DNA from: a virus
Strand: one strand, 5' to 3'
Virus record (IMG/VR): IMGVR_UViG_3300034759_000313
Span: 1 to 32,370 of that record
Length of the DNA stretch: 32,370 nt
In this document: piece by piece, positions 1 through 32,370 of the stretch
How positions within the stretch are numbered: position 1 is the stretch's first letter
Layout: every line of letters begins with the position of its first letter
Notes under the pieces: model-generated
Told to the model about the DNA's origin: nothing
The model's database searches: none
The model's input: the letters and a program-made list of their open reading frames with translations, nothing else
Program-made: the position numbers and the translations under genes

Positions 1-35
1 CCCTGTTACCTTACATCCTGTTAAGCGTGATTGCA
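1..35. repeat. 35-bp direct terminal repeat (left copy)
   Basis: Bases 1-35 are identical to bases 32336-32370. A coding sequence continues in frame across the join, so this is best read as the overlap left when a circular or circularly permuted genome is assembled, not as a biological terminal repeat. The unique length is 32,335 bp. Confidence 0.95.
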
Positions 36-434
36 GTTACGCCGCCGCCGATATCGCATATACAACCCGTGCAATACAACAGGTTGCCAACGTTGCAGTA
101 TTACATAACCAACGATTATGTGATTGTTATCCACCACCCATCGACAAGTCCGGTGGTCTGGGAGTATGTGGATGACCAATGGATTTCGCGTGTTAATCGC
201 GAGGCGGTGCCGATTATCGAATACAATGGCCGGCTGTATTCGCACAGATATCAAGTGGATGTCATTTCGCAGCGGGATTTTCTGATGCGGATTATTTATC
301 GATGGGGCACAAAATATAATTACTACGATTTTGCGATGCTGGCCCACAAGTGGAACGGCGACGGGCGGTTTACGCTCGAATCCGCAGCCGATATCTTAAG
401 CGGTGTATGGCTAATAAATGATTACGCAAATTGA
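1..434 (+). CDS. Secreted protein with dockerin-like C-terminus (3' part; gene spans the circular join)
   Basis: The real start is the ATG at 32332, which overlaps the stop of the preceding gene (ATGA). Read across the join, the protein is 145 aa. It begins with a short uncharged hydrophobic stretch (MTLLPYILLSVIA) that looks like a signal peptide without a basic N-region, so it is probably exported. The middle is unrecognised and rich in aromatic and beta-type residues. The last 40 residues contain YYDFAMLAHKW, then the calcium-loop-like NGDGRFTLESAADIL, then GVWL. This resembles the helix and loop of duplicated dockerin type I repeats in secreted planctomycete proteins, though the first calcium loop is degenerate. 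A GTG at 27 could start a shorter form but would remove the signal sequence. A second dockerin-like gene follows at 557. The dockerin call is inference from motif, and the molecular role is unknown. Confidence 0.85.
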   Translation, partial: LLPYILLSVIAVTPPPISHIQPVQYNRLPTLQYYITNDYVIVIHHPSTSPVVWEYVDDQWISRVNREAVPIIEYNGRLYSHRYQVDVISQRDFLMRIIYRWGTKYNYYDFAMLAHKWNGDGRFTLESAADILSGVWLINDYAN

Positions 435-455
435 CACAGAAAGGATGCGTGCATA

Positions 456-560
456 ATGAGTTGGACAGGTTATGTCATCACGGACGTGGACAAGCCGGAC
501 GTCGGGCGCGGCGGTGTCGAGATGGCAGGGTTTATCGGCGGTCGCGGATTTATTGGATGA
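456..560 (+). CDS. Small ORF, 34 aa, coupled to the next gene
   Basis: The ATG at 456 follows an AGAAAGGA ribosome-binding site 11 bases upstream, and the stop overlaps the ATG at 557 as ATGA. It encodes a 34-residue peptide starting MSWTGYVITDVDKPDVGRGG with no recognised domain. The good ribosome site and the stop-start overlap suggest that translation of this peptide feeds translation of the secreted dockerin protein. It could be the remnant of a longer virion protein. Confidence 0.5.
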   Translation: MSWTGYVITDVDKPDVGRGGVEMAGFIGGRGFIG

Positions 561-937
561 TAAAAGTGAATGTGCTCTTTGCCATTGTGTTCAGTGTATC
601 AAGCGTCTGGCCGCATTATACGCGGTGGCTGGACGATGGGCGGCTCCGCGTCGTCCAGCCTGACCATTATCAAGAGTTTCGCGACGGCAAGGCATACGGG
701 TATCTGGAGTTTGGCGTCAACCGGACGCCACACGAATGGCTAACAGCGATTGCGGATAACTGGCTGCGGACGTGGGACACGACGCGGTGCTACAGTACGT
801 ATTACGGCGACATACACCGAGACGGGATTGTCAACTATAAGGACTTAGCCGTCCTTGCAAGACATTGGCCGAGACGTGAGCCAACTGGATTGGCAGCGGT
901 GGCTAAAGTAGCGCAAAATGAGTGGATGTGTAAATAA
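557..937 (+). CDS. Secreted protein with planctomycete-type dockerin repeat
   Basis: 126 aa. I chose the ATG at 557: it overlaps the preceding small ORF as ATGA and gives a good signal peptide (MIKVNVLFAIVFSVSSVWP), while the frame upstream of it (from 431) reads as an arginine-rich non-coding stretch. Residues ~80-107 contain GDIHRDGIVNYKDLAVLARHW: a calcium-loop pattern G-D-x-x-x-D-G-x-V-N followed by K-D-L-A-x-L-A-x-x-W. This closely resembles the dockerin type I signature abundant in secreted planctomycete proteins. Only one complete loop is present, whereas a classical dockerin has two. Known dockerins bind cohesins on cell surfaces or scaffolds. Here the protein might dock on the host surface after export, or be part of the virion. 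It sits among surface-binding genes. The function is inferred. Confidence 0.85.
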   Translation: MIKVNVLFAIVFSVSSVWPHYTRWLDDGRLRVVQPDHYQEFRDGKAYGYLEFGVNRTPHEWLTAIADNWLRTWDTTRCYSTYYGDIHRDGIVNYKDLAVLARHWPRREPTGLAAVAKVAQNEWMCK

Positions 938-949
938 TAGGAGTCTATT

Positions 950-1360
950 ATGCCTAATGTAGTTAAATGGCAAACAGGTAACTTGCGGGCGTTGGTTGAA
1001 AACGGGTCGCTGAACGCTGGAGAGTCTATAACTGTCCCGCTCGATAATGCAACAAACAAAGATAGATACGCAGATTTTCAGCTCACGGTTAACCACGATG
1101 TTGCTCCGGCGATAGGCGGTGTCTATACACTATGGGTTAATCCGCGTGTGCTGGGCAGTGCAACAGATGATACACTTGGCACGCCTGTAGGATCATTCCC
1201 AATCAATAATGCGACAGGCACACAAACATCAATTACAGTAAAAGGTGTTATGTTATCACCTGCGATGATTGATATCACCTTACGCAACGATACAGACCAA
1301 AATGCTGTAATCGGTAGTGTACAGTTATCTGCCTTGACGTATAACGAGGAGATACAGTGA
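950..1360 (+). CDS. Hypothetical structural protein, beta-rich
   Basis: 136 aa, ATG at 950 preceded by AATAGGAGTC. No family was recognised. The sequence is Thr/Asn/Val rich, without cysteine, signal peptide or membrane segment, and has alternating hydrophobic residues typical of a beta-sandwich. The stop overlaps the GTG start of the LamG gene (GTGA), so the two are probably translationally coupled. Its position suggests a virion surface or fibre component, but this rests on context only. Confidence 0.85.
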   Translation: MPNVVKWQTGNLRALVENGSLNAGESITVPLDNATNKDRYADFQLTVNHDVAPAIGGVYTLWVNPRVLGSATDDTLGTPVGSFPINNATGTQTSITVKGVMLSPAMIDITLRNDTDQNAVIGSVQLSALTYNEEIQ

Positions 1361-2175
1361 GCCTGACACTTGCCAATATTGCTCGCAATCCGACTGAGAG
1401 CATCGCTCCGTGGGCGTGGCGTGGACTGCGGCTTGCTTGGATGCAATTTGATGGGACAGCAGTAACTCAATATGAGTTAACTGCAGGTAAGCGCTATCTG
1501 GCAAATTTTTTGTCGTCAGGTTATCGGCCTGTTATACGGTATAGCAGCGAAGGAGCACTGCTTGATGTATCGGCCAGCAAAAGCACTTATCTATCATTTG
1601 GTCAAGATGATAGATTTTGTCCGACCGACCAAATATCTATTGTATGCAGAGTACTGGTGCTGGAGGAGTTGGCAGAAAACAGAATTGTTGTGGGGAAGAG
1701 AGACTTGAGTTCTACTGTAGATAATAATGATTGGCAAATTGCACGCAGGACAAAAAATTCTTATGAATTCCGCTTCGTTAACACAGATAATGATTCGTTC
1801 TCAACATTATACGCAGGTGCAAGATACATAGGTGGACTGCTGCCACGTATGGCAACATTTGTCTTGACTTACGACGGATCACGATTAAAAGGATATGGCG
1901 ATGGTGTCCTTTTTTACGACATTCCAGCAAACGGGCAAATCCGCAATACAGTTGGATACGAGGTAAGGCTTGGTGCGTATACGTCGTTTGGCTATCACAA
2001 ACTGTTACAGGTCTATGATCGCTGTTTGGCAGATTATGAGGTTAAGTACCTGAGCGCCCGACCTTATGATTTTTTACGTCGTCGCGATGTTACGCCATAT
2101 TGGGTGTTGGACGAGTTACCGCCGAGTATGTTTAAGCCGTGGCTGCAATCTCGCCCGCAAGTTATAGGAGCGTAA
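1357..2175 (+). CDS. LamG / concanavalin A-like lectin-domain protein
   Basis: 272 aa with a GTG start at 1357 that overlaps the preceding stop. Residues ~60-240 fit a LamG-type jelly-roll: YLSFGQDDRFCPTDQISIVC begins the fold, TFVLTYDGSRLKGYGDG lies in the middle, and LGAYTSFGYHKLLQVYDRCL followed by YEVKYLSARPYD closes it. That last string is the usual end of LamG-like domains in phage and planctomycete proteins. Such domains bind glycans or proteins. The N-terminal ~55 residues are unrecognised. With the dockerin-like and fibre-like neighbours, this is a candidate receptor-binding or capsid-surface adhesin. The fold call is from motif reading. Confidence 0.85.
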   Translation: MSLTLANIARNPTESIAPWAWRGLRLAWMQFDGTAVTQYELTAGKRYLANFLSSGYRPVIRYSSEGALLDVSASKSTYLSFGQDDRFCPTDQISIVCRVLVLEELAENRIVVGKRDLSSTVDNNDWQIARRTKNSYEFRFVNTDNDSFSTLYAGARYIGGLLPRMATFVLTYDGSRLKGYGDGVLFYDIPANGQIRNTVGYEVRLGAYTSFGYHKLLQVYDRCLADYEVKYLSARPYDFLRRRDVTPYWVLDELPPSMFKPWLQSRPQVIGA

Positions 2176-2176
2176 A

Positions 2177-3559
2177 ATGTATAAAAATGTACCAGACCAA
2201 AGAGTTTTTATTGCTGCCATCTCAATCTCTGATGGCAGTCCGAAGACCGAAGGTGTTGAATTTTACATAGCGAAAGATACCGGTGTCCAAACTCCGCCGG
2301 CTGGCGAAGTAGTGCACGGCGGCAACGGTCATTGGAGGATTACGTTCACCCAAGAGGAGACGAACACTGATGTCTTAAGTCTTTTGTGGACTGGGCCGGA
2401 TGTCGTAACAAATTGCATTACGTTGTATCCAGTCGCGAAAAAGGTGCAAGACTATCAAACTGAATTAAGTCTTCTTAATCGGCTCGATGTGCGAGTGTCC
2501 ACAAGAGCAGATGCGAATTCTTTGTATGGGTTAACCCAAATCTACACGGCTCAGCGGGCGGCGTACCTTGACAACCTTGCCGTCGGCGGTCTGGTGGCAT
2601 CACAGGCTGATGTTTCAGCAATCACGCAGGCTCAGAGGGTGCGGATCGTTGTACCGCGGATGATGGAGAGGCCGGACGAAGGCAGTGTGGCCTATCAAAT
2701 TTGGATACATAGTTATGATAATCTACACAAAGCAAAAGACCTTGATACTCTCCCGATTATCGCTGCGTCCAATAACGCAGGGCAGGATCGTTCAATTAAT
2801 CTTGGCACAGTCGTTAAGCCAACCGGCACAACAGGCCTCTATTATGTAGAGTATACCGTGGCTGCCGATCACGCGATCGAGGGTCTCATCTTTTTGGTTA
2901 ACGCAACGGACGGCGGCATAACGACAGCATACAGCGAGGCCTCGATTGTCGTTGATACAACAGCAGTAGACTTTACCGCCGCAGACCGTCTCAAACTTGA
3001 CACACTATATAACAAGCGACCGACCGGCAGCATCGCAGATCAAGATACACTTAATGGTGTAGGCTATGAGTTGGCACAGCATCGCAATAATTATACCGCC
3101 GAGCGGGCGGCCAAACTGGACAATCTGGACGCGACCATTACATCGCGTCTGGCGGCGACCGGTTACACCGCGCCTCCGACGGTTGACGCGATTGTCGCGG
3201 GTGTTGAGTCCGAGCAAGGCAAACTACACGAGACGCTTGTCAGGGCCGAAAATACCGATGAACTGATGCGCGAACTGACCGAGGTTGATGGGGCCGGCAA
3301 TCATCGTCTGACCGCAAAAGCACTGGAGCAGGCGCCGGTTGGTGAATCGGTCTGGTCGACCGAACAGCGAGATGCGGTGCTGGAGATGGCCTCCACACGA
3401 TTGGTGACACAATCGCGGATTAATACAACCACTACGCCGTGGCGGCTTGAGCTGCTGGTCGACCAGACGATTGTTAAGGCCTATGAGTGCTATGATATCA
3501 ACGGCGCGCCAATTACAAGTACGGATGCAATCATTGCTAAGTATGTGGAGGTTGTCTGA
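2177..3559 (+). CDS. Fibre- or baseplate-like structural protein
   Basis: 460 aa. The ATG at 2177 follows ATAGGAGCGTAAA. The N-terminal ~95 residues look like a compact beta domain. Later come two tail-fibre-type segments: AQRAAYLDNLAVGG near residue 125 and AERAAKLDNLDATITSRLA near residue 315, a motif common in phage tail and baseplate proteins. Residues ~155-270 form a second beta-rich region. The C-terminal ~50 residues read WRLELLVDQTIVKAYECYD, like the trimerising end of fibre proteins. The stop overlaps the next start (TGATG). Its place before the connector genes, instead of after the tape measure, is unusual. Assignment as a fibre is moderately sure; which virion part carries it is unknown. 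Confidence 0.85.
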   Translation: MYKNVPDQRVFIAAISISDGSPKTEGVEFYIAKDTGVQTPPAGEVVHGGNGHWRITFTQEETNTDVLSLLWTGPDVVTNCITLYPVAKKVQDYQTELSLLNRLDVRVSTRADANSLYGLTQIYTAQRAAYLDNLAVGGLVASQADVSAITQAQRVRIVVPRMMERPDEGSVAYQIWIHSYDNLHKAKDLDTLPIIAASNNAGQDRSINLGTVVKPTGTTGLYYVEYTVAADHAIEGLIFLVNATDGGITTAYSEASIVVDTTAVDFTAADRLKLDTLYNKRPTGSIADQDTLNGVGYELAQHRNNYTAERAAKLDNLDATITSRLAATGYTAPPTVDAIVAGVESEQGKLHETLVRAENTDELMRELTEVDGAGNHRLTAKALEQAPVGESVWSTEQRDAVLEMASTRLVTQSRINTTTTPWRLELLVDQTIVKAYECYDINGAPITSTDAIIAKYVEVV

Positions 3560-4278
3560 TGATTGGATTGATGCCCATCATCCCGCAATTAGGCCGAGGG
3601 TTTGGCACGACGGACATTATCATCCCGACCGCTCCTGCTGCCCCGTCGATATTAGCGTCTGTTGATAACGGCGTCATTATTGTGTCTGTGGTCGGCGATG
3701 TCGGCGCAACACACACACTGCTGACCAAGCGGTCTGATGAGGTGGATTGGACGACCGCCGGTACGCTGACGGGCGATGGTGACATTACGATTACAGACGT
3801 CTCTGTTGGTGCCTATCAGATATTGGCCTACTCATCGATAAGCGGTGCACACAGCACACCGAGTAATCTGGCTGTGGTTACGTTATCGCTGCCGGTCGGG
3901 CCTGAATTGCCACTCAAAGAAAACATGTTAAAGAGAGGTCAGGATATGCTAACGGAACGATTGTTAGGCATTGCGTCATCCACCATCATCTACAAACAAG
4001 GCACGGTGGCCATCGAATGCGATGCGGTGGTCGGCAAGACTCGGTATCAGGCGACGACTGAGGACGGCTACAGTGTCGAGGCGAATGCGATTGATTTTCT
4101 TGTTAAGAAAAAATCGCTCGAAGTCGACGAGATGACCATCGAGCCCAAACAAGGCGATAGAATTGAGATGGTCAATGGGATTTACGAGGTCATGTATTTG
4201 CCTGGCGAGGGATGCTGGAGATACTCTGACCCGTTTGGAACGCTGTATCGAATCCATACAAAGAAAGTAGATGGATAA
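3559..4278 (+). CDS. Head-tail connector-like protein fused to an N-terminal FnIII-like domain
   Basis: 239 aa. Residues ~25-112 read as a fibronectin type III-like sandwich (PTAPAAPSILASVDNG at the start, SNLAVVTLS at the end). Residues ~123-239 look like a small phage head-tail connector (stopper) protein: MLKRGQDMLTERLLGI, then beta strands ending GTLYRIHTKK. The order of the next genes (tail-terminator-like, gp10-like, tail tube) supports the connector role. Inside the gene a strong ribosome site (AGAGAGG, 3932-3938) precedes an in-frame ATG at 3946, and another ATG lies at 3925, so a ~110-residue connector could also be made alone. The domain split is inference. Confidence 0.8.
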   Translation: MIGLMPIIPQLGRGFGTTDIIIPTAPAAPSILASVDNGVIIVSVVGDVGATHTLLTKRSDEVDWTTAGTLTGDGDITITDVSVGAYQILAYSSISGAHSTPSNLAVVTLSLPVGPELPLKENMLKRGQDMLTERLLGIASSTIIYKQGTVAIECDAVVGKTRYQATTEDGYSVEANAIDFLVKKKSLEVDEMTIEPKQGDRIEMVNGIYEVMYLPGEGCWRYSDPFGTLYRIHTKKVDG

Positions 4279-4281
4279 CCA

Positions 4282-4722
4282 ATGACGACCAGCAAGGCCC
4301 TTAACATTGTCGATGCCATCGTCGGCGAAATCAATCGCGTGGCGAGTGAAGTTGGTTTTTCGCAGCCGCTGACCGCCTCGCGAGAGGTGATGCCGTCGCT
4401 GGCGATGAATCAAATCAAAGGGGTTGTTGTCAGTGTTGTGCCGCGGTCGATTGAATTGAGTCAGGCCTCGCGGTCGAGGCGTCTGAAACGATACAAGGTC
4501 GATGTGGCTGTGATGCGTCGGGCACAGCCGCAGGACGACCTAAACGCATTGGTCGAAACAATGGTCGACCTGACCAATGAGATACGCGAGGCCTTAAGCG
4601 GCAAAGAGATGAGCGGTGCAGTCTTTATCGGCGATGCGATTGACCCGATTTACTCGCTGGAATTTTTAATGCAGCAGCGGACGTTTTTAAGCGTCTTGCG
4701 ATTGGATTACGGAGTCCTGTAA
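4282..4722 (+). CDS. Tail terminator / minor tail-completion protein candidate
   Basis: 146 aa. The sequence is helix-rich at the ends with a central beta region. LVETMVDLTNEIREALSG and the ending FLSVLRLDYGVL resemble siphovirus tail-terminator or minor tail proteins, which cap the tail tube and join it to the connector. No catalytic motif is expected or seen. The gene lies in the standard connector-to-tail-tube interval, and its stop overlaps the next start (TAATG). The role rests mostly on position and length. Confidence 0.8.
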   Translation: MTTSKALNIVDAIVGEINRVASEVGFSQPLTASREVMPSLAMNQIKGVVVSVVPRSIELSQASRSRRLKRYKVDVAVMRRAQPQDDLNALVETMVDLTNEIREALSGKEMSGAVFIGDAIDPIYSLEFLMQQRTFLSVLRLDYGVL

Positions 4723-5156
4723 TGGGATTTAGAGTCAGCAAAATAGTGGTCAATAAAGCACCTGTGATGCGGTCATTGAGCAAATGGCAGTACAAGGCGT
4801 TTCGCAAATTCGGCGCGTTTGTTCGCAATGCGGCGCGATGGTCGATGAGGCCGGCGCCGAAAAAAGGCAATAAAACAAGTGCGCCTGGAGAGCCGCCGTA
4901 CACAAGGACGGGTGGCGTCAGGAAAAATATATTTTACGCGGTGGATTATAACGCAAGGTCAGTGGTCATTGGGCCTGTCCGAAAATCAGGCGGTGTGGGT
5001 GCACCGGAAGCCCTTGAGTATGGCGGGTACTCGTTGATTTATAATCCCGACAGAAAAAAAAGAATCCGCACCTCCATCGAGGCGCGACCTTATATGCGGC
5101 CGGCCTTTGAGAAGGGCCTCGAACGATTAGATGAAATTATGTTGTCCGTTAAATAA
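4722..5156 (+). CDS. HK97 gp10-like tail completion protein
   Basis: 144 aa, basic. APGEPPYTRTGGVRKNI at residues ~53-69 and the C-terminal IEARPYMRPAF are hallmarks of the HK97-gp10 / virion morphogenesis family, which acts at the head-tail junction during tail completion. The length is normal for the family. The ATG overlaps the preceding stop, so it is coupled to the upstream gene. A ~27-bp gap with GATAGGAGC then leads to the tail tube gene. Confidence 0.88.
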   Translation: MGFRVSKIVVNKAPVMRSLSKWQYKAFRKFGAFVRNAARWSMRPAPKKGNKTSAPGEPPYTRTGGVRKNIFYAVDYNARSVVIGPVRKSGGVGAPEALEYGGYSLIYNPDRKKRIRTSIEARPYMRPAFEKGLERLDEIMLSVK

Positions 5157-5183
5157 AAAACCAAAACAGATAGGAGCAAAAAA

Positions 5184-5648
5184 ATGAGCACAACTTTCAA
5201 GTTGGGAATGAATGCAAAATTGTATTTTGCGGCTGCATCCGAAACCCCCTCTGCACTTGACCCGGCTACAATGACAGAGCTCGATAATGTCAAGGATGTC
5301 ACATTAACAATGGAGGCCGGCGAGGCGGATATCACCACGCGCGCGAATCAAGGCTGGCGAGCCACCGCACCGACACTGCGTGAATGTACGCTGGAATTTG
5401 AAATGCAATGGAAGCCAGGCGACGCGGCTTTTGAGGCGGTTAAAACGGCGTTTTTGAGTTCTGGCGAAATCGCCTTTGCCGCCTTGTCCGATGCGCATAA
5501 CAGCGATGGTGCGGAAGGCCCTGTCGGGAATTTCTCGATTACAAATTTCTCGCGCAACGAGCCGCTTGAAGAGGCGATAACGGTAAGTGTAACGGCGAAA
5601 TTGTCGGCGATTGGCGAATGGTATGAATATACAGCACCGTTAGGATGA
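5184..5648 (+). CDS. Major tail (tube) protein
   Basis: 154 aa. The pattern LDNVKDVTLTMEAGEADITT, then a Trp-containing strand, LEFEMQWKPGDAAFEAV and NFSRNEPLEEAITVSVTAKL matches the tail tube proteins of siphoviruses (TP901-1 type). These polymerise into the hollow tube through which DNA passes. It has its own strong ribosome site (GATAGGAGC) as expected for a highly expressed protein. No sheath gene is visible nearby, which supports a non-contractile tail. Confidence 0.88.
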   Translation: MSTTFKLGMNAKLYFAAASETPSALDPATMTELDNVKDVTLTMEAGEADITTRANQGWRATAPTLRECTLEFEMQWKPGDAAFEAVKTAFLSSGEIAFAALSDAHNSDGAEGPVGNFSITNFSRNEPLEEAITVSVTAKLSAIGEWYEYTAPLG

Positions 5649-5657
5649 GAATAAACA

Positions 5658-6095
5658 ATGAAAACATTTGCGGATAGCCAGGGGCGAACGTGGACGCTTG
5701 CCCTGACGTTAGGTGTAGCCAAACAAATTAAGTCAAAACTCGATATCGATTTGCTGCAGCCCGAGATGGGTGAGCCGCCATTGTTAACGCGGCTTGGCAC
5801 TGATGAGATACTGCTTGGCGAGGTGCTGCTTGCGATGATGGAGAGCCAGTTTGAGCGGTACAATCTGACCGAGCAGCAGGTGCAGGATGCGTTTGATGGG
5901 CCGACTTTGCTTAAGGCGCAGACGGCGTTTTATGATGAGTTGATTGATTTTTTCCGGAGCCGCGGCCGGACGGACAGAGCCAAGGCGGTCGCGGCGCAAA
6001 AGACGCTCATCGACAAAGCGATAACGGCGATAGAGATGCAGGTGGACGCAATCGACGTGGACAAACTGATAGATGGTGCTTTGTCTGGCAATTAG
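5658..6095 (+). CDS. Tail assembly chaperone, N-terminal product (gpG-like)
   Basis: 145 aa, lying between the tail tube and the tape measure, the classical site of lambda gpG/gpGT-type chaperones that coat the tape measure before tube assembly. The protein is helical, starts MKTFADSQGRTWTLALTL and ends IDVDKLIDGALSGN. No catalytic residues are seen. The following ORF lies in the -1 frame and that frame is open well upstream of this stop, so a frameshift fusion is likely (see 5948-5954 and 6101-6349). Confidence 0.85.
   Translation: MKTFADSQGRTWTLALTLGVAKQIKSKLDIDLLQPEMGEPPLLTRLGTDEILLGEVLLAMMESQFERYNLTEQQVQDAFDGPTLLKAQTAFYDELIDFFRSRGRTDRAKAVAAQKTLIDKAITAIEMQVDAIDVDKLIDGALSGN
5948..5954 (+). 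promoter_or_regulatory. Candidate -1 ribosomal frameshift site T-TTT-TTC
   Basis: In the reading frame of the chaperone gene this heptamer reads gaT TTT TTC, a canonical X XXY YYZ slippery site, followed by the GC-rich CCGGAGCCGCGGCCGG, which could form a stimulatory stem. The -1 frame has no stop from here to the downstream chaperone ORF (49 codons). A slip nearer 6074 is an alternative: from there the -1 frame reads WCFVWQLAGLVGLNPEPL, which resembles real chaperone sequence, while the stretch between is low-complexity. Confidence 0.4.
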
Positions 6096-6100
6096 CGGGG

Positions 6101-6349
6101 TTGGTCGGCCTGAATCCTGAGCCGCTGACGCTGCGTGAGTTGTTATGGATGGCCGAAGGCCGGTCGCGTGAGAATTGGCAGCATACCTCGATGCTACTTA
6201 CGATGCTGTTTAACTGCAATCGCGACCCCAAACGGAGCAAGCCGGCAAAGCCGTCAGATTTTAATCCGTTTTGCACGGGCAATGGACAGACCGTGTTGAT
6301 AACAAAAGAAAATATCGGCCAACTAAGAAAATACTTTAAGGGTCATTAA
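6101..6349 (+). CDS. Tail assembly chaperone, C-terminal (T-like) part, probably made by frameshift
   Basis: The conserved part reads GLNPEPLTLRELLWMAEGR, then NRDPKRSKPAKPSDFNPF, a pattern typical of the second tail-chaperone ORF in many siphoviruses and Mu-like phages. Conserved-looking codons extend upstream of the TTG at 6101 (WQLAGL), where no ATG or GTG exists, and the upstream gene ends in the +1-relative frame only 6 bases before. So this ORF is probably translated as a fusion with the preceding gene by -1 frameshifting, as in lambda G/GT. The TTG is given only as a formal start. Confidence 0.8.
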   Translation: MVGLNPEPLTLRELLWMAEGRSRENWQHTSMLLTMLFNCNRDPKRSKPAKPSDFNPFCTGNGQTVLITKENIGQLRKYFKGH

Positions 6350-6364
6350 CGATAGGCGATACGT

Positions 6365-8359
6365 ATGGCTAAAGCAGGTGCAATACGATTCGGGCGAGCG
6401 TTTGTCGAGTTGTTTGCCGACAATACACTTCTGGTGCGCGGCCTGCGCGCGGCGGAACGAAAACTCCGCGCGTTTGGTGCGTCGATTAGCCGACTTGGCC
6501 GTCAGATGGTTACATTGGGTGCGGTGATGTTTGCGCCCTTGGCGGCGGCGTCCAAGATATTTACCTCGATGGGCGACTCGTTGGACAAGATGTCCAAACG
6601 GACGGGTATCTCTGTTGAGAGTCTGTCTGGACTTGCGTTCGCCGCCGAGCAATCGGGTGCGGATATTAAGGCTTTTGAAGTAGGCGTACGGCGGATGCAG
6701 CGAACGATATTAGACGCCGAACGTGGGCTAAGCACTGCGACTGATGCCTTTGCGATGCTGGGGTTGTCGTTTCGGCAGCTCAAGGATTTAACGCCGGAAG
6801 AGCAGTTTACACTGATTGCCGACCGAATCAGCAAAATCAAAGACCCTACGCGGCAGGCGGCGGCGGCGATGATGATTTTCGGCCGCAGCGGAACATCGCT
6901 GATTCCGATGATGAAGGACGGCGCGGCCGGCATCAATAAATTTATCGACGAAGCGCGGAAGATGGGAATCGTCATCCGAACAGAGGATGCGGCTGCGGCG
7001 GCGGCACTGAAGGATGCAATGAATGCATTATGGCGCGTCGTCAAGATGACAGCGTTTTGGGTGGGTTCCGCGTTGGCCGGCGAATTGAAAAAATTAACCG
7101 ACCGATTGAAAAATGTCATTATCCGCGTCAACGAATGGATTAGCCAGAACAGACAGATTATTGTAATCGTTGCAAAGATTGCAGCGGCCCTTGTCGCCGG
7201 TGGGATTGCGTTGATGGCATTTGGCACCAGCCTTAGCCTGCTGGGAATTGCATTTGGCAAACTGGCTGCGCTCATCACATTGATAGGGACTGGGCTTAAG
7301 GCATTGGGTGCGGTGATTGCTTTTTTGGCGCAGCCGATTGTGCTGGTGATTGGCGCATTGGCTGCGTTGGGAGCCTACCTGCTCTATGTAACCGGTGCTG
7401 GAGCCAAGGCATTAGGCTGGCTGGGTGAGCGATTCCGGCAACTCAAAAACGACGCGTCCGATGCCTATCAGGGAATCGCCGATGCATTGGCTGCCGGTGA
7501 TATAGCGTTGGCGGCACGGGTGCTGTGGCTGACGATGAAAATGGAGTGGACGCGGGGCGTGAATTTCCTTGAGAAAATCTGGTTGAACTTTCGAAACTTT
7601 TTTGTGCGCATTGCCTATGACGCGTTTGATGGTGCTCTTGCTGCGGCCGTGTCTGTATGGAATGCTCTTGAGGTCGGATGGATTGAGTTAACGTCGTTTT
7701 TGCAAAAGGCGTGGAATAATTTTTCCTCTTTTTTTGCGCGGACGTGGGAGAAAATGAAGGCCATCGCGACAAAGGTTGCATTGTGGATTATGAGGCTGTT
7801 TGACAGGTCGATTGATTTAGAGGCGGCCTACTCGATTGTGGATGAGGAAAAAGGCAGAGCCCTTGACAAAATCACACAAGAGCAGCAGTCCCGTCGCGCG
7901 GAGATAGAGCAGCGACGTCAATCGCGTCGTGCCGGTGTGGCGACAATGCGGGACGCGATGCTGGAGCAGATTGGCAAACAAAACGCAGAGCGGTATAAAG
8001 AGTTGGATGACGCCTATGCCGAGCGGATGCGACAGAATGCCAATGACCTCGACGAGGCGCGACGTGCCTGGCAGCAATCGCTTCAGGAGGCACGGCAAAA
8101 GCGATTTGCTCCAGCTGGAGGTCCTGAACAATTGAAAGCGCCTGGGAAACTTGCACTGCCGGAGATACCGTTGTTAGGTGAGCAATTTGACAAGCAGGCT
8201 GCACGCATTACAGCGGCCGGCGGGTTTAGCGGATTTTTGCGGTTTGGTGTTGAGGGTCAATCGGCCGCCGAGCGAACCGCTAACGGCGTTGAACAAATCG
8301 TCAAAAACACACGCGACCTGCTTGAGTTGGAGCGTGATAATCAGGAGGCTATTGTATGA
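6365..8359 (+). CDS. Tail tape measure protein
   Basis: 664 aa. This is one of the longest genes and follows the chaperone pair. The N-terminal ~120 residues match tape-measure starts (RGLRAAERKLRAFGASISRL, then GISVESLSGLAFAAEQSG). Residues ~260-345 are strongly hydrophobic, with several potential membrane segments, as expected for the part that enters the host envelope. Residues ~490-590 are a charged coiled coil (EEKGRALDKITQEQQSRRAE and onward). The protein sets tail length and helps DNA ejection; at ~0.15 nm per residue it predicts a tail near 100 nm. Its stop overlaps the next start (ATGAG). No peptidase or lysozyme motif was seen. Confidence 0.93.
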   Translation: MAKAGAIRFGRAFVELFADNTLLVRGLRAAERKLRAFGASISRLGRQMVTLGAVMFAPLAAASKIFTSMGDSLDKMSKRTGISVESLSGLAFAAEQSGADIKAFEVGVRRMQRTILDAERGLSTATDAFAMLGLSFRQLKDLTPEEQFTLIADRISKIKDPTRQAAAAMMIFGRSGTSLIPMMKDGAAGINKFIDEARKMGIVIRTEDAAAAAALKDAMNALWRVVKMTAFWVGSALAGELKKLTDRLKNVIIRVNEWISQNRQIIVIVAKIAAALVAGGIALMAFGTSLSLLGIAFGKLAALITLIGTGLKALGAVIAFLAQPIVLVIGALAALGAYLLYVTGAGAKALGWLGERFRQLKNDASDAYQGIADALAAGDIALAARVLWLTMKMEWTRGVNFLEKIWLNFRNFFVRIAYDAFDGALAAAVSVWNALEVGWIELTSFLQKAWNNFSSFFARTWEKMKAIATKVALWIMRLFDRSIDLEAAYSIVDEEKGRALDKITQEQQSRRAEIEQRRQSRRAGVATMRDAMLEQIGKQNAERYKELDDAYAERMRQNANDLDEARRAWQQSLQEARQKRFAPAGGPEQLKAPGKLALPEIPLLGEQFDKQAARITAAGGFSGFLRFGVEGQSAAERTANGVEQIVKNTRDLLELERDNQEAIV

Positions 8360-9168
8360 GCGCGATTGTCTCGCAAGGCATAGAGTCCCGTTATACGCCG
8401 GGTAAATCTGCCGAGTTTGTCTATATCATTCGAGGCGCGGAAAACGAAGCGGCTGTGCGTGATGCCGTATTGGCCGTTGCACCTGTGGTCTACGAGGGGC
8501 TGGCGCGGCGGTATCAACAGATTGAGACCATCCATTTTGACAGCACAAAAACAGACTCCAATATCCACTCATCGATGGTGTATTACGGGCAGGTGGAGCC
8601 GGAGGATAATACCTCGGCCTTTGATACGACCGGCGGCAGTCAGCATATCACGCAGTCGCCCTATACGGCGGCCAAGTATCCGGCCAACGCCCCGAATATG
8701 CAGGGAGCGATTGGATTCGACGGCGAGCGGGTCAATGGAACAGATATTGTCATACCGACGTATGAGTTTACGGAGACGCATATTAAGAGCCGGTCTCAGG
8801 TTGATACGGCGTATCGTTTTACTCTGTCTCAATTGACCGGCGGCGTGAACAATGCGGCGTTTCGCGGATTTGCCGCCGGAGAGGTGTTGTTTCGGGGCGT
8901 AACGGGTCAACTGGTCAATGTCGAAGACGATCAGCAGTGGCAGTTGAATTTCCGGTTTGCCGCCAGCCCGAACAGGACGGTGGCCAACGGCAATCCGATA
9001 ACGGTTGGCGCAATCACCAACGTTGAAAAGCTCGGCTGGGAATACCTCTGGGTATTATACGGAGATACCGTTGACGAGAACCGATTGGTACAGCAGCCGA
9101 CGGCCTGTTACGTGGAGCGGCTGTATCCGTTTGTAGATTTTAGCCGCCTCGGAATCGGAGTCTCGTAA
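8356..9168 (+). CDS. Distal tail protein, conserved hypothetical
   Basis: 270 aa. The ATG at 8356 overlaps the tape measure stop (ATGAGCG). The sequence is beta-rich. A conserved-looking core runs from GGSQHITQSPYTAAKYP through MQGAIGFDGERVNGTDIV to YEFTETHIKS, and the C-terminus reads YVERLYPFVDFSRLGIGVS. I associate this type of protein with the gene after the tape measure in planctomycete phages, but cannot name a characterised family. The position suggests a distal tail or tail-tip component. Confidence 0.88.
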   Translation: MSAIVSQGIESRYTPGKSAEFVYIIRGAENEAAVRDAVLAVAPVVYEGLARRYQQIETIHFDSTKTDSNIHSSMVYYGQVEPEDNTSAFDTTGGSQHITQSPYTAAKYPANAPNMQGAIGFDGERVNGTDIVIPTYEFTETHIKSRSQVDTAYRFTLSQLTGGVNNAAFRGFAAGEVLFRGVTGQLVNVEDDQQWQLNFRFAASPNRTVANGNPITVGAITNVEKLGWEYLWVLYGDTVDENRLVQQPTACYVERLYPFVDFSRLGIGVS

Positions 9169-9169
9169 G

Positions 9170-9922
9170 ATGGCAAAGACCGTCAGGATAACAGAGCCGA
9201 CGTGGCGTAAGATTGATCGTCTCCTCAAAGATGAGCAGGCATCGCGGACTGTTTTGCCTTTGACCGGCGCCGGAACAAATATTATCCGCGTCCGAAATAA
9301 TACAGCCGACATTATCAATCGGTTTGGCGCGCTCGGCGTCTCCGGAAGCGTGATTGAGATGGCGGTTGAAAACCCAAGTCATAACATTATCGTCGATGGT
9401 TATACACCCTCGGCTATTGACCACGCCAACGGCAAATTTGTTATTTGTGCCGAGCCAATCCAAAGCGGCAGGATAGGCCGTGCTTATGCTGCCGGTGTAA
9501 CAGCAGCGATAGTCAATGTCGTTGATGAAAGTCATACTTATGCGGATATCGACGACGGGCAATATTGTCTCAAAAGCGCGGAAAGCGGAACGTGCGCTAT
9601 CCTCTGGAAAGAGTCCGGCACAGGCCAATTACTTGCTATCGTACGGTTTGGCGGCGCAGGCAGTGTTGGAACAAGCATACGCAAGGCCTATTGTCTTACT
9701 GCTGGCGGCGTTGGCAATACAATTAATTGCACATTGGATCATATCACGGGTGAGGTTGTTGTCGTTTTTTGCTCCATCATTGGAGCGGTTAATTTGGTCG
9801 ATTGTTTCCCAACTTTGTCGGTTGGCACAATGATGCCGGTCTGGTATGATAATCGAGATTATAAGTGGCGGTCGTTATGGTGGTTCCAAGCCCACGAGCC
9901 TTGCCCTGAGGTGCCGGTCTAA
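9170..9922 (+). CDS. Hypothetical tail-tip region protein
   Basis: 250 aa, ATG one base after the preceding stop. The N-terminus contains ITEPTWRKIDRLLKDEQ (helical), then a beta-rich body with several cysteines and the aromatic ending DYKWRSLWWFQAHEPCPEVPV. No known domain was recognised. Its stop overlaps the next ATG (TAATG). From context it is a tail-tip or fibre-attachment protein. Confidence 0.85.
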   Translation: MAKTVRITEPTWRKIDRLLKDEQASRTVLPLTGAGTNIIRVRNNTADIINRFGALGVSGSVIEMAVENPSHNIIVDGYTPSAIDHANGKFVICAEPIQSGRIGRAYAAGVTAAIVNVVDESHTYADIDDGQYCLKSAESGTCAILWKESGTGQLLAIVRFGGAGSVGTSIRKAYCLTAGGVGNTINCTLDHITGEVVVVFCSIIGAVNLVDCFPTLSVGTMMPVWYDNRDYKWRSLWWFQAHEPCPEVPV

Positions 9923-10947
9923 TGCATCCCGGCATAATTACCCCTGGCAAGATGCTGATAACGCCCAATGGCAAGATTGGCCGATGTCCATCATATACTT
10001 ATCAATTTGTCGAAGGGTCGGTGGGCTGTCCTTGCTATCTCAATCCTAACCCACCCCCTTGGGATAGCCAAGCCATCTATCAATGGGGTGATTGTGTGAG
10101 CTATGATGATAAGCTCTGGTATTCATGGTACGATGGGCCCAGTCAAGGAGATGAGCCCGGCGTAAGCCCAGTTTGGGAAACCTATAGTCTTAAAAGTTGC
10201 GACAATGAAGATTGGCACAGCATCCCACCTTTTGGCGGGATCGGCAAAACACCATTTGTTTATGGATTATCAGTTGATGTCACCGGTCACAAAGCCGTCC
10301 AGTGGTCGTATGGATCAGAGACATATTGGTATAATTCGACGGCGCGAGTTCAAGCGTATTTTAATCTTTATTATCAAGAAGGTTGTGGATGGAAAAATTA
10401 TGGGCCTTTTGGATTCCTGTATGAGTATAGTACGGAAGGAGAGTCAGAAGATGGTCCTTGGAGTCAGGAGGGTGTGCTGACACAAGATGACCTCTCTTTT
10501 CGTAGTGCCAGTTTGATACTTTGTGATGTTGAACGGCTTATTCCGTTAACTTCCGTAGGCTTTAGTTTTTCAATTTATTCCGCTTTATGTACAAGCGGTG
10601 GGGGTGAGATACCATGCCATGCACTACCGTTTGGTGGCGCTAGTGGGCTCATTCAAATTCAGGATTTACCAGGATGTACGTTACAGGATTCCATCAATTT
10701 TTCGCTCGATTGGCCAATTGATGAAGTGTACGACTCAGGAACCAATACAGCCAATGGACGGATTTCCTGGCGGCCGTTGGATTGTGATTATGCGTTATGG
10801 GATTTCGATACCGTTTACGAGATGGATGCCTGCGTCGCCTGCGGGGGGCAATTTTATCGCTCGTGCGCCTCAAATAATCAAGGGCATCGACCGGAGGCCG
10901 ATGCCAGCAATATCTGCGAGACGGGTTATTGGTGGAGGCTGACCTGA
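9922..10947 (+). CDS. Tail protein with two CBM5/12 (chitin-binding type 3)-like modules
   Basis: 341 aa with many cysteines and tryptophans. Residues 47-88 fit a CBM5/12 module: WDSQAIYQWGDCVSY, then KLWYSWY, GDEPGVSPVWETY. This is the usual W-x(5)-Y-x(2)-G-D-x-V-x-Y ... L-W ... G-x-x-P-G ... W pattern. Residues ~291-341 hold a second, more diverged copy (LWDFDTVYEMDACV through QFYRSCASN to GYWWRLT). Between them is a beta-rich domain. CBM5/12 modules bind chitin or related polysaccharide, so this is a candidate receptor-binding protein. It overlaps the next gene (TGATG). No catalytic domain was seen. Confidence 0.85.
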   Translation: MHPGIITPGKMLITPNGKIGRCPSYTYQFVEGSVGCPCYLNPNPPPWDSQAIYQWGDCVSYDDKLWYSWYDGPSQGDEPGVSPVWETYSLKSCDNEDWHSIPPFGGIGKTPFVYGLSVDVTGHKAVQWSYGSETYWYNSTARVQAYFNLYYQEGCGWKNYGPFGFLYEYSTEGESEDGPWSQEGVLTQDDLSFRSASLILCDVERLIPLTSVGFSFSIYSALCTSGGGEIPCHALPFGGASGLIQIQDLPGCTLQDSINFSLDWPIDEVYDSGTNTANGRISWRPLDCDYALWDFDTVYEMDACVACGGQFYRSCASNNQGHRPEADASNICETGYWWRLT

Positions 10948-11315
10948 TGGGCTGCTGCGGAGGTCATAACGGCAAATTTCACGCGGTCAAAAATATCATC
11001 AGCGGCCACGCCAACCGATTGTTTGATCAGATATTTATCGTCCGCGGGAAACGATACGAACAGGCCCAATCGCGCGAAGAGGTCTGCCGTCGATGCGATC
11101 AGGCGACCTGGCTGCGTAAGGATGAGTACCTCAAATGGCTGGCAGATCACAAGATTGAGGTCATCACGCACATCGACGATTTAACAGCCCTGCCGCCGTT
11201 GGACAGTCAGCCCTATGCGCCGGGAAAATCTCTGTTTTGCCGCCTGTGCAAATGCTGGATACCGGCCAAATGTTATAGCCCTGACGCCCATTGTCCGCTG
11301 GGCCGCTGGCCCTAA
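10947..11315 (+). CDS. Conserved cysteine-rich, likely zinc-binding protein at the end of the tail operon
   Basis: 122 aa from the ATG at 10947, which overlaps the preceding stop; a GTG at 10929 would add six residues. The cysteines are MGCCGGHNG, EEVCRRCDQATWL, then LFCRLCKCWIPAKC with a final CPLGRW. This gives at least two possible zinc sites. The middle (EYLKWLADHKIEVITHIDDL) is helical. I recognise the overall pattern as recurrent in phages of this type but know no function. It is the last gene of the late block; the next gene has its own promoter. Confidence 0.83.
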   Translation: MGCCGGHNGKFHAVKNIISGHANRLFDQIFIVRGKRYEQAQSREEVCRRCDQATWLRKDEYLKWLADHKIEVITHIDDLTALPPLDSQPYAPGKSLFCRLCKCWIPAKCYSPDAHCPLGRWP

Positions 11316-11491
11316 ACGAGTATGGATGAGTACAATAATCACAGTTTTTTTCAAAACCATTTATCGGCTGGATTTTTCGCGGGTTCCGACCTCGGTTTTT
11401 GCGTAAATGCAGTTTTTTTGTTGCCATAAACCATTAAAAATCAATCATTTACAACAATTTGCAGATTTTTTCAAAAAAAAGGTTTTTCCAC

Positions 11492-11520
11492 TTGACCTGC
11501 CCCTGAAAATAGTGTATATT
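11492..11520 (+). promoter_or_regulatory. Sigma70-type promoter with AT-rich UP element
   Basis: TTGACC (11492-11497), a 17-base spacer and TATATT (11515-11520); transcription should start near 11527. The bases before the -35 box (about 11466-11489) are runs of T and A that could act as an UP element. This is the best promoter match in the window. The intergenic region 11316-11577 holds only this promoter and short T-tracts; I see no strong terminator for the tail operon, only a weak CCGA-CC-TCGG stem followed by T5 near 11385-11400. Confidence 0.75.
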
Positions 11521-11577
11521 ATAATTATAAGAGACAAGGGAAAAGAAACCAGAAACCAAAAATCGAAAGGGGTAAAA

Positions 11578-11823
11578 ATGAAAACGATCATTTACAATGG
11601 CAAAAAAATCACACTCACCAATGACGCACACCTTGCAGGAGGATCTTTTCCGGTCGGCTCGGATGGCATGTATAATGGCAATTGGTATGAGGCCGCCGGT
11701 CAAGACGAGAACGGCGTAGAGTACATTGTACGCTGGACTAATGTTGACTGGGACAGCATCGAGGACGGGGATGAGGGCGACGCCTGTGATTGGGACAACC
11801 CGGACTACGTTAACGAGATTTAA
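11578..11823 (+). CDS. Small acidic protein, unknown
   Basis: 81 aa. The ATG at 11578 follows GAAAGGGGTAAAA and lies ~50 bases after the predicted transcription start; the frame is open upstream but overlaps the promoter. The C-terminus is very acidic (DWDSIEDGDEGDACDWDNP). The N-terminal MKTIIYNGKKITLTNDAHL and YEAAGQDENGVEYIVRW look like a small beta domain. Similar short proteins ending in an ACDWDNP-like string occur in other phages, as far as I recall, without known function. The charge could suit DNA mimicry or protein binding, but this is speculation. Confidence 0.8.
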   Translation: MKTIIYNGKKITLTNDAHLAGGSFPVGSDGMYNGNWYEAAGQDENGVEYIVRWTNVDWDSIEDGDEGDACDWDNPDYVNEI

Positions 11824-11852
11824 CAAGCATTTTTGCCCTGTGGAATGTGTCG

Positions 11853-11948
11853 ATGAAATCCCGCGAATACACAAAAAACGTAATTAAACCTTTTTGGAGT
11901 AGAAAAATGAAGACAGATCAGGTTAAGAGAGCAGCGGGACAAAGTTAA
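11853..11948 (+). CDS. Very small basic ORF (31 aa, or 13 aa from the inner start)
   Basis: The ATG at 11853 gives a 31-residue basic peptide. An in-frame ATG at 11907 with a better ribosome site (TTTTTGGAGT) gives only MKTDQVKRAAGQS. Two strong hairpins follow at once. It may be a leader peptide, or not translated at all. Confidence 0.3.
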   Translation: MKSREYTKNVIKPFWSRKMKTDQVKRAAGQS

Positions 11949-11957
11949 TCGGGTTTA

Positions 11958-12004
11958 GCCCCCTCCGGGGGCGGCCATAAGCCGGGGCAGGTTCTCTGCC
12001 CCGG
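11958..12004 (+). promoter_or_regulatory. Two consecutive GC-rich hairpins
   Basis: The first stem is GCCCCC (11958-11963) / GGGGGC (11967-11972). The second is a perfect 9-bp stem CCGGGGCAG (11982-11990) / CTGCCCCGG (11996-12004) with loop GTTCT. Neither is followed by a T-run, so intrinsic termination is unlikely. They lie between the small ORF and the ribosome site of the beta-helix gene, and may stabilise the mRNA or block readthrough. Confidence 0.55.
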
Positions 12005-12028
12005 TACGCTTTGAAAGGAAAACGAATT

Positions 12029-12886
12029 ATGAAATGGAAAGAGATCAAAAATTGGGAGCGTGTGGCCGGCTGGTACATTGAGCCGGCCACAGAGACGAAA
12101 TACTGTTACGTTGGCGACGACGTGCAGCTGGGCGACGATGTCTGGCTGGGCGCCGGCGTCTGGCTGGGAAACGACGTGCAACTGGGCGCCCGCGTCCGGC
12201 TGGGCGCCCGCGTCCGGCTGGGCAACGGCGTCCGGCTGGGCGACGACGTGCAACTGGGCGCCGGCGTCTGGCTGGGAAACGACGTGCAACTGGGCGCCAG
12301 CGTCCGGTTGGGCAACTTCGTCCGGCTGGGCGACTCCGTCCGGTTGGGCAACTCCGTCCGGCTGGGCGACGACGTGCAACTGGGCGCCGGCGTCTGGCTG
12401 GGCGACGGCGTCCGGCTGGGCCACGACGTCCGGCTGGGAAACGACGTGCAGCTGGGCGCCAGCGTCCGGCTGGGCGACGGCGTCCGGCTGGGCTCCCGCG
12501 TCTGTCTGGGAAACGACGTGCAGCTGGGCGCCCGCGTCCGGCTGGGAAACGACGTGCAGCTGGGCGCCAGCGTCCGGTTGGGCAACTCCGTCCGGCTGGG
12601 CGACGACGTTCGGCTGGGCGACTTCGTCCGGCTGGGCGACGACGTCCAAGTGCCCGTGTATCAGTCATGGTCGTTTGCCATCCACTGGCACGCTCCGGGG
12701 ACGATTCGAGCGGGTTGTATCATCGGGCCGTTTGACCGGTGCCTCGCCAACGTCCGGCAGGTTGCCGCCGAGCACGGCTATCCGCCGGACGAGCAGGAGC
12801 GATATGCGGGATTTATACGGCAAATTATTGAGTGGGAAAAGTTAATGGGCGATAAGGTCGGTTTCGCCCGACTCGATGCCACATAA
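12029..12886 (+). CDS. Hexapeptide-repeat (left-handed beta-helix) protein
   Basis: 285 aa. I chose the ATG at 12029 because GAAAGGAAAA lies just upstream; a TTG at 12011 would start inside that site. After ~29 N-terminal residues come 30 tandem hexapeptides of pattern x-x-V-x-L-G, enough for ten three-sided coils of a left-handed beta-helix. The C-terminal ~75 residues (FAIHWHAPGTIRAGCIIG, then a helical YPPDEQERYAGFIRQIIEW) resemble a cap seen in phage hexapeptide proteins. Classical members are acyltransferases, but the catalytic His and loops of those enzymes were not seen, and this repeat is unusually uniform. Structural or binding use is more likely than catalysis. The function is unknown. 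Confidence 0.85.
   Translation: MKWKEIKNWERVAGWYIEPATETKYCYVGDDVQLGDDVWLGAGVWLGNDVQLGARVRLGARVRLGNGVRLGDDVQLGAGVWLGNDVQLGASVRLGNFVRLGDSVRLGNSVRLGDDVQLGAGVWLGDGVRLGHDVRLGNDVQLGASVRLGDGVRLGSRVCLGNDVQLGARVRLGNDVQLGASVRLGNSVRLGDDVRLGDFVRLGDDVQVPVYQSWSFAIHWHAPGTIRAGCIIGPFDRCLANVRQVAAEHGYPPDEQERYAGFIRQIIEWEKLMGDKVGFARLDAT
12116..12655 (+). repeat. 30 tandem 18-bp units (coding minisatellite)
   Basis: Thirty consecutive 18-base units encode xxVxLG. Many are near-identical at the DNA level (for example GTCCGGCTGGGC and GACGACGTGCAACTGGGC recur), and higher-order blocks such as DDVQLG-AGVWLG-NDVQLG repeat. This points to recent unequal exchange or slippage. The other five frames are also open here because of the periodicity; those ORFs are shadows. 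Confidence 0.95.
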
Positions 12887-12967
12887 TGAGCATTGTACTG
12901 TCTTGTTCGCTGCCTGCACAGGGCATCGTCCTGAGCGCCCATTAAAACAATGGACGGGCGATGAAAT

Positions 12968-12999
12968 TGAACAAATAGCCACGGCGTATGGGTTATAAT
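12968..12999 (+). promoter_or_regulatory. Possible promoter before the Csx16-like gene
   Basis: A perfect -10 box TATAAT lies at 12994-12999. The nearest -35-like sequence, TTGAAC (12968-12973), is 20 bases away, longer than the usual 17. Transcription would start near 13006, giving a short leader with AAGGAG just before the ATG at 13025. The -10 is strong but the -35 is weak. Confidence 0.45.
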
Positions 13000-13024
13000 T
13001 GCTCAGAGAGCAAGGAGACTGAAA

Positions 13025-13477
13025 ATGAACAACATCATCGTTGTGAGTCGGCACAAAAATGCTATCCGGTTCATCGCTGACCAACTGATGGCAGCGATGA
13101 AACACAACCCCCGTATTATGCGGGGGCACCCCTACCTCACTTATTACGAGGCGGGGGAAGATTACATTGATTTTTTCACGGAGGAGGGTGGCTATATTGT
13201 TGAGTCTGTCCCTCTCTATCGATACGATGTTAACTCTGATATTGTCAAGGGCAAGGTAGTCATCGGCAATCTGCCGTTGTCCTTGGCCGCACAATGCGAC
13301 CGCTATTATGCCGTTGAGCACGACAGCGGACGAGCGGATGATGGCACGGAGCAATTTGTGCTACGGGCTTACGAGATTGAATATGTACCAGCGATTTGCC
13401 CGGATTGTTTTTCGGTTGACATCAAAATGCGCGAAAATGGCATTGAATGCCTCCTATGTGGTGCTTATTACGGTTAA
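13025..13477 (+). CDS. Csx16-like protein with C-terminal zinc ribbon (candidate ring nuclease / anti-CRISPR)
   Basis: 150 aa. The N-terminus MNNIIVVSRHKNAIRFI and the later VKGKVVIGNLPLSLAAQCDR match the two signature regions of the Csx16 (VVA1548) family: a first strand ending in [ST]RH followed by a helix, and G-x-x-V-x-G-x-L-P-x-x-L-A-A. Csx16 proteins accompany type III CRISPR systems and are thought to be ring nucleases that degrade cyclic oligoadenylate; diverged relatives occur in phages. Here an extra ~35 residues (about 26-75) separate the two regions, and the end adds CPDC ... CLLC, a zinc ribbon not usual for the family. The ATG at 13025 follows AAGGAG. A terminator follows the gene, so it may be transcribed alone. 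The fold call is from motif reading; activity is inferred. Confidence 0.85.
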   Translation: MNNIIVVSRHKNAIRFIADQLMAAMKHNPRIMRGHPYLTYYEAGEDYIDFFTEEGGYIVESVPLYRYDVNSDIVKGKVVIGNLPLSLAAQCDRYYAVEHDSGRADDGTEQFVLRAYEIEYVPAICPDCFSVDIKMRENGIECLLCGAYYG

Positions 13478-13493
13478 TTGTTTTTTACCCCTG

Positions 13494-13524
13494 GCCCTCG
13501 TCGCTCGTTGCGGCGGGGGCTTTT
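13494..13524 (+). terminator. Rho-independent terminator
   Basis: An 11-bp stem, 13494-13504 with 13510-13520 (two G-U pairs), encloses loop TCGTT and is followed by TTTT. It separates the Csx16-like gene from the SSB gene. Confidence 0.65.
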
Positions 13525-13555
13525 GGTGGAATGAAAATCAAAGAAAGGAACGATT

Positions 13556-13990
13556 ATGGCCAATTTGAACAAAGTGTTGTTAATGGGCAATCTGACCCGC
13601 GACCCGCAATTGTCGTATCTGCCCAGCCAGACGGCGGTTGTTGATTTTGGGCTGGCGGTCAATCGCCGCTACAAAAAACAGGACGGTACAATGGCCGATG
13701 AACCCTGTTTTGTCGATTGTCGGATGTTTGGCAAACGCGCCGAAACGATCAATCGCTACTTCAAAAAGGGCGAGCCGATCTTTGTCGAAGGGCGGCTTCA
13801 ATACGACCAGTGGCAGGCGCCGGACGGGTCGCGAAAAAGCCGTCTTCGCGTGTTTGTCGAAAATTTTGAGTTCATCGGCAGGGCCTCCGGCGAGCAAAAC
13901 ACCAGCAGTAGCGGCTTTGGCGGCGCGCCTATCACTGACAGGCAGGATGTGCTTGCTAATGCCGGCGATGATGACGATATCCCGTTTTGA
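13556..13990 (+). CDS. ssb: Single-stranded DNA-binding protein
   Basis: 144 aa. It starts MANLNKVLLMGNLTRDPQL, the classical bacterial SSB beginning; the OB-fold spans about residues 1-110 with FVDCRMFGKRAETINRYFKK and GEPIFVEGRLQYDQW in the expected places. A flexible linker leads to the acidic tip DDDDIPF, which binds partner proteins such as polymerase, helicase and recombination factors. The length is slightly shorter than E. coli SSB. It coats single-stranded DNA in phage replication and recombination. The ATG at 13556 follows AAAGGAACG. Confidence 0.96.
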   Translation: MANLNKVLLMGNLTRDPQLSYLPSQTAVVDFGLAVNRRYKKQDGTMADEPCFVDCRMFGKRAETINRYFKKGEPIFVEGRLQYDQWQAPDGSRKSRLRVFVENFEFIGRASGEQNTSSSGFGGAPITDRQDVLANAGDDDDIPF

Positions 13991-14014
13991 CCTGTTATCA
14001 AGGAGAGCATAACA

Positions 14015-14179
14015 ATGCTTAAATACACGTGCTTTTACCATCCAGACAGGCCGCCCTTTGTGGATGTCGGGAAAAATGGGAAACATTTTTTTATTTGTTT
14101 GGAGTGTTATAAAAAACAGGAACGTGAAAAATGGAAAAAGGATTGTGATAATGCTGAAAAAACTATGGAGACTCATTAA
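14015..14179 (+). CDS. Small zinc-binding protein, 54 aa
   Basis: The ATG at 14015 follows AAGGAGAGCA. The sequence has YTCFYHPDRPPFV and FFICLECYKKQE, i.e. C-x2-H and C-x2-C spaced like a zinc knuckle, followed by a charged Lys/Glu helix. No function is known. Its 3' end overlaps the start of the next ORF in another frame. Confidence 0.6.
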   Translation: MLKYTCFYHPDRPPFVDVGKNGKHFFICLECYKKQEREKWKKDCDNAEKTMETH

Positions 14180-14261
14180 GTCAATCGTATACGCGATGAC
14201 CTTTGTTTTTATGCCGAGGGATTATCCAGAGGCGCGCGTGAAAATCAAAAACGAAGTCTGA
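14151..14261 (+). CDS. Small peptide, 36 aa, possibly membrane-associated
   Basis: The ATG at 14151 lies 10 bases after AAAAAGGAT. The peptide has a basic amphipathic N-terminus (MLKKLWRLIKSIVYAMTFVF) followed by a short charged tail. It could insert in or lie along the membrane. It overlaps the preceding zinc-binding gene by 29 bases in another frame. No family is known. Confidence 0.5.
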   Translation: MLKKLWRLIKSIVYAMTFVFMPRDYPEARVKIKNEV

Positions 14262-14275
14262 ACACGAGGTGTAAA

Positions 14276-14572
14276 ATGACTGAAAGATTAGAACATTTTG
14301 GTTTCTCGTGCCGGCTGCCTGAGCCGGATATCATAGGCGATTGTGCTGCGTGTGGCGGAGCCGTCTATCGCGACGAGGAAATCTATTGCGAGACCTGCGG
14401 CAAGCAAATCCACGAGGGTTGTCAGGCAACGTGTTTTTGCGGGCACGATGGATGCAGGGGATGTATGCTGTATGACGCCGATAACGATATGTGGTTTTGC
14501 GATACGGCGGATAACGGAGAGCTGGAAGAGTCCGAATGTCGGAATGATTTTTTGAAAGGGGACTCAAAATGA
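14276..14572 (+). CDS. Cysteine-rich zinc-finger protein
   Basis: 98 aa with about a dozen cysteines. CAACGGAVY, then YCETCGKQIHEGCQATCFCG and CRGCMLYD form two or three likely zinc sites similar to a treble-clef or B-box arrangement; DMWFCDTADN follows. Such small phage proteins often bind nucleic acid or host proteins, but no function can be assigned. Its stop overlaps the next start (ATGA). Confidence 0.75.
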   Translation: MTERLEHFGFSCRLPEPDIIGDCAACGGAVYRDEEIYCETCGKQIHEGCQATCFCGHDGCRGCMLYDADNDMWFCDTADNGELEESECRNDFLKGDSK

Positions 14573-14811
14573 AAATTGAAATCTTAAAAGCGGTGAATGG
14601 CCAGTGGTATTTTCGGATTGTCGCCGTGAATGGAAAAAACCTTTGCCACTCGGAGACCTACAAACAAAGACAGTCGGCAATCAAAGGTGCGGAAGCCATC
14701 ATCCAGGGGATATTAAACTTTGGAAAAACACAAAAAGATATAGATGGCTGGATGCGTAAAAATGAAACCACTTATGTTTTGAATCTGAAGGCGAAAGGAA
14801 CCAAACAATGA
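14569..14811 (+). CDS. DUF1508 (YegP-like) domain protein
   Basis: 80 aa. The string GQWYFRIVAVNGKNLCHSE followed by YKQRQSAIKGAEAI is the DUF1508 pattern (W-[YF]-[FW]-R-x(3)-N-[GN]-[KQ] ... S-E-x-Y ... A-x-x-[GS]). The function of DUF1508 is unknown. It is joined to its neighbours by ATGA overlaps on both sides, so it is part of one operon. Confidence 0.82.
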   Translation: MKIEILKAVNGQWYFRIVAVNGKNLCHSETYKQRQSAIKGAEAIIQGILNFGKTQKDIDGWMRKNETTYVLNLKAKGTKQ

Positions 14812-14966
14812 CAAAACGCAGAAAAGAGACACAACAGCAACGGATTATTGATAAATTGTACAGGGATATAATTTTCTGGGATAAGCAAAGTTATATACGT
14901 TTTATCCGCAGCGGTTTTTCGCACGAAGAAGCCCTTGAATATTTACGGATTACGCAAATGGGATAA
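14808..14966 (+). CDS. Small hypothetical protein, 52 aa
   Basis: The ATG at 14808 overlaps the stop of the DUF1508 gene (ATGA). It is basic at the N-terminus (MTKRRKETQQQRIIDKLYRD) and helical (SHEEALEYLRITQ). No domain was recognised. Tight coupling and good codon structure support a real gene. Confidence 0.65.
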   Translation: MTKRRKETQQQRIIDKLYRDIIFWDKQSYIRFIRSGFSHEEALEYLRITQMG

Positions 14967-14996
14967 TGACACAAACGCAAAAAGCAGGAGAGACAA

Positions 14997-15854
14997 ATGC
15001 CGATTACAGAAGCACAACGCGAGGCCAGACGGAATCATTTAGGCAGTTCGGACATCGCCGCTATTTTAGGGGTTGATAGATTTCGGAATGCCTACGATGT
15101 CTGGCTGGAAAAAACAGGGAAACTCGACGAGCAAAAAGAAAGTCCCGCGATGTATGCGGGAACCGTGTTTGAGGACGGCGTGCTGCAATACGCCGAAAAA
15201 CAACTTGGAAAATTGATACGCAATCAGTATCGCTCGGCAAAAAATCTGCCCATCAGGGCGAATATCGACGCACTTGTCGTAGAGAATAACGAGCCGGTGG
15301 AGGCCAAAACGGCCGGCCTGTATGGGCCGCTCAACGAAGAGTGGGGCGAGGATGGCACCGACCAGGTGCCTGACAGGGTGTTGGTGCAATCCCACGTGCA
15401 TATGCTGTGCGTTGATAAGCCCGTTTGCCACGTGGCGGCTTTTATCGGCGGGCGTGGATTCCGGCTGTATCAGGTGCCCGAGGATGCAGAGATTAAAAAC
15501 ATCATCGCCGAAAAGGCGATTGAATTTTGGGATAAACACGTCAAGGCGGATGTCCCACCGGAAGATACTGTGCCCTCGCTGGCGGTTGTTAAACGCATAC
15601 GCAGGGAGCCGGAATTGATTGTGCCTGTGCCTGATGCGATTGTCCAGCGATGGCAGGCTTGCAGAGACGCTTATCTTGCCGCGCAAAAAATGAAAGAAGC
15701 CGCAGAGGCTGAATTATTGGCGGCCCTCGGAACCGCAGAAGGTGGGACGTGCTCGATGGGAACGATTACTTACTTGGTAACACATCGCAAAGGATACGAG
15801 GTTAAGCCGACCTCGTATCGCGTCTTGCGGCTTAAAAAAACGAAAGGACACTAA
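14997..15854 (+). CDS. YqaJ-family viral recombinase (5'-3' exonuclease)
   Basis: 285 aa. NHLGSSDIAAILGV at residues ~13-26, AGTVFEDGVLQYAEK at ~53-67, NIDALVV with the catalytic EAKTA, and QSHVHMLC fit the YqaJ / lambda-exonuclease-type fold of the PD-(D/E)XK superfamily. The enzyme resects double-stranded ends 5'-3' to give 3' single strands. It lies immediately before recT, its usual partner, making a two-component recombination system. The ATG at 14997 follows CAGGAGAGACA. Confidence 0.92.
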   Translation: MPITEAQREARRNHLGSSDIAAILGVDRFRNAYDVWLEKTGKLDEQKESPAMYAGTVFEDGVLQYAEKQLGKLIRNQYRSAKNLPIRANIDALVVENNEPVEAKTAGLYGPLNEEWGEDGTDQVPDRVLVQSHVHMLCVDKPVCHVAAFIGGRGFRLYQVPEDAEIKNIIAEKAIEFWDKHVKADVPPEDTVPSLAVVKRIRREPELIVPVPDAIVQRWQACRDAYLAAQKMKEAAEAELLAALGTAEGGTCSMGTITYLVTHRKGYEVKPTSYRVLRLKKTKGH

Positions 15855-15856
15855 AA

Positions 15857-16735
15857 ATGAATCAGAACCAAATCCAGCAGGCAAAAAAGAATTTAGAGGG
15901 ACTTTTACGGCGTGAGGAGTTTCAACGGTCGCTGGCCGATGTGGCGCCGAAACATATCACCAAGGAACGGATTGTTAAACTGGCCCTGGTCGCGGCCAGC
16001 AGGCAGCCGAAACTTTTTGAATGTACGCCGCAAAGTTTTTTGCAATCGGTAATGAAGTCCGCCGAACTTGGCCTTGACTGCGTTGGGACGTTAGGTCAGG
16101 GTTATCTGGTGCCTTATTATAACGGCAAGATTAAGGCCTTTGAGTGCCAGTTTATTGTCGGCTATCAGGGGCTCATTGAGTTGGCGCGGCGGAGCGGAAA
16201 TATATCACGCATTGAAAGCCGCGTGGTATATGAAAAAGATGAATTTGTCGTCGAGTACGGGCTTGAACCGAAACTCATCCATAAGCCCTATCTGGGCGGC
16301 GACAGAGGAAAGATTGTTTGCGTCTATGCCATCGCCGAATTGAAGGATGGGAGCCGACAGGTTGAGGTGATGACCCTCGATGAAGTCGAGCGAATCAGAG
16401 ACCGCAGCAAGGCTAAAGATGGCGGGCCGTGGATTACGGATTTTGCAGAGATGGCCCGCAAGACTGTTATTCGACGACTTGCGAAATATTTGCCGTTGTC
16501 TCCGGAATTGGCAAAGGCGATTGAAACGGATGACCAGCAATTTGACTATCACGGTGCACCTCTTGACGTTGCGGCGGATATCCAGGCGGGAATTGACGGG
16601 CTTAAAAAACGCCTGAAAAAGAAAATCGATTCGGCTGAAATTGCTGACGCAGAGTCAGAGCAGGCAGAGGAGGATAACAAACCAGAAGAGACAGAACAGC
16701 AGAACGATGAAACCGAAGTACCGTTTGGGGATTGA
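15857..16735 (+). CDS. recT: RecT-family single-strand annealing protein
   Basis: 292 aa. CTPQSFLQSVMKSAELGL, the Q-F-I-V-G-Y-Q-G-L-I-E-L-A-R motif and AEMARKTVIRRLAKYLP are typical RecT regions. The protein binds and anneals the single strands made by the YqaJ exonuclease. The C-terminus is acidic and ends EVPFGD, resembling the SSB tip, which may reflect competition for or contact with the same partners (inference). Two bases separate it from the exonuclease gene, and both are probably co-translated. Confidence 0.94.
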   Translation: MNQNQIQQAKKNLEGLLRREEFQRSLADVAPKHITKERIVKLALVAASRQPKLFECTPQSFLQSVMKSAELGLDCVGTLGQGYLVPYYNGKIKAFECQFIVGYQGLIELARRSGNISRIESRVVYEKDEFVVEYGLEPKLIHKPYLGGDRGKIVCVYAIAELKDGSRQVEVMTLDEVERIRDRSKAKDGGPWITDFAEMARKTVIRRLAKYLPLSPELAKAIETDDQQFDYHGAPLDVAADIQAGIDGLKKRLKKKIDSAEIADAESEQAEEDNKPEETEQQNDETEVPFGD

Positions 16736-16737
16736 TA

Positions 16738-17187
16738 ATGCCGGAATACAACGGAACCATCACAAACGGCAAATTGCATTGCACAAGGCCGGACTTGCTA
16801 AAGGCGTGGATACAGAAAAATGACGGCCTGTGGTTTCGGATGCGGCTGGAGATTCTCGGCGAGGCGGCAGACCCCAAGACGCAGCAGCAATTGGGGTATT
16901 ATTGGGGTCTGCTGCTACCCGCCATTTGCGAGCGGCTGCGAGAGAAAGGTATTATGCTGCCTGTTAAAGCGTTTGGCGTCAATGCCAATATTCCCATCAC
17001 ACCAGACGCGGTGCACGAGTTGTTAATCGACCTGTGCGGCGTTGTCGGCGCGGATGGACGCTGCTTACGATTGAGCGAGATGGATAAGTTTCAGGCGATA
17101 CAATTTATCGACAGTGTGATTTCGTTTGCCGTCTGCAACCTCGGAATTGATGAGGTTAAATTAAGTGCGAAAAGGCCTGTTATATAA
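16738..17187 (+). CDS. NinB-like recombination-associated protein
   Basis: 149 aa from the ATG at 16738, two bases after the recT stop; a TTG at 16732 is less likely. KTQQQLGYYWGLLLPAICER followed by AVHELLIDL and later a helix FQAIQFIDSVISFA matches the pattern of NinB/Orf-like phage proteins (Y-Y-W-G-x-x-x-P ... V-H-E-x-L). These bind single-stranded DNA and help RecA- or RecT-type recombination. Homology is weak by eye, but the gene order recT-ninB-nuclease is common. Confidence 0.85.
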   Translation: MPEYNGTITNGKLHCTRPDLLKAWIQKNDGLWFRMRLEILGEAADPKTQQQLGYYWGLLLPAICERLREKGIMLPVKAFGVNANIPITPDAVHELLIDLCGVVGADGRCLRLSEMDKFQAIQFIDSVISFAVCNLGIDEVKLSAKRPVI

Positions 17188-17205
17188 GGATGATGGAGCA
17201 AAAAA

Positions 17206-17613
17206 ATGAAACGACCAAACAAGGAAGGGCGGGAAAAAACAACAACAGTAAAAGACATACGGACGAAGCCCTTATACAAAAGCGGAAAGACGGAATCGAA
17301 AGTTTTGGCGGCTTGTATGCGATGGCTTAAAAAACAACAGATATACGCACGGCGAAACAACGCGGGATTCGGCGACATCGGCGGAACTGGAAGACCTTTT
17401 TTTTATGGCATACGGGACGCCGGCGATATCATCGCCTGTGTTAATGGCCGGTATGTGGAGATTGAGTGCAAACACGGCAACGGCGGATTGTGGAGAATCA
17501 GGCAGCAGCAGCACGCCGAGTATGTGAAAAAATCAGGCGGCTATTATTTTGTCGTTCATAATACAGATGAGTTGGCGGCGGCCATAGAACCCTTACGCGG
17601 AGACAAAAAATAA
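17206..17613 (+). CDS. VRR-NUC domain nuclease
   Basis: 135 aa. The VRR-NUC motif set is visible: TESKVLAACMRWL (catalytic Glu and helix), GDIIA (Asp), YVEIECKHGNGG (E-x-K), and RQQQHAEYVKKSGG (Gln and helix), ending with YYFVVHN. These are virus-type replication-repair nucleases thought to cut branched or flapped DNA, and may resolve junctions from YqaJ/RecT recombination. The N-terminal ~28 residues are basic. Its stop overlaps the next ATG (TAATG). Confidence 0.9.
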   Translation: MKRPNKEGREKTTTVKDIRTKPLYKSGKTESKVLAACMRWLKKQQIYARRNNAGFGDIGGTGRPFFYGIRDAGDIIACVNGRYVEIECKHGNGGLWRIRQQQHAEYVKKSGGYYFVVHNTDELAAAIEPLRGDKK

Positions 17614-17801
17614 TGATGACATTACGAGACATCACAAAGGCAACCGGCCTACAGTATTGGCAGGTGCAGTATCGGTTGCGGAAGTTAAATATCAAACCAA
17701 AGAAGATTCACCAGAAACTTTTTCTCTGGCCAGAATCCGCCGTCCAGAGGATTTTAGATTTTGAGGATGGCCGGTCGAAAAAAAATAAAGACGCGAAGTG
17801 A
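17613..17801 (+). CDS. Small MerR/excisionase-like HTH protein
   Basis: 62 aa. LRDITKATGLQYWQVQYRLR is a helix-turn-helix; the following beta-wing region KIHQKLFLWPESAVQRIL resembles the winged part of MerR or excisionase-like DNA-binding proteins. It could regulate the recombination or lysis genes. It is coupled to the VRR-NUC gene by overlap. A similar 65-aa HTH protein lies at 23519. Confidence 0.75.
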   Translation: MMTLRDITKATGLQYWQVQYRLRKLNIKPKKIHQKLFLWPESAVQRILDFEDGRSKKNKDAK

Positions 17802-17802
17802 T

Positions 17803-17832
17803 TTGTGGTAAAATGTATCAAAATCTTATTTA
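17803..17832 (+). promoter_or_regulatory. Weak promoter candidate before the lysis genes
   Basis: TTGTGG (17803-17808), an 18-base spacer and TATTTA (17827-17832). The -10 is poor and start would be close to the ribosome site of the holin-like gene, so the call is uncertain. Confidence 0.3.
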
Positions 17833-17851
17833 ATCGAAAGTGAGGTCAAAA

Positions 17852-18097
17852 ATGAACGAAACGAAAAAATGGTATCAAAGTACGAGTCTGTGGGGCGGCG
17901 TGGTCGCCTTGTTGGCGTCTCTGTTTTCCGCAATCAATATGATTTGGTCGGGAGCGGTTGATACCGAGGTCATTGAGCAATTGCAGAGCGAGCAATTGGT
18001 TGAGGCGATTGAGGTGGTCATCGCCTCGGCGGTGGCCGTGGTCGGGTCGATTGTCGCGATTATCGGCCGGCTTAAGGCAAAAGATAAAATTGAGTAA
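17852..18097 (+). CDS. Holin-like small membrane protein
   Basis: 81 aa from the ATG at 17852 (a GTG at 17840 would start within the ribosome site GTGAGGTC). TKKWYQSTSLWGGVVALLAS starts the first hydrophobic helix (about residues 11-32), followed by an acidic loop with AVDTEVIEQLQSE and a second helix (about 49-74) before the basic end RLKAKDKIE. This size, the W-Y-x-S-x-x-x-W-G-G start and the topology are those of a known phage holin-like family. Holins make the membrane holes that time lysis. The spanin pair follows, supporting a lysis module. Confidence 0.83.
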   Translation: MNETKKWYQSTSLWGGVVALLASLFSAINMIWSGAVDTEVIEQLQSEQLVEAIEVVIASAVAVVGSIVAIIGRLKAKDKIE

Positions 18098-18104
18098 TCG
18101 GCAG

Positions 18105-18161
18105 GTGCGGCGGCGAATCATCGGACGGAACGCAGGCTATATAAGTGCCTGACCGCCGCAC
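18105..18161 (+). promoter_or_regulatory. Inverted repeat with inner hairpin between holin and spanin genes
   Basis: The outer arms GTGCGGCGG (18105-18113) and CCGCCGCAC (18153-18161) pair perfectly. Inside, CAGGC (18132-18136) and GCCTG (18147-18151) form a second stem with a TATATAAGT loop. No T-run follows. It may modulate lysis-gene translation or stabilise mRNA. Confidence 0.5.
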
Positions 18162-18179
18162 AAAATTAAAGGTTATTAT

Positions 18180-18362
18180 ATGATTAAAAAAATACTGACA
18201 TTGTTGCTGGCGGTGGCCGAGATTGTGCTGCAATTTCTGCGGTTGCGGGATAAAACCAGACGGCAAAATGAAAAGGTAATCGATGATGCAAAAGATAAAA
18301 TTGACAATAAGGCCTCTGGCGCTGATGTGCATACTGTTATTGACGGGCTGCGCAAGCGTTAG
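18180..18362 (+). CDS. Candidate inner-membrane spanin (Rz-like)
   Basis: 60 aa. The N-terminal signal-anchor MIKKILTLLLAVAEIVLQF is followed by a charged helix (RLRDKTRRQNEKVIDDAKDK), as in i-spanins, which span the periplasm with an o-spanin and fuse the two membranes. It is shorter than lambda Rz. The lipoprotein gene at 18283 begins inside it in another frame, the classical nested Rz/Rz1 layout. The assignment depends on this layout. Confidence 0.75.
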   Translation: MIKKILTLLLAVAEIVLQFLRLRDKTRRQNEKVIDDAKDKIDNKASGADVHTVIDGLRKR

Positions 18363-18498
18363 GTTATATCCCATTGCGGATGACCATATTATCCAGATTG
18401 ATGCGGGACAGACCTTCACTGCCCCGCGGGACGGGTATTTTTTATCGAGTGAATATCTTAAGAGAGTTCTCGACGTGAAAATCGAAAAAGGATTTTGA
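18283..18498 (+). CDS. Candidate outer-membrane lipoprotein spanin (Rz1-like)
   Basis: 71 aa. It has a basic start and hydrophobic core ending in a lipobox L-T-G-C (Cys23), so the mature protein would be a 49-residue lipoprotein beginning CASVRLYPIADD. It starts inside the i-spanin gene (80-base overlap, different frame) with AAAAGGT before the double ATG. Together these form a two-component spanin for the last step of lysis of a Gram-negative-type envelope. The mature part lacks the proline richness of lambda Rz1. Confidence 0.8.
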   Translation: MMQKIKLTIRPLALMCILLLTGCASVRLYPIADDHIIQIDAGQTFTAPRDGYFLSSEYLKRVLDVKIEKGF

Positions 18499-18501
18499 AT
18501 A

Positions 18502-19233
18502 ATGACTGTGATTTATGAACCCAAGGGCAAGGCCAGAGAATACGCGGAGTTGGCTTGCAATCTGTTTACCGGCTGTCGGCATCGCTGCCGATATTGTTAT
18601 TGTCCGGCGATTATGCGTCAGTCTTTAGAGGAGTGGGCGGCAGACCCCGCCCCTCGGAAAGATATCCTTGAGAAACTCGACCGCGAGGCGTCAAGGCTGG
18701 CCGGCTGTGATAAAGAGTTGCTGTTTTCTTTTATGAGCGACCCCTACCAGAGTCAGGCGGCGGCCGATTATACACGTCAGGCCTTATTGATTTGCGAGAC
18801 ATACGAGTTTCACAAGGTCAACGTGCTGACAAAAAATGGCGGGCTTGCCCAGCAGGATTTTGACATCCTTGCCAGACATCCAGGTTGGAAATTTGGCAGC
18901 ACAATTATTTTTGACGCCGAGTCCTTAAGGGAGTATTGGGAGCCCGGCGCATCGAGCATCGAAAGCCGTATTTTGGCCGTCCAGGAGGCCCACAGACGCG
19001 GTATCTACACCTGGATATCCGTAGAGCCGGTAGTGGAGCCAAAGGCGGCCCTGCGGCTTATCAGGCGGCTTAAACAGTTTGTGAATTTTTGGAAAATCGG
19101 GAAATTGAATTACAGACCCGACGTCGAGGCGACGATTAACTGGGCACGATTTCTGGTCGACGTTGAGGACGAGTTGGCCGGCTGTAAATACTACATCAAA
19201 AAAGACCTTATCGCAGCGGCAAGACAGAAATGA
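18502..19233 (+). CDS. Radical SAM protein (spore-photoproduct-lyase-like family)
   Basis: 243 aa. NLFTGCRHRCRYCYCPAI holds the C-x3-C-x2-C cluster motif (about residues 25-32) for the [4Fe-4S] that cleaves S-adenosylmethionine. The start YEPKGKAREYAELACNLFTG is typical of phage and bacterial SPL-like radical SAM proteins. LLFSFMSDPYQ and KVNVLTKNGG fit the barrel strands of that family. The substrate is unknown; nucleic-acid modification or repair is possible. It lies between lysis and replication genes with a ribosome site AAAGGAT. A radical SAM enzyme suggests an anaerobic or low-oxygen host (inference). Confidence 0.88.
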   Translation: MTVIYEPKGKAREYAELACNLFTGCRHRCRYCYCPAIMRQSLEEWAADPAPRKDILEKLDREASRLAGCDKELLFSFMSDPYQSQAAADYTRQALLICETYEFHKVNVLTKNGGLAQQDFDILARHPGWKFGSTIIFDAESLREYWEPGASSIESRILAVQEAHRRGIYTWISVEPVVEPKAALRLIRRLKQFVNFWKIGKLNYRPDVEATINWARFLVDVEDELAGCKYYIKKDLIAAARQK

Positions 19234-19299
19234 CAGGTCTTGTTTTTTGGTTTAACGCTTTATGCCACGGCGACTTATGATTTTTGACAGATTTTTTTT

Positions 19300-19328
19300 T
19301 TGACTCGGTTTGTGGTTTTTACTAAGAT
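19300..19328 (+). promoter_or_regulatory. Promoter for the replication leader RNA
   Basis: TTGACT (19300-19305), a 17-base spacer and TAAGAT (19323-19328). Transcription should begin at about 19334-19336, just where the first arm of the structured leader begins (19335). A T-tract lies immediately upstream of the -35. It overlaps the 3' side of the 204-base gap after the radical SAM gene. Confidence 0.6.
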
Positions 19329-19334
19329 TGAATC

Positions 19335-19420
19335 GTGCTCAACGTAAAAGACAATTTGACTTATCTTTACCCCGCCGGAGAACGCCCCCCTGCGTTGAGC
19401 ACACTCCGGCGGGTTTTTTT
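19335..19420 (+). ncRNA. Structured leader RNA / attenuator with terminator hairpin
   Basis: Arm A GTGCTCAACG (19335-19344) pairs perfectly with A' CGTTGAGCAC (19393-19402). Arm B CCCGCCGGAG (19371-19380) pairs perfectly with B' CTCCGGCGGG (19404-19413), followed by T7 (19414-19420). A' lies in the loop of the B stem, so the two helices form a pseudoknot or compete. B-B'-T7 is a good intrinsic terminator. The RNA would end 18 bases before the replication initiator ATG, and could be a premature-termination control or a free ~85-nt RNA. The pairing is seen directly; the switching is inference. Confidence 0.7.
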
Positions 19421-19437
19421 GTTGAAGGAATTAAGCG

Positions 19438-20355
19438 ATGGAAAAATACCTGATAAAACCACAGGCGATTATCCAGGATAAACGGCTGACCTCCACAGAG
19501 TCCGATTATTTGTGTCTGATTTTCCAATTGTGCAATGCCAACGGTTGTACTGCGTCAAATCAGTATTTTGCCGATTATTTCGGCGTCAGCCGTGCACGGG
19601 CGACGCAGGTTATTGCCGAGTTAAGGAGAAAGGGTTTTATTACCACTCAAGAGCAAAAATCAGGCGGCAAAACCATTGAGCGGACAATCACAATCATCGA
19701 CCATAATAGTAAGGAATCCTTATCATCTAATGGTAAGGAATCCGAATTGAAACTATCTAATGGTAAGGAAATCTTACCATCTAATGGTAAGGAGTCCTTA
19801 TCAAACACCGGTTTTATGGCAAGAAAACCTTACCATCCAATGGTAAGAAATCCGAATTTTGATGGTAAGAAAACCTATAACCATACATTAGAAGAGACAA
19901 TAGATAATACTAAAGAAAAGAAAGAAAATAATAAAAAGAAAGAAAAGAAAGAAATTTCTCCCTTTTTTGCCGATGCCGAACCCTCTCAGGACGCGACCAT
20001 ATTGGACGATTGGGATGAGACAGAGGCAACGGAATATGTTTTTGTGTTGCAAGACGGAAGTCAATGGTATTTGCCTGATGAAAAATTCACCGAATACAAT
20101 AGAACATTTGTCGATATTGATGTAGCAGCGGAACTCCGCAAAGCGGCACAGTGGCTGCGGGATAATCCTGGTCGCCGAAAGACAGCACGAGGGATGCCGC
20201 GATTTTTGAGTGGTTGGCTTGGGCGCGTTGAATCGAAAAAACCCGCAAAGGCTTTGCGAGAGTTACCAGAGGCCAATTTCAGGGCCGTCTTCAACAAGTT
20301 AGGTGTACCGCGGGACATCCAGGACAAATTAGAGGCTGAAGGCTGGACAGTATGA
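19438..20355 (+). CDS. Replication initiator protein (lambda O-like organisation)
   Basis: 305 aa. Residues ~20-75 form a winged helix (TSTESDYLCLIFQL, then FADYFGVSRARATQVIAEL, then GFITTQEQ). Residues ~95-150 are encoded by DNA iterons and contain repeated SNGKE strings. A Lys/Glu-rich linker (NTKEKKENNKKKEKKE) follows. The C-terminal ~100 residues (LRKAAQWLRDNPGRRKTA, FLSGWLGRV) resemble the C-terminal part of phage replication proteins. A DNA-binding N-terminus, ori inside the gene, and an adjacent primase-helicase argue for an initiator that melts the origin. The ATG at 19438 follows GAAGGAATTAAGCG. The stop overlaps the next gene (ATGAC). Confidence 0.85.
   Translation: MEKYLIKPQAIIQDKRLTSTESDYLCLIFQLCNANGCTASNQYFADYFGVSRARATQVIAELRRKGFITTQEQKSGGKTIERTITIIDHNSKESLSSNGKESELKLSNGKEILPSNGKESLSNTGFMARKPYHPMVRNPNFDGKKTYNHTLEETIDNTKEKKENNKKKEKKEISPFFADAEPSQDATILDDWDETEATEYVFVLQDGSQWYLPDEKFTEYNRTFVDIDVAAELRKAAQWLRDNPGRRKTARGMPRFLSGWLGRVESKKPAKALRELPEANFRAVFNKLGVPRDIQDKLEAEGWTV
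19704..19965. repeat. Iteron array and AT/purine-rich stretch: candidate replication origin
   Basis: Seven imperfect 16-bp repeats of consensus TAATGGTAAGGAATCC start at 19704, 19728, 19758, 19782, 19814, 19838 and 19860. Copies at 19782 and 19838 are each preceded by an inverted half (CTTACCAT), giving palindromes 19773-19791 and 19829-19847. From about 19872 to 19965 the DNA is AT-rich and nearly all purine on the + strand, as in an unwinding element. The array lies inside the initiator gene, as lambda ori lies in O. Confidence 0.75.
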
Positions 20356-22145
20356 CACCTCACCCAAGGCAGACAACAAAGGCGGAATTGCTCGGGGCGC
20401 TAAAGGCGGCCGGAGCGGTCGTTCAGGGCAACAAAATTAAATGTCCCTTCCACGACGACCACAGCCCCTCGGCAGGGGTGTTTCAGGGCGACGATGGAAT
20501 CTGGCGTTACCGCTGCCACAGTTGCGGGACAAAAGGCGACGTGTATGACATCGAGGCCCGAATGACGGGAAGGCCCCTTGCCGAAATACTCCGAGAAAAT
20601 GCACAGGATGCCACAGAATCGAAAAACGCGGTCAGACCCTACCCATCACGCCCGCAAAGGCCGTTCGCCGATTTAGGGGCAATCTATGGCCTTCTGGAGG
20701 CACAACACGGCGGCCGGCTGGAAGCCCTGCACGAATATACAACCGTGGACGGCCAACACATCCAGTATGTGATTCGCTGGCGAAACGCCGACGGCAAAAA
20801 AACCATAAGACCAGCGGTCAAGACATCAGCGGGGCTCGAACTGCGTTCCCCCGAAAATCGGTTTTTGTATCGTTTACCGGAAACGGACAAGGCAAAAACG
20901 GTCGTTGTCGTCGAGGGCGAGGCCAAAGCCGATATCCTGGCCGAATATGGCTTTACCGCAACCACCAGCGCAGGCGGCAGCAAGGCAGCGGCAAAAACCG
21001 ACTGGCAGCCGCTGGCCGGGAAAAATATCATCCTCTGGCCGGATTATGACACAGCGGGTATGGCCTATGCCGATGATGTCCGGCGAATCCTTGATGGGTT
21101 GGATTGCAAAATTAAGATAATCGACCCTGCAACGCTTGACTTGCCGGAAACCGGAGACGTGGTTGATTATGTGCAGCAGGTCAAAAATGCAGGTCTTGAT
21201 GATTTTGGCGTTAAAGAGGCATTGCTTGACGTTTTCAAAAACAAGGCCCATACAACCGGCCCGTCGGCGGAACTCGATGTTTATTACGAGGCGATTTTCG
21301 ACAAGCGATTTTGCACGGTTAAAACGGGTTTTTCAATCCTCGACGGCTTGATACAGGTGATGCCGGAGAGTTTGACCGTTGTGTGCGGCAGCCCAGGCGC
21401 AAGCAAAAGTCTGATGATGTTGCAGTGGCTGGCATTTCTCCTCGAGCAAGGAACCAAAGCCGCCTGTTTGATGCTGGAACGCAAGCGACCTTTTCATCTT
21501 GCACGGGCCCTCGCACAGCGGGCGGGCATTGCACACCTGACACATATCGATTGGGCGCAGAGCAATCCTGATTTAGTGAGACAGGTCAAAGAGGAACATC
21601 GGGAGTTTATTGACCGGATTGGCAGGTCGATTTGGGTATCGCCCGATAAGCAAATGACACAGGCTGATATTATCAATTGGGCCAAACAGAGGGCAGATAC
21701 CGGTCATCGGCTGATGATAATCGACCCGGCGACGCTGGCGGGGCGCATGGATGAACCTTACAAGGCGGATGAAAAATTTGTGCAGGGGCTGAAGGCGGTT
21801 GCGGATACTACAAAGACGGCCATTGTTGTTGTCTTGCACCCCATCAAAGGGCAATGCATTATGCCCGATTTATCCAGTGTATCTGGTGGGGCTGTCTATC
21901 AGCGGGCGGCCGACTGCGCGCTTTGGCTGGATAACCACGACCCACAAGTGTCGAACGTTTTTATCGCTCACGGGTATTCGGCAACCGAAGAGGTCGAGCA
22001 TAACCGGACGCTGATAATCCTGAAAAGTAGGGATGGGTCGGGGACGAATAGCCGGATTGCCTTTGATTTTTCGGCGGAGGATTTGACACTAAAAGAGATG
22101 GGGCTAATCGTGAAAAAGAAGAAAAAAAAGCGAACTGACGATTGA
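20352..22145 (+). CDS. Bifunctional primase-helicase
   Basis: 597 aa, T7 gp4-like. The zinc-binding domain has CPFHDDHSPS (C31, H34) and CHSCGTKGD (C55, C58). The TOPRIM-like primase core has VVVEGEAKADIL (~185-196) and DYDTAG (231-236). The RecA-like helicase has Walker A GSPGASKS (346-353), LMLERKR, a Walker B-like RLMIIDPATLAG (~454-465) and the later VSGGAVYQRAADC. It lays RNA primers and unwinds the fork. The C-terminus is a run of lysines. It overlaps the initiator stop by 4 bases, so both are one operon. No phage DNA polymerase was found, so the host polymerase is probably recruited. Confidence 0.95.
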   Translation: MTPHPRQTTKAELLGALKAAGAVVQGNKIKCPFHDDHSPSAGVFQGDDGIWRYRCHSCGTKGDVYDIEARMTGRPLAEILRENAQDATESKNAVRPYPSRPQRPFADLGAIYGLLEAQHGGRLEALHEYTTVDGQHIQYVIRWRNADGKKTIRPAVKTSAGLELRSPENRFLYRLPETDKAKTVVVVEGEAKADILAEYGFTATTSAGGSKAAAKTDWQPLAGKNIILWPDYDTAGMAYADDVRRILDGLDCKIKIIDPATLDLPETGDVVDYVQQVKNAGLDDFGVKEALLDVFKNKAHTTGPSAELDVYYEAIFDKRFCTVKTGFSILDGLIQVMPESLTVVCGSPGASKSLMMLQWLAFLLEQGTKAACLMLERKRPFHLARALAQRAGIAHLTHIDWAQSNPDLVRQVKEEHREFIDRIGRSIWVSPDKQMTQADIINWAKQRADTGHRLMIIDPATLAGRMDEPYKADEKFVQGLKAVADTTKTAIVVVLHPIKGQCIMPDLSSVSGGAVYQRAADCALWLDNHDPQVSNVFIAHGYSATEEVEHNRTLIILKSRDGSGTNSRIAFDFSAEDLTLKEMGLIVKKKKKKRTDD

Positions 22146-22176
22146 AACCAGAAACCTTAATCTGGAGTAGTTAAGT

Positions 22177-22263
22177 ATGGTTACGAAAAACCCTGTTATC
22201 AGGCCAAAAACGCAGAATGTAACCGGATGTAACCGGTTAACCGGTGTTTTGACAACTTTTTAA
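22177..22263 (+). CDS. Doubtful 28-aa ORF overlapping the dyad element
   Basis: The ATG at 22177 is preceded by CTGGAG with 9-base spacing. The peptide is MVTKNPVIRPKTQNV and onward, ending LTTF. The 3' half is the left arm of a large inverted repeat, so the coding appearance may be accidental. It might be a leader peptide. Confidence 0.3.
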   Translation: MVTKNPVIRPKTQNVTGCNRLTGVLTTF

Positions 22264-22322
22264 AATATTTACTCGCGAGGAAAGTTATCAAAATTGTGGT
22301 TACATCGGTTACATTCGGTTAC
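22219..22322. repeat. Large dyad-symmetric element (operator or origin candidate)
   Basis: The left arm 22219-22242 (three GTAACC-type units, one diverged) matches the inverted right arm 22298-22322 with two G/A changes and one indel. Nested inside, TGACAACTTT (22250-22259) mirrors AAAGTTATCA (22281-22290) with one mismatch. A centre of AAATATTT and CTCGCGAG lies between. It follows the primase-helicase gene. Repeated half-sites in opposite orientation suggest a protein-binding array. I see no good promoter in 22146-22368. Confidence 0.7.
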
Positions 22323-22368
22323 GTTGTCGTAAAACTCGACATAGAATTGCAAGAAAAAAGAGTACATA

Positions 22369-22551
22369 ATGACACGCACAACACACAAAGAAATTTCATT
22401 GGCCAAGGCACTACAGAAAATCGAACAAAACGGTCTTGTTTACGAGTGGCAATTGCGGTCGGCAATACTCGAATATGACGGCGGGTTAAGCCGTGATGAA
22501 GCAGACCGTCGCGCGGCTGAAGAAGTACTCAGTCGTATGAAGCAAAAGTGA
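22369..22551 (+). CDS. Small hypothetical protein, 60 aa
   Basis: The ATG at 22369 has only a weak ribosome site. The peptide is helical and charged (SLAKALQKIEQNGLVYEWQL, then RRAAEEVLSRMKQK) with no known domain. It follows the dyad element and may be under its control. Confidence 0.55.
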   Translation: MTRTTHKEISLAKALQKIEQNGLVYEWQLRSAILEYDGGLSRDEADRRAAEEVLSRMKQK

Positions 22552-22604
22552 CAACCGGATGTCAGAGCAAAAAAAGAAAACGAATTTGTTGAAAGGATTT
22601 GACG

Positions 22605-22859
22605 ATGGAACGTATCCGAAAACGAAGAGCCGATATCCCAAAAATCTACCGCAAGACCTACGACACGGCGATGCAGGGCAAGAGTCTTAAATCAGCGGTG
22701 AAGGCGTTCTGCTTGGAGTGCGTCTGCTGGCAGAAAGAAGAAGTTCAGCTCTGCACATCCCTGGCCTGCCCCTTGTATCCTTACAGACCCTACAAACAAG
22801 GGTCAAAAAAGGCCTCTGAGAGCGTTAATTTCGGCGCAGAATCGAAAAACTCCGGCTGA
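22605..22859 (+). CDS. Conserved four-cysteine small protein
   Basis: 84 aa from the ATG at 22605 after GAAAGGATTTG. KAFCLECVCWQKEEVQLCTS, then LACPLYPYRPYK, is a C-x2-C-x-C ... C ... C-P-L-x-P-Y-R-x-Y pattern that recurs in small phage and bacterial proteins of unknown function; zinc binding is likely. The C-terminal ~15 residues are encoded by the left arm of the next inverted repeat. Confidence 0.8.
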   Translation: MERIRKRRADIPKIYRKTYDTAMQGKSLKSAVKAFCLECVCWQKEEVQLCTSLACPLYPYRPYKQGSKKASESVNFGAESKNSG

Positions 22860-22904
22860 CCCTACCCACGGGTAGGGGGAACGTCCGTTCGTCGATTCTG
22901 CGCC
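22833..22904. repeat. 13-bp perfect inverted repeat enclosing a GC hairpin; structured RNA candidate
   Basis: GGCGCAGAATCGA (22833-22845) pairs with TCGATTCTGCGCC (22892-22904). Inside, CCCTACCC (22860-22867) pairs with GGGTAGGG (22870-22877). The whole is flanked by direct copies of AAAAAAGGCCT (22805-22815 and 22907-22917). It begins within the last codons of the four-cysteine gene. No T-run follows on the + strand. The 298 bases from 22860 to 23157 otherwise hold no gene I can support. Confidence 0.6.
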
Positions 22905-23157
22905 CGAAAAAAGGCCTTCAGGGGCACTTTGGGGAATAGCAGACCTTTGGTGCACTGGCAAAAGGTACTACCCCCGAAAAAAAGACAGCATAGGGCGGCG
23001 GAACCAACCCTATACAGCAGTAAAATTTCTTTCCAAAGAAAACCGATTACATCAGGAATAGAACAAACAAGACAAGGGATAGGGTACGCGACCCGAACAC
23101 CGGAAAACCCACCGGCCTGCCGCGTCTTTTTTCTTGGGTCGTCGAAAAGGGTATTCG

Positions 23158-23298
23158 ATGGACAATGAACTTCATACACCGATTGAGCAACTCCTACGAA
23201 GCATCCCCGAAATCTGGGGAACGTTCGACATTGATTCGCTGCCTGCCGACTATGAACGGCGGGTTCGCACTGAATACGATAAACGGCATAAAAAGTGA
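23158..23298 (+). CDS. Small hypothetical protein, 46 aa
   Basis: The ATG at 23158 follows AAAAGGGTATTCG. The product MDNELHTPIEQLLRSIPEIW and onward ends in a charged helix (YERRVRTEYDKRHKK). No known domain. The stop overlaps the first GAACC unit of the next repeat. Confidence 0.5.
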   Translation: MDNELHTPIEQLLRSIPEIWGTFDIDSLPADYERRVRTEYDKRHKK

Positions 23299-23306
23299 AC
23301 CGTTTT

Positions 23307-23467
23307 TGAACTTTTTGAACCGCGCGTGGACTGTCAAAACAAAATCTGATTTTCTTAAAAAATTTACGCTGTAAAATCGGCGTTTTCACGTCAAAAACCC
23401 ACATCCCAAAAAATTATTAAAATTTTTCGCGCTGAAGGTCTGCGCATTCGCAGGTTCAAAAAGTTCA
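23307..23467. repeat. 15-bp perfect inverted repeat framing an AT-rich segment
   Basis: TGAACTTTTTGAACC (23307-23321) is the exact reverse complement of GGTTCAAAAAGTTCA (23453-23467). Another GAACC lies at 23298-23302, giving three GAAC units with T-tract spacing on the left. The 131 bases between are AT-rich and include AAAATTATTAAAATTTTT-like near-palindromes. The interval 23299-23518 has no gene. It lies just before the HTH and terminase genes: candidate operator, packaging site or second origin. Confidence 0.65.
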
Positions 23468-23518
23468 CACGGACAATGTCCTTACAAACTAAATGACTTT
23501 TTTTTGAGGTTGTAAGCA

Positions 23519-23716
23519 ATGACAGAAAAAGAACTTTATACGACCGGCGAAATTGCGGATATATTGGGCGAACCACCGACAAGGGTTCAATACATTATCG
23601 CGAAGCACAGGCTAAAACCCGTTCAAAGAATCGGCATTTTTCGGTTGTTTAGTAAAGAGCAGGTCGAAGCCATTAAACAGGCCCTTTACGGGATTCAGAT
23701 AAGGGGGGACAAATGA
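23519..23716 (+). CDS. MerR-like HTH DNA-binding protein
   Basis: 65 aa. LYTTGEIADILGEPPTRVQY is a helix-turn-helix of the MerR/excisionase type, and RIGIFRLFSKEQVEAIKQAL is the wing and following helix. The ATG follows GAGGTTGTAAGCA. It sits between the 15-bp inverted repeat and the late promoter, so it may regulate the late operon by binding one of these sites (inference). It is too short for a repressor with an effector domain. Confidence 0.85.
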   Translation: MTEKELYTTGEIADILGEPPTRVQYIIAKHRLKPVQRIGIFRLFSKEQVEAIKQALYGIQIRGDK

Positions 23717-23780
23717 GCGAATCCCTGCTGATTTCCTATCGGGACGTTTGCCGCAAAGGCTGATTGCTCTGATTATCCGC

Positions 23781-23808
23781 TTGAAATTATCCGTTATTGT
23801 GATAGACT
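23781..23808 (+). promoter_or_regulatory. Promoter for the terminase/late operon (extended -10)
   Basis: TTGAAA (23781-23786), a 16-base spacer and TAGACT (23803-23808), with TGA directly before the -10 (extended -10 form). Transcription would start near 23815, giving a short leader before the GTG at 23837. Confidence 0.5.
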
Positions 23809-23836
23809 GCCGAAAAACCAGCAAAGGGAATGCGGC

Positions 23837-24322
23837 GTGAAAATAAATCAGGCGGAATTTGACCGATTGGTAATGTCCTTGCTCTCTGGCACGAGCCCTG
23901 AAAAGGTCGTCGAGCATTGTCAGGCAAATTTAGGCCTCACTGCCAAAGAGGCCCTGAAGGTTGTCAACGAGGCCAGAAAGAAAATCACCCTCGCGGCGGA
24001 TTTTGTGCGGGATGAGCAATTGGGCACGGCCATCTCGCGTATCAACAATATCTACTCCAGGGCGATACGCGAGCTGGATATCAAGACGGCATTGCAGGCC
24101 CAGCGGGAATTAAACAAACTGATGGGGCTTTACAGCGCCGATGCCGGAGGAACTGGTTCGGACGGGATGGGGGAGGTGTATCGCGAAAAGCTGGAATTGA
24201 TTAAGCAGTATATTTTACCGCTTGAATTGGTCGACGAAAAATATCCCATCGAAGAGCACGTCAGAGTAGCGGCGGAAATCGTGCGTGAAAAAAAATACAA
24301 CACAAGCATATCAGACCGCTAA
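23837..24322 (+). CDS. Terminase small subunit
   Basis: 161 aa with GTG start after GGGAATGCGGC. The N-terminal helices (QAEFDRLVMSLLSGTSPEKV, then LTAKEALKVVNEARKKI) look like the DNA-binding region, followed by a central helical oligomerisation part (ISRINNIYSRAIRELDIKTA, QRELNKLMGLY) and a C-terminal segment that would meet the large subunit. It recognises the packaging site. It overlaps the large subunit gene by 38 bases in another frame. The family was recognised by size, fold pattern and position. Confidence 0.82.
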   Translation: MKINQAEFDRLVMSLLSGTSPEKVVEHCQANLGLTAKEALKVVNEARKKITLAADFVRDEQLGTAISRINNIYSRAIRELDIKTALQAQRELNKLMGLYSADAGGTGSDGMGEVYREKLELIKQYILPLELVDEKYPIEEHVRVAAEIVREKKYNTSISDR

Positions 24323-26363
24323 AGACAGGGCGCGTAAGCGCAGTCTTTGGGTAACGCGGGCGGGGCAGGACATCGGGCCTATACCACCCGTCAAAGATAT
24401 TGAGCGGCGGATGATGGGCGAAAAATCGTTCCGGTTTTTTTGCGAGACGTATTTTCCGCAGTTATTCCGCCTGGCCTGGTCGGATGACCACCTGCGGGTG
24501 ATTCAGAAAATCGAATCCGTCGTTGTTTTTCACAATACCTTTGCCGTGGCAATGCCGCGCGGCAGCGGCAAAACAACATTAAGTCTTGCGGCCGTCATCT
24601 GGGCCGTCCTGACGGGCAAGCACGAGTTTGTTTATCTGCTGGCCTCGGCGGACGACCAGGCGATTAAATTGCTCGGAAACATCAAAAATCAATTGTCCGC
24701 CAACCCATTACTGCTTGAGGATTATCCCGAATCCATCTATCCCATCCAGCGACTGGAAAATGAGGCTCGACGCTGCACAGGTCAAAAATGCCTTGGGGCC
24801 CCCACGCATATCAAGTGGGGCGTTAACGAGATTGTGCTGCCGACCATCCCCAACAGCAAGTCGTCTGGAGCCGTGGTACGGGCCTGCGGGCTTGCGGGCA
24901 ATTTCCGCGGGGCGATGGTTGTCCGGCCAAACGGGCAATCGATACGCCCTACACTGGTAGTCGCTGACGACCCGCAGAACGACGCATCTGCAAGGTCGAT
25001 GGTACAGACCGCAGAGCGTCTGTCTATCCTTAATGGCACCATCATCGGGCTGGCCGGCCCCGACCAGAAAACCGGTGTCATCGTGCCGTGTACGGTGATT
25101 CAGCGGGGTGATTTAGCCGACCAGATTTTAGACCATAAGCGATTTCCCGCCTGGCGCGGGGAGCGAACGAAGATGATTTATCAATGGCCGAAAAACGCGG
25201 ATTTATGGGCCGAGTATTGCCGATTGCGGGAACAGTCCATACGCGATAATGGGCACGGGCAAGAGGCCACGGAATTTTATCGCAGAAACAGAGAGGCGAT
25301 GGACGAGGGGGCTGTTGTGGCCTGGCCTGCCCGTTTTTCGCCGGAGGCCGGTGAAATCAGTGCCCTGCAGGCGGTATATAATCTGCTGCTGGATTACAAG
25401 GAGCAAGGGTTTGCCGCCGAGTTTCAGAATGAGCCGCTTAGTGAGACGTTAGACGAAGAGTCGCTGCTGACGGCGGAGGATGTCTGGAGCAAAGCCAACG
25501 GAAGACCTCGCGGACACGTCCCGCCGCAATGCACAAAATTAACGGCGTTTATTGATGTCCACGACAATCTGTTGTTTTATACGGTGTGCTGCTGGGAAGA
25601 TAATTTTACGGGGTATGTGGTGGATTACGGCACCTTCCCCAAACAAAATCGGCGCCATTTTACGCTGGCAAACGCGACGCATACTCTCGGACAGATGTTT
25701 CCGGAGGCGGGGCGGGACGGGGCGATTTTAGCGGGGCTGGAGTCCCTTGTTAAGACCCTGCTGGAGACTAATTATCAGCGGGGGCAGGGCTATATGCAGA
25801 TTGATCGGCTGCTTGTTGACATGGGGTATAAAGATAAGATTGTCGCGGCGGTTAAATTCCGTGCGGGCGGCTCGACGATGATGCTCTCTAAGGGTGTTGG
25901 TATACGAGCGGGCAACCGCCCCATCTCGCAATACCAGCGCAAGGTGGGGTGGAAACTTGGATATCACTGGTACATCCCCAACGTCGCACGGACGCAGGAA
26001 CACCCGCATATGGTGATTGATACAAATTTTTGGAAATCATTTTTACACGACCGATTTTTAACGCCGCCTGGGGATGCGGCATCGTTGACGTTGTTTGGAA
26101 AGCCGGAGCAGCACGAGTTGTTTGCCGCGCATATCGCTGACAGCGAGACGTGGGTGATGACACACGGCCAGGGGCGCGACGTCAAGGAGTGGCGTCTCAA
26201 ACCATCCAAGCCCGATAACCACTGGCTGGACTGTCTTGTTGGATGTGCCGCGGCGGCCAGTGAACAGGGAATTGCTCTTGAAGGCCAACAGATAATGGCG
26301 TCGCGACAAAAGAAACGCCTGAAAATATCCGAATTGCAATCCAAAAAAAGGAGTGCCCGATGA
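24285..26363 (+). CDS. Terminase large subunit
   Basis: 692 aa with GTG start at 24285 inside the small-subunit gene. Walker A is AMPRGSGKTT (~89-98), with LLASADDQAIKLL after it and Walker B LVVADDPQND (~224-233). The C-terminal RNase H-like nuclease has TAFIDVHDN, RLLVDMGYKDK and a late HWLDCLVG aspartate. It pumps DNA into the prohead and cuts concatemers. It is longer than average, comparable to large gpA-type terminases. The stop overlaps the next ATG (ATGA). Confidence 0.95.
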   Translation: MKKNTTQAYQTAKDRARKRSLWVTRAGQDIGPIPPVKDIERRMMGEKSFRFFCETYFPQLFRLAWSDDHLRVIQKIESVVVFHNTFAVAMPRGSGKTTLSLAAVIWAVLTGKHEFVYLLASADDQAIKLLGNIKNQLSANPLLLEDYPESIYPIQRLENEARRCTGQKCLGAPTHIKWGVNEIVLPTIPNSKSSGAVVRACGLAGNFRGAMVVRPNGQSIRPTLVVADDPQNDASARSMVQTAERLSILNGTIIGLAGPDQKTGVIVPCTVIQRGDLADQILDHKRFPAWRGERTKMIYQWPKNADLWAEYCRLREQSIRDNGHGQEATEFYRRNREAMDEGAVVAWPARFSPEAGEISALQAVYNLLLDYKEQGFAAEFQNEPLSETLDEESLLTAEDVWSKANGRPRGHVPPQCTKLTAFIDVHDNLLFYTVCCWEDNFTGYVVDYGTFPKQNRRHFTLANATHTLGQMFPEAGRDGAILAGLESLVKTLLETNYQRGQGYMQIDRLLVDMGYKDKIVAAVKFRAGGSTMMLSKGVGIRAGNRPISQYQRKVGWKLGYHWYIPNVARTQEHPHMVIDTNFWKSFLHDRFLTPPGDAASLTLFGKPEQHELFAAHIADSETWVMTHGQGRDVKEWRLKPSKPDNHWLDCLVGCAAAASEQGIALEGQQIMASRQKKRLKISELQSKKRSAR

Positions 26364-26602
26364 AGACGGAAGAATTTGAACAGATTGTTAAGGTCAAACC
26401 GGAGACGGCGTTAGCGGGTTTGATGGTCAAGCATATTGTGGCTCTTTATGATTTTATTCGCGAACACGAATCGGGCGTCAGGCCTTCTCGTTCTTATGCG
26501 TTTTGGGACGAGAAGATAGGGGATATACAAGCCTACCTATGTCTTCTTGACGCGATGGTTCTTGAGCGTTTGGCAAAACAAACAGATGGAACGATTCAGT
26601 AA
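26360..26602 (+). CDS. Small protein, copy 1 of a duplicated pair flanking the methyltransferase
   Basis: 80 aa. From residue 22 it reads MVKHIVALYDFIREHES, then WDEKIGDIQAYLCLLDAMVL, almost the same as the protein at 27352. The first 21 residues have no counterpart there. No known domain; it is helical and acidic. DNA similarity to 27352-27552 is also high. It overlaps the terminase stop (ATGA). Confidence 0.8.
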   Translation: MKTEEFEQIVKVKPETALAGLMVKHIVALYDFIREHESGVRPSRSYAFWDEKIGDIQAYLCLLDAMVLERLAKQTDGTIQ

Positions 26603-26624
26603 CAAAATTGAGGTATTATTTCTG

Positions 26625-27365
26625 GTGAGAATGCTTGACCTATTTAGCGGTATCGGCGGCTTTGCATATGCCGCCAAGCAGATTTGGGGCGATGATTTGG
26701 AGATTGCCGCGTTTTGCGAAAGAGATGAATTTTGCCGAAAAGTGCTTAAAAAAAGATTTCCGAGCGTCCCGATAATCGACGACATACACGAGATGAATGG
26801 AAAAAATTATGGAACAGTTGACCTTATTTGCGGCGGATTCCCGTGTCAGCCAGTGTCTGTCGCCGGGAAACAAATGGGCCAGGCGGATGACCGCTGGCTC
26901 TGGCCTGAAATGTTCCGCGTTTGTCGAGACGCAAGGCCCCGTTGGGTCATTGCTGAAAATGTGCCTGGCCTCATTGCGATGGAACTCGACGGCGTGCTTG
27001 CTGACTTGGAAAGCGAAGGCTACCAGACAGGGACGCTTGTACTTCCGGCTTGCGGCGTCGGCGCCCCGCACCGACGAGAACGGGTTTGGATTGTGGGCCA
27101 CGCCGGCGGCGGCGGTAGCGCGGGAGTTTTACCCGACACCAACAACACAGGACGCCAAAAACAACGGCAGCAAAAGCCAGCAGGCGAGGAACACACCGCC
27201 GCTGAACGCTGTTGCCGGTGGCCCGCTGAACCCGAATTGGGTAGAGTGGCTTATGGGGTACCCCGCAGGGTGGACAGACTTAGAGCGTTAGGCAACGCCA
27301 TCGTACCGCAGGTGGCAATGGAGATATTCCGCGCAATACGGAAGATTGATTATGGTCAAGCATAG
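26625..27365 (+). CDS. Cytosine-5 DNA methyltransferase (Dcm-type)
   Basis: 246 aa. I prefer GTG 26625 because GAGGT lies 10 bases upstream; ATG 26631 is an alternative. Motif I is MLDLFSGIGGFAYA, motif IV GGFPCQPVSVAGK with the catalytic Cys of P-C-Q, motif VI AENVPGL, motif VIII RRERVWIVG, and motif X RVDRLRALGNAIVPQVA. It transfers methyl groups to cytosine C5, probably against host restriction. It is short: the target-recognition region between motifs VIII and X is only ~55 residues and Gly/Gln/Lys-rich. A second apparent gene occupies another frame here (26797-27291). Paralogous small genes flank it. Confidence 0.93.
   Translation: MRMLDLFSGIGGFAYAAKQIWGDDLEIAAFCERDEFCRKVLKKRFPSVPIIDDIHEMNGKNYGTVDLICGGFPCQPVSVAGKQMGQADDRWLWPEMFRVCRDARPRWVIAENVPGLIAMELDGVLADLESEGYQTGTLVLPACGVGAPHRRERVWIVGHAGGGGSAGVLPDTNNTGRQKQRQQKPAGEEHTAAERCCRWPAEPELGRVAYGVPRRVDRLRALGNAIVPQVAMEIFRAIRKIDYGQA
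26797..27291 (+). CDS. Overprinted ORF inside the methyltransferase gene (methyltransferase-associated family)
   Basis: 164 aa, +1 frame relative to the methyltransferase and wholly inside it. A start at ATG 26809 gives MEQLTLFAADSRVSQCLS; ATG 26797 adds four residues. The sequence is not shadow-like: RRMTAGSGLKCSAFV, SLRWNSTACLLTWKAKAT, GLWATPAAAVAREFYPTPTT, and WVEWLMGYPAGWTDLE are strings I know from phage proteins annotated next to, or as part of, cytosine methyltransferases. Both frames therefore look conserved. It could assist target recognition, or be a cryptic second product. A strong ribosome site is lacking. Confidence 0.6.
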   Translation: MEKIMEQLTLFAADSRVSQCLSPGNKWARRMTAGSGLKCSAFVETQGPVGSLLKMCLASLRWNSTACLLTWKAKATRQGRLYFRLAASAPRTDENGFGLWATPAAAVAREFYPTPTTQDAKNNGSKSQQARNTPPLNAVAGGPLNPNWVEWLMGYPAGWTDLER

Positions 27366-27552
27366 TGTAGCGTTGTATGATTTTATTCGCGAGCACGAGG
27401 CGGACGATAAACCCTATGCGTCTCTATGCGACACTATGCGGCCCTATATATACTGGGATGAGAAAATCGGAGACATACAAGCCTACTTGTGTCTTTTAGA
27501 CGCAATGATTCTTGAGCGTTTTGCAAAACAAAAAGACGAAACGACATCGTAA
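27352..27552 (+). CDS. Small protein, copy 2 of the duplicated pair
   Basis: 66 aa from ATG 27352, which lies inside the last codons of the methyltransferase gene. It reads MVKHSVALYDFIREHEAD, then WDEKIGDIQAYLCLLDAMIL, paralogous to 26360-26602. It lacks copy 1's N-terminal extension and has extra residues (~20-35) before the conserved WDEK. The function is unknown. Confidence 0.78.
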   Translation: MVKHSVALYDFIREHEADDKPYASLCDTMRPYIYWDEKIGDIQAYLCLLDAMILERFAKQKDETTS

Positions 27553-27568
27553 AAAAAACGGCAGACCG

Positions 27569-27754
27569 ATGACAAAAGAAAAAATTGTGCTGTCTGACAT
27601 CGCCGCACAGCGGCAGACGGGGCTGATATGTACCCAATGCGGATGCCGTCATATCTACGTCTATCACACCGACACACGCAAAACCTATGTCATCCGATAT
27701 CGCAAGTGCCGGTATTGTGGCAAAACATACACCACCATCGAGCGGCTAAAATGA
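27569..27754 (+). CDS. Small zinc-ribbon protein (NrdR/Ogr-like ribbon)
   Basis: 61 aa from ATG 27569; the frame is open upstream but overlaps the previous gene. CTQCGCRHIYVYHT ... YRKCRYCGKTYTTIERL is a C-x2-C ... C-x2-C zinc ribbon whose end resembles the NrdR ribbon (C-x2-C-G-x-x-[FY]-T-T-x-E) and Ogr/Delta activators. A transcription role for late genes is possible. After it, 27755-27879 has no gene and no convincing promoter. Confidence 0.75.
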   Translation: MTKEKIVLSDIAAQRQTGLICTQCGCRHIYVYHTDTRKTYVIRYRKCRYCGKTYTTIERLK

Positions 27755-27879
27755 CCGAAAATTAAAAAAAAATACCAGTTATGGTAAGATTATAACAAAT
27801 CCCAAAAAAGCCTGTTCTAAAATGGCGTTGCTGCGGTATTATATCTACAGAGCAATGATTTTTTTTACAGGCGGCAGAA

Positions 27880-28074
27880 GTGAGCACAGAAGAGCGCATA
27901 AAAAATCTTATTGAATCGCCGAAAAGCGTAACAGGGGATGGTGTTACGGTTGTTGAGCAAACAATCAGCGACATCATCGAGGCCGACCGCTATCTGGCCA
28001 AAAAGAAGGCCGCTGGGCAAGGGCTTAAACGTCTCTTGCGATTTATCCGGTACAGCCCCCCAGGAGCGGTCTAA
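27880..28074 (+). CDS. Small head protein preceding the portal (gpW-like position)
   Basis: 64 aa, GTG start. VTVVEQTISDIIEADRYLAK, then LLRFIRYSPPGAV, matches small proteins I know immediately upstream of lambda-type portals. In lambda this place is held by gpW, a connector protein, but homology to gpW itself is not evident. The next gene starts directly after the stop. Confidence 0.8.
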   Translation: MSTEERIKNLIESPKSVTGDGVTVVEQTISDIIEADRYLAKKKAAGQGLKRLLRFIRYSPPGAV

Positions 28075-29490
28075 ATGGCGAGTCTGCTTAAAAAATTAAA
28101 GCGACTTTCCGCGGCCCCTAAAAAACGACATCTCCGCCGTCTGCTTGCGAAATACGACGCCGCACAAACCACCATCGATAATATCCGCCATTGGGCGATG
28201 GCCGACTCCCTGTCAGCGGACGCGGCAGCCAGCAGCGATGTCCGCAAAAAAATACGTGAGCGGGCACGTTACGAGGTGGCCAATAACTCTTACGCCAAGG
28301 GTATCACGTTAACCCTGGCTGATTATTGTGTGGGTACCGGCCCTCGTCTGCAGTTATTGACGAGTGATAATGAGCTCAATAATGCCGTTGAATCGGAATT
28401 TGAGGCCTGGACACATCGCGTCAATCTGCCTGCAAAATTGCGGACAATGCGGACGGCAAAACTGACAGATGGCGAGGCTTTTGCCTTGTTGGTCGGCAAT
28501 CCAAAACTCACGGGCCTCATTAAACTGGATGTGGCATTGGTTGAGGCTGACCGTGTAACAACCCCATCACTTAATGTTCTACCCTCGTCGACAGACATCG
28601 ACGGCATTACCCTTGACCGATTTGGCAATCCGATAGGCTACACCGTACTCAATTATCACCCAGGCGATATTTATGTGTCTGATAACGTGGCACAATATAT
28701 CACGGCAGATTCTGTTATCCATTGGTTCCGCGTCGACAGGCCTGGCCAGCATCGGGGGATTCCGGAGATTGCACCGGCGCTGCCGCTGTTTGCACAACTC
28801 CGCCGATATACCCTTGCAGTATTGGCCGCCGCAGAAACCGCCGCGGAGATTTCCTCTGTGCTCTATGCAGACCCGCCCGCTGATGGTGAGATTGCGGCAC
28901 TGGAGCCGATGGACGTCGTTGAGCTGGAAAGACGGATGACGACCGTAATGCCGGAAGGCTGGAAGCTGGGGCAGCTCAAGGCGGAGCAGCCGACAACGAC
29001 CTACTCGGAATTCAAGCGCGAGTTGCTGAACGAAATCGCGCGGTGCTTTAATATGCCGCTGAATATCGCGCTCTGTAATTCGTCGGGGTATAACTATGCC
29101 AGCGGCCGGCTTGACCATCAAACATTTTTCCGGTCGATACGCGTTGAGCAAGCCGACATGTCGGCTGTGGTGCTTGATAAGATTCTGGAGGCGTGGGTCA
29201 ACGAGGCGATGTTGACAACGGAATTTGCGGCCTTGCGGAATCTGCGGGCCTTGCCGCACCAGTGGTTTTTCGACGGCAACGAGCACGTCGACCCCGCCAA
29301 AGAGGCCAACGCACAACAGATACGCCTTAACTCCAATACGACAACCCTTGCGGCCGAATATGCACGCCAGGGCAAGGACTGGGAAACGGAATTATATCAG
29401 CGTGCGAAAGAAAAACAGCTGATGAAAAAATTGGGATTAACGACGGAAACGAAATCCGTACTGATTGATGAGGATGAAAATGAAGAATAA
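28075..29490 (+). CDS. Portal protein (lambda gpB family)
   Basis: 471 aa. YEVANNSYAKGITLTLADYCVG without its last letters is the usual N-terminal region of the lambda portal family: EVANNSYAKGITLTLADY, VGTGPRLQ, and FEAWTHRVNLPA. Later come VIHWFRVDRPGQHRGIPEI, EFKRELLNEIARCFNMPLNI and SGYNYASGRLDHQTFFR, all characteristic. It forms the dodecameric DNA gate at the head vertex. The length is near the family norm. The end overlaps the protease-capsid gene. Confidence 0.95.
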   Translation: MASLLKKLKRLSAAPKKRHLRRLLAKYDAAQTTIDNIRHWAMADSLSADAAASSDVRKKIRERARYEVANNSYAKGITLTLADYCVGTGPRLQLLTSDNELNNAVESEFEAWTHRVNLPAKLRTMRTAKLTDGEAFALLVGNPKLTGLIKLDVALVEADRVTTPSLNVLPSSTDIDGITLDRFGNPIGYTVLNYHPGDIYVSDNVAQYITADSVIHWFRVDRPGQHRGIPEIAPALPLFAQLRRYTLAVLAAAETAAEISSVLYADPPADGEIAALEPMDVVELERRMTTVMPEGWKLGQLKAEQPTTTYSEFKRELLNEIARCFNMPLNIALCNSSGYNYASGRLDHQTFFRSIRVEQADMSAVVLDKILEAWVNEAMLTTEFAALRNLRALPHQWFFDGNEHVDPAKEANAQQIRLNSNTTTLAAEYARQGKDWETELYQRAKEKQLMKKLGLTTETKSVLIDEDENEE

Positions 29491-31426
29491 GCAAATCTCT
29501 TTTAATTTTTTGTGCCCGCTGACCATTGAGGCGGCGGCGGATAACAAAAAACTACCGCGCTTTTCGATGGTCGCCTATACGGGCGGTGCGATGCAGGTGG
29601 GCTATTTTGATTATCCGGTTGTTGTTGATTTAGAGGGCCTGCAAATCGACCGGCAAACCTTGCCCGTCCGATTAGACCACGACTCACGGCAAGGGGTAGG
29701 GCATACGACACGCGTTGTGATTGATGACAATCAATTGCTGGCCGAGGGCCTTATCTCTCGCGATACGAGCTGGGCCAGAGATGTCGCCAACAGCGGCAGT
29801 CAGGGCTTTCCGTGGCAGGCCAGCATCGGGGCAGAGGTTATCAATGAGGAGTTTGTGCCGAGCGGTTCGGCGGCGAACGCCAACGGACAAACCTTTGACG
29901 GCCCTGTCTATATTGTCCGCGCATCAACGCTCAAGGAAATTAGCTTTGTTGATGTCGGGGCTGACTCAAATACCAGTGCAAAGGTCGCGGCAAAACAAGC
30001 GGCTGAAAAAAACACGAAAAATATACTACTCAAGGAAACTGAAAAAATGAAAAAGACAGACGACGAAAAAGAAAAACAAACTGTTGTGCCTGAGACGCTG
30101 CAGGCCAGCGCACCGGATGGTGATGAGGTGGTCAAGCGTATCCGACAACGCGCGGAAGATGAAGTCCGGCGTATTGCAGCCATCCAGGCGGCCTGTGGCG
30201 GCAAGCACGCCGACATCGAGGCCAAGGCTATCAGTGAGGGATGGGATGCGACACGCTGCGAGCTGGAGGTGCTGCGCGCCTCTCGTCCCGCGGCACCGGC
30301 GGTGCAGACACCTCCGCAGACAACCAGCCCAAAGGTATTTGAGGCGGTCGCCCTGATGGCTTCCGGCGGCATCCGCGATGACAGGCTGCAGACGTTGTAT
30401 GACGCGCAGACCCTTGAGGCCGCGGACAAATTGCGAGGTATCGGTATCCAGGAATTTTGCGAGCGAATTAGCGGCGCGCAGAATTTGCCGCGATTCCGCC
30501 GCGACGCGTCAGGCTGGCTGCAGGCGGCGTTTTCAACGGCCTCTCTGCCTGGTATCCTGTCAAATGTGGCCAACAAAATGCTGCTGGAAGGGTATAATTA
30601 CGTTGAGGACGCCTGGCGAAGAGTCTGCAAGATTGCCAGTGTCAACGATTTCAAAGAGCACACCCGCTACCGGATGACCGGCGATTTTGCATTTGAAAAA
30701 GTCGGCAACGGCGGCGAGATTAAACACGGAAAACTCGACGAATTGAGTTATGGTCAGAAGGCCGACACGCACGGCATTATGTTTGCTCTGACGCGCCAGA
30801 TGATTATCAATGATGACCTCGGCGCGTTTGCGGATATTCCGCGACAAATCGGGATGGGCGCTGCCGAGGCGATTGCAGAGGCGGTCTGGAGTCTGCTGTT
30901 GTCCAATCCCAATAACTTTTTCTCGACCGCGCACAAAAACTATAAAGATGGTGCAGACACGGCATTAAGCATTGATGGCTTGACGCTGGCGGAAATCACA
31001 TTTGGCGAACAGACAAAACCAAATGGAAAACCGCTTGGAATACCCGCCTCGATTCTGTTGGTGCCCATCGCTCTGAAAACGGTGGCCGAAACCTTGATGA
31101 CCTCGACAATGGTCAACGAGACGACAACCACCGGAAAGCCCAAGCCGGCGGACAATCCGCATCGCGGCAAATACGATGTAGTCTCCAGCGTTTATCTGTC
31201 TAACACTTTGTTTGCGGGGTCCAGTTCAAAGGCGTGGTATCTGTTCGCCGACCCGAACCGATTGCCGGCGATTGAAGTGGCATTCCTCAACGGCGTTGAC
31301 CGGCCGACGGTGGAGAATACCGACGCAGACTTTTCGACGCTGGGCATTCAGTTCCGTGGCTATATCGATTTTGGCGTGCGGGAGCAGGATTATCGCGGCG
31401 CGCTGAAAATGAAGGGCGAAGCGTAA
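29480..31426 (+). CDS. Prohead protease / scaffold / major capsid fusion protein
   Basis: 648 aa from ATG 29480 (GAGGA 6-10 bases upstream; ATGs at 29468 and 29474 are alternatives). Residues ~1-170 are a U35-type prohead protease: RLDHDSRQGVGHT (catalytic His67), FPWQASIGAEV (Ser115), LKEISFVDVGAD. Residues ~170-330 are charged and helical, like a scaffold. Residues ~340-648 match the Mu gpT-type HK97-fold capsid family (SLPGILSNVANKMLLEGYN, FALTRQMIINDDLGAF, LGIPASILLVPIAL). Maturation should cut protease and scaffold away. An internal ATG at 30047 with AAGGA upstream could give a scaffold-capsid form. Confidence 0.93.
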   Translation: MKNKQISFNFLCPLTIEAAADNKKLPRFSMVAYTGGAMQVGYFDYPVVVDLEGLQIDRQTLPVRLDHDSRQGVGHTTRVVIDDNQLLAEGLISRDTSWARDVANSGSQGFPWQASIGAEVINEEFVPSGSAANANGQTFDGPVYIVRASTLKEISFVDVGADSNTSAKVAAKQAAEKNTKNILLKETEKMKKTDDEKEKQTVVPETLQASAPDGDEVVKRIRQRAEDEVRRIAAIQAACGGKHADIEAKAISEGWDATRCELEVLRASRPAAPAVQTPPQTTSPKVFEAVALMASGGIRDDRLQTLYDAQTLEAADKLRGIGIQEFCERISGAQNLPRFRRDASGWLQAAFSTASLPGILSNVANKMLLEGYNYVEDAWRRVCKIASVNDFKEHTRYRMTGDFAFEKVGNGGEIKHGKLDELSYGQKADTHGIMFALTRQMIINDDLGAFADIPRQIGMGAAEAIAEAVWSLLLSNPNNFFSTAHKNYKDGADTALSIDGLTLAEITFGEQTKPNGKPLGIPASILLVPIALKTVAETLMTSTMVNETTTTGKPKPADNPHRGKYDVVSSVYLSNTLFAGSSSKAWYLFADPNRLPAIEVAFLNGVDRPTVENTDADFSTLGIQFRGYIDFGVREQDYRGALKMKGEA

Positions 31427-31454
31427 TCACTAACAACAAACGAAAGGATAAAAA

Positions 31455-31790
31455 ATGGCAACAGCACAATTTTTGTATGATGGCAATACGATTAACTATA
31501 CGCCTGTCAGTGATGTCAGCGCGGGCGATGTCATTGTGCAGGGCGATTTGATTGGTATCGCCAAGCACGATATCGCGGCCGGCCAGTTGGGTGCGTTAGC
31601 AGTGGTTGGTATTTTTTCCGTGCCGAAAGCAGCGGACGAAATCACCGCCGGTGCAAAACTCTATTGGAACTCGGCAACAAAGCAAGTGGCCTTGGTTCCG
31701 GGCACAGAACCCATTCTTCCTTATCTTGGCAAGGCCGTGCGTGCGGCTGTGTCGGCGGATACGACCGTCCAGGTGCGATTGGAGCAATAG
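31455..31790 (+). CDS. DUF2190-type capsid decoration protein
   Basis: 111 aa. DGNTINYTPVSDVSAGDVIV, then DLIGIAKHDIAAGQLG, GIFSVPKA and AGAKLYWNS fit the DUF2190 family, small beta-barrel proteins lying next to the capsid gene that decorate and stabilise heads. The ATG follows GAAAGGATAAAAA, a strong ribosome site fitting high expression. Confidence 0.9.
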   Translation: MATAQFLYDGNTINYTPVSDVSAGDVIVQGDLIGIAKHDIAAGQLGALAVVGIFSVPKAADEITAGAKLYWNSATKQVALVPGTEPILPYLGKAVRAAVSADTTVQVRLEQ

Positions 31791-31819
31791 GCATAATCGT
31801 CTCCCCTCTCCTTACTACG

Positions 31820-31847
31820 TGCGGCAGGATTGCCCTGTCCTGCCGCA
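31820..31847 (+). terminator. 10-bp hairpin after the decoration gene (possible partial terminator)
   Basis: TGCGGCAGGA (31820-31829) pairs perfectly with TCCTGCCGCA (31838-31847), loop TTGCCCTG, followed by TATAATTTTA. The T content is too low for a strong terminator, so it may only reduce downstream transcription or protect capsid mRNA. Confidence 0.5.
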
Positions 31848-31856
31848 TATAATTTT

Positions 31857-32024
31857 ATGGCGGAATTGGGAAAACATATTGCAGCCATTGAGCTGGAGCT
31901 GGCTCGGATGACAAAGGACGGACATTTTGCCGAGCCTGAGATTGATGTGATGATGAGACGGCTGGATGTCTGGCTGCGGCGTATGCAGGAAATCAACCGA
32001 AAACGATTAGACACCTTTGGATGA
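31857..32024 (+). CDS. Small helical protein, 55 aa
   Basis: ATG 31857 lies 9 bases after the hairpin and has no clear ribosome site. The sequence is helical and charged (ELGKHIAAIELELARMTKD, then RRLDVWLRRMQEINRKRL). It overlaps the next gene (ATGA). No domain known. Confidence 0.65.
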   Translation: MAELGKHIAAIELELARMTKDGHFAEPEIDVMMRRLDVWLRRMQEINRKRLDTFG

Positions 32025-32335
32025 CAATGGCAAGCAGCGGCTATCAAATCGACCGTAAAGAATTCAGCGACGCGCTGGAACGGATTAATGCAAAACTGGA
32101 CGGTGTGAAAGAGGATGTCTCGTCCGTTAAGGAAGAAATGGTTGCGATTAAAACAACACTAAAATTAACCCCCATCCCCAAACAGCCGTGTCCGCAGCTG
32201 GAAAAACATCTTGAACTGCACGAGTCGATTAAAATGATTTGGCTGCGTGCGGTGGTCAGTTCCGTTGTCAGTTCCGTGGCGGCATCGGTCACCGCTGCAT
32301 TAACGGCGATATGGTTTTTTTTGCGAGACAAATGA
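32021..32335 (+). CDS. Coiled-coil protein with C-terminal membrane segment
   Basis: 104 aa. Residues ~10-45 are a heptad-type coiled coil (ALERINAKLDGVKEDVSSVK and onward). Residues ~75-100 are a hydrophobic helix (VVSSVVSSVAASVTAALTAI) ending WFFLRDK. This topology resembles XhlA-type lysis proteins or small holin-like proteins, but could be a membrane-anchored virion accessory. It overlaps both neighbours by ATGA, so it is co-translated with the secreted dockerin-like gene across the join. Confidence 0.8.
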   Translation: MTMASSGYQIDRKEFSDALERINAKLDGVKEDVSSVKEEMVAIKTTLKLTPIPKQPCPQLEKHLELHESIKMIWLRAVVSSVVSSVAASVTAALTAIWFFLRDK

Positions 32336-32370
32336 CCCTGTTACCTTACATCCTGTTAAGCGTGATTGCA
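32332..32370 (+). CDS. Start of the secreted dockerin-like protein that continues at position 1
   Basis: ATG 32332 overlaps the stop of the coiled-coil gene (ATGA). It gives MTLLPYILLSVIA, the signal peptide of the protein at 1-434. Bases 32336-32370 repeat 1-35. Confidence 0.9.
   Translation, partial: MTLLPYILLSVIA
32336..32370. repeat. 35-bp direct terminal repeat (right copy)
   Basis: Identical to bases 1-35; see the left copy. Confidence 0.95.

Follow-up and report, generated by a model that had tools for sequence, protein, structure and literature searches.

The window analyzed here, a 32,370-nucleotide stretch of DNA, raises the question of why a phage would carry, among its late structural genes, small proteins with hydrophobic N-termini and C-termini that resemble the dockerins of its host's secreted proteins, and what such proteins might do for the infected cell or for the phage. 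The genome is a phage circle of 32,335 bp, which the window presents as a linear record with a 35-bp overlap (1-35 = 32336-32370). Recognizable phage genes include those for a capsid with protease, portal, terminase, head-tail joining and tape-measure proteins. Two genes are considered below, p1, which attracted the initial annotation, and p2, located 120 bp downstream and overlooked at that time.

Genome organization and host

The capsid protein exhibits mostly 60-73% identity to proteins of Phycisphaerae and other planctomycete genomes, and the host is therefore most likely a Phycisphaerae planctomycete. Capsid relatives are encoded on 380 viral contig stretches. Each search for related phages contributed its 80 top-scoring capsid matches, and the set of relatives is biased accordingly. 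One planctomycete chromosome, CP087563.1, carries an unusual prophage load, with 12 separate loci that contain capsid relatives (L095-L097, L099, L101-L103, L112, L115, L118, L120, L135).

The proposal that p1 spans the genome join is borne out, as the gene runs from 32332 to 434 across the terminal overlap. Its assignment to the late operon also stands: p1 lies on the + strand, after the capsid gene and before the head-completion, tail-tube and tape-measure genes. The p1 start ATG overlaps the TGA stop of the preceding gene (ATGA), which encodes a coiled coil and a transmembrane segment, and which recurs as a gene type upstream of the equivalent spot throughout the phage family; a Pfam search returned no family match for it. 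The variable genes that follow p2 have no family match and no homologue among the fetched relatives, and the 272-residue product appears LamG/lectin-like by eye. The lysis cassette (17840-18498) is located far from the tail genes.

Features of the window discussed in the text.
Feature	Position	Strand	Remarks
Capsid gene	29465-31426		Upstream of p1
Gene encoding a coiled coil and a C-terminal transmembrane segment	32021..32335	+	Upstream of p1
p1, 145 aa	ATG 32332-32334, across the join, remainder 1..434, stop 432-434	+	
p1 dockerin-like segment, NYYDFAMLAHKW and NGDGRFTLESAADILSGVWLIN	319..416 (approximate limits)	+	Profile scores
34-aa ORF between p1 and p2	456..560	+	ATGA-coupled to p2; direct reading
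p2, 126 aa	557-937	+	ATGA-coupled to the 34-aa ORF
p2 calcium loop and helix, nearly complete, GDIHRDGIVNYKDLAVLARHW	803..871	+	
Variable genes, 136, 272 and 460 aa	950..3559	+	From p2 to the head-tail joining gene
Holin-like gene	17840-18097		Assigned mainly by anatomy
Rz-like gene overlapping an Rz1-like lipoprotein gene	18180-18498		Assigned mainly by anatomy; weak spanin match

Several other features of the window were recorded. A gene of 18-bp repeats (24 copies) in the early region, at 12011-12886, encodes a hexapeptide-repeat left-handed β-helix protein (Pfam Hexapep, E 7.8e-39). Five repeat copies, 24-32 bp apart, lie at 19704-19853 within an O-like replication-initiation gene (19438-20355) and resemble the iterons of the replication origin in lambda O. 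On either side of a C5 cytosine methyltransferase gene lies a copy of a 55-bp stretch (26423-26477 and 27352-27406, 84% repeated), an arrangement that insertion of the gene into its neighbor, or duplication together with it, might leave. The phage protein encoded at 13025-13477 shows a weak, below cut-off match to Cas_VVA1548 (PF09652, E 8.7e-5).

N-terminal leaders and dockerin-like C-termini

The p1 sequence comprises a hydrophobic N-terminus, a β-rich body and a degenerate dockerin-like C-terminus (approximately residues 104-140). The N-terminus, MTLLPYILLSVIAV, reaches its best 11-residue mean hydropathy of 2.45 at residue 4, in keeping with the signal peptide that had been assigned to it, but reading of the sequence revealed no lysine or arginine ahead of the hydrophobic stretch, and the signal peptide is therefore possible rather than clear. 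In p2, a signal-like N-terminal segment (Lys3, hydrophobic residues 4-16) is followed by a small body and a dockerin-like C-terminus. Because a lysine precedes the hydrophobic stretch in p2 whereas p1 lacks a basic residue, export appears plausible in the case of p2 but no more than possible in that of p1.

Type I dockerins comprise two tandem loop-helix repeats of ~ 22 residues, with calcium ligands at loop positions 1, 3, 5, 9 and 12. The Pfam family PF00404 (Dockerin_1) has a gathering cut-off of 22.9 bits, which neither p1 nor p2 passes. Resemblance was also judged with a profile of the single loop-helix motif, built without reference to the phage from 57 host dockerin motif copies; its seeds were dockerins picked by Pfam alone from planctomycete genomes in which relatives of the phage occur. 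On this profile p2 has the highest score and p1 the next highest of 687 six-frame ORFs, which were read from an extended circle in which each was counted twice.

The better copy is that of p2, which scores 20.9 bits on the host motif profile, whereas the highest score among 20,000 shuffles is 13.1. Its loop, D-I-H-R-D-G-I-V-N-Y-K-D, keeps ligand positions 1, 5, 9 and 12 (Asp at 1, 5 and 12, Asn at 9) and has His at position 3. One repeat is nearly full, and the helix preceding it matches the tail of the host repeat 1. Against Dockerin_1, p2 scores 13.1 bits (E 0.12), or 13.9 bits (E 0.0022) in a one-record search. The 43.7 bits obtained on a two-repeat profile are partly circular, as some seeds of that profile were found with p2. 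Of the 17 distinct PDB sequence matches to p2 up to E 5, 15 are dockerins, cellulosomal enzymes or dockerin-like proteins, the best with E 0.0057. Furthermore, 10 of 248 Phycisphaerae genomes encode proteins whose dockerins are matched by p2; most of these dockerins form the very end of a secreted-type protein, and the match sometimes includes the end of the preceding repeat. The best host match, to the C-terminal dockerin of a Phycisphaerae protein, has 71% identity over 21 residues.

The dockerin-like C-terminus ascribed to p1 is more degenerate. A Pfam Dockerin_1 HMM search, the check proposed in the initial annotation, gave no match to p1 even at E 5. Loop 1 is essentially lost, two helices are present in the dockerin-like region, and loop 2 (KWNGDGRFTLES, K-W-N-G-D-G-R-F-T-L-E-S) no longer has Asp at positions 1 and 12. 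Nevertheless, p1 scores 12.2 bits on the host motif profile, equalled by 0 of 20,000 shuffles of p1, and 9.4 bits on the two-repeat profile, equalled by 3 of 20,000. The pattern NYxDxAxLAxxW is common to p1 and p2. Thus, judged by its sequence, the resemblance of p1 to dockerins is real but degenerate. Based on the profile and shuffle scores, the PDB matches and the matches to host C-terminal dockerins, we take the C-terminus of p2 to be a planctomycete dockerin in reduced form, and that of p1 to be one that has degenerated further.

AlphaFold2 models computed without an alignment are of low confidence for both proteins (mean pLDDT 49.1 for p1, which shows seven strands then three helices, and 46.9 for p2), and place helices where they are expected of a dockerin. 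A Foldseek search with the low-confidence p1 model returned nothing at E ≤ 0.001. Two candidate relationships were discarded: a match of p1 in the host genome L183 (E 0.002) coincides with no dockerin and looks like chance, and a homology between the p1 and p2 bodies, suspected by eye, is unsupported, as its score is matched by 2,556 of 3,000 shuffles.

Equivalent loci in related phages and host partners

A dockerin-like C-terminus of planctomycete type behind a hydrophobic leader, encoded by a late phage gene, is not confined to the window, as two related phages, L263 and L067, have an equivalent gene in the equivalent position. Judged by the tail tube protein (77% identity), L263 is the phage nearest to that of the window. 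Its ORF upstream of a variable adhesin-like gene ends in a p2-like C-terminus (Pfam dockerin E 0.13), and in comparison with the C-terminal half of p2, 0 of 3,000 shuffles reach the score, both for the dockerin and for the helix before it. The N-terminus of this ORF is probably cut off, because the ORF runs to the contig end. In L067, a gene flanked by the tail-completion gene and the variable adhesin-like gene encodes a protein of 201 residues, in which a basic n-region and hydrophobic leader are combined with a dockerin of two repeats that exceeds the PF00404 cut-off (25.2 bits in one search, 27 in another). This protein scores 22.4 bits on the host motif profile, equalled by 0 of 20,000 shuffles.

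The dockerin motif at this site was found in only three phages of the family, and the trait is rare, because only 1 of 39 relative records searched has a Pfam-level dockerin. A tblastn search of viral contigs with p1, p2 and the L067 protein recovered no relatives but L067 itself, the alignment of p2 and L263 used as a query yielded no further relatives, and a search of 50,697 phage records with the dockerin of L067 gave no match. Signal-peptide proteins are flagged within the capsid-to-tube interval of at least five loci, L012, L030, L067, L109 and L268, among 75 loci with a complete interval. Those of L012, L030, L109 and L268 differ from p1 and p2, and the L030 protein has a lipobox (LIAGC). 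Exported proteins of varying sequence, as predicted from their signal peptides, therefore appear to recur within this interval. The proteins encoded at L012 12976-13749 and L109 15816-16544 look similar to each other and share a calcium-loop-like D-x-N-G-N-G-R motif. At L136 12039-12656, an ORF directly 3' of the capsid gene contains a dockerin-like loop, GDRNLDGTVDAADLGVLL, without a signal peptide.

Host genomes that carry relatives of the phage all contain dockerins (10 of 10 checked, 1 to 43 matches each). The cohesin-like host receptors invoked in the initial annotation found no support: Pfam cohesin was detected in 0 of these 10 genomes, and in 26 of 198 genomes of the class Phycisphaerae. 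Dockerins are thus abundant in these planctomycetes, yet dockerin-bearing genomes can be without a recognizable cohesin. If the phage uses this tag, the p2 protein, or its fuller L067 version, would offer a small expressible bait for pulling out the host dockerin partner.

Proposed role and comparison with known systems

To judge by the sequences, p1 and p2 may serve to decorate the infected cell at its surface. Both proteins would be made late and probably exported through Sec. Their C-termini, reduced dockerins of the planctomycete type and hence the same tag that host secreted proteins carry, would retain them at the cell envelope via whatever partner the host uses. There they would most likely mask or alter the phage receptor and so exclude superinfecting phages; masking would also keep new virions off cell debris. 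We infer export, anchoring and receptor masking, and superinfection exclusion is plausible from the anatomy of the locus and from analogy. Retention in the envelope by a host-type dockerin, with receptor masking or superinfection exclusion, is favored tentatively, with a probability that falls somewhat short of even. It is favored because the motif exceeds chance in both p1 and p2, is of host type and recurs at the equivalent site, and because different signal-peptide proteins fill the interval in L012, L030, L109 and L268. It is weakened because p1 and p2 score below the Pfam cut-off, p1 lacks most calcium ligands and a basic residue in its leader, the motif is seen in only three phages, and no cohesin is seen in the 10 host genomes. 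Whether planctomycete phages hijack host dockerin surface display, with small dockerin-tagged exports anchored by the envelope machinery of the host and blocking the receptor to further phages, is more doubtful, and we consider it unlikely. A phage that did make use of the tag would be coating its host cell in an unusual manner.

Four other explanations were weighed. The proteins may be host-derived cargo, dockerin-tagged exports, unrelated to adsorption, by which the secretome of an infected or lysogenic host would be partly changed or substituted. The host-type tag is consistent with this, and the larger unrelated exported proteins of L012 and L109 make the interval look like a general cargo site; however, p1 and p2 are very small, show no enzymatic domain match and lie within a late structural operon, and no integrase was noticed in the phage. 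We regard cargo as rather unlikely, though deserving of serious consideration. Placement between capsid and tail genes, together with the dockerin-like loop in the leaderless ORF right after the L136 capsid gene, would suit minor head or tail proteins in which the dockerin-like end serves as an adhesive or structural EF-hand. As the signal-like N-termini of p2 and of the L067 protein would remove these proteins from the cytoplasm, where virions are assembled, a virion component is improbable.

A periplasmic or outer-membrane protein that aids cell breakage is conceivable given the ATGA coupling of p1 to the coiled-coil/transmembrane gene, to which such an accessory would be tied, but that gene type is also present in relatives without p1 and p2. 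A lysis role is unlikely because a separate holin-like gene and an Rz/Rz1-like pair are found at 17840-18498; lysis was dropped as the main reading on account of their location elsewhere, and an accessory part in it has only a slim chance. Equally slim is the chance that the dockerin ends are decaying, non-functional copies of captured host sequence. The loss of loop 1 and of two loop 2 ligand positions in p1, and the failure of both proteins to reach the Pfam cut-off, would fit such decay, but the operon is packed, the ORFs of p1 and p2 within it are unbroken and show translational coupling, p2 still has Asp 1, 5 and 12 together with Asn 9, and L263 retains a comparable motif.

The p1 and p2 proteins share with the type I dockerin proteins secreted by Phycisphaerae (PF00404) the C-terminal pattern G-D-x-x-x-D-G-x-V-N-x-x-D-L-A-x-L-A-x-x-W and a signal-like N-terminus, and differ in being phage-borne, in having one recognizable loop each and in scoring under the Pfam cut-off. 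A cohesin/dockerin 'planctosome' has been proposed from the genomes of freshwater planctomycetes as a host peptidase complex with cohesins (PMC6461901). It likewise involves non-cellulosomal dockerins in Planctomycetes, whereas here the protein belongs to a phage and the related host genomes checked have no cohesin. The open-licence literature yielded no account of phages that encode a family of exported dockerin proteins. A BLASTP match to dockerin type I proteins was reported for gene 40 of vibriophage VvAW1 (PMC3558961), also a phage gene with dockerin type I resemblance; that case is a single BLASTP remark on a Vibrio podophage and not an exported late-operon protein family. A tail protein of an E. 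coli phage was likened to a cellulosome carbohydrate-binding module named after dockerin. The closest likeness of logic is to Llp of T5 and to Rtp45, small exported phage lipoproteins for which receptor masking and superinfection exclusion are established (PMC9586334, PMC12685063). By direct reading of the sequences, neither p1 nor p2 has a lipobox cysteine in its N-terminal region. Like Llp and Rtp45, p1 and p2 are small, putatively exported phage proteins proposed to block a receptor; unlike them, they would use a dockerin in place of the lipid anchor.

Follow-up and report, generated by a model that had tools for sequence, protein, structure and literature searches.

The open reading frame at positions 13025–13477 (plus strand; P0001) of the virus record IMGVR_UViG_3300034759_000313 encodes a Csx16-like protein of 150 aa. 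It lies within the 32.4-kb stretch of DNA analyzed here (32,370 nucleotides, hereafter the window), which also encodes a terminase, a portal protein, and a single-strand DNA-binding protein (SSB). The frame opens with ATG, is preceded a few bases upstream of position 13025 by an AGGAG ribosome-binding site, and has a coding-like GC content by codon position (0.57/0.34/0.55); it is a genuine gene. A reading made from the sequence alone (hereafter the sequence-only reading) had assigned the gene its own promoter-like -10 element and terminator, and both assignments stand in part. The hexamer TATAAT occurs exactly at 12994–12999 (plus strand), but a consensus scan detected no -35/-10 pair in front of the Csx16-like frame. 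Downstream, a strong terminator-like hairpin at 13493–13521 (plus strand) lies in a stretch (13478–13530) that folds at -30.2 kcal/mol (z -4.9; 0/200 shuffles as good), but it ends with a T run of just four. Independent transcription of the Csx16-like gene is plausible.

Directly upstream of this gene, positions 12011–12886 encode a hexapeptide-repeat (left-handed beta-helix) protein (PF00132, E 7.8e-39; PHROG 5353, unknown function) containing many near-identical LGxxVxLG repeats. The next gene downstream encodes the SSB (13556–13990, plus strand; PF00436, E 2.2e-32), with YqaJ and RecT genes further on. Positions 14015–14572, downstream of the SSB, encode two small proteins of 54 and 98 aa, both containing cysteines, the longer of which shows a weak match to the PHD finger (E 0.0006, below the cut-off). 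A radical SAM protein is encoded in the early region at 18502–19233 (PF04055, E 4.5e-8, with a weaker match to DUF5131), and a DNA methyltransferase gene (26547–27365; PHROG 363, E 5.9e-78) is located between the portal gene and the gene for the terminase large subunit used for host placement (24285–26363, plus strand; PHROG 38, E 5.6e-34). Among the window proteins scanned with profiles (8 + 10, in overlapping sets), no CRISPR gene was found besides the Csx16-like one.

The protein can be divided into a Csx16-like core, an insertion, and a C-terminal appendage. The first part of the core (residues 4–27; 13034–13105, plus strand) comprises strand 1, the SRHxxA motif, and helix 1, and the remainder (residues 55–116; 13187–13372, plus strand), delimited from the structural model and the alignment, contains the second family motif at residues 79–89 and a degenerate RGxE region at 103–110. 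Both signatures named in the sequence-only reading are present in the translated frame (VVSRHKNA, residues 6–13; VIGNLPLSLAA), corresponding to the SRHxxA and VIGxLPxxLAA motifs of the Csx16 family in the right order. The protein retains R9 and H10, which are kept in 13/15 and 14/15 of the family members compared, respectively, as well as G81, L83, and P84 of the family. Two further positions are lost or moved: the histidine of the HLD motif (12/15 members) is Y67, and the arginine of RGxE (14/15 members) is D106 in one alignment and R103 in another, the region reading DGTE or RADD; this histidine and RGxE are conserved among the 15 members compared, which does not imply that they define the family.

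The insertion (residues 28–54; 13106–13186, plus strand) is predicted from the model and the profile segments to form a beta-hairpin (strands 38–43 and 47–52). It had been described as a new insert of ~35 residues; the insert is present, with an alignment-dependent length of 27–35 residues, but its position is not unique, as one viral member of the family (L022) carries a shorter insert at the same place after helix 1. The appendage (residues 125–145; 13397–13459, plus strand) had been read as a single C-x2-C pair. Its cysteines are real but form two pairs (C125/C128 and C142/C145), giving the complete four-cysteine ribbon motif CPDC-x13-CLLC, which presumably binds zinc. The two CxxC knuckles and the small beta unit of a zinc ribbon are thus found in the sequence and in the predicted strands (133–136 and 139–142). 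Two CxxC motifs within the last 50 residues arose in 23 of 20,000 shuffled versions of its sequence, and the proposal that this unit is new relative to the family holds for the 15 Csx16 sequences compared, none of which contains CxxC.

Profile searches point to the Csx16 family across three libraries. The frame matches Pfam PF09652 (Cas_VVA1548, Csx16) with an E value of 8.7e-5 and 23.1 bits (cut-off 25 bits), the PADLOC Csx16 profile with an E value of 1.1e-5, and TIGR02620 of NCBIfam with an E value of 0.0057 and 16.9 bits, for which the cut-off of 46.35 bits is far above. A better score for a different family, the outcome that would have spoken against the assignment, did not occur in any of these libraries (Pfam, NCBIfam, PADLOC); the ribbon families TransFacS4 (E 0.084) and TackOD1 (E 0.14) matched weakly. 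As a guard against chance and circularity, two test profiles were built without the window protein. The one constructed from six Csx16 proteins that had been obtained without the GNLP pattern scored 22.0 bits (E 1.8e-5), compared with 7.7 bits for the best of 2000 shuffles. The other, a 15-member profile from which a Csx16 broken by stops (L044) and a partial frame (L019, represented by its full form L062) were also excluded, scored 44.9 bits (E 1.2e-12; best shuffle 8.6 bits) and is partly biased, seven of its members having been found via the GNLP pattern; no other frame of the window exceeded 4.8 bits against it. When residues 28–54 were omitted in silico, two profile segments merged into one match of 47.4 bits. 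Pairwise BLASTP comparisons with viral relatives gave E values of 2e-10 and 3e-11 (single comparisons). Homology to Csx16, as proposed from the motifs, is therefore supported by the three libraries and by an independent profile tested against shuffles, at scores below the curated cut-offs, and sequence comparison identifies the protein as a divergent Csx16-like homolog in which helix 1 and strand 2 are separated by an insertion. It is not filed as Csx16 proper because the curated cut-offs were not reached; the viral member L022 likewise falls below the Pfam cut-off (22.4 bits).

The window protein was modeled as a monomer with AlphaFold2 from eight sequences (pLDDT 87.2, pTM 0.74). The model comprises a strand (4–7), a helix (11–27), the inserted hairpin (38–43/47–52), a strand (58–65), a short helix (71–74), a strand (78–81), a helix (85–88), two further strands (93–100 and 110–116), and the ribbon strands (133–136/139–142). 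In the model made likewise of a canonical Csx16 (pLDDT 92.4), the core strands follow one another in the same order, the hairpin and the ribbon are missing, and the last strand is preceded by an additional helix that is lost in the window protein. The five core strands of the window protein follow the order of the canonical model, and the Rossmann-type core that the sequence-only reading had led one to expect is thus predicted. Foldseek searches with this model returned no match at E <= 0.001 in either the PDB or BFVD; the ribbon gave short, high-probability matches in BFVD over 27 columns. With VIA-align, the best Z in the fold library was 3.5; SAVED-CHAT (Z 3.1, rmsd 3.1, 68 aligned) and Cad1-CARF (Z 2.5, rmsd 5.0, 81 aligned) were ranked equally in Z with unrelated Rossmann-type proteins, and no ring nuclease or CARF match reached Z 4. 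AcrIII-1 and Crn1 are absent from this match list, and their absence there does not exclude them. The canonical Csx16 control matched Sis0455 (Z 5.0, rmsd 3.6, 94 aligned), Sso2081 (Z 4.2, rmsd 3.3–3.5, 85–90 aligned), and AcrIII-1 (6scf; Z 4.0, rmsd 2.7, 71 aligned), with Crn1 also among its matches. Since serine resolvases, at Z 5, rank level with the ring nucleases in the list for canonical Csx16, fold matches alone are not functional evidence; those of the modeled window protein and of the control agree with a CARF-like core and prove no function.

No close relative of the window protein was found in the viral contigs, genome contigs, phages, and plasmids searched. The degenerate pattern VIG(N/K/T)LPxxLAA recovered 11 stretches from viral contigs, four of which were Csx16-like by reading; all four match PF09652 (three above the cut-off), and in two a terminase gene is located nearby. 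Among 32 genomic stretches with the pattern, four were real Csx16 (including the one broken by stops). The remaining stretches (7/11 viral and 28/32 genomic) were judged unrelated, nearly all of them lacking an upstream in-frame SRH/TRH-like motif. Other candidates were also rejected: locus L113 reads through as an unrelated frame, the match in Mycobacterium phage Phrappuccino (E 0.2) is a translated annotated gene without Csx16 motifs, and two distant YqaJ relatives (L005 and L006) gave no match to PF09652. When 392 planctomycete genomes were searched with a profile from a three-sequence alignment, two matches emerged: the known Csx16 of genome G281 and a match in G187 judged to be due to chance, its frame belonging to another protein type that we take to be ornithine carbamoyltransferase-like.

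The protein shares with Csx16 the ordered motifs, the predicted order of strands and helices, and the residues R9, H10, G81, and P84, but differs in its length (150 aa versus ~100 aa), its hairpin after helix 1, its four-cysteine ribbon, the loss of the last helix, the H-to-Y change in HLD, the eroded RGxE, and its scores below the curated cut-offs. The relatives L022 (G006), L062/L019 (G004), L020 (G005), and L024 (G007) resemble it in having VIG(N/T)LPxxLAA without the four-residue CARGARY-type spacer; unlike the window protein, they have no CxxC ribbon and all retain the RG of RGxE. The tailed Methanobacterium virus Drs3 likewise encodes a member of the Csx16 family (AXN53384.1, annotated as Cas_VVA1548), but this protein has 103 aa, neither insert nor ribbon, and an archaeal host. 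The survey by Hoikkala and colleagues detected Csx16 in just 2 phages among 28,114 genomes, reports the viral ring nucleases to be mainly AcrIII-1, and shows that Csx16 cleaves cyclic tetra-adenylate (cA4) but not cA6 in vitro (PMC12409355). Phage Csx16 as such is therefore already known. No report of a ribbon-bearing Csx16 appeared among the papers listed for Csx16, for zinc-ribbon or viral ring nucleases, and for planctomycete phages and type III CRISPR; those combining ring nucleases with zinc ribbons concern CoCoNuTs. The job proposed for the window protein, that of a phage enzyme removing cA4, would be shared with AcrIII-1/Crn2 (PMC12409355); the latter is a different protein family, and no sequence match to it was returned for the frame.

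The host was placed by comparing two phyla, Planctomycetota and Pseudomonadota, with phylum labels taken from record titles. Relatives of the window terminase at E <= 1e-10 occur in 60/392 Planctomycetota genomes, the best being full length at 51–53% identity, and in 29/299 Pseudomonadota genomes, where they are only partial (best 1.2e-19). Because strong relatives (E <= 1e-100) were found in 49/392 Planctomycetota genomes (hand count) versus 0/299 of the Pseudomonadota, the terminase comparison makes Planctomycetota the likely host phylum. The sequence-only reading had proposed examining candidate hosts for type III loci, and these exist in this phylum: the Cas10 palm domain occurs at E <= 1e-10 in 49/392 genomes (hand count), approximately one in eight, and at E <= 1e-5 in 65/392, the weak ones of which may be other GGDEF-like proteins. 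Strong Cas10 matches were present in 4 of the 49 genomes with a strong terminase relative (G036, G169, G231, and G273; hand tally), which is below the phylum rate. PF09652 was matched in one of the 392 genomes, G281, where a canonical Csx16 sits in a type III locus beside Cas10 palm, RAMP, and Cas6 genes.

Twenty planctomycete stretches that surround terminase relatives (several are short) share only packaging and head genes with the window, and the early region (the Csx16-like gene, SSB, YqaJ, and RecT) was not found in them. L003, the viral relative nearest to the window (terminase 69%), is a piece of 11.7 kb that lacks the early region; its capsid-side genes continue into homologs of window genes located at 3559 onward. 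This gene order suggests that the window (ends 1–434 and 31455–32370) may represent an almost complete, permuted genome opened between these two groups of genes. An identical repeat of 10–100 bases at the two window ends was not seen.

The reading favored here, with moderate confidence, is that the protein acts as an anti-type III CRISPR viral ring nuclease, lowering cA4 during infection, because it combines homology to Csx16 with a location in a phage and with the presence of type III systems in the likely host phylum; since Csx16 is a proven cA4 ring nuclease already reported from phages, an anti-type III role is plausible. A planctomycete phage would produce a small, CARF-like, Rossmann-type Csx16 relative that probably dimerizes, binds the cA4 made by the Cas10 of the host, and opens it into linear fragments, so that the type III CRISPR effectors would be switched off while the phage infects the cell. 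Of the added parts, the hairpin probably enlarges the sheet or a lid over the dimer or ligand, and the C-terminal ribbon probably stabilizes a core lacking the last helix or tethers the protein to a partner or nucleic acid. A more specific version, in which the ribbon and hairpin confer a new property, is considered quite unlikely. In that version the protein would do more than degrade free cA4: the ribbon would bring it to where cA4 is synthesized (the Cas10 complex or the RNA bound to that complex), or its ligand specificity would have changed, so that the viral ring nuclease would be either targeted or re-specified. Against a ring nuclease speak the scores below the Pfam and NCBIfam cut-offs, Y67, the uncertain RGxE, the lack of a strong fold match, the rarity of Csx16 in the sampled phylum (1/392), and the low share of strong Cas10 matches among genomes with a strong terminase relative (4/49).

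The changed motif residues, together with the lack of a strong fold match, are the reason why two other explanations stay in contention. The H67Y change and the erosion of RGxE would suit a protein whose putative catalytic positions have decayed and which sequesters a cyclic-nucleotide messenger (cA4 or another) while cleaving it inefficiently; this is possible, if on the unlikely side, given that the SRH pair (R9, H10) and G81/P84 are retained and that sequestration has been argued to be possibly fruitless at type III signal levels. The position of the gene directly before that for SSB, with YqaJ and RecT further on, suggests instead a Rossmann/zinc-ribbon protein repurposed outside CRISPR signaling, for example as a DNA-, RNA-, or protein-binding accessory of these genes. 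Ribbons are common in nucleic-acid proteins, and the ribbon of the window protein, with its weak TransFacS4 and TackOD1 matches, fits such a role; the statistical support for the family motifs kept in the core, and the hairpin between the Csx16-like gene and SSB, which suggests a separate unit, render it unlikely. Cellular canonical Csx16 sits within type III loci, and a ring nuclease might accordingly be carried as cargo that tunes cyclic-nucleotide defense for the host or against competing phages, but no other CRISPR gene appeared among the profile-scanned window proteins and cA4 degradation would aid this phage anyway, which leaves cargo a very improbable account.

If the protein is a viral ring nuclease, as favored here, its presence in a planctomycete phage would mean that this counter-defense reaches another phylum, and its ribbon and hairpin would illustrate viral remodeling of a host off-switch. 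Its changes at two conserved positions also make it a naturally occurring variant with which to find out which Csx16 residues cA4 cleavage needs. Two plasmid loci encountered during the survey show further arrangements of the family. On a plasmid of Allomeiothermus silvanus (L013, 589–1374), a 261-aa annotated Csx16 consists of two tandem Csx16-like domains and adjoins a type IV secretion gene, possibly representing a plasmid-borne double version. On the uncultured archaeon plasmid LC711081 (L108, 3253–4279), a gene annotated as a Zn finger protein directly precedes a Csx16 gene, a pair that recalls the joining of ribbon and Csx16-like core in the window protein.

Follow-up and report, generated by a model that had tools for sequence, protein, structure and literature searches.

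The leader and its surroundings in the phage genome

The DNA analyzed here, referred to throughout as the window, comprises all 32,370 nucleotides of the IMG/VR virus record IMGVR_UViG_3300034759_000313 (positions 1 to 32,370). It encodes a lambda-type portal, a gpA-type terminase, a head protease, a tape measure protein, RecT, SSB, an O-like replication initiator and a primase/helicase; none of the window proteins scanned was identified as an integrase. Given that the terminase relatives of this phage lie nearly all in Planctomycetota, its host is very probably a member of that group. The plus strand at 19300-19437 carries, in this order, a promoter, arms A, B, A' and B', a run of seven T residues (T7) and a Shine-Dalgarno (SD)-like sequence, followed by the ATG of the O-like initiator gene (Table 1). 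Immediately upstream of this leader, on the same strand, lies a gene for a Radical SAM protein (DUF5131-like; 18502-19233). Within the O-like gene, inverted and direct repeats (ATGGTAAGGAATCC / TTACCAT) at 19704-19858 resemble the iterons of lambda-type origins.

Table 1. Coordinates of the leader elements and of the genes behind them in the window.
Feature	Position	Strand	Basis or remark
Sigma-70-like promoter, TTGACT-17-TAAGAT	19300..19328	+	Consensus scan, 9/12; placement relative to arm A same in relatives
Arm A, starting at predicted +1	19335..19346	+	Sequence and interlock scan
Candidate leaderless leader ORF, GTG at +1 to TAA, 48 codons	19335..19481	+	Frame open in eight members
Loop L1	19347..19370	+	Near copy in G044 (AAAARACAAYYUGA..CUUAUC); letters not kept in other members
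Arm B, 5' side of terminator stem	19371..19380	+	Sequence and interlock scan
Element C (AACGC)	19381..19385	+	Rivals A for GCGTT of A'; nested folding
Arm A'	19391..19402	+	Sequence and interlock scan
Arm B', 3' side of terminator stem	19404..19413	+	Sequence and interlock scan
T7, end of intrinsic terminator	19414..19420	+	Sequence
SD-like GAAGGA of downstream gene	19424..19429	+	Sequence; aligns with GAAGGG of G044
O-like replication initiator, iteron-like repeats inside	19438..20355	+	PHROGs replication initiation families, best E 4.7e-16
Primase/helicase, next gene of presumed operon	20352..22145	+	PHROGs 239, E 2.2e-43; Pfam DnaB_C and Toprim

An earlier note on this DNA had placed two interlocking helices and a terminator here, with the transcript beginning at arm A. 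Sequence inspection and scans bore out this layout and extended A:A' from 10 to 12 pairs (10 perfect pairs plus U.G and A-U); B:B' is a perfect helix of 10 bp. The promoter boxes, TTGACT (19300-19305) and TAAGAT (19323-19328), are separated by a 17-nt spacer, and the +1 predicted by the consensus scan, G19335, is indeed the first base of arm A. The note's description of the locus as an attenuator or pseudoknot switch was supported, with the correction that A:A' and B:B' interlock and share no bases, unlike the mutually exclusive hairpins of a classic attenuator. The only overlap able to switch is that of element C, absent from the note, which could pair with GCGTT of A' (19392-19396) in competition with A.

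Scored as an interlocked A-B-A'-B'-T unit, the real sequence reached 21.5, whereas the best value among 2693 dinucleotide-shuffled windows, with both strands scored, was 21.0. Given the terminator, we roughly estimate at 1e-3 the chance of a perfect 10-nt partner for its loop within the preceding 50 nt. Covariance models of Rfam 15 families (riboswitches, C4 antisense RNA and others) gave no match at gathering score in the window, in keeping with the note's remark that the leader resembles no known riboswitch class; when this search was relaxed to E values of up to 10, only sub-threshold chance matches appeared.

Interlocked leaders in Planctomycetota

Looking for proteins related to the O-like initiator brought up genome G044, in which a structural scan of the fetched DNA, with no window sequence as input, detected an interlocked terminator of 11 + 11 bp. 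Homology between the window and G044 leaders runs from the promoter as far as the SD (Smith-Waterman score 78, compared with a best of 48 in 1671 shuffles). Two A pairs are changed on both sides between them, and the outer B pairs, which MAFFT misplaces, are compensated when read by eye. The G044 promoter is near consensus (10/12), and the gene that follows the leader encodes a tyrosine integrase, not a replication protein.

Relatives of the G044 integrase were then fetched, and scanning the stretch ahead of each revealed the layout in six more places: G342 (L451), G310 (L452), G339 twice (L455 and L496), G464 (L457) and G471 (L462). This makes eight members, i.e., the window and seven Planctomycetota examples, each of the seven upstream of a tyrosine-integrase gene. 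The earlier placement of the leader before replication genes therefore stands for the window, the only copy with a replication initiator downstream, and not for the rest; since the other seven precede integrase genes, the element is not tied to replication genes. All eight share a promoter, A at +1, an interlocked B, A' abutting B' and a U-run, with stem letters that are unrelated. An element C-like sequence directly follows B in G044, G310 and G339b as well. In members with a script-scored promoter, A starts at most one base from the predicted +1; the promoter-like sequences of L451 and L457 were judged by eye only. A' and B' are separated by 5 nt in G471 and by -1 to 2 nt in the other seven members. 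The distance from U-run to start codon is 13-24 nt in the six members measured (17 in the window), and the G342 integrase starts 255 nt after the RNA. At that locus, an ATG about 19 nt past the U-run may begin a small gene between leader and integrase.

Perfect-helix scores were 16.5-22.5, compared with none of 1200 shuffles at 17 or more, and L457, with its interrupted A helix, and L496 were detected by energy. Across 4.48 Mb of fetched DNA, an interlock score of at least 15 together with a promoter at A was found in the family and in one other place (L238). Comparisons between members showed that both helices are kept with compensating changes, so that single-helix conservation, which the note had named as a refuting result, did not occur: the outer seven A pairs differ on two sides 131 times and on one side never, and when the arms are taken from different members just 40% of A positions would pair. 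Since members were found via this pairing, the 100% pairing within members is partly selection, from which the shuffles and the promoter position are free.

No conserved unpaired seed or pocket letters were found across the eight members, in which L1 measures 13-38 nt and L2 10-38 nt. Both observations speak against a riboswitch-like switch in which a metabolite or protein binds the pseudoknot. Riboswitches with a pseudoknot next to a terminator are known, and a terminator-pseudoknot has been proposed for the fhsA motif (PMC11109978); even so, we consider this reading very improbable for the present leader.

On a tree of 24 integrases the trait is patchy and needs four changes, which may reflect loss of the leader, a degenerate form that escaped the scan, or several separate gains. 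A tRNA gene lies close to the fetched integrase loci, as is common for integrative elements. This setting would suit a feature acting at the DNA level, in which the inverted repeats are protein-binding or recombination sites and the terminator insulates against outside transcription; terminators at the ends of elements are known to act as insulators, as in Tn916 (PMC11658703). Such a feature is nevertheless highly unlikely here, given that the terminator lies behind a promoter of the same orientation, which it would block, and that the U-run is on one side only. Arm A as an operator was likewise rejected: copies of it within two mismatches occur in the window at chance level.

Searches by sequence yielded no further members. 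Phage and plasmid records held no relatives at the DNA level, and arm and L1 pattern matches in viral contigs were rejected as chance or coding matches. A covariance model (R1) built from the window and G044 found no third member in sampled Planctomycetota genomes and 43 phage records, as would be expected of a sequence-based model if the stems have no fixed letters. A weak R1 match in G026 was an ordinary terminator, and a promising local alignment at L266 was rejected; both lack arm A. Three loci (L509, L503 and L484) were left out of the count because no promoter could be seen at A by eye, despite energy-test values of p < 0.01. In the stretches fetched, the leader was absent from TerL relatives and from the replication-module relatives L124, G079, G292 and the second helicase locus of G044. 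Because stems without fixed letters escape sequence-based searches, the element may be far commoner than eight examples.

Some of these loci have features of their own. The second G044 element, on contigs C70 and C23 (L441 and L440), has the closest helicase found (50% identity over 517 aa), with no interlocked leader ahead of it, and the gene preceding this helicase (L440) contains a repeat set, TACTTTGAC, that differs from the set in the O-like gene of the window. Contig C1 of G079 (L286-L290) holds at least five O-like initiator gene copies and helicase fragments in one genome, and the copies often have repeated stretches in common.

Folding and the leader reading frame

In nested folding, A:A' forms first in all eight members once A' has emerged. 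At full length, B:B' wins in the window, G044, G339a and G464, and A:A' wins in G342, G310, G339b and G471; models of this type cannot contain both helices together. In the window, stacking amounts to about -24 and -26 kcal/mol, which points to the joint A:A' and B:B' pseudoknot as the state of highest stability. An L2 of at least 10 nt can presumably span A:A', and an L3 near 0 would let the helices stack.

In all eight members, a reading frame that begins at the transcript 5' end meets no stop codon in the RNA before B'. The joint shuffle probability of this openness is 8e-6 with frames fixed and 0.016 with any frame allowed, and its strength depends on choosing the frame beforehand; for G464 and G044, this choice followed a GUG one base from the first paired base. 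Taking CGG of B' as a codon, the frame has no stop before B' in seven of the eight, among which the first triplet is GUG in four and UUG in one; in G044, the one exception, it is the frame set by its own GUG that stays open. Overall, the 5'-end start codon is GUG in five of eight and UUG in one, with two members having no start codon at +1. CCGG of B' keeps its phase in 6/7, despite an A-to-B' distance that ranges from 69 to 111 nt. In most members the frame passes through the terminator, and in the window it enters the initiator gene. In G339b and G464 the frame ends on a stop codon that overlaps the integrase start, and in G471 an in-frame AUG is preceded by AAGGA. Most members have no SD for this frame, and no codon enrichment was seen by eye. 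Taken together, the kept frame suggests a leader peptide. In mycobacteria, AUG or GUG at +1 is sufficient for leaderless translation (PMC4633059), and in E. coli GUG is a weak leaderless start (PMC9031893; PMC4633059).

The kept frame is left unexplained if the leader is a stand-alone, trans-acting small RNA, i.e., a stable pseudoknot of about 86 nt with the downstream gene reached by incidental readthrough, as for the short form of IsrK. Both RNA ends are defined and structured, the near-consensus promoter of G044 would suit such an RNA, and Gifsy-1 IsrK provides a precedent (PMC4825925). On the other hand, the RNA always lies directly upstream of a gene start, and the eight members have no unpaired seed letters in common. 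On balance, we regard a trans-acting role as unlikely.

A proposed gate on early mobile-element genes

The interpretation that we favor, and consider rather likely, is that the element is a cis-acting transcription attenuator that gates the first gene of a mobile element. This reading comes from the geometry, as in most members so little space separates the terminator from the start codon that expression of the downstream gene would require readthrough: SD and start follow close behind the U-run, leaving no room for another promoter. The 5'-terminal, pseudoknot-type leader and its intrinsic terminator would then decide whether polymerase from the promoter reaches the first gene, which is the O-like initiator in the window and an integrase elsewhere. 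As the RNA emerges, A:A' would form first; with the emergence of B', B:B' would either form on top of A:A' as a stacked pseudoknot or displace A:A' with help from C:A'. Polymerase would then stop, releasing an RNA of about 86 nt, close to the ~85 nt suggested in the note. The 255-nt distance to the integrase in G342 and the patchy occurrence on the integrase tree count against this reading. Comparison between members supports the structure and its arrangement; termination, translation and the signal are what we infer from these sequences.

Translation may be what opens the gate, although we put this at somewhat less than an even chance. If a ribosome took hold of the 5' end ahead of A' synthesis, B would be prevented from pairing and polymerase could continue; otherwise, A:A' would bury the start codon and the gate would stay closed. 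Gating by translation would account at once for the start of A at +1, the kept frame and the close junction of A' with B'; the two members with no start codon at +1 and the weakness of GUG as a leaderless start in E. coli speak against it. We tentatively propose a new class of regulatory RNA in Planctomycetota mobile elements, in which ribosome capture of a leaderless GUG 5' end before A' gates transcription. The GUG would sit in the first arm of an interlocked terminator, and the stacked A:A'/B:B' helix would be the closed gate that also hides the start codon.

In its effect, the proposed attenuator would resemble several known systems, with membership established in none. A terminator-bearing leader before a replication initiator gene, as in the window, is also present in pIP501 repR and pT181, and in plasmid rep attenuators premature termination sets the initiator level (PMC4981023). 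Their termination, however, is induced by an antisense RNA from the opposite strand, whereas here the helices interlock and most members precede integrases. No convincing promoter was found on the minus strand, where the only candidate is a weak 9/12 promoter-like match at 19534 and the number of such matches is about that expected by chance. The 5' put RNA of HK022 likewise affects termination in early phage transcripts (PMC9378689), but it suppresses downstream termination via RNA polymerase, whereas the present element has a terminator of its own, with which its first arm interlocks. In leader-peptide attenuators of the trp type, too, the gene is preceded by a short frame and a terminator. 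In the present case, by contrast, the frame starts at +1, mostly without an SD, and runs into or through the terminator, and the two helices are not mutually exclusive by shared bases.

Among prophage RNAs, Gifsy-1 IsrK is likewise short, with its own promoter and terminator, and a fraction of its transcripts continue into the genes downstream (PMC4825925). The present element showed no relation to it by sequence or Rfam, and is distinguished by its interlocked helices and its frame at the 5' end. P4 CI RNA and the C4 RNAs hold off prophage replication genes by premature leader termination, yielding a short RNA, and CI halts transcription of the P4 replication genes by base pairing with two complementary stretches of the leader (PMC4825925). 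The present leader could similarly serve immunity or copy control, with terminated leaders pairing A':A in trans with new leaders to enforce termination, since A and C are each complementary to part of A'. Its order, however, is A-C-A', not seqA-seqB-seqC, it has no downstream target copy (no A copy within two mismatches between 19421 and 23900) and it has no Rfam match, so that we judge this role quite improbable.

We found no description of an element of this kind before integrases in the open-access papers searched, and the interlocked leader probably acts as an RNA gate, so far undescribed, on the early genes of mobile elements. To our knowledge, the choice between quiet residence and activity is unstudied in Planctomycetota temperate phages and integrative elements. 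If the proposed gate is real, a compact 5'-terminal RNA on integrases and a replication initiator would offer a testable control point, with helices that change their letters freely while the interlocked layout stays. It would also be a rare natural case of a terminator forming part of a pseudoknot, perhaps tied to leaderless translation.

Two further repeats were observed in the window. Ten letters of A' recur exactly (CGTTGAGCAC) at 13312-13321, within an ORF (13025-13477) whose product weakly matches Cas_VVA1548; with the next two letters, 12 letters there match the upstream flank of the leader, and pairing of this copy with arm A is possible, as is a chance match. Another gene (12011-12886) contains about thirty 18-bp tandem repeats, and its product is a hexapeptide-repeat (left-handed beta-helix) protein.

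Follow-up and report, generated by a model that had tools for sequence, protein, structure and literature searches.

A gene nested in the +1 frame of a phage C5-cytosine methyltransferase gene very probably encodes a second part of the same enzyme

The DNA that we analysed (the window, 32,370 nt of a viral record) carries a methyltransferase gene pair between the gene for the terminase large subunit (24285-26363) and the portal gene (28075-29490). The outer gene of the pair, alpha (26625..27365, + strand), encodes the presumed catalytic subunit of a C5-cytosine DNA methyltransferase, recognizable by motifs I-VIII and X and devoid of motif IX. Inside it, in the +1 frame, lies beta (26809..27291, + strand), whose product, presumably the small subunit, bears motif IX and a putative target-recognition module and was identified through phrog_1008 and its +1-frame homologs. 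A small gene of phrog_6802 (26360..26602, + strand; E 3e-12) is the upstream neighbour and not part of the enzyme, and a second, diverged copy of the same gene (27352..27552, + strand; E 3e-7) is found directly downstream of the methyltransferase. The two copies are about 81-84% identical to each other in DNA and flank the pair as if it had been inserted with, or within, a duplication; when we looked for flanking phrog_6802 copies at the other fetched loci, none had them. A further ORF downstream (27512-27754) contains two CxxC pairs (CTQCGC...CRYCGK) and resembles a small zinc-ribbon-like protein. The methyltransferase is an orphan phage gene, with no restriction enzyme gene seen near the locus.

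Alpha comprises 246 aa when read from GTG 26625; ATG 26631 is an alternative start, and the mechanically defined ORF begins at TTG 26547. The protein matched PF00145 (E 1.2e-42, the match covering motifs I-VIII only), the dcm superfamily of NCBIfam (above the cut-off) and phrog_363 (E 6e-78). Across 37 sequences, the catalytic PCQ of motif IV (26841..26849) was invariant, as were the E and N of motif VI (ENV, 26955..26963), H149, R151 and R153 of motif VIII (APHRRERVWIVG, 27063..27098) and L222, G223, N224 and P228 of motif X (RLRALGNAIVPQ, 27276..27311), all on the + strand. The AlphaFold model (mean pLDDT 76.5, and >90 for most of the catalytic core) showed a core similar to that of M.HhaI (Foldseek E 3e-13) and, following motif X, a C-terminal helix predicted with confidence. 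Alpha thus combines motifs I, IV, VI, VIII and X with the AdoMet-methyltransferase fold, as expected of a PF00145 C5-cytosine methyltransferase. Residues 163-219, which lie between motifs VIII and X, where a recognition domain would be expected, had pLDDT values mostly <50 and are predicted to form a disordered linker. (The alignments given to AlphaFold were built without four rows from phage records.) A preliminary description of this DNA had assigned all key C5-methyltransferase motifs to the alpha frame; this is true of I-VIII and X, but motif IX has to be read in the +1 frame.

As the same description had it, the +1 ORF extends over 26797-27291 (495 bases, 164 aa), wholly within alpha, and both frames are open. 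The ATG at 26797 does belong to the beta frame, but the best start by conservation, kept in our alignment A1, is the ATG at 26809 (MEQLTLF), which makes the protein 160 rather than 164 aa long. A weak Shine-Dalgarno-like GGA (26799..26801, + strand) is found 7 nt before this second ATG. The beta product matched phrog_1008 ('DNA methyltransferase'; E 1.3e-25), as did 33/33 betas of the alignment; comparison of beta with Pfam and NCBIfam gave no match, nor did the PDB, whether beta was searched as a sequence or as a profile.

Modelled alone, beta was predicted by AlphaFold with low confidence (mean pLDDT 55.5, pTM 0.25). Its best-predicted part was a hairpin (LTWKAKATRQGRLYFRL, 26998..27060, + strand), with strands at residues 64-71 and 77-84 and a pLDDT of about 84, encoded opposite alpha motifs VI-VIII. 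Module parsing identified a 12-residue remnant of a PTP module (WATPAAAVAREF, 27094..27129, + strand), followed by a complete module (YPTPTTQDAKNNG...LNAVAGGPL, 27130..27228, + strand) that, to judge from module identity and frame conservation, is a putative target-recognition cassette. Motif IX comes next (NPNWVEWLMGYPAGWTDLER, 27229..27288, + strand), with E146 and G150 invariant and N141, P142, M149 and P152 nearly so. The motif that is missing from alpha reads LNPNWVEWLMGYP / LNPNWVEWLMGYPAGW in the +1 frame, and the stretch of M.HhaI that matches it is LHPRECARVMGYPDSY. In nearly all relatives, too, motif IX is in the beta frame. Alpha is therefore no single-chain C5-methyltransferase, which would have motif IX and the recognition domain in one chain.

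Under synonymous reshuffling of the window's alpha codons, the +1 frame acquired 3.3-4.0 stops on average and was open in 0.5-0.8% of the shuffles. Far stronger evidence for the overlap than this estimate of chance is conservation in relatives. We fetched 80 viral loci with a beta query and 31 more with an alpha query, plus phage records; the alpha query was made of six peptides, four within motifs I-VIII, one in the linker and one at motif X, and the fetched loci are related to one another, hence not fully independent. Wherever both parts were found, beta was in the +1 phase of alpha (119/119 loci, including those fetched with alpha only), and the 31 alpha-fetched viral loci had an open +1 frame with a beta match in all but one partial hit (L115). 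We also looked for a broken beta frame beside an intact alpha, the counterexample that the preliminary description had envisaged, and encountered none among the 119 loci. The few interrupted frames that we saw were in alpha (e.g., L027/L087 and L056). At L027/L087, which are the same contig, alpha has an in-frame stop in the linker, near position 2895 of L027, and beta is intact; in L032, a close relative, alpha is uninterrupted.

The same layout was found outside viral records. A scan of bacterial genomes that used the motif IX peptide alone as the pattern yielded 80 loci, spread over many phyla; in 74 of these, one frame contained motifs I-VIII together with X, and beta was in the +1 frame relative to it. 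In relatives in E. coli prophages, found by DNA similarity, the +1 frame was open over 244 and 311 codons and included motif IX.

For a double-coding test we compared 39 independent pairs with alpha identities of 55-97%. In this overlap, alpha position 3 is beta position 2, and alpha position 1 is the beta wobble. The differences at alpha positions 1/2/3 were 0.118/0.073/0.349 upstream of beta and 0.154/0.133/0.372 downstream of it, vs 0.213/0.128/0.211 in the overlap, and 38 of the 39 pairs showed a reduced third-position share there (Wilcoxon 1e-8). Opposite motifs IV-VIII, alpha positions 1 and 2 were as constrained as elsewhere (0.120/0.070), with third positions down to 0.195. Between motifs VIII and IX, alpha position 1 was the most variable (0.333), implying that beta is the leading frame there. 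In every pair tested, beta similarity was greater than after synonymous reshuffling of the alpha codons, and this was also true opposite alpha IV-VIII alone (43/43 pairs, median z 8); these z-scores are inflated for close pairs because of shared ancestry, an effect from which the within-gene comparison is free. The overlap is real, and both frames code for conserved proteins under selection, as had been suspected from the window alone and as is now borne out by the constant +1 phase and by the codon-position signature.

One might still suppose that the +1 frame is no gene and simply follows from a conserved alpha and a biased codon use, since the higher GC content of the overlap (0.596, vs 0.510 for the window) favours open frames. 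We attach almost no probability to this explanation, because the third-position constraint is confined to the overlap and the beta frame is conserved above synonymous shuffles; moreover, the single-chain dcm gene of E. coli K-12 offers no more than 88 and 45 open codons in its two other forward frames.

In relatives, AAGGAG is often found upstream of the beta start, and most of them have an internal ribosome-binding site ahead of beta. Pairing with the anti-Shine-Dalgarno sequence near the expected beta start had a median of -7.4 kcal/mol, vs -3.1 kcal/mol at control positions (p 9e-31), and in 94/164 loci an in-frame stop occurred ≤10 codons upstream of the beta start. The internal Shine-Dalgarno signals and the close upstream stops favour an independent initiation of beta over frameshifting. 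A programmed +1 frameshift after motif VIII, fusing alpha I-VIII to the beta modules and motif IX, with no separate beta, would account for the constancy of the +1 phase and would yield a chain with motifs I-IX in the usual order. Such a chain, however, would be without motif X, which remains in the alpha frame, and the beta frame is also kept opposite alpha IV-VIII, upstream of such a shift, both in the 43 pairs compared with shuffles and in the third-position divergence (0.195, vs 0.349 upstream of beta). Taking into account also the conserved beta start, with its close upstream stops and internal signals, we deem a frameshift very improbable.

Betas consist of an N-domain followed by 1-6 tandem modules of about 39 residues, each starting with [WFLY]PTP; the window's beta has one complete module plus the 12-residue remnant. 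The same module recurs, at different positions, in betas that share only 34-48% identity in their N-domains. The TTQDAKNNG module of the window, for instance, has counterparts of 66-81% identity in many relatives, the N-domains being 34-47% identical. In 30 independent module pairs, identity was 76% in the beta frame vs 35% in the alpha frame, but these pairs had been chosen for their beta similarity, so that the fair control is to count, over diverged relatives, the module pairs with 60% identity; there were 238 for the beta frame and 0 when the same DNA was read in the alpha frame. Judged by their sequences, the PTP modules appear to be exchangeable, cassette-like units and look as recognition domains would. 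Their evolution, their modular build and the disorder of the alpha linker point to beta, not alpha, as the place of the recognition region.

A different assignment of roles would make beta an accessory or regulatory protein and leave specificity to the alpha stretch between motifs VIII and X. It would agree with what has been predicted for M.EcoHK31I, whose recognition domain was placed, as a prediction, in the large subunit (PMC3404938). We regard this assignment as unlikely: the VIII-X stretch of alpha is predicted to be disordered and evolves as the subordinate frame (position 1 being the most variable, 0.333), no alpha segment is common to diverged relatives, vs 238 beta module pairs, and motif IX, which in M.HhaI is part of the small domain, is in beta.

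Most likely, the two frames divide a single enzyme between them, its catalytic domain being encoded in one and its recognition domain in the other. We consider it very probable that this enzyme is a two-polypeptide orphan phage C5-cytosine methyltransferase, with alpha as the catalytic part and beta contributing the recognition modules and motif IX, the two being active jointly. In such an enzyme, alpha would form the large catalytic domain, with AdoMet binding, the PCQ nucleophile, motifs I-VIII and the C-terminal motif X helix, while its VIII-X stretch would act as a flexible linker. Translation from a start codon inside alpha, in the +1 frame, would yield beta as a separate polypeptide, the counterpart of the small domain, with its target-recognition module(s) and motif IX. 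Alpha and beta would then bind to give one active enzyme, whose target may be a short sequence in the phage DNA, methylated most likely as a means of escaping host restriction. The preliminary description had not perceived that the two proteins could be complementary parts of one enzyme.

For the family as a whole, we lean towards a picture in which the two domains lie in two frames and tandem cassettes are gained, lost and swapped inside the nested frame. Cassette turnover inside an overlapping gene would be feasible because the other frame there encodes a tolerant, disordered linker. The stability of the overlap itself may have a similar basis, since the disordered linker of one frame coincides with the recognition region of the other.

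Lee et al., in 1995, are said to have described the small subunit of M.EcoHK31I as encoded in another frame inside the large-subunit gene. M.EcoHK31I (YGGCCR) is naturally split (PMC3439449): its large subunit has motifs I-VIII and X, and motif IX occurs only in the small polypeptide (PMC3404938). The partition parallels the domains of M.HhaI, where motifs I-VIII and X make up the large domain and the recognition region and motif IX the small one (PMC3404938). Likened by this published motif partition, the pair described here is of the M.EcoHK31I kind, with I-VIII and X in alpha and IX only in beta, and the small-subunit gene is again nested in another frame, here +1 in the window and in 119/119 relatives. 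It differs from M.EcoHK31I in being an orphan phage gene, with no restriction enzyme seen nearby, and, as far as the descriptions can be compared, in having its recognition-like modules apparently in the small subunit, whereas there they are predicted in the large one.

M.AquI (CYCGRG) is another two-polypeptide enzyme, split after motif VIII, with a recognition region that extends into the small subunit (PMC3404938). Our pair is likewise split after motif VIII, but the small subunit of M.AquI has both IX and X, whereas here motif X is in the alpha frame. AquI-like forms do occur among the relatives (L138, L166, L056 and L071/L072), with IX and apparently X in the beta frame and an alpha without X, which sometimes ends soon after motif VIII; the two known split types therefore intergrade. 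In L056, alpha ends immediately behind motif IV and is perhaps broken. Gp43/gp44 of Arthrobacter phage Andrew (L118), two annotated genes with matching extents, are probably AquI-like as well.

The C5-methyltransferases of the Bacillus phages SPR, phi3T, rho11 and H2 are single-chain enzymes. They have tandem recognition domains and several target sites (PMC8936443). The PTP modules of beta, with their putative recognition role, look similar in tandem order and exchange; unlike the domains of these multispecific enzymes, they are located in a subunit read from an overlapping frame, and only one of them is complete in the window.

Nested +1 pairs have already been deposited as two genes, namely, gp62/gp63 of Paenibacillus phage Lily ('g62 internal gene'), gp56/gp57 of Bloom and ORF31/ORF30 of Escherichia phage K1G, but the records speak of hypothetical or second methyltransferase genes, without a subunit interpretation. 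Given these records and the motif partition of M.EcoHK31I, the two-frame layout was already known, a point that the preliminary description had also missed. Apart from PMC3404938, PMC3439449 and PMC8936443, no relevant paper turned up when the literature was searched for 'Mte8' or for overlapping phage methyltransferase genes. Within the papers searched, the new parts seem to be the breadth across phages and prophages, the beta modules and the gap in the databases.

The locus is a clear and statistically strong case of a long same-strand overlap that has been kept across phages and many bacterial phyla, and its PTP modules, if their putative recognition role is correct, offer a direct route into how specificity is encoded. 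It also implies that, for many cytosine methyltransferases of phages and prophages whose annotation shows a single gene, the databases may miss a subunit. The E. coli prophages L202 (E. coli E21) and L203 (E. coli A16) carry the pair, and RefSeq annotates alpha only. Since beta has no Pfam or NCBIfam model and is absent from RefSeq at the E. coli loci checked, annotated enzymes may lack this subunit, in which case an alpha cloned alone would probably be inactive or of the wrong specificity. The betas of the two prophages share a module (WPTVTTQDNPQVR / WPTVTTIDNNQVR) that is closely like one in the viral contig L028.
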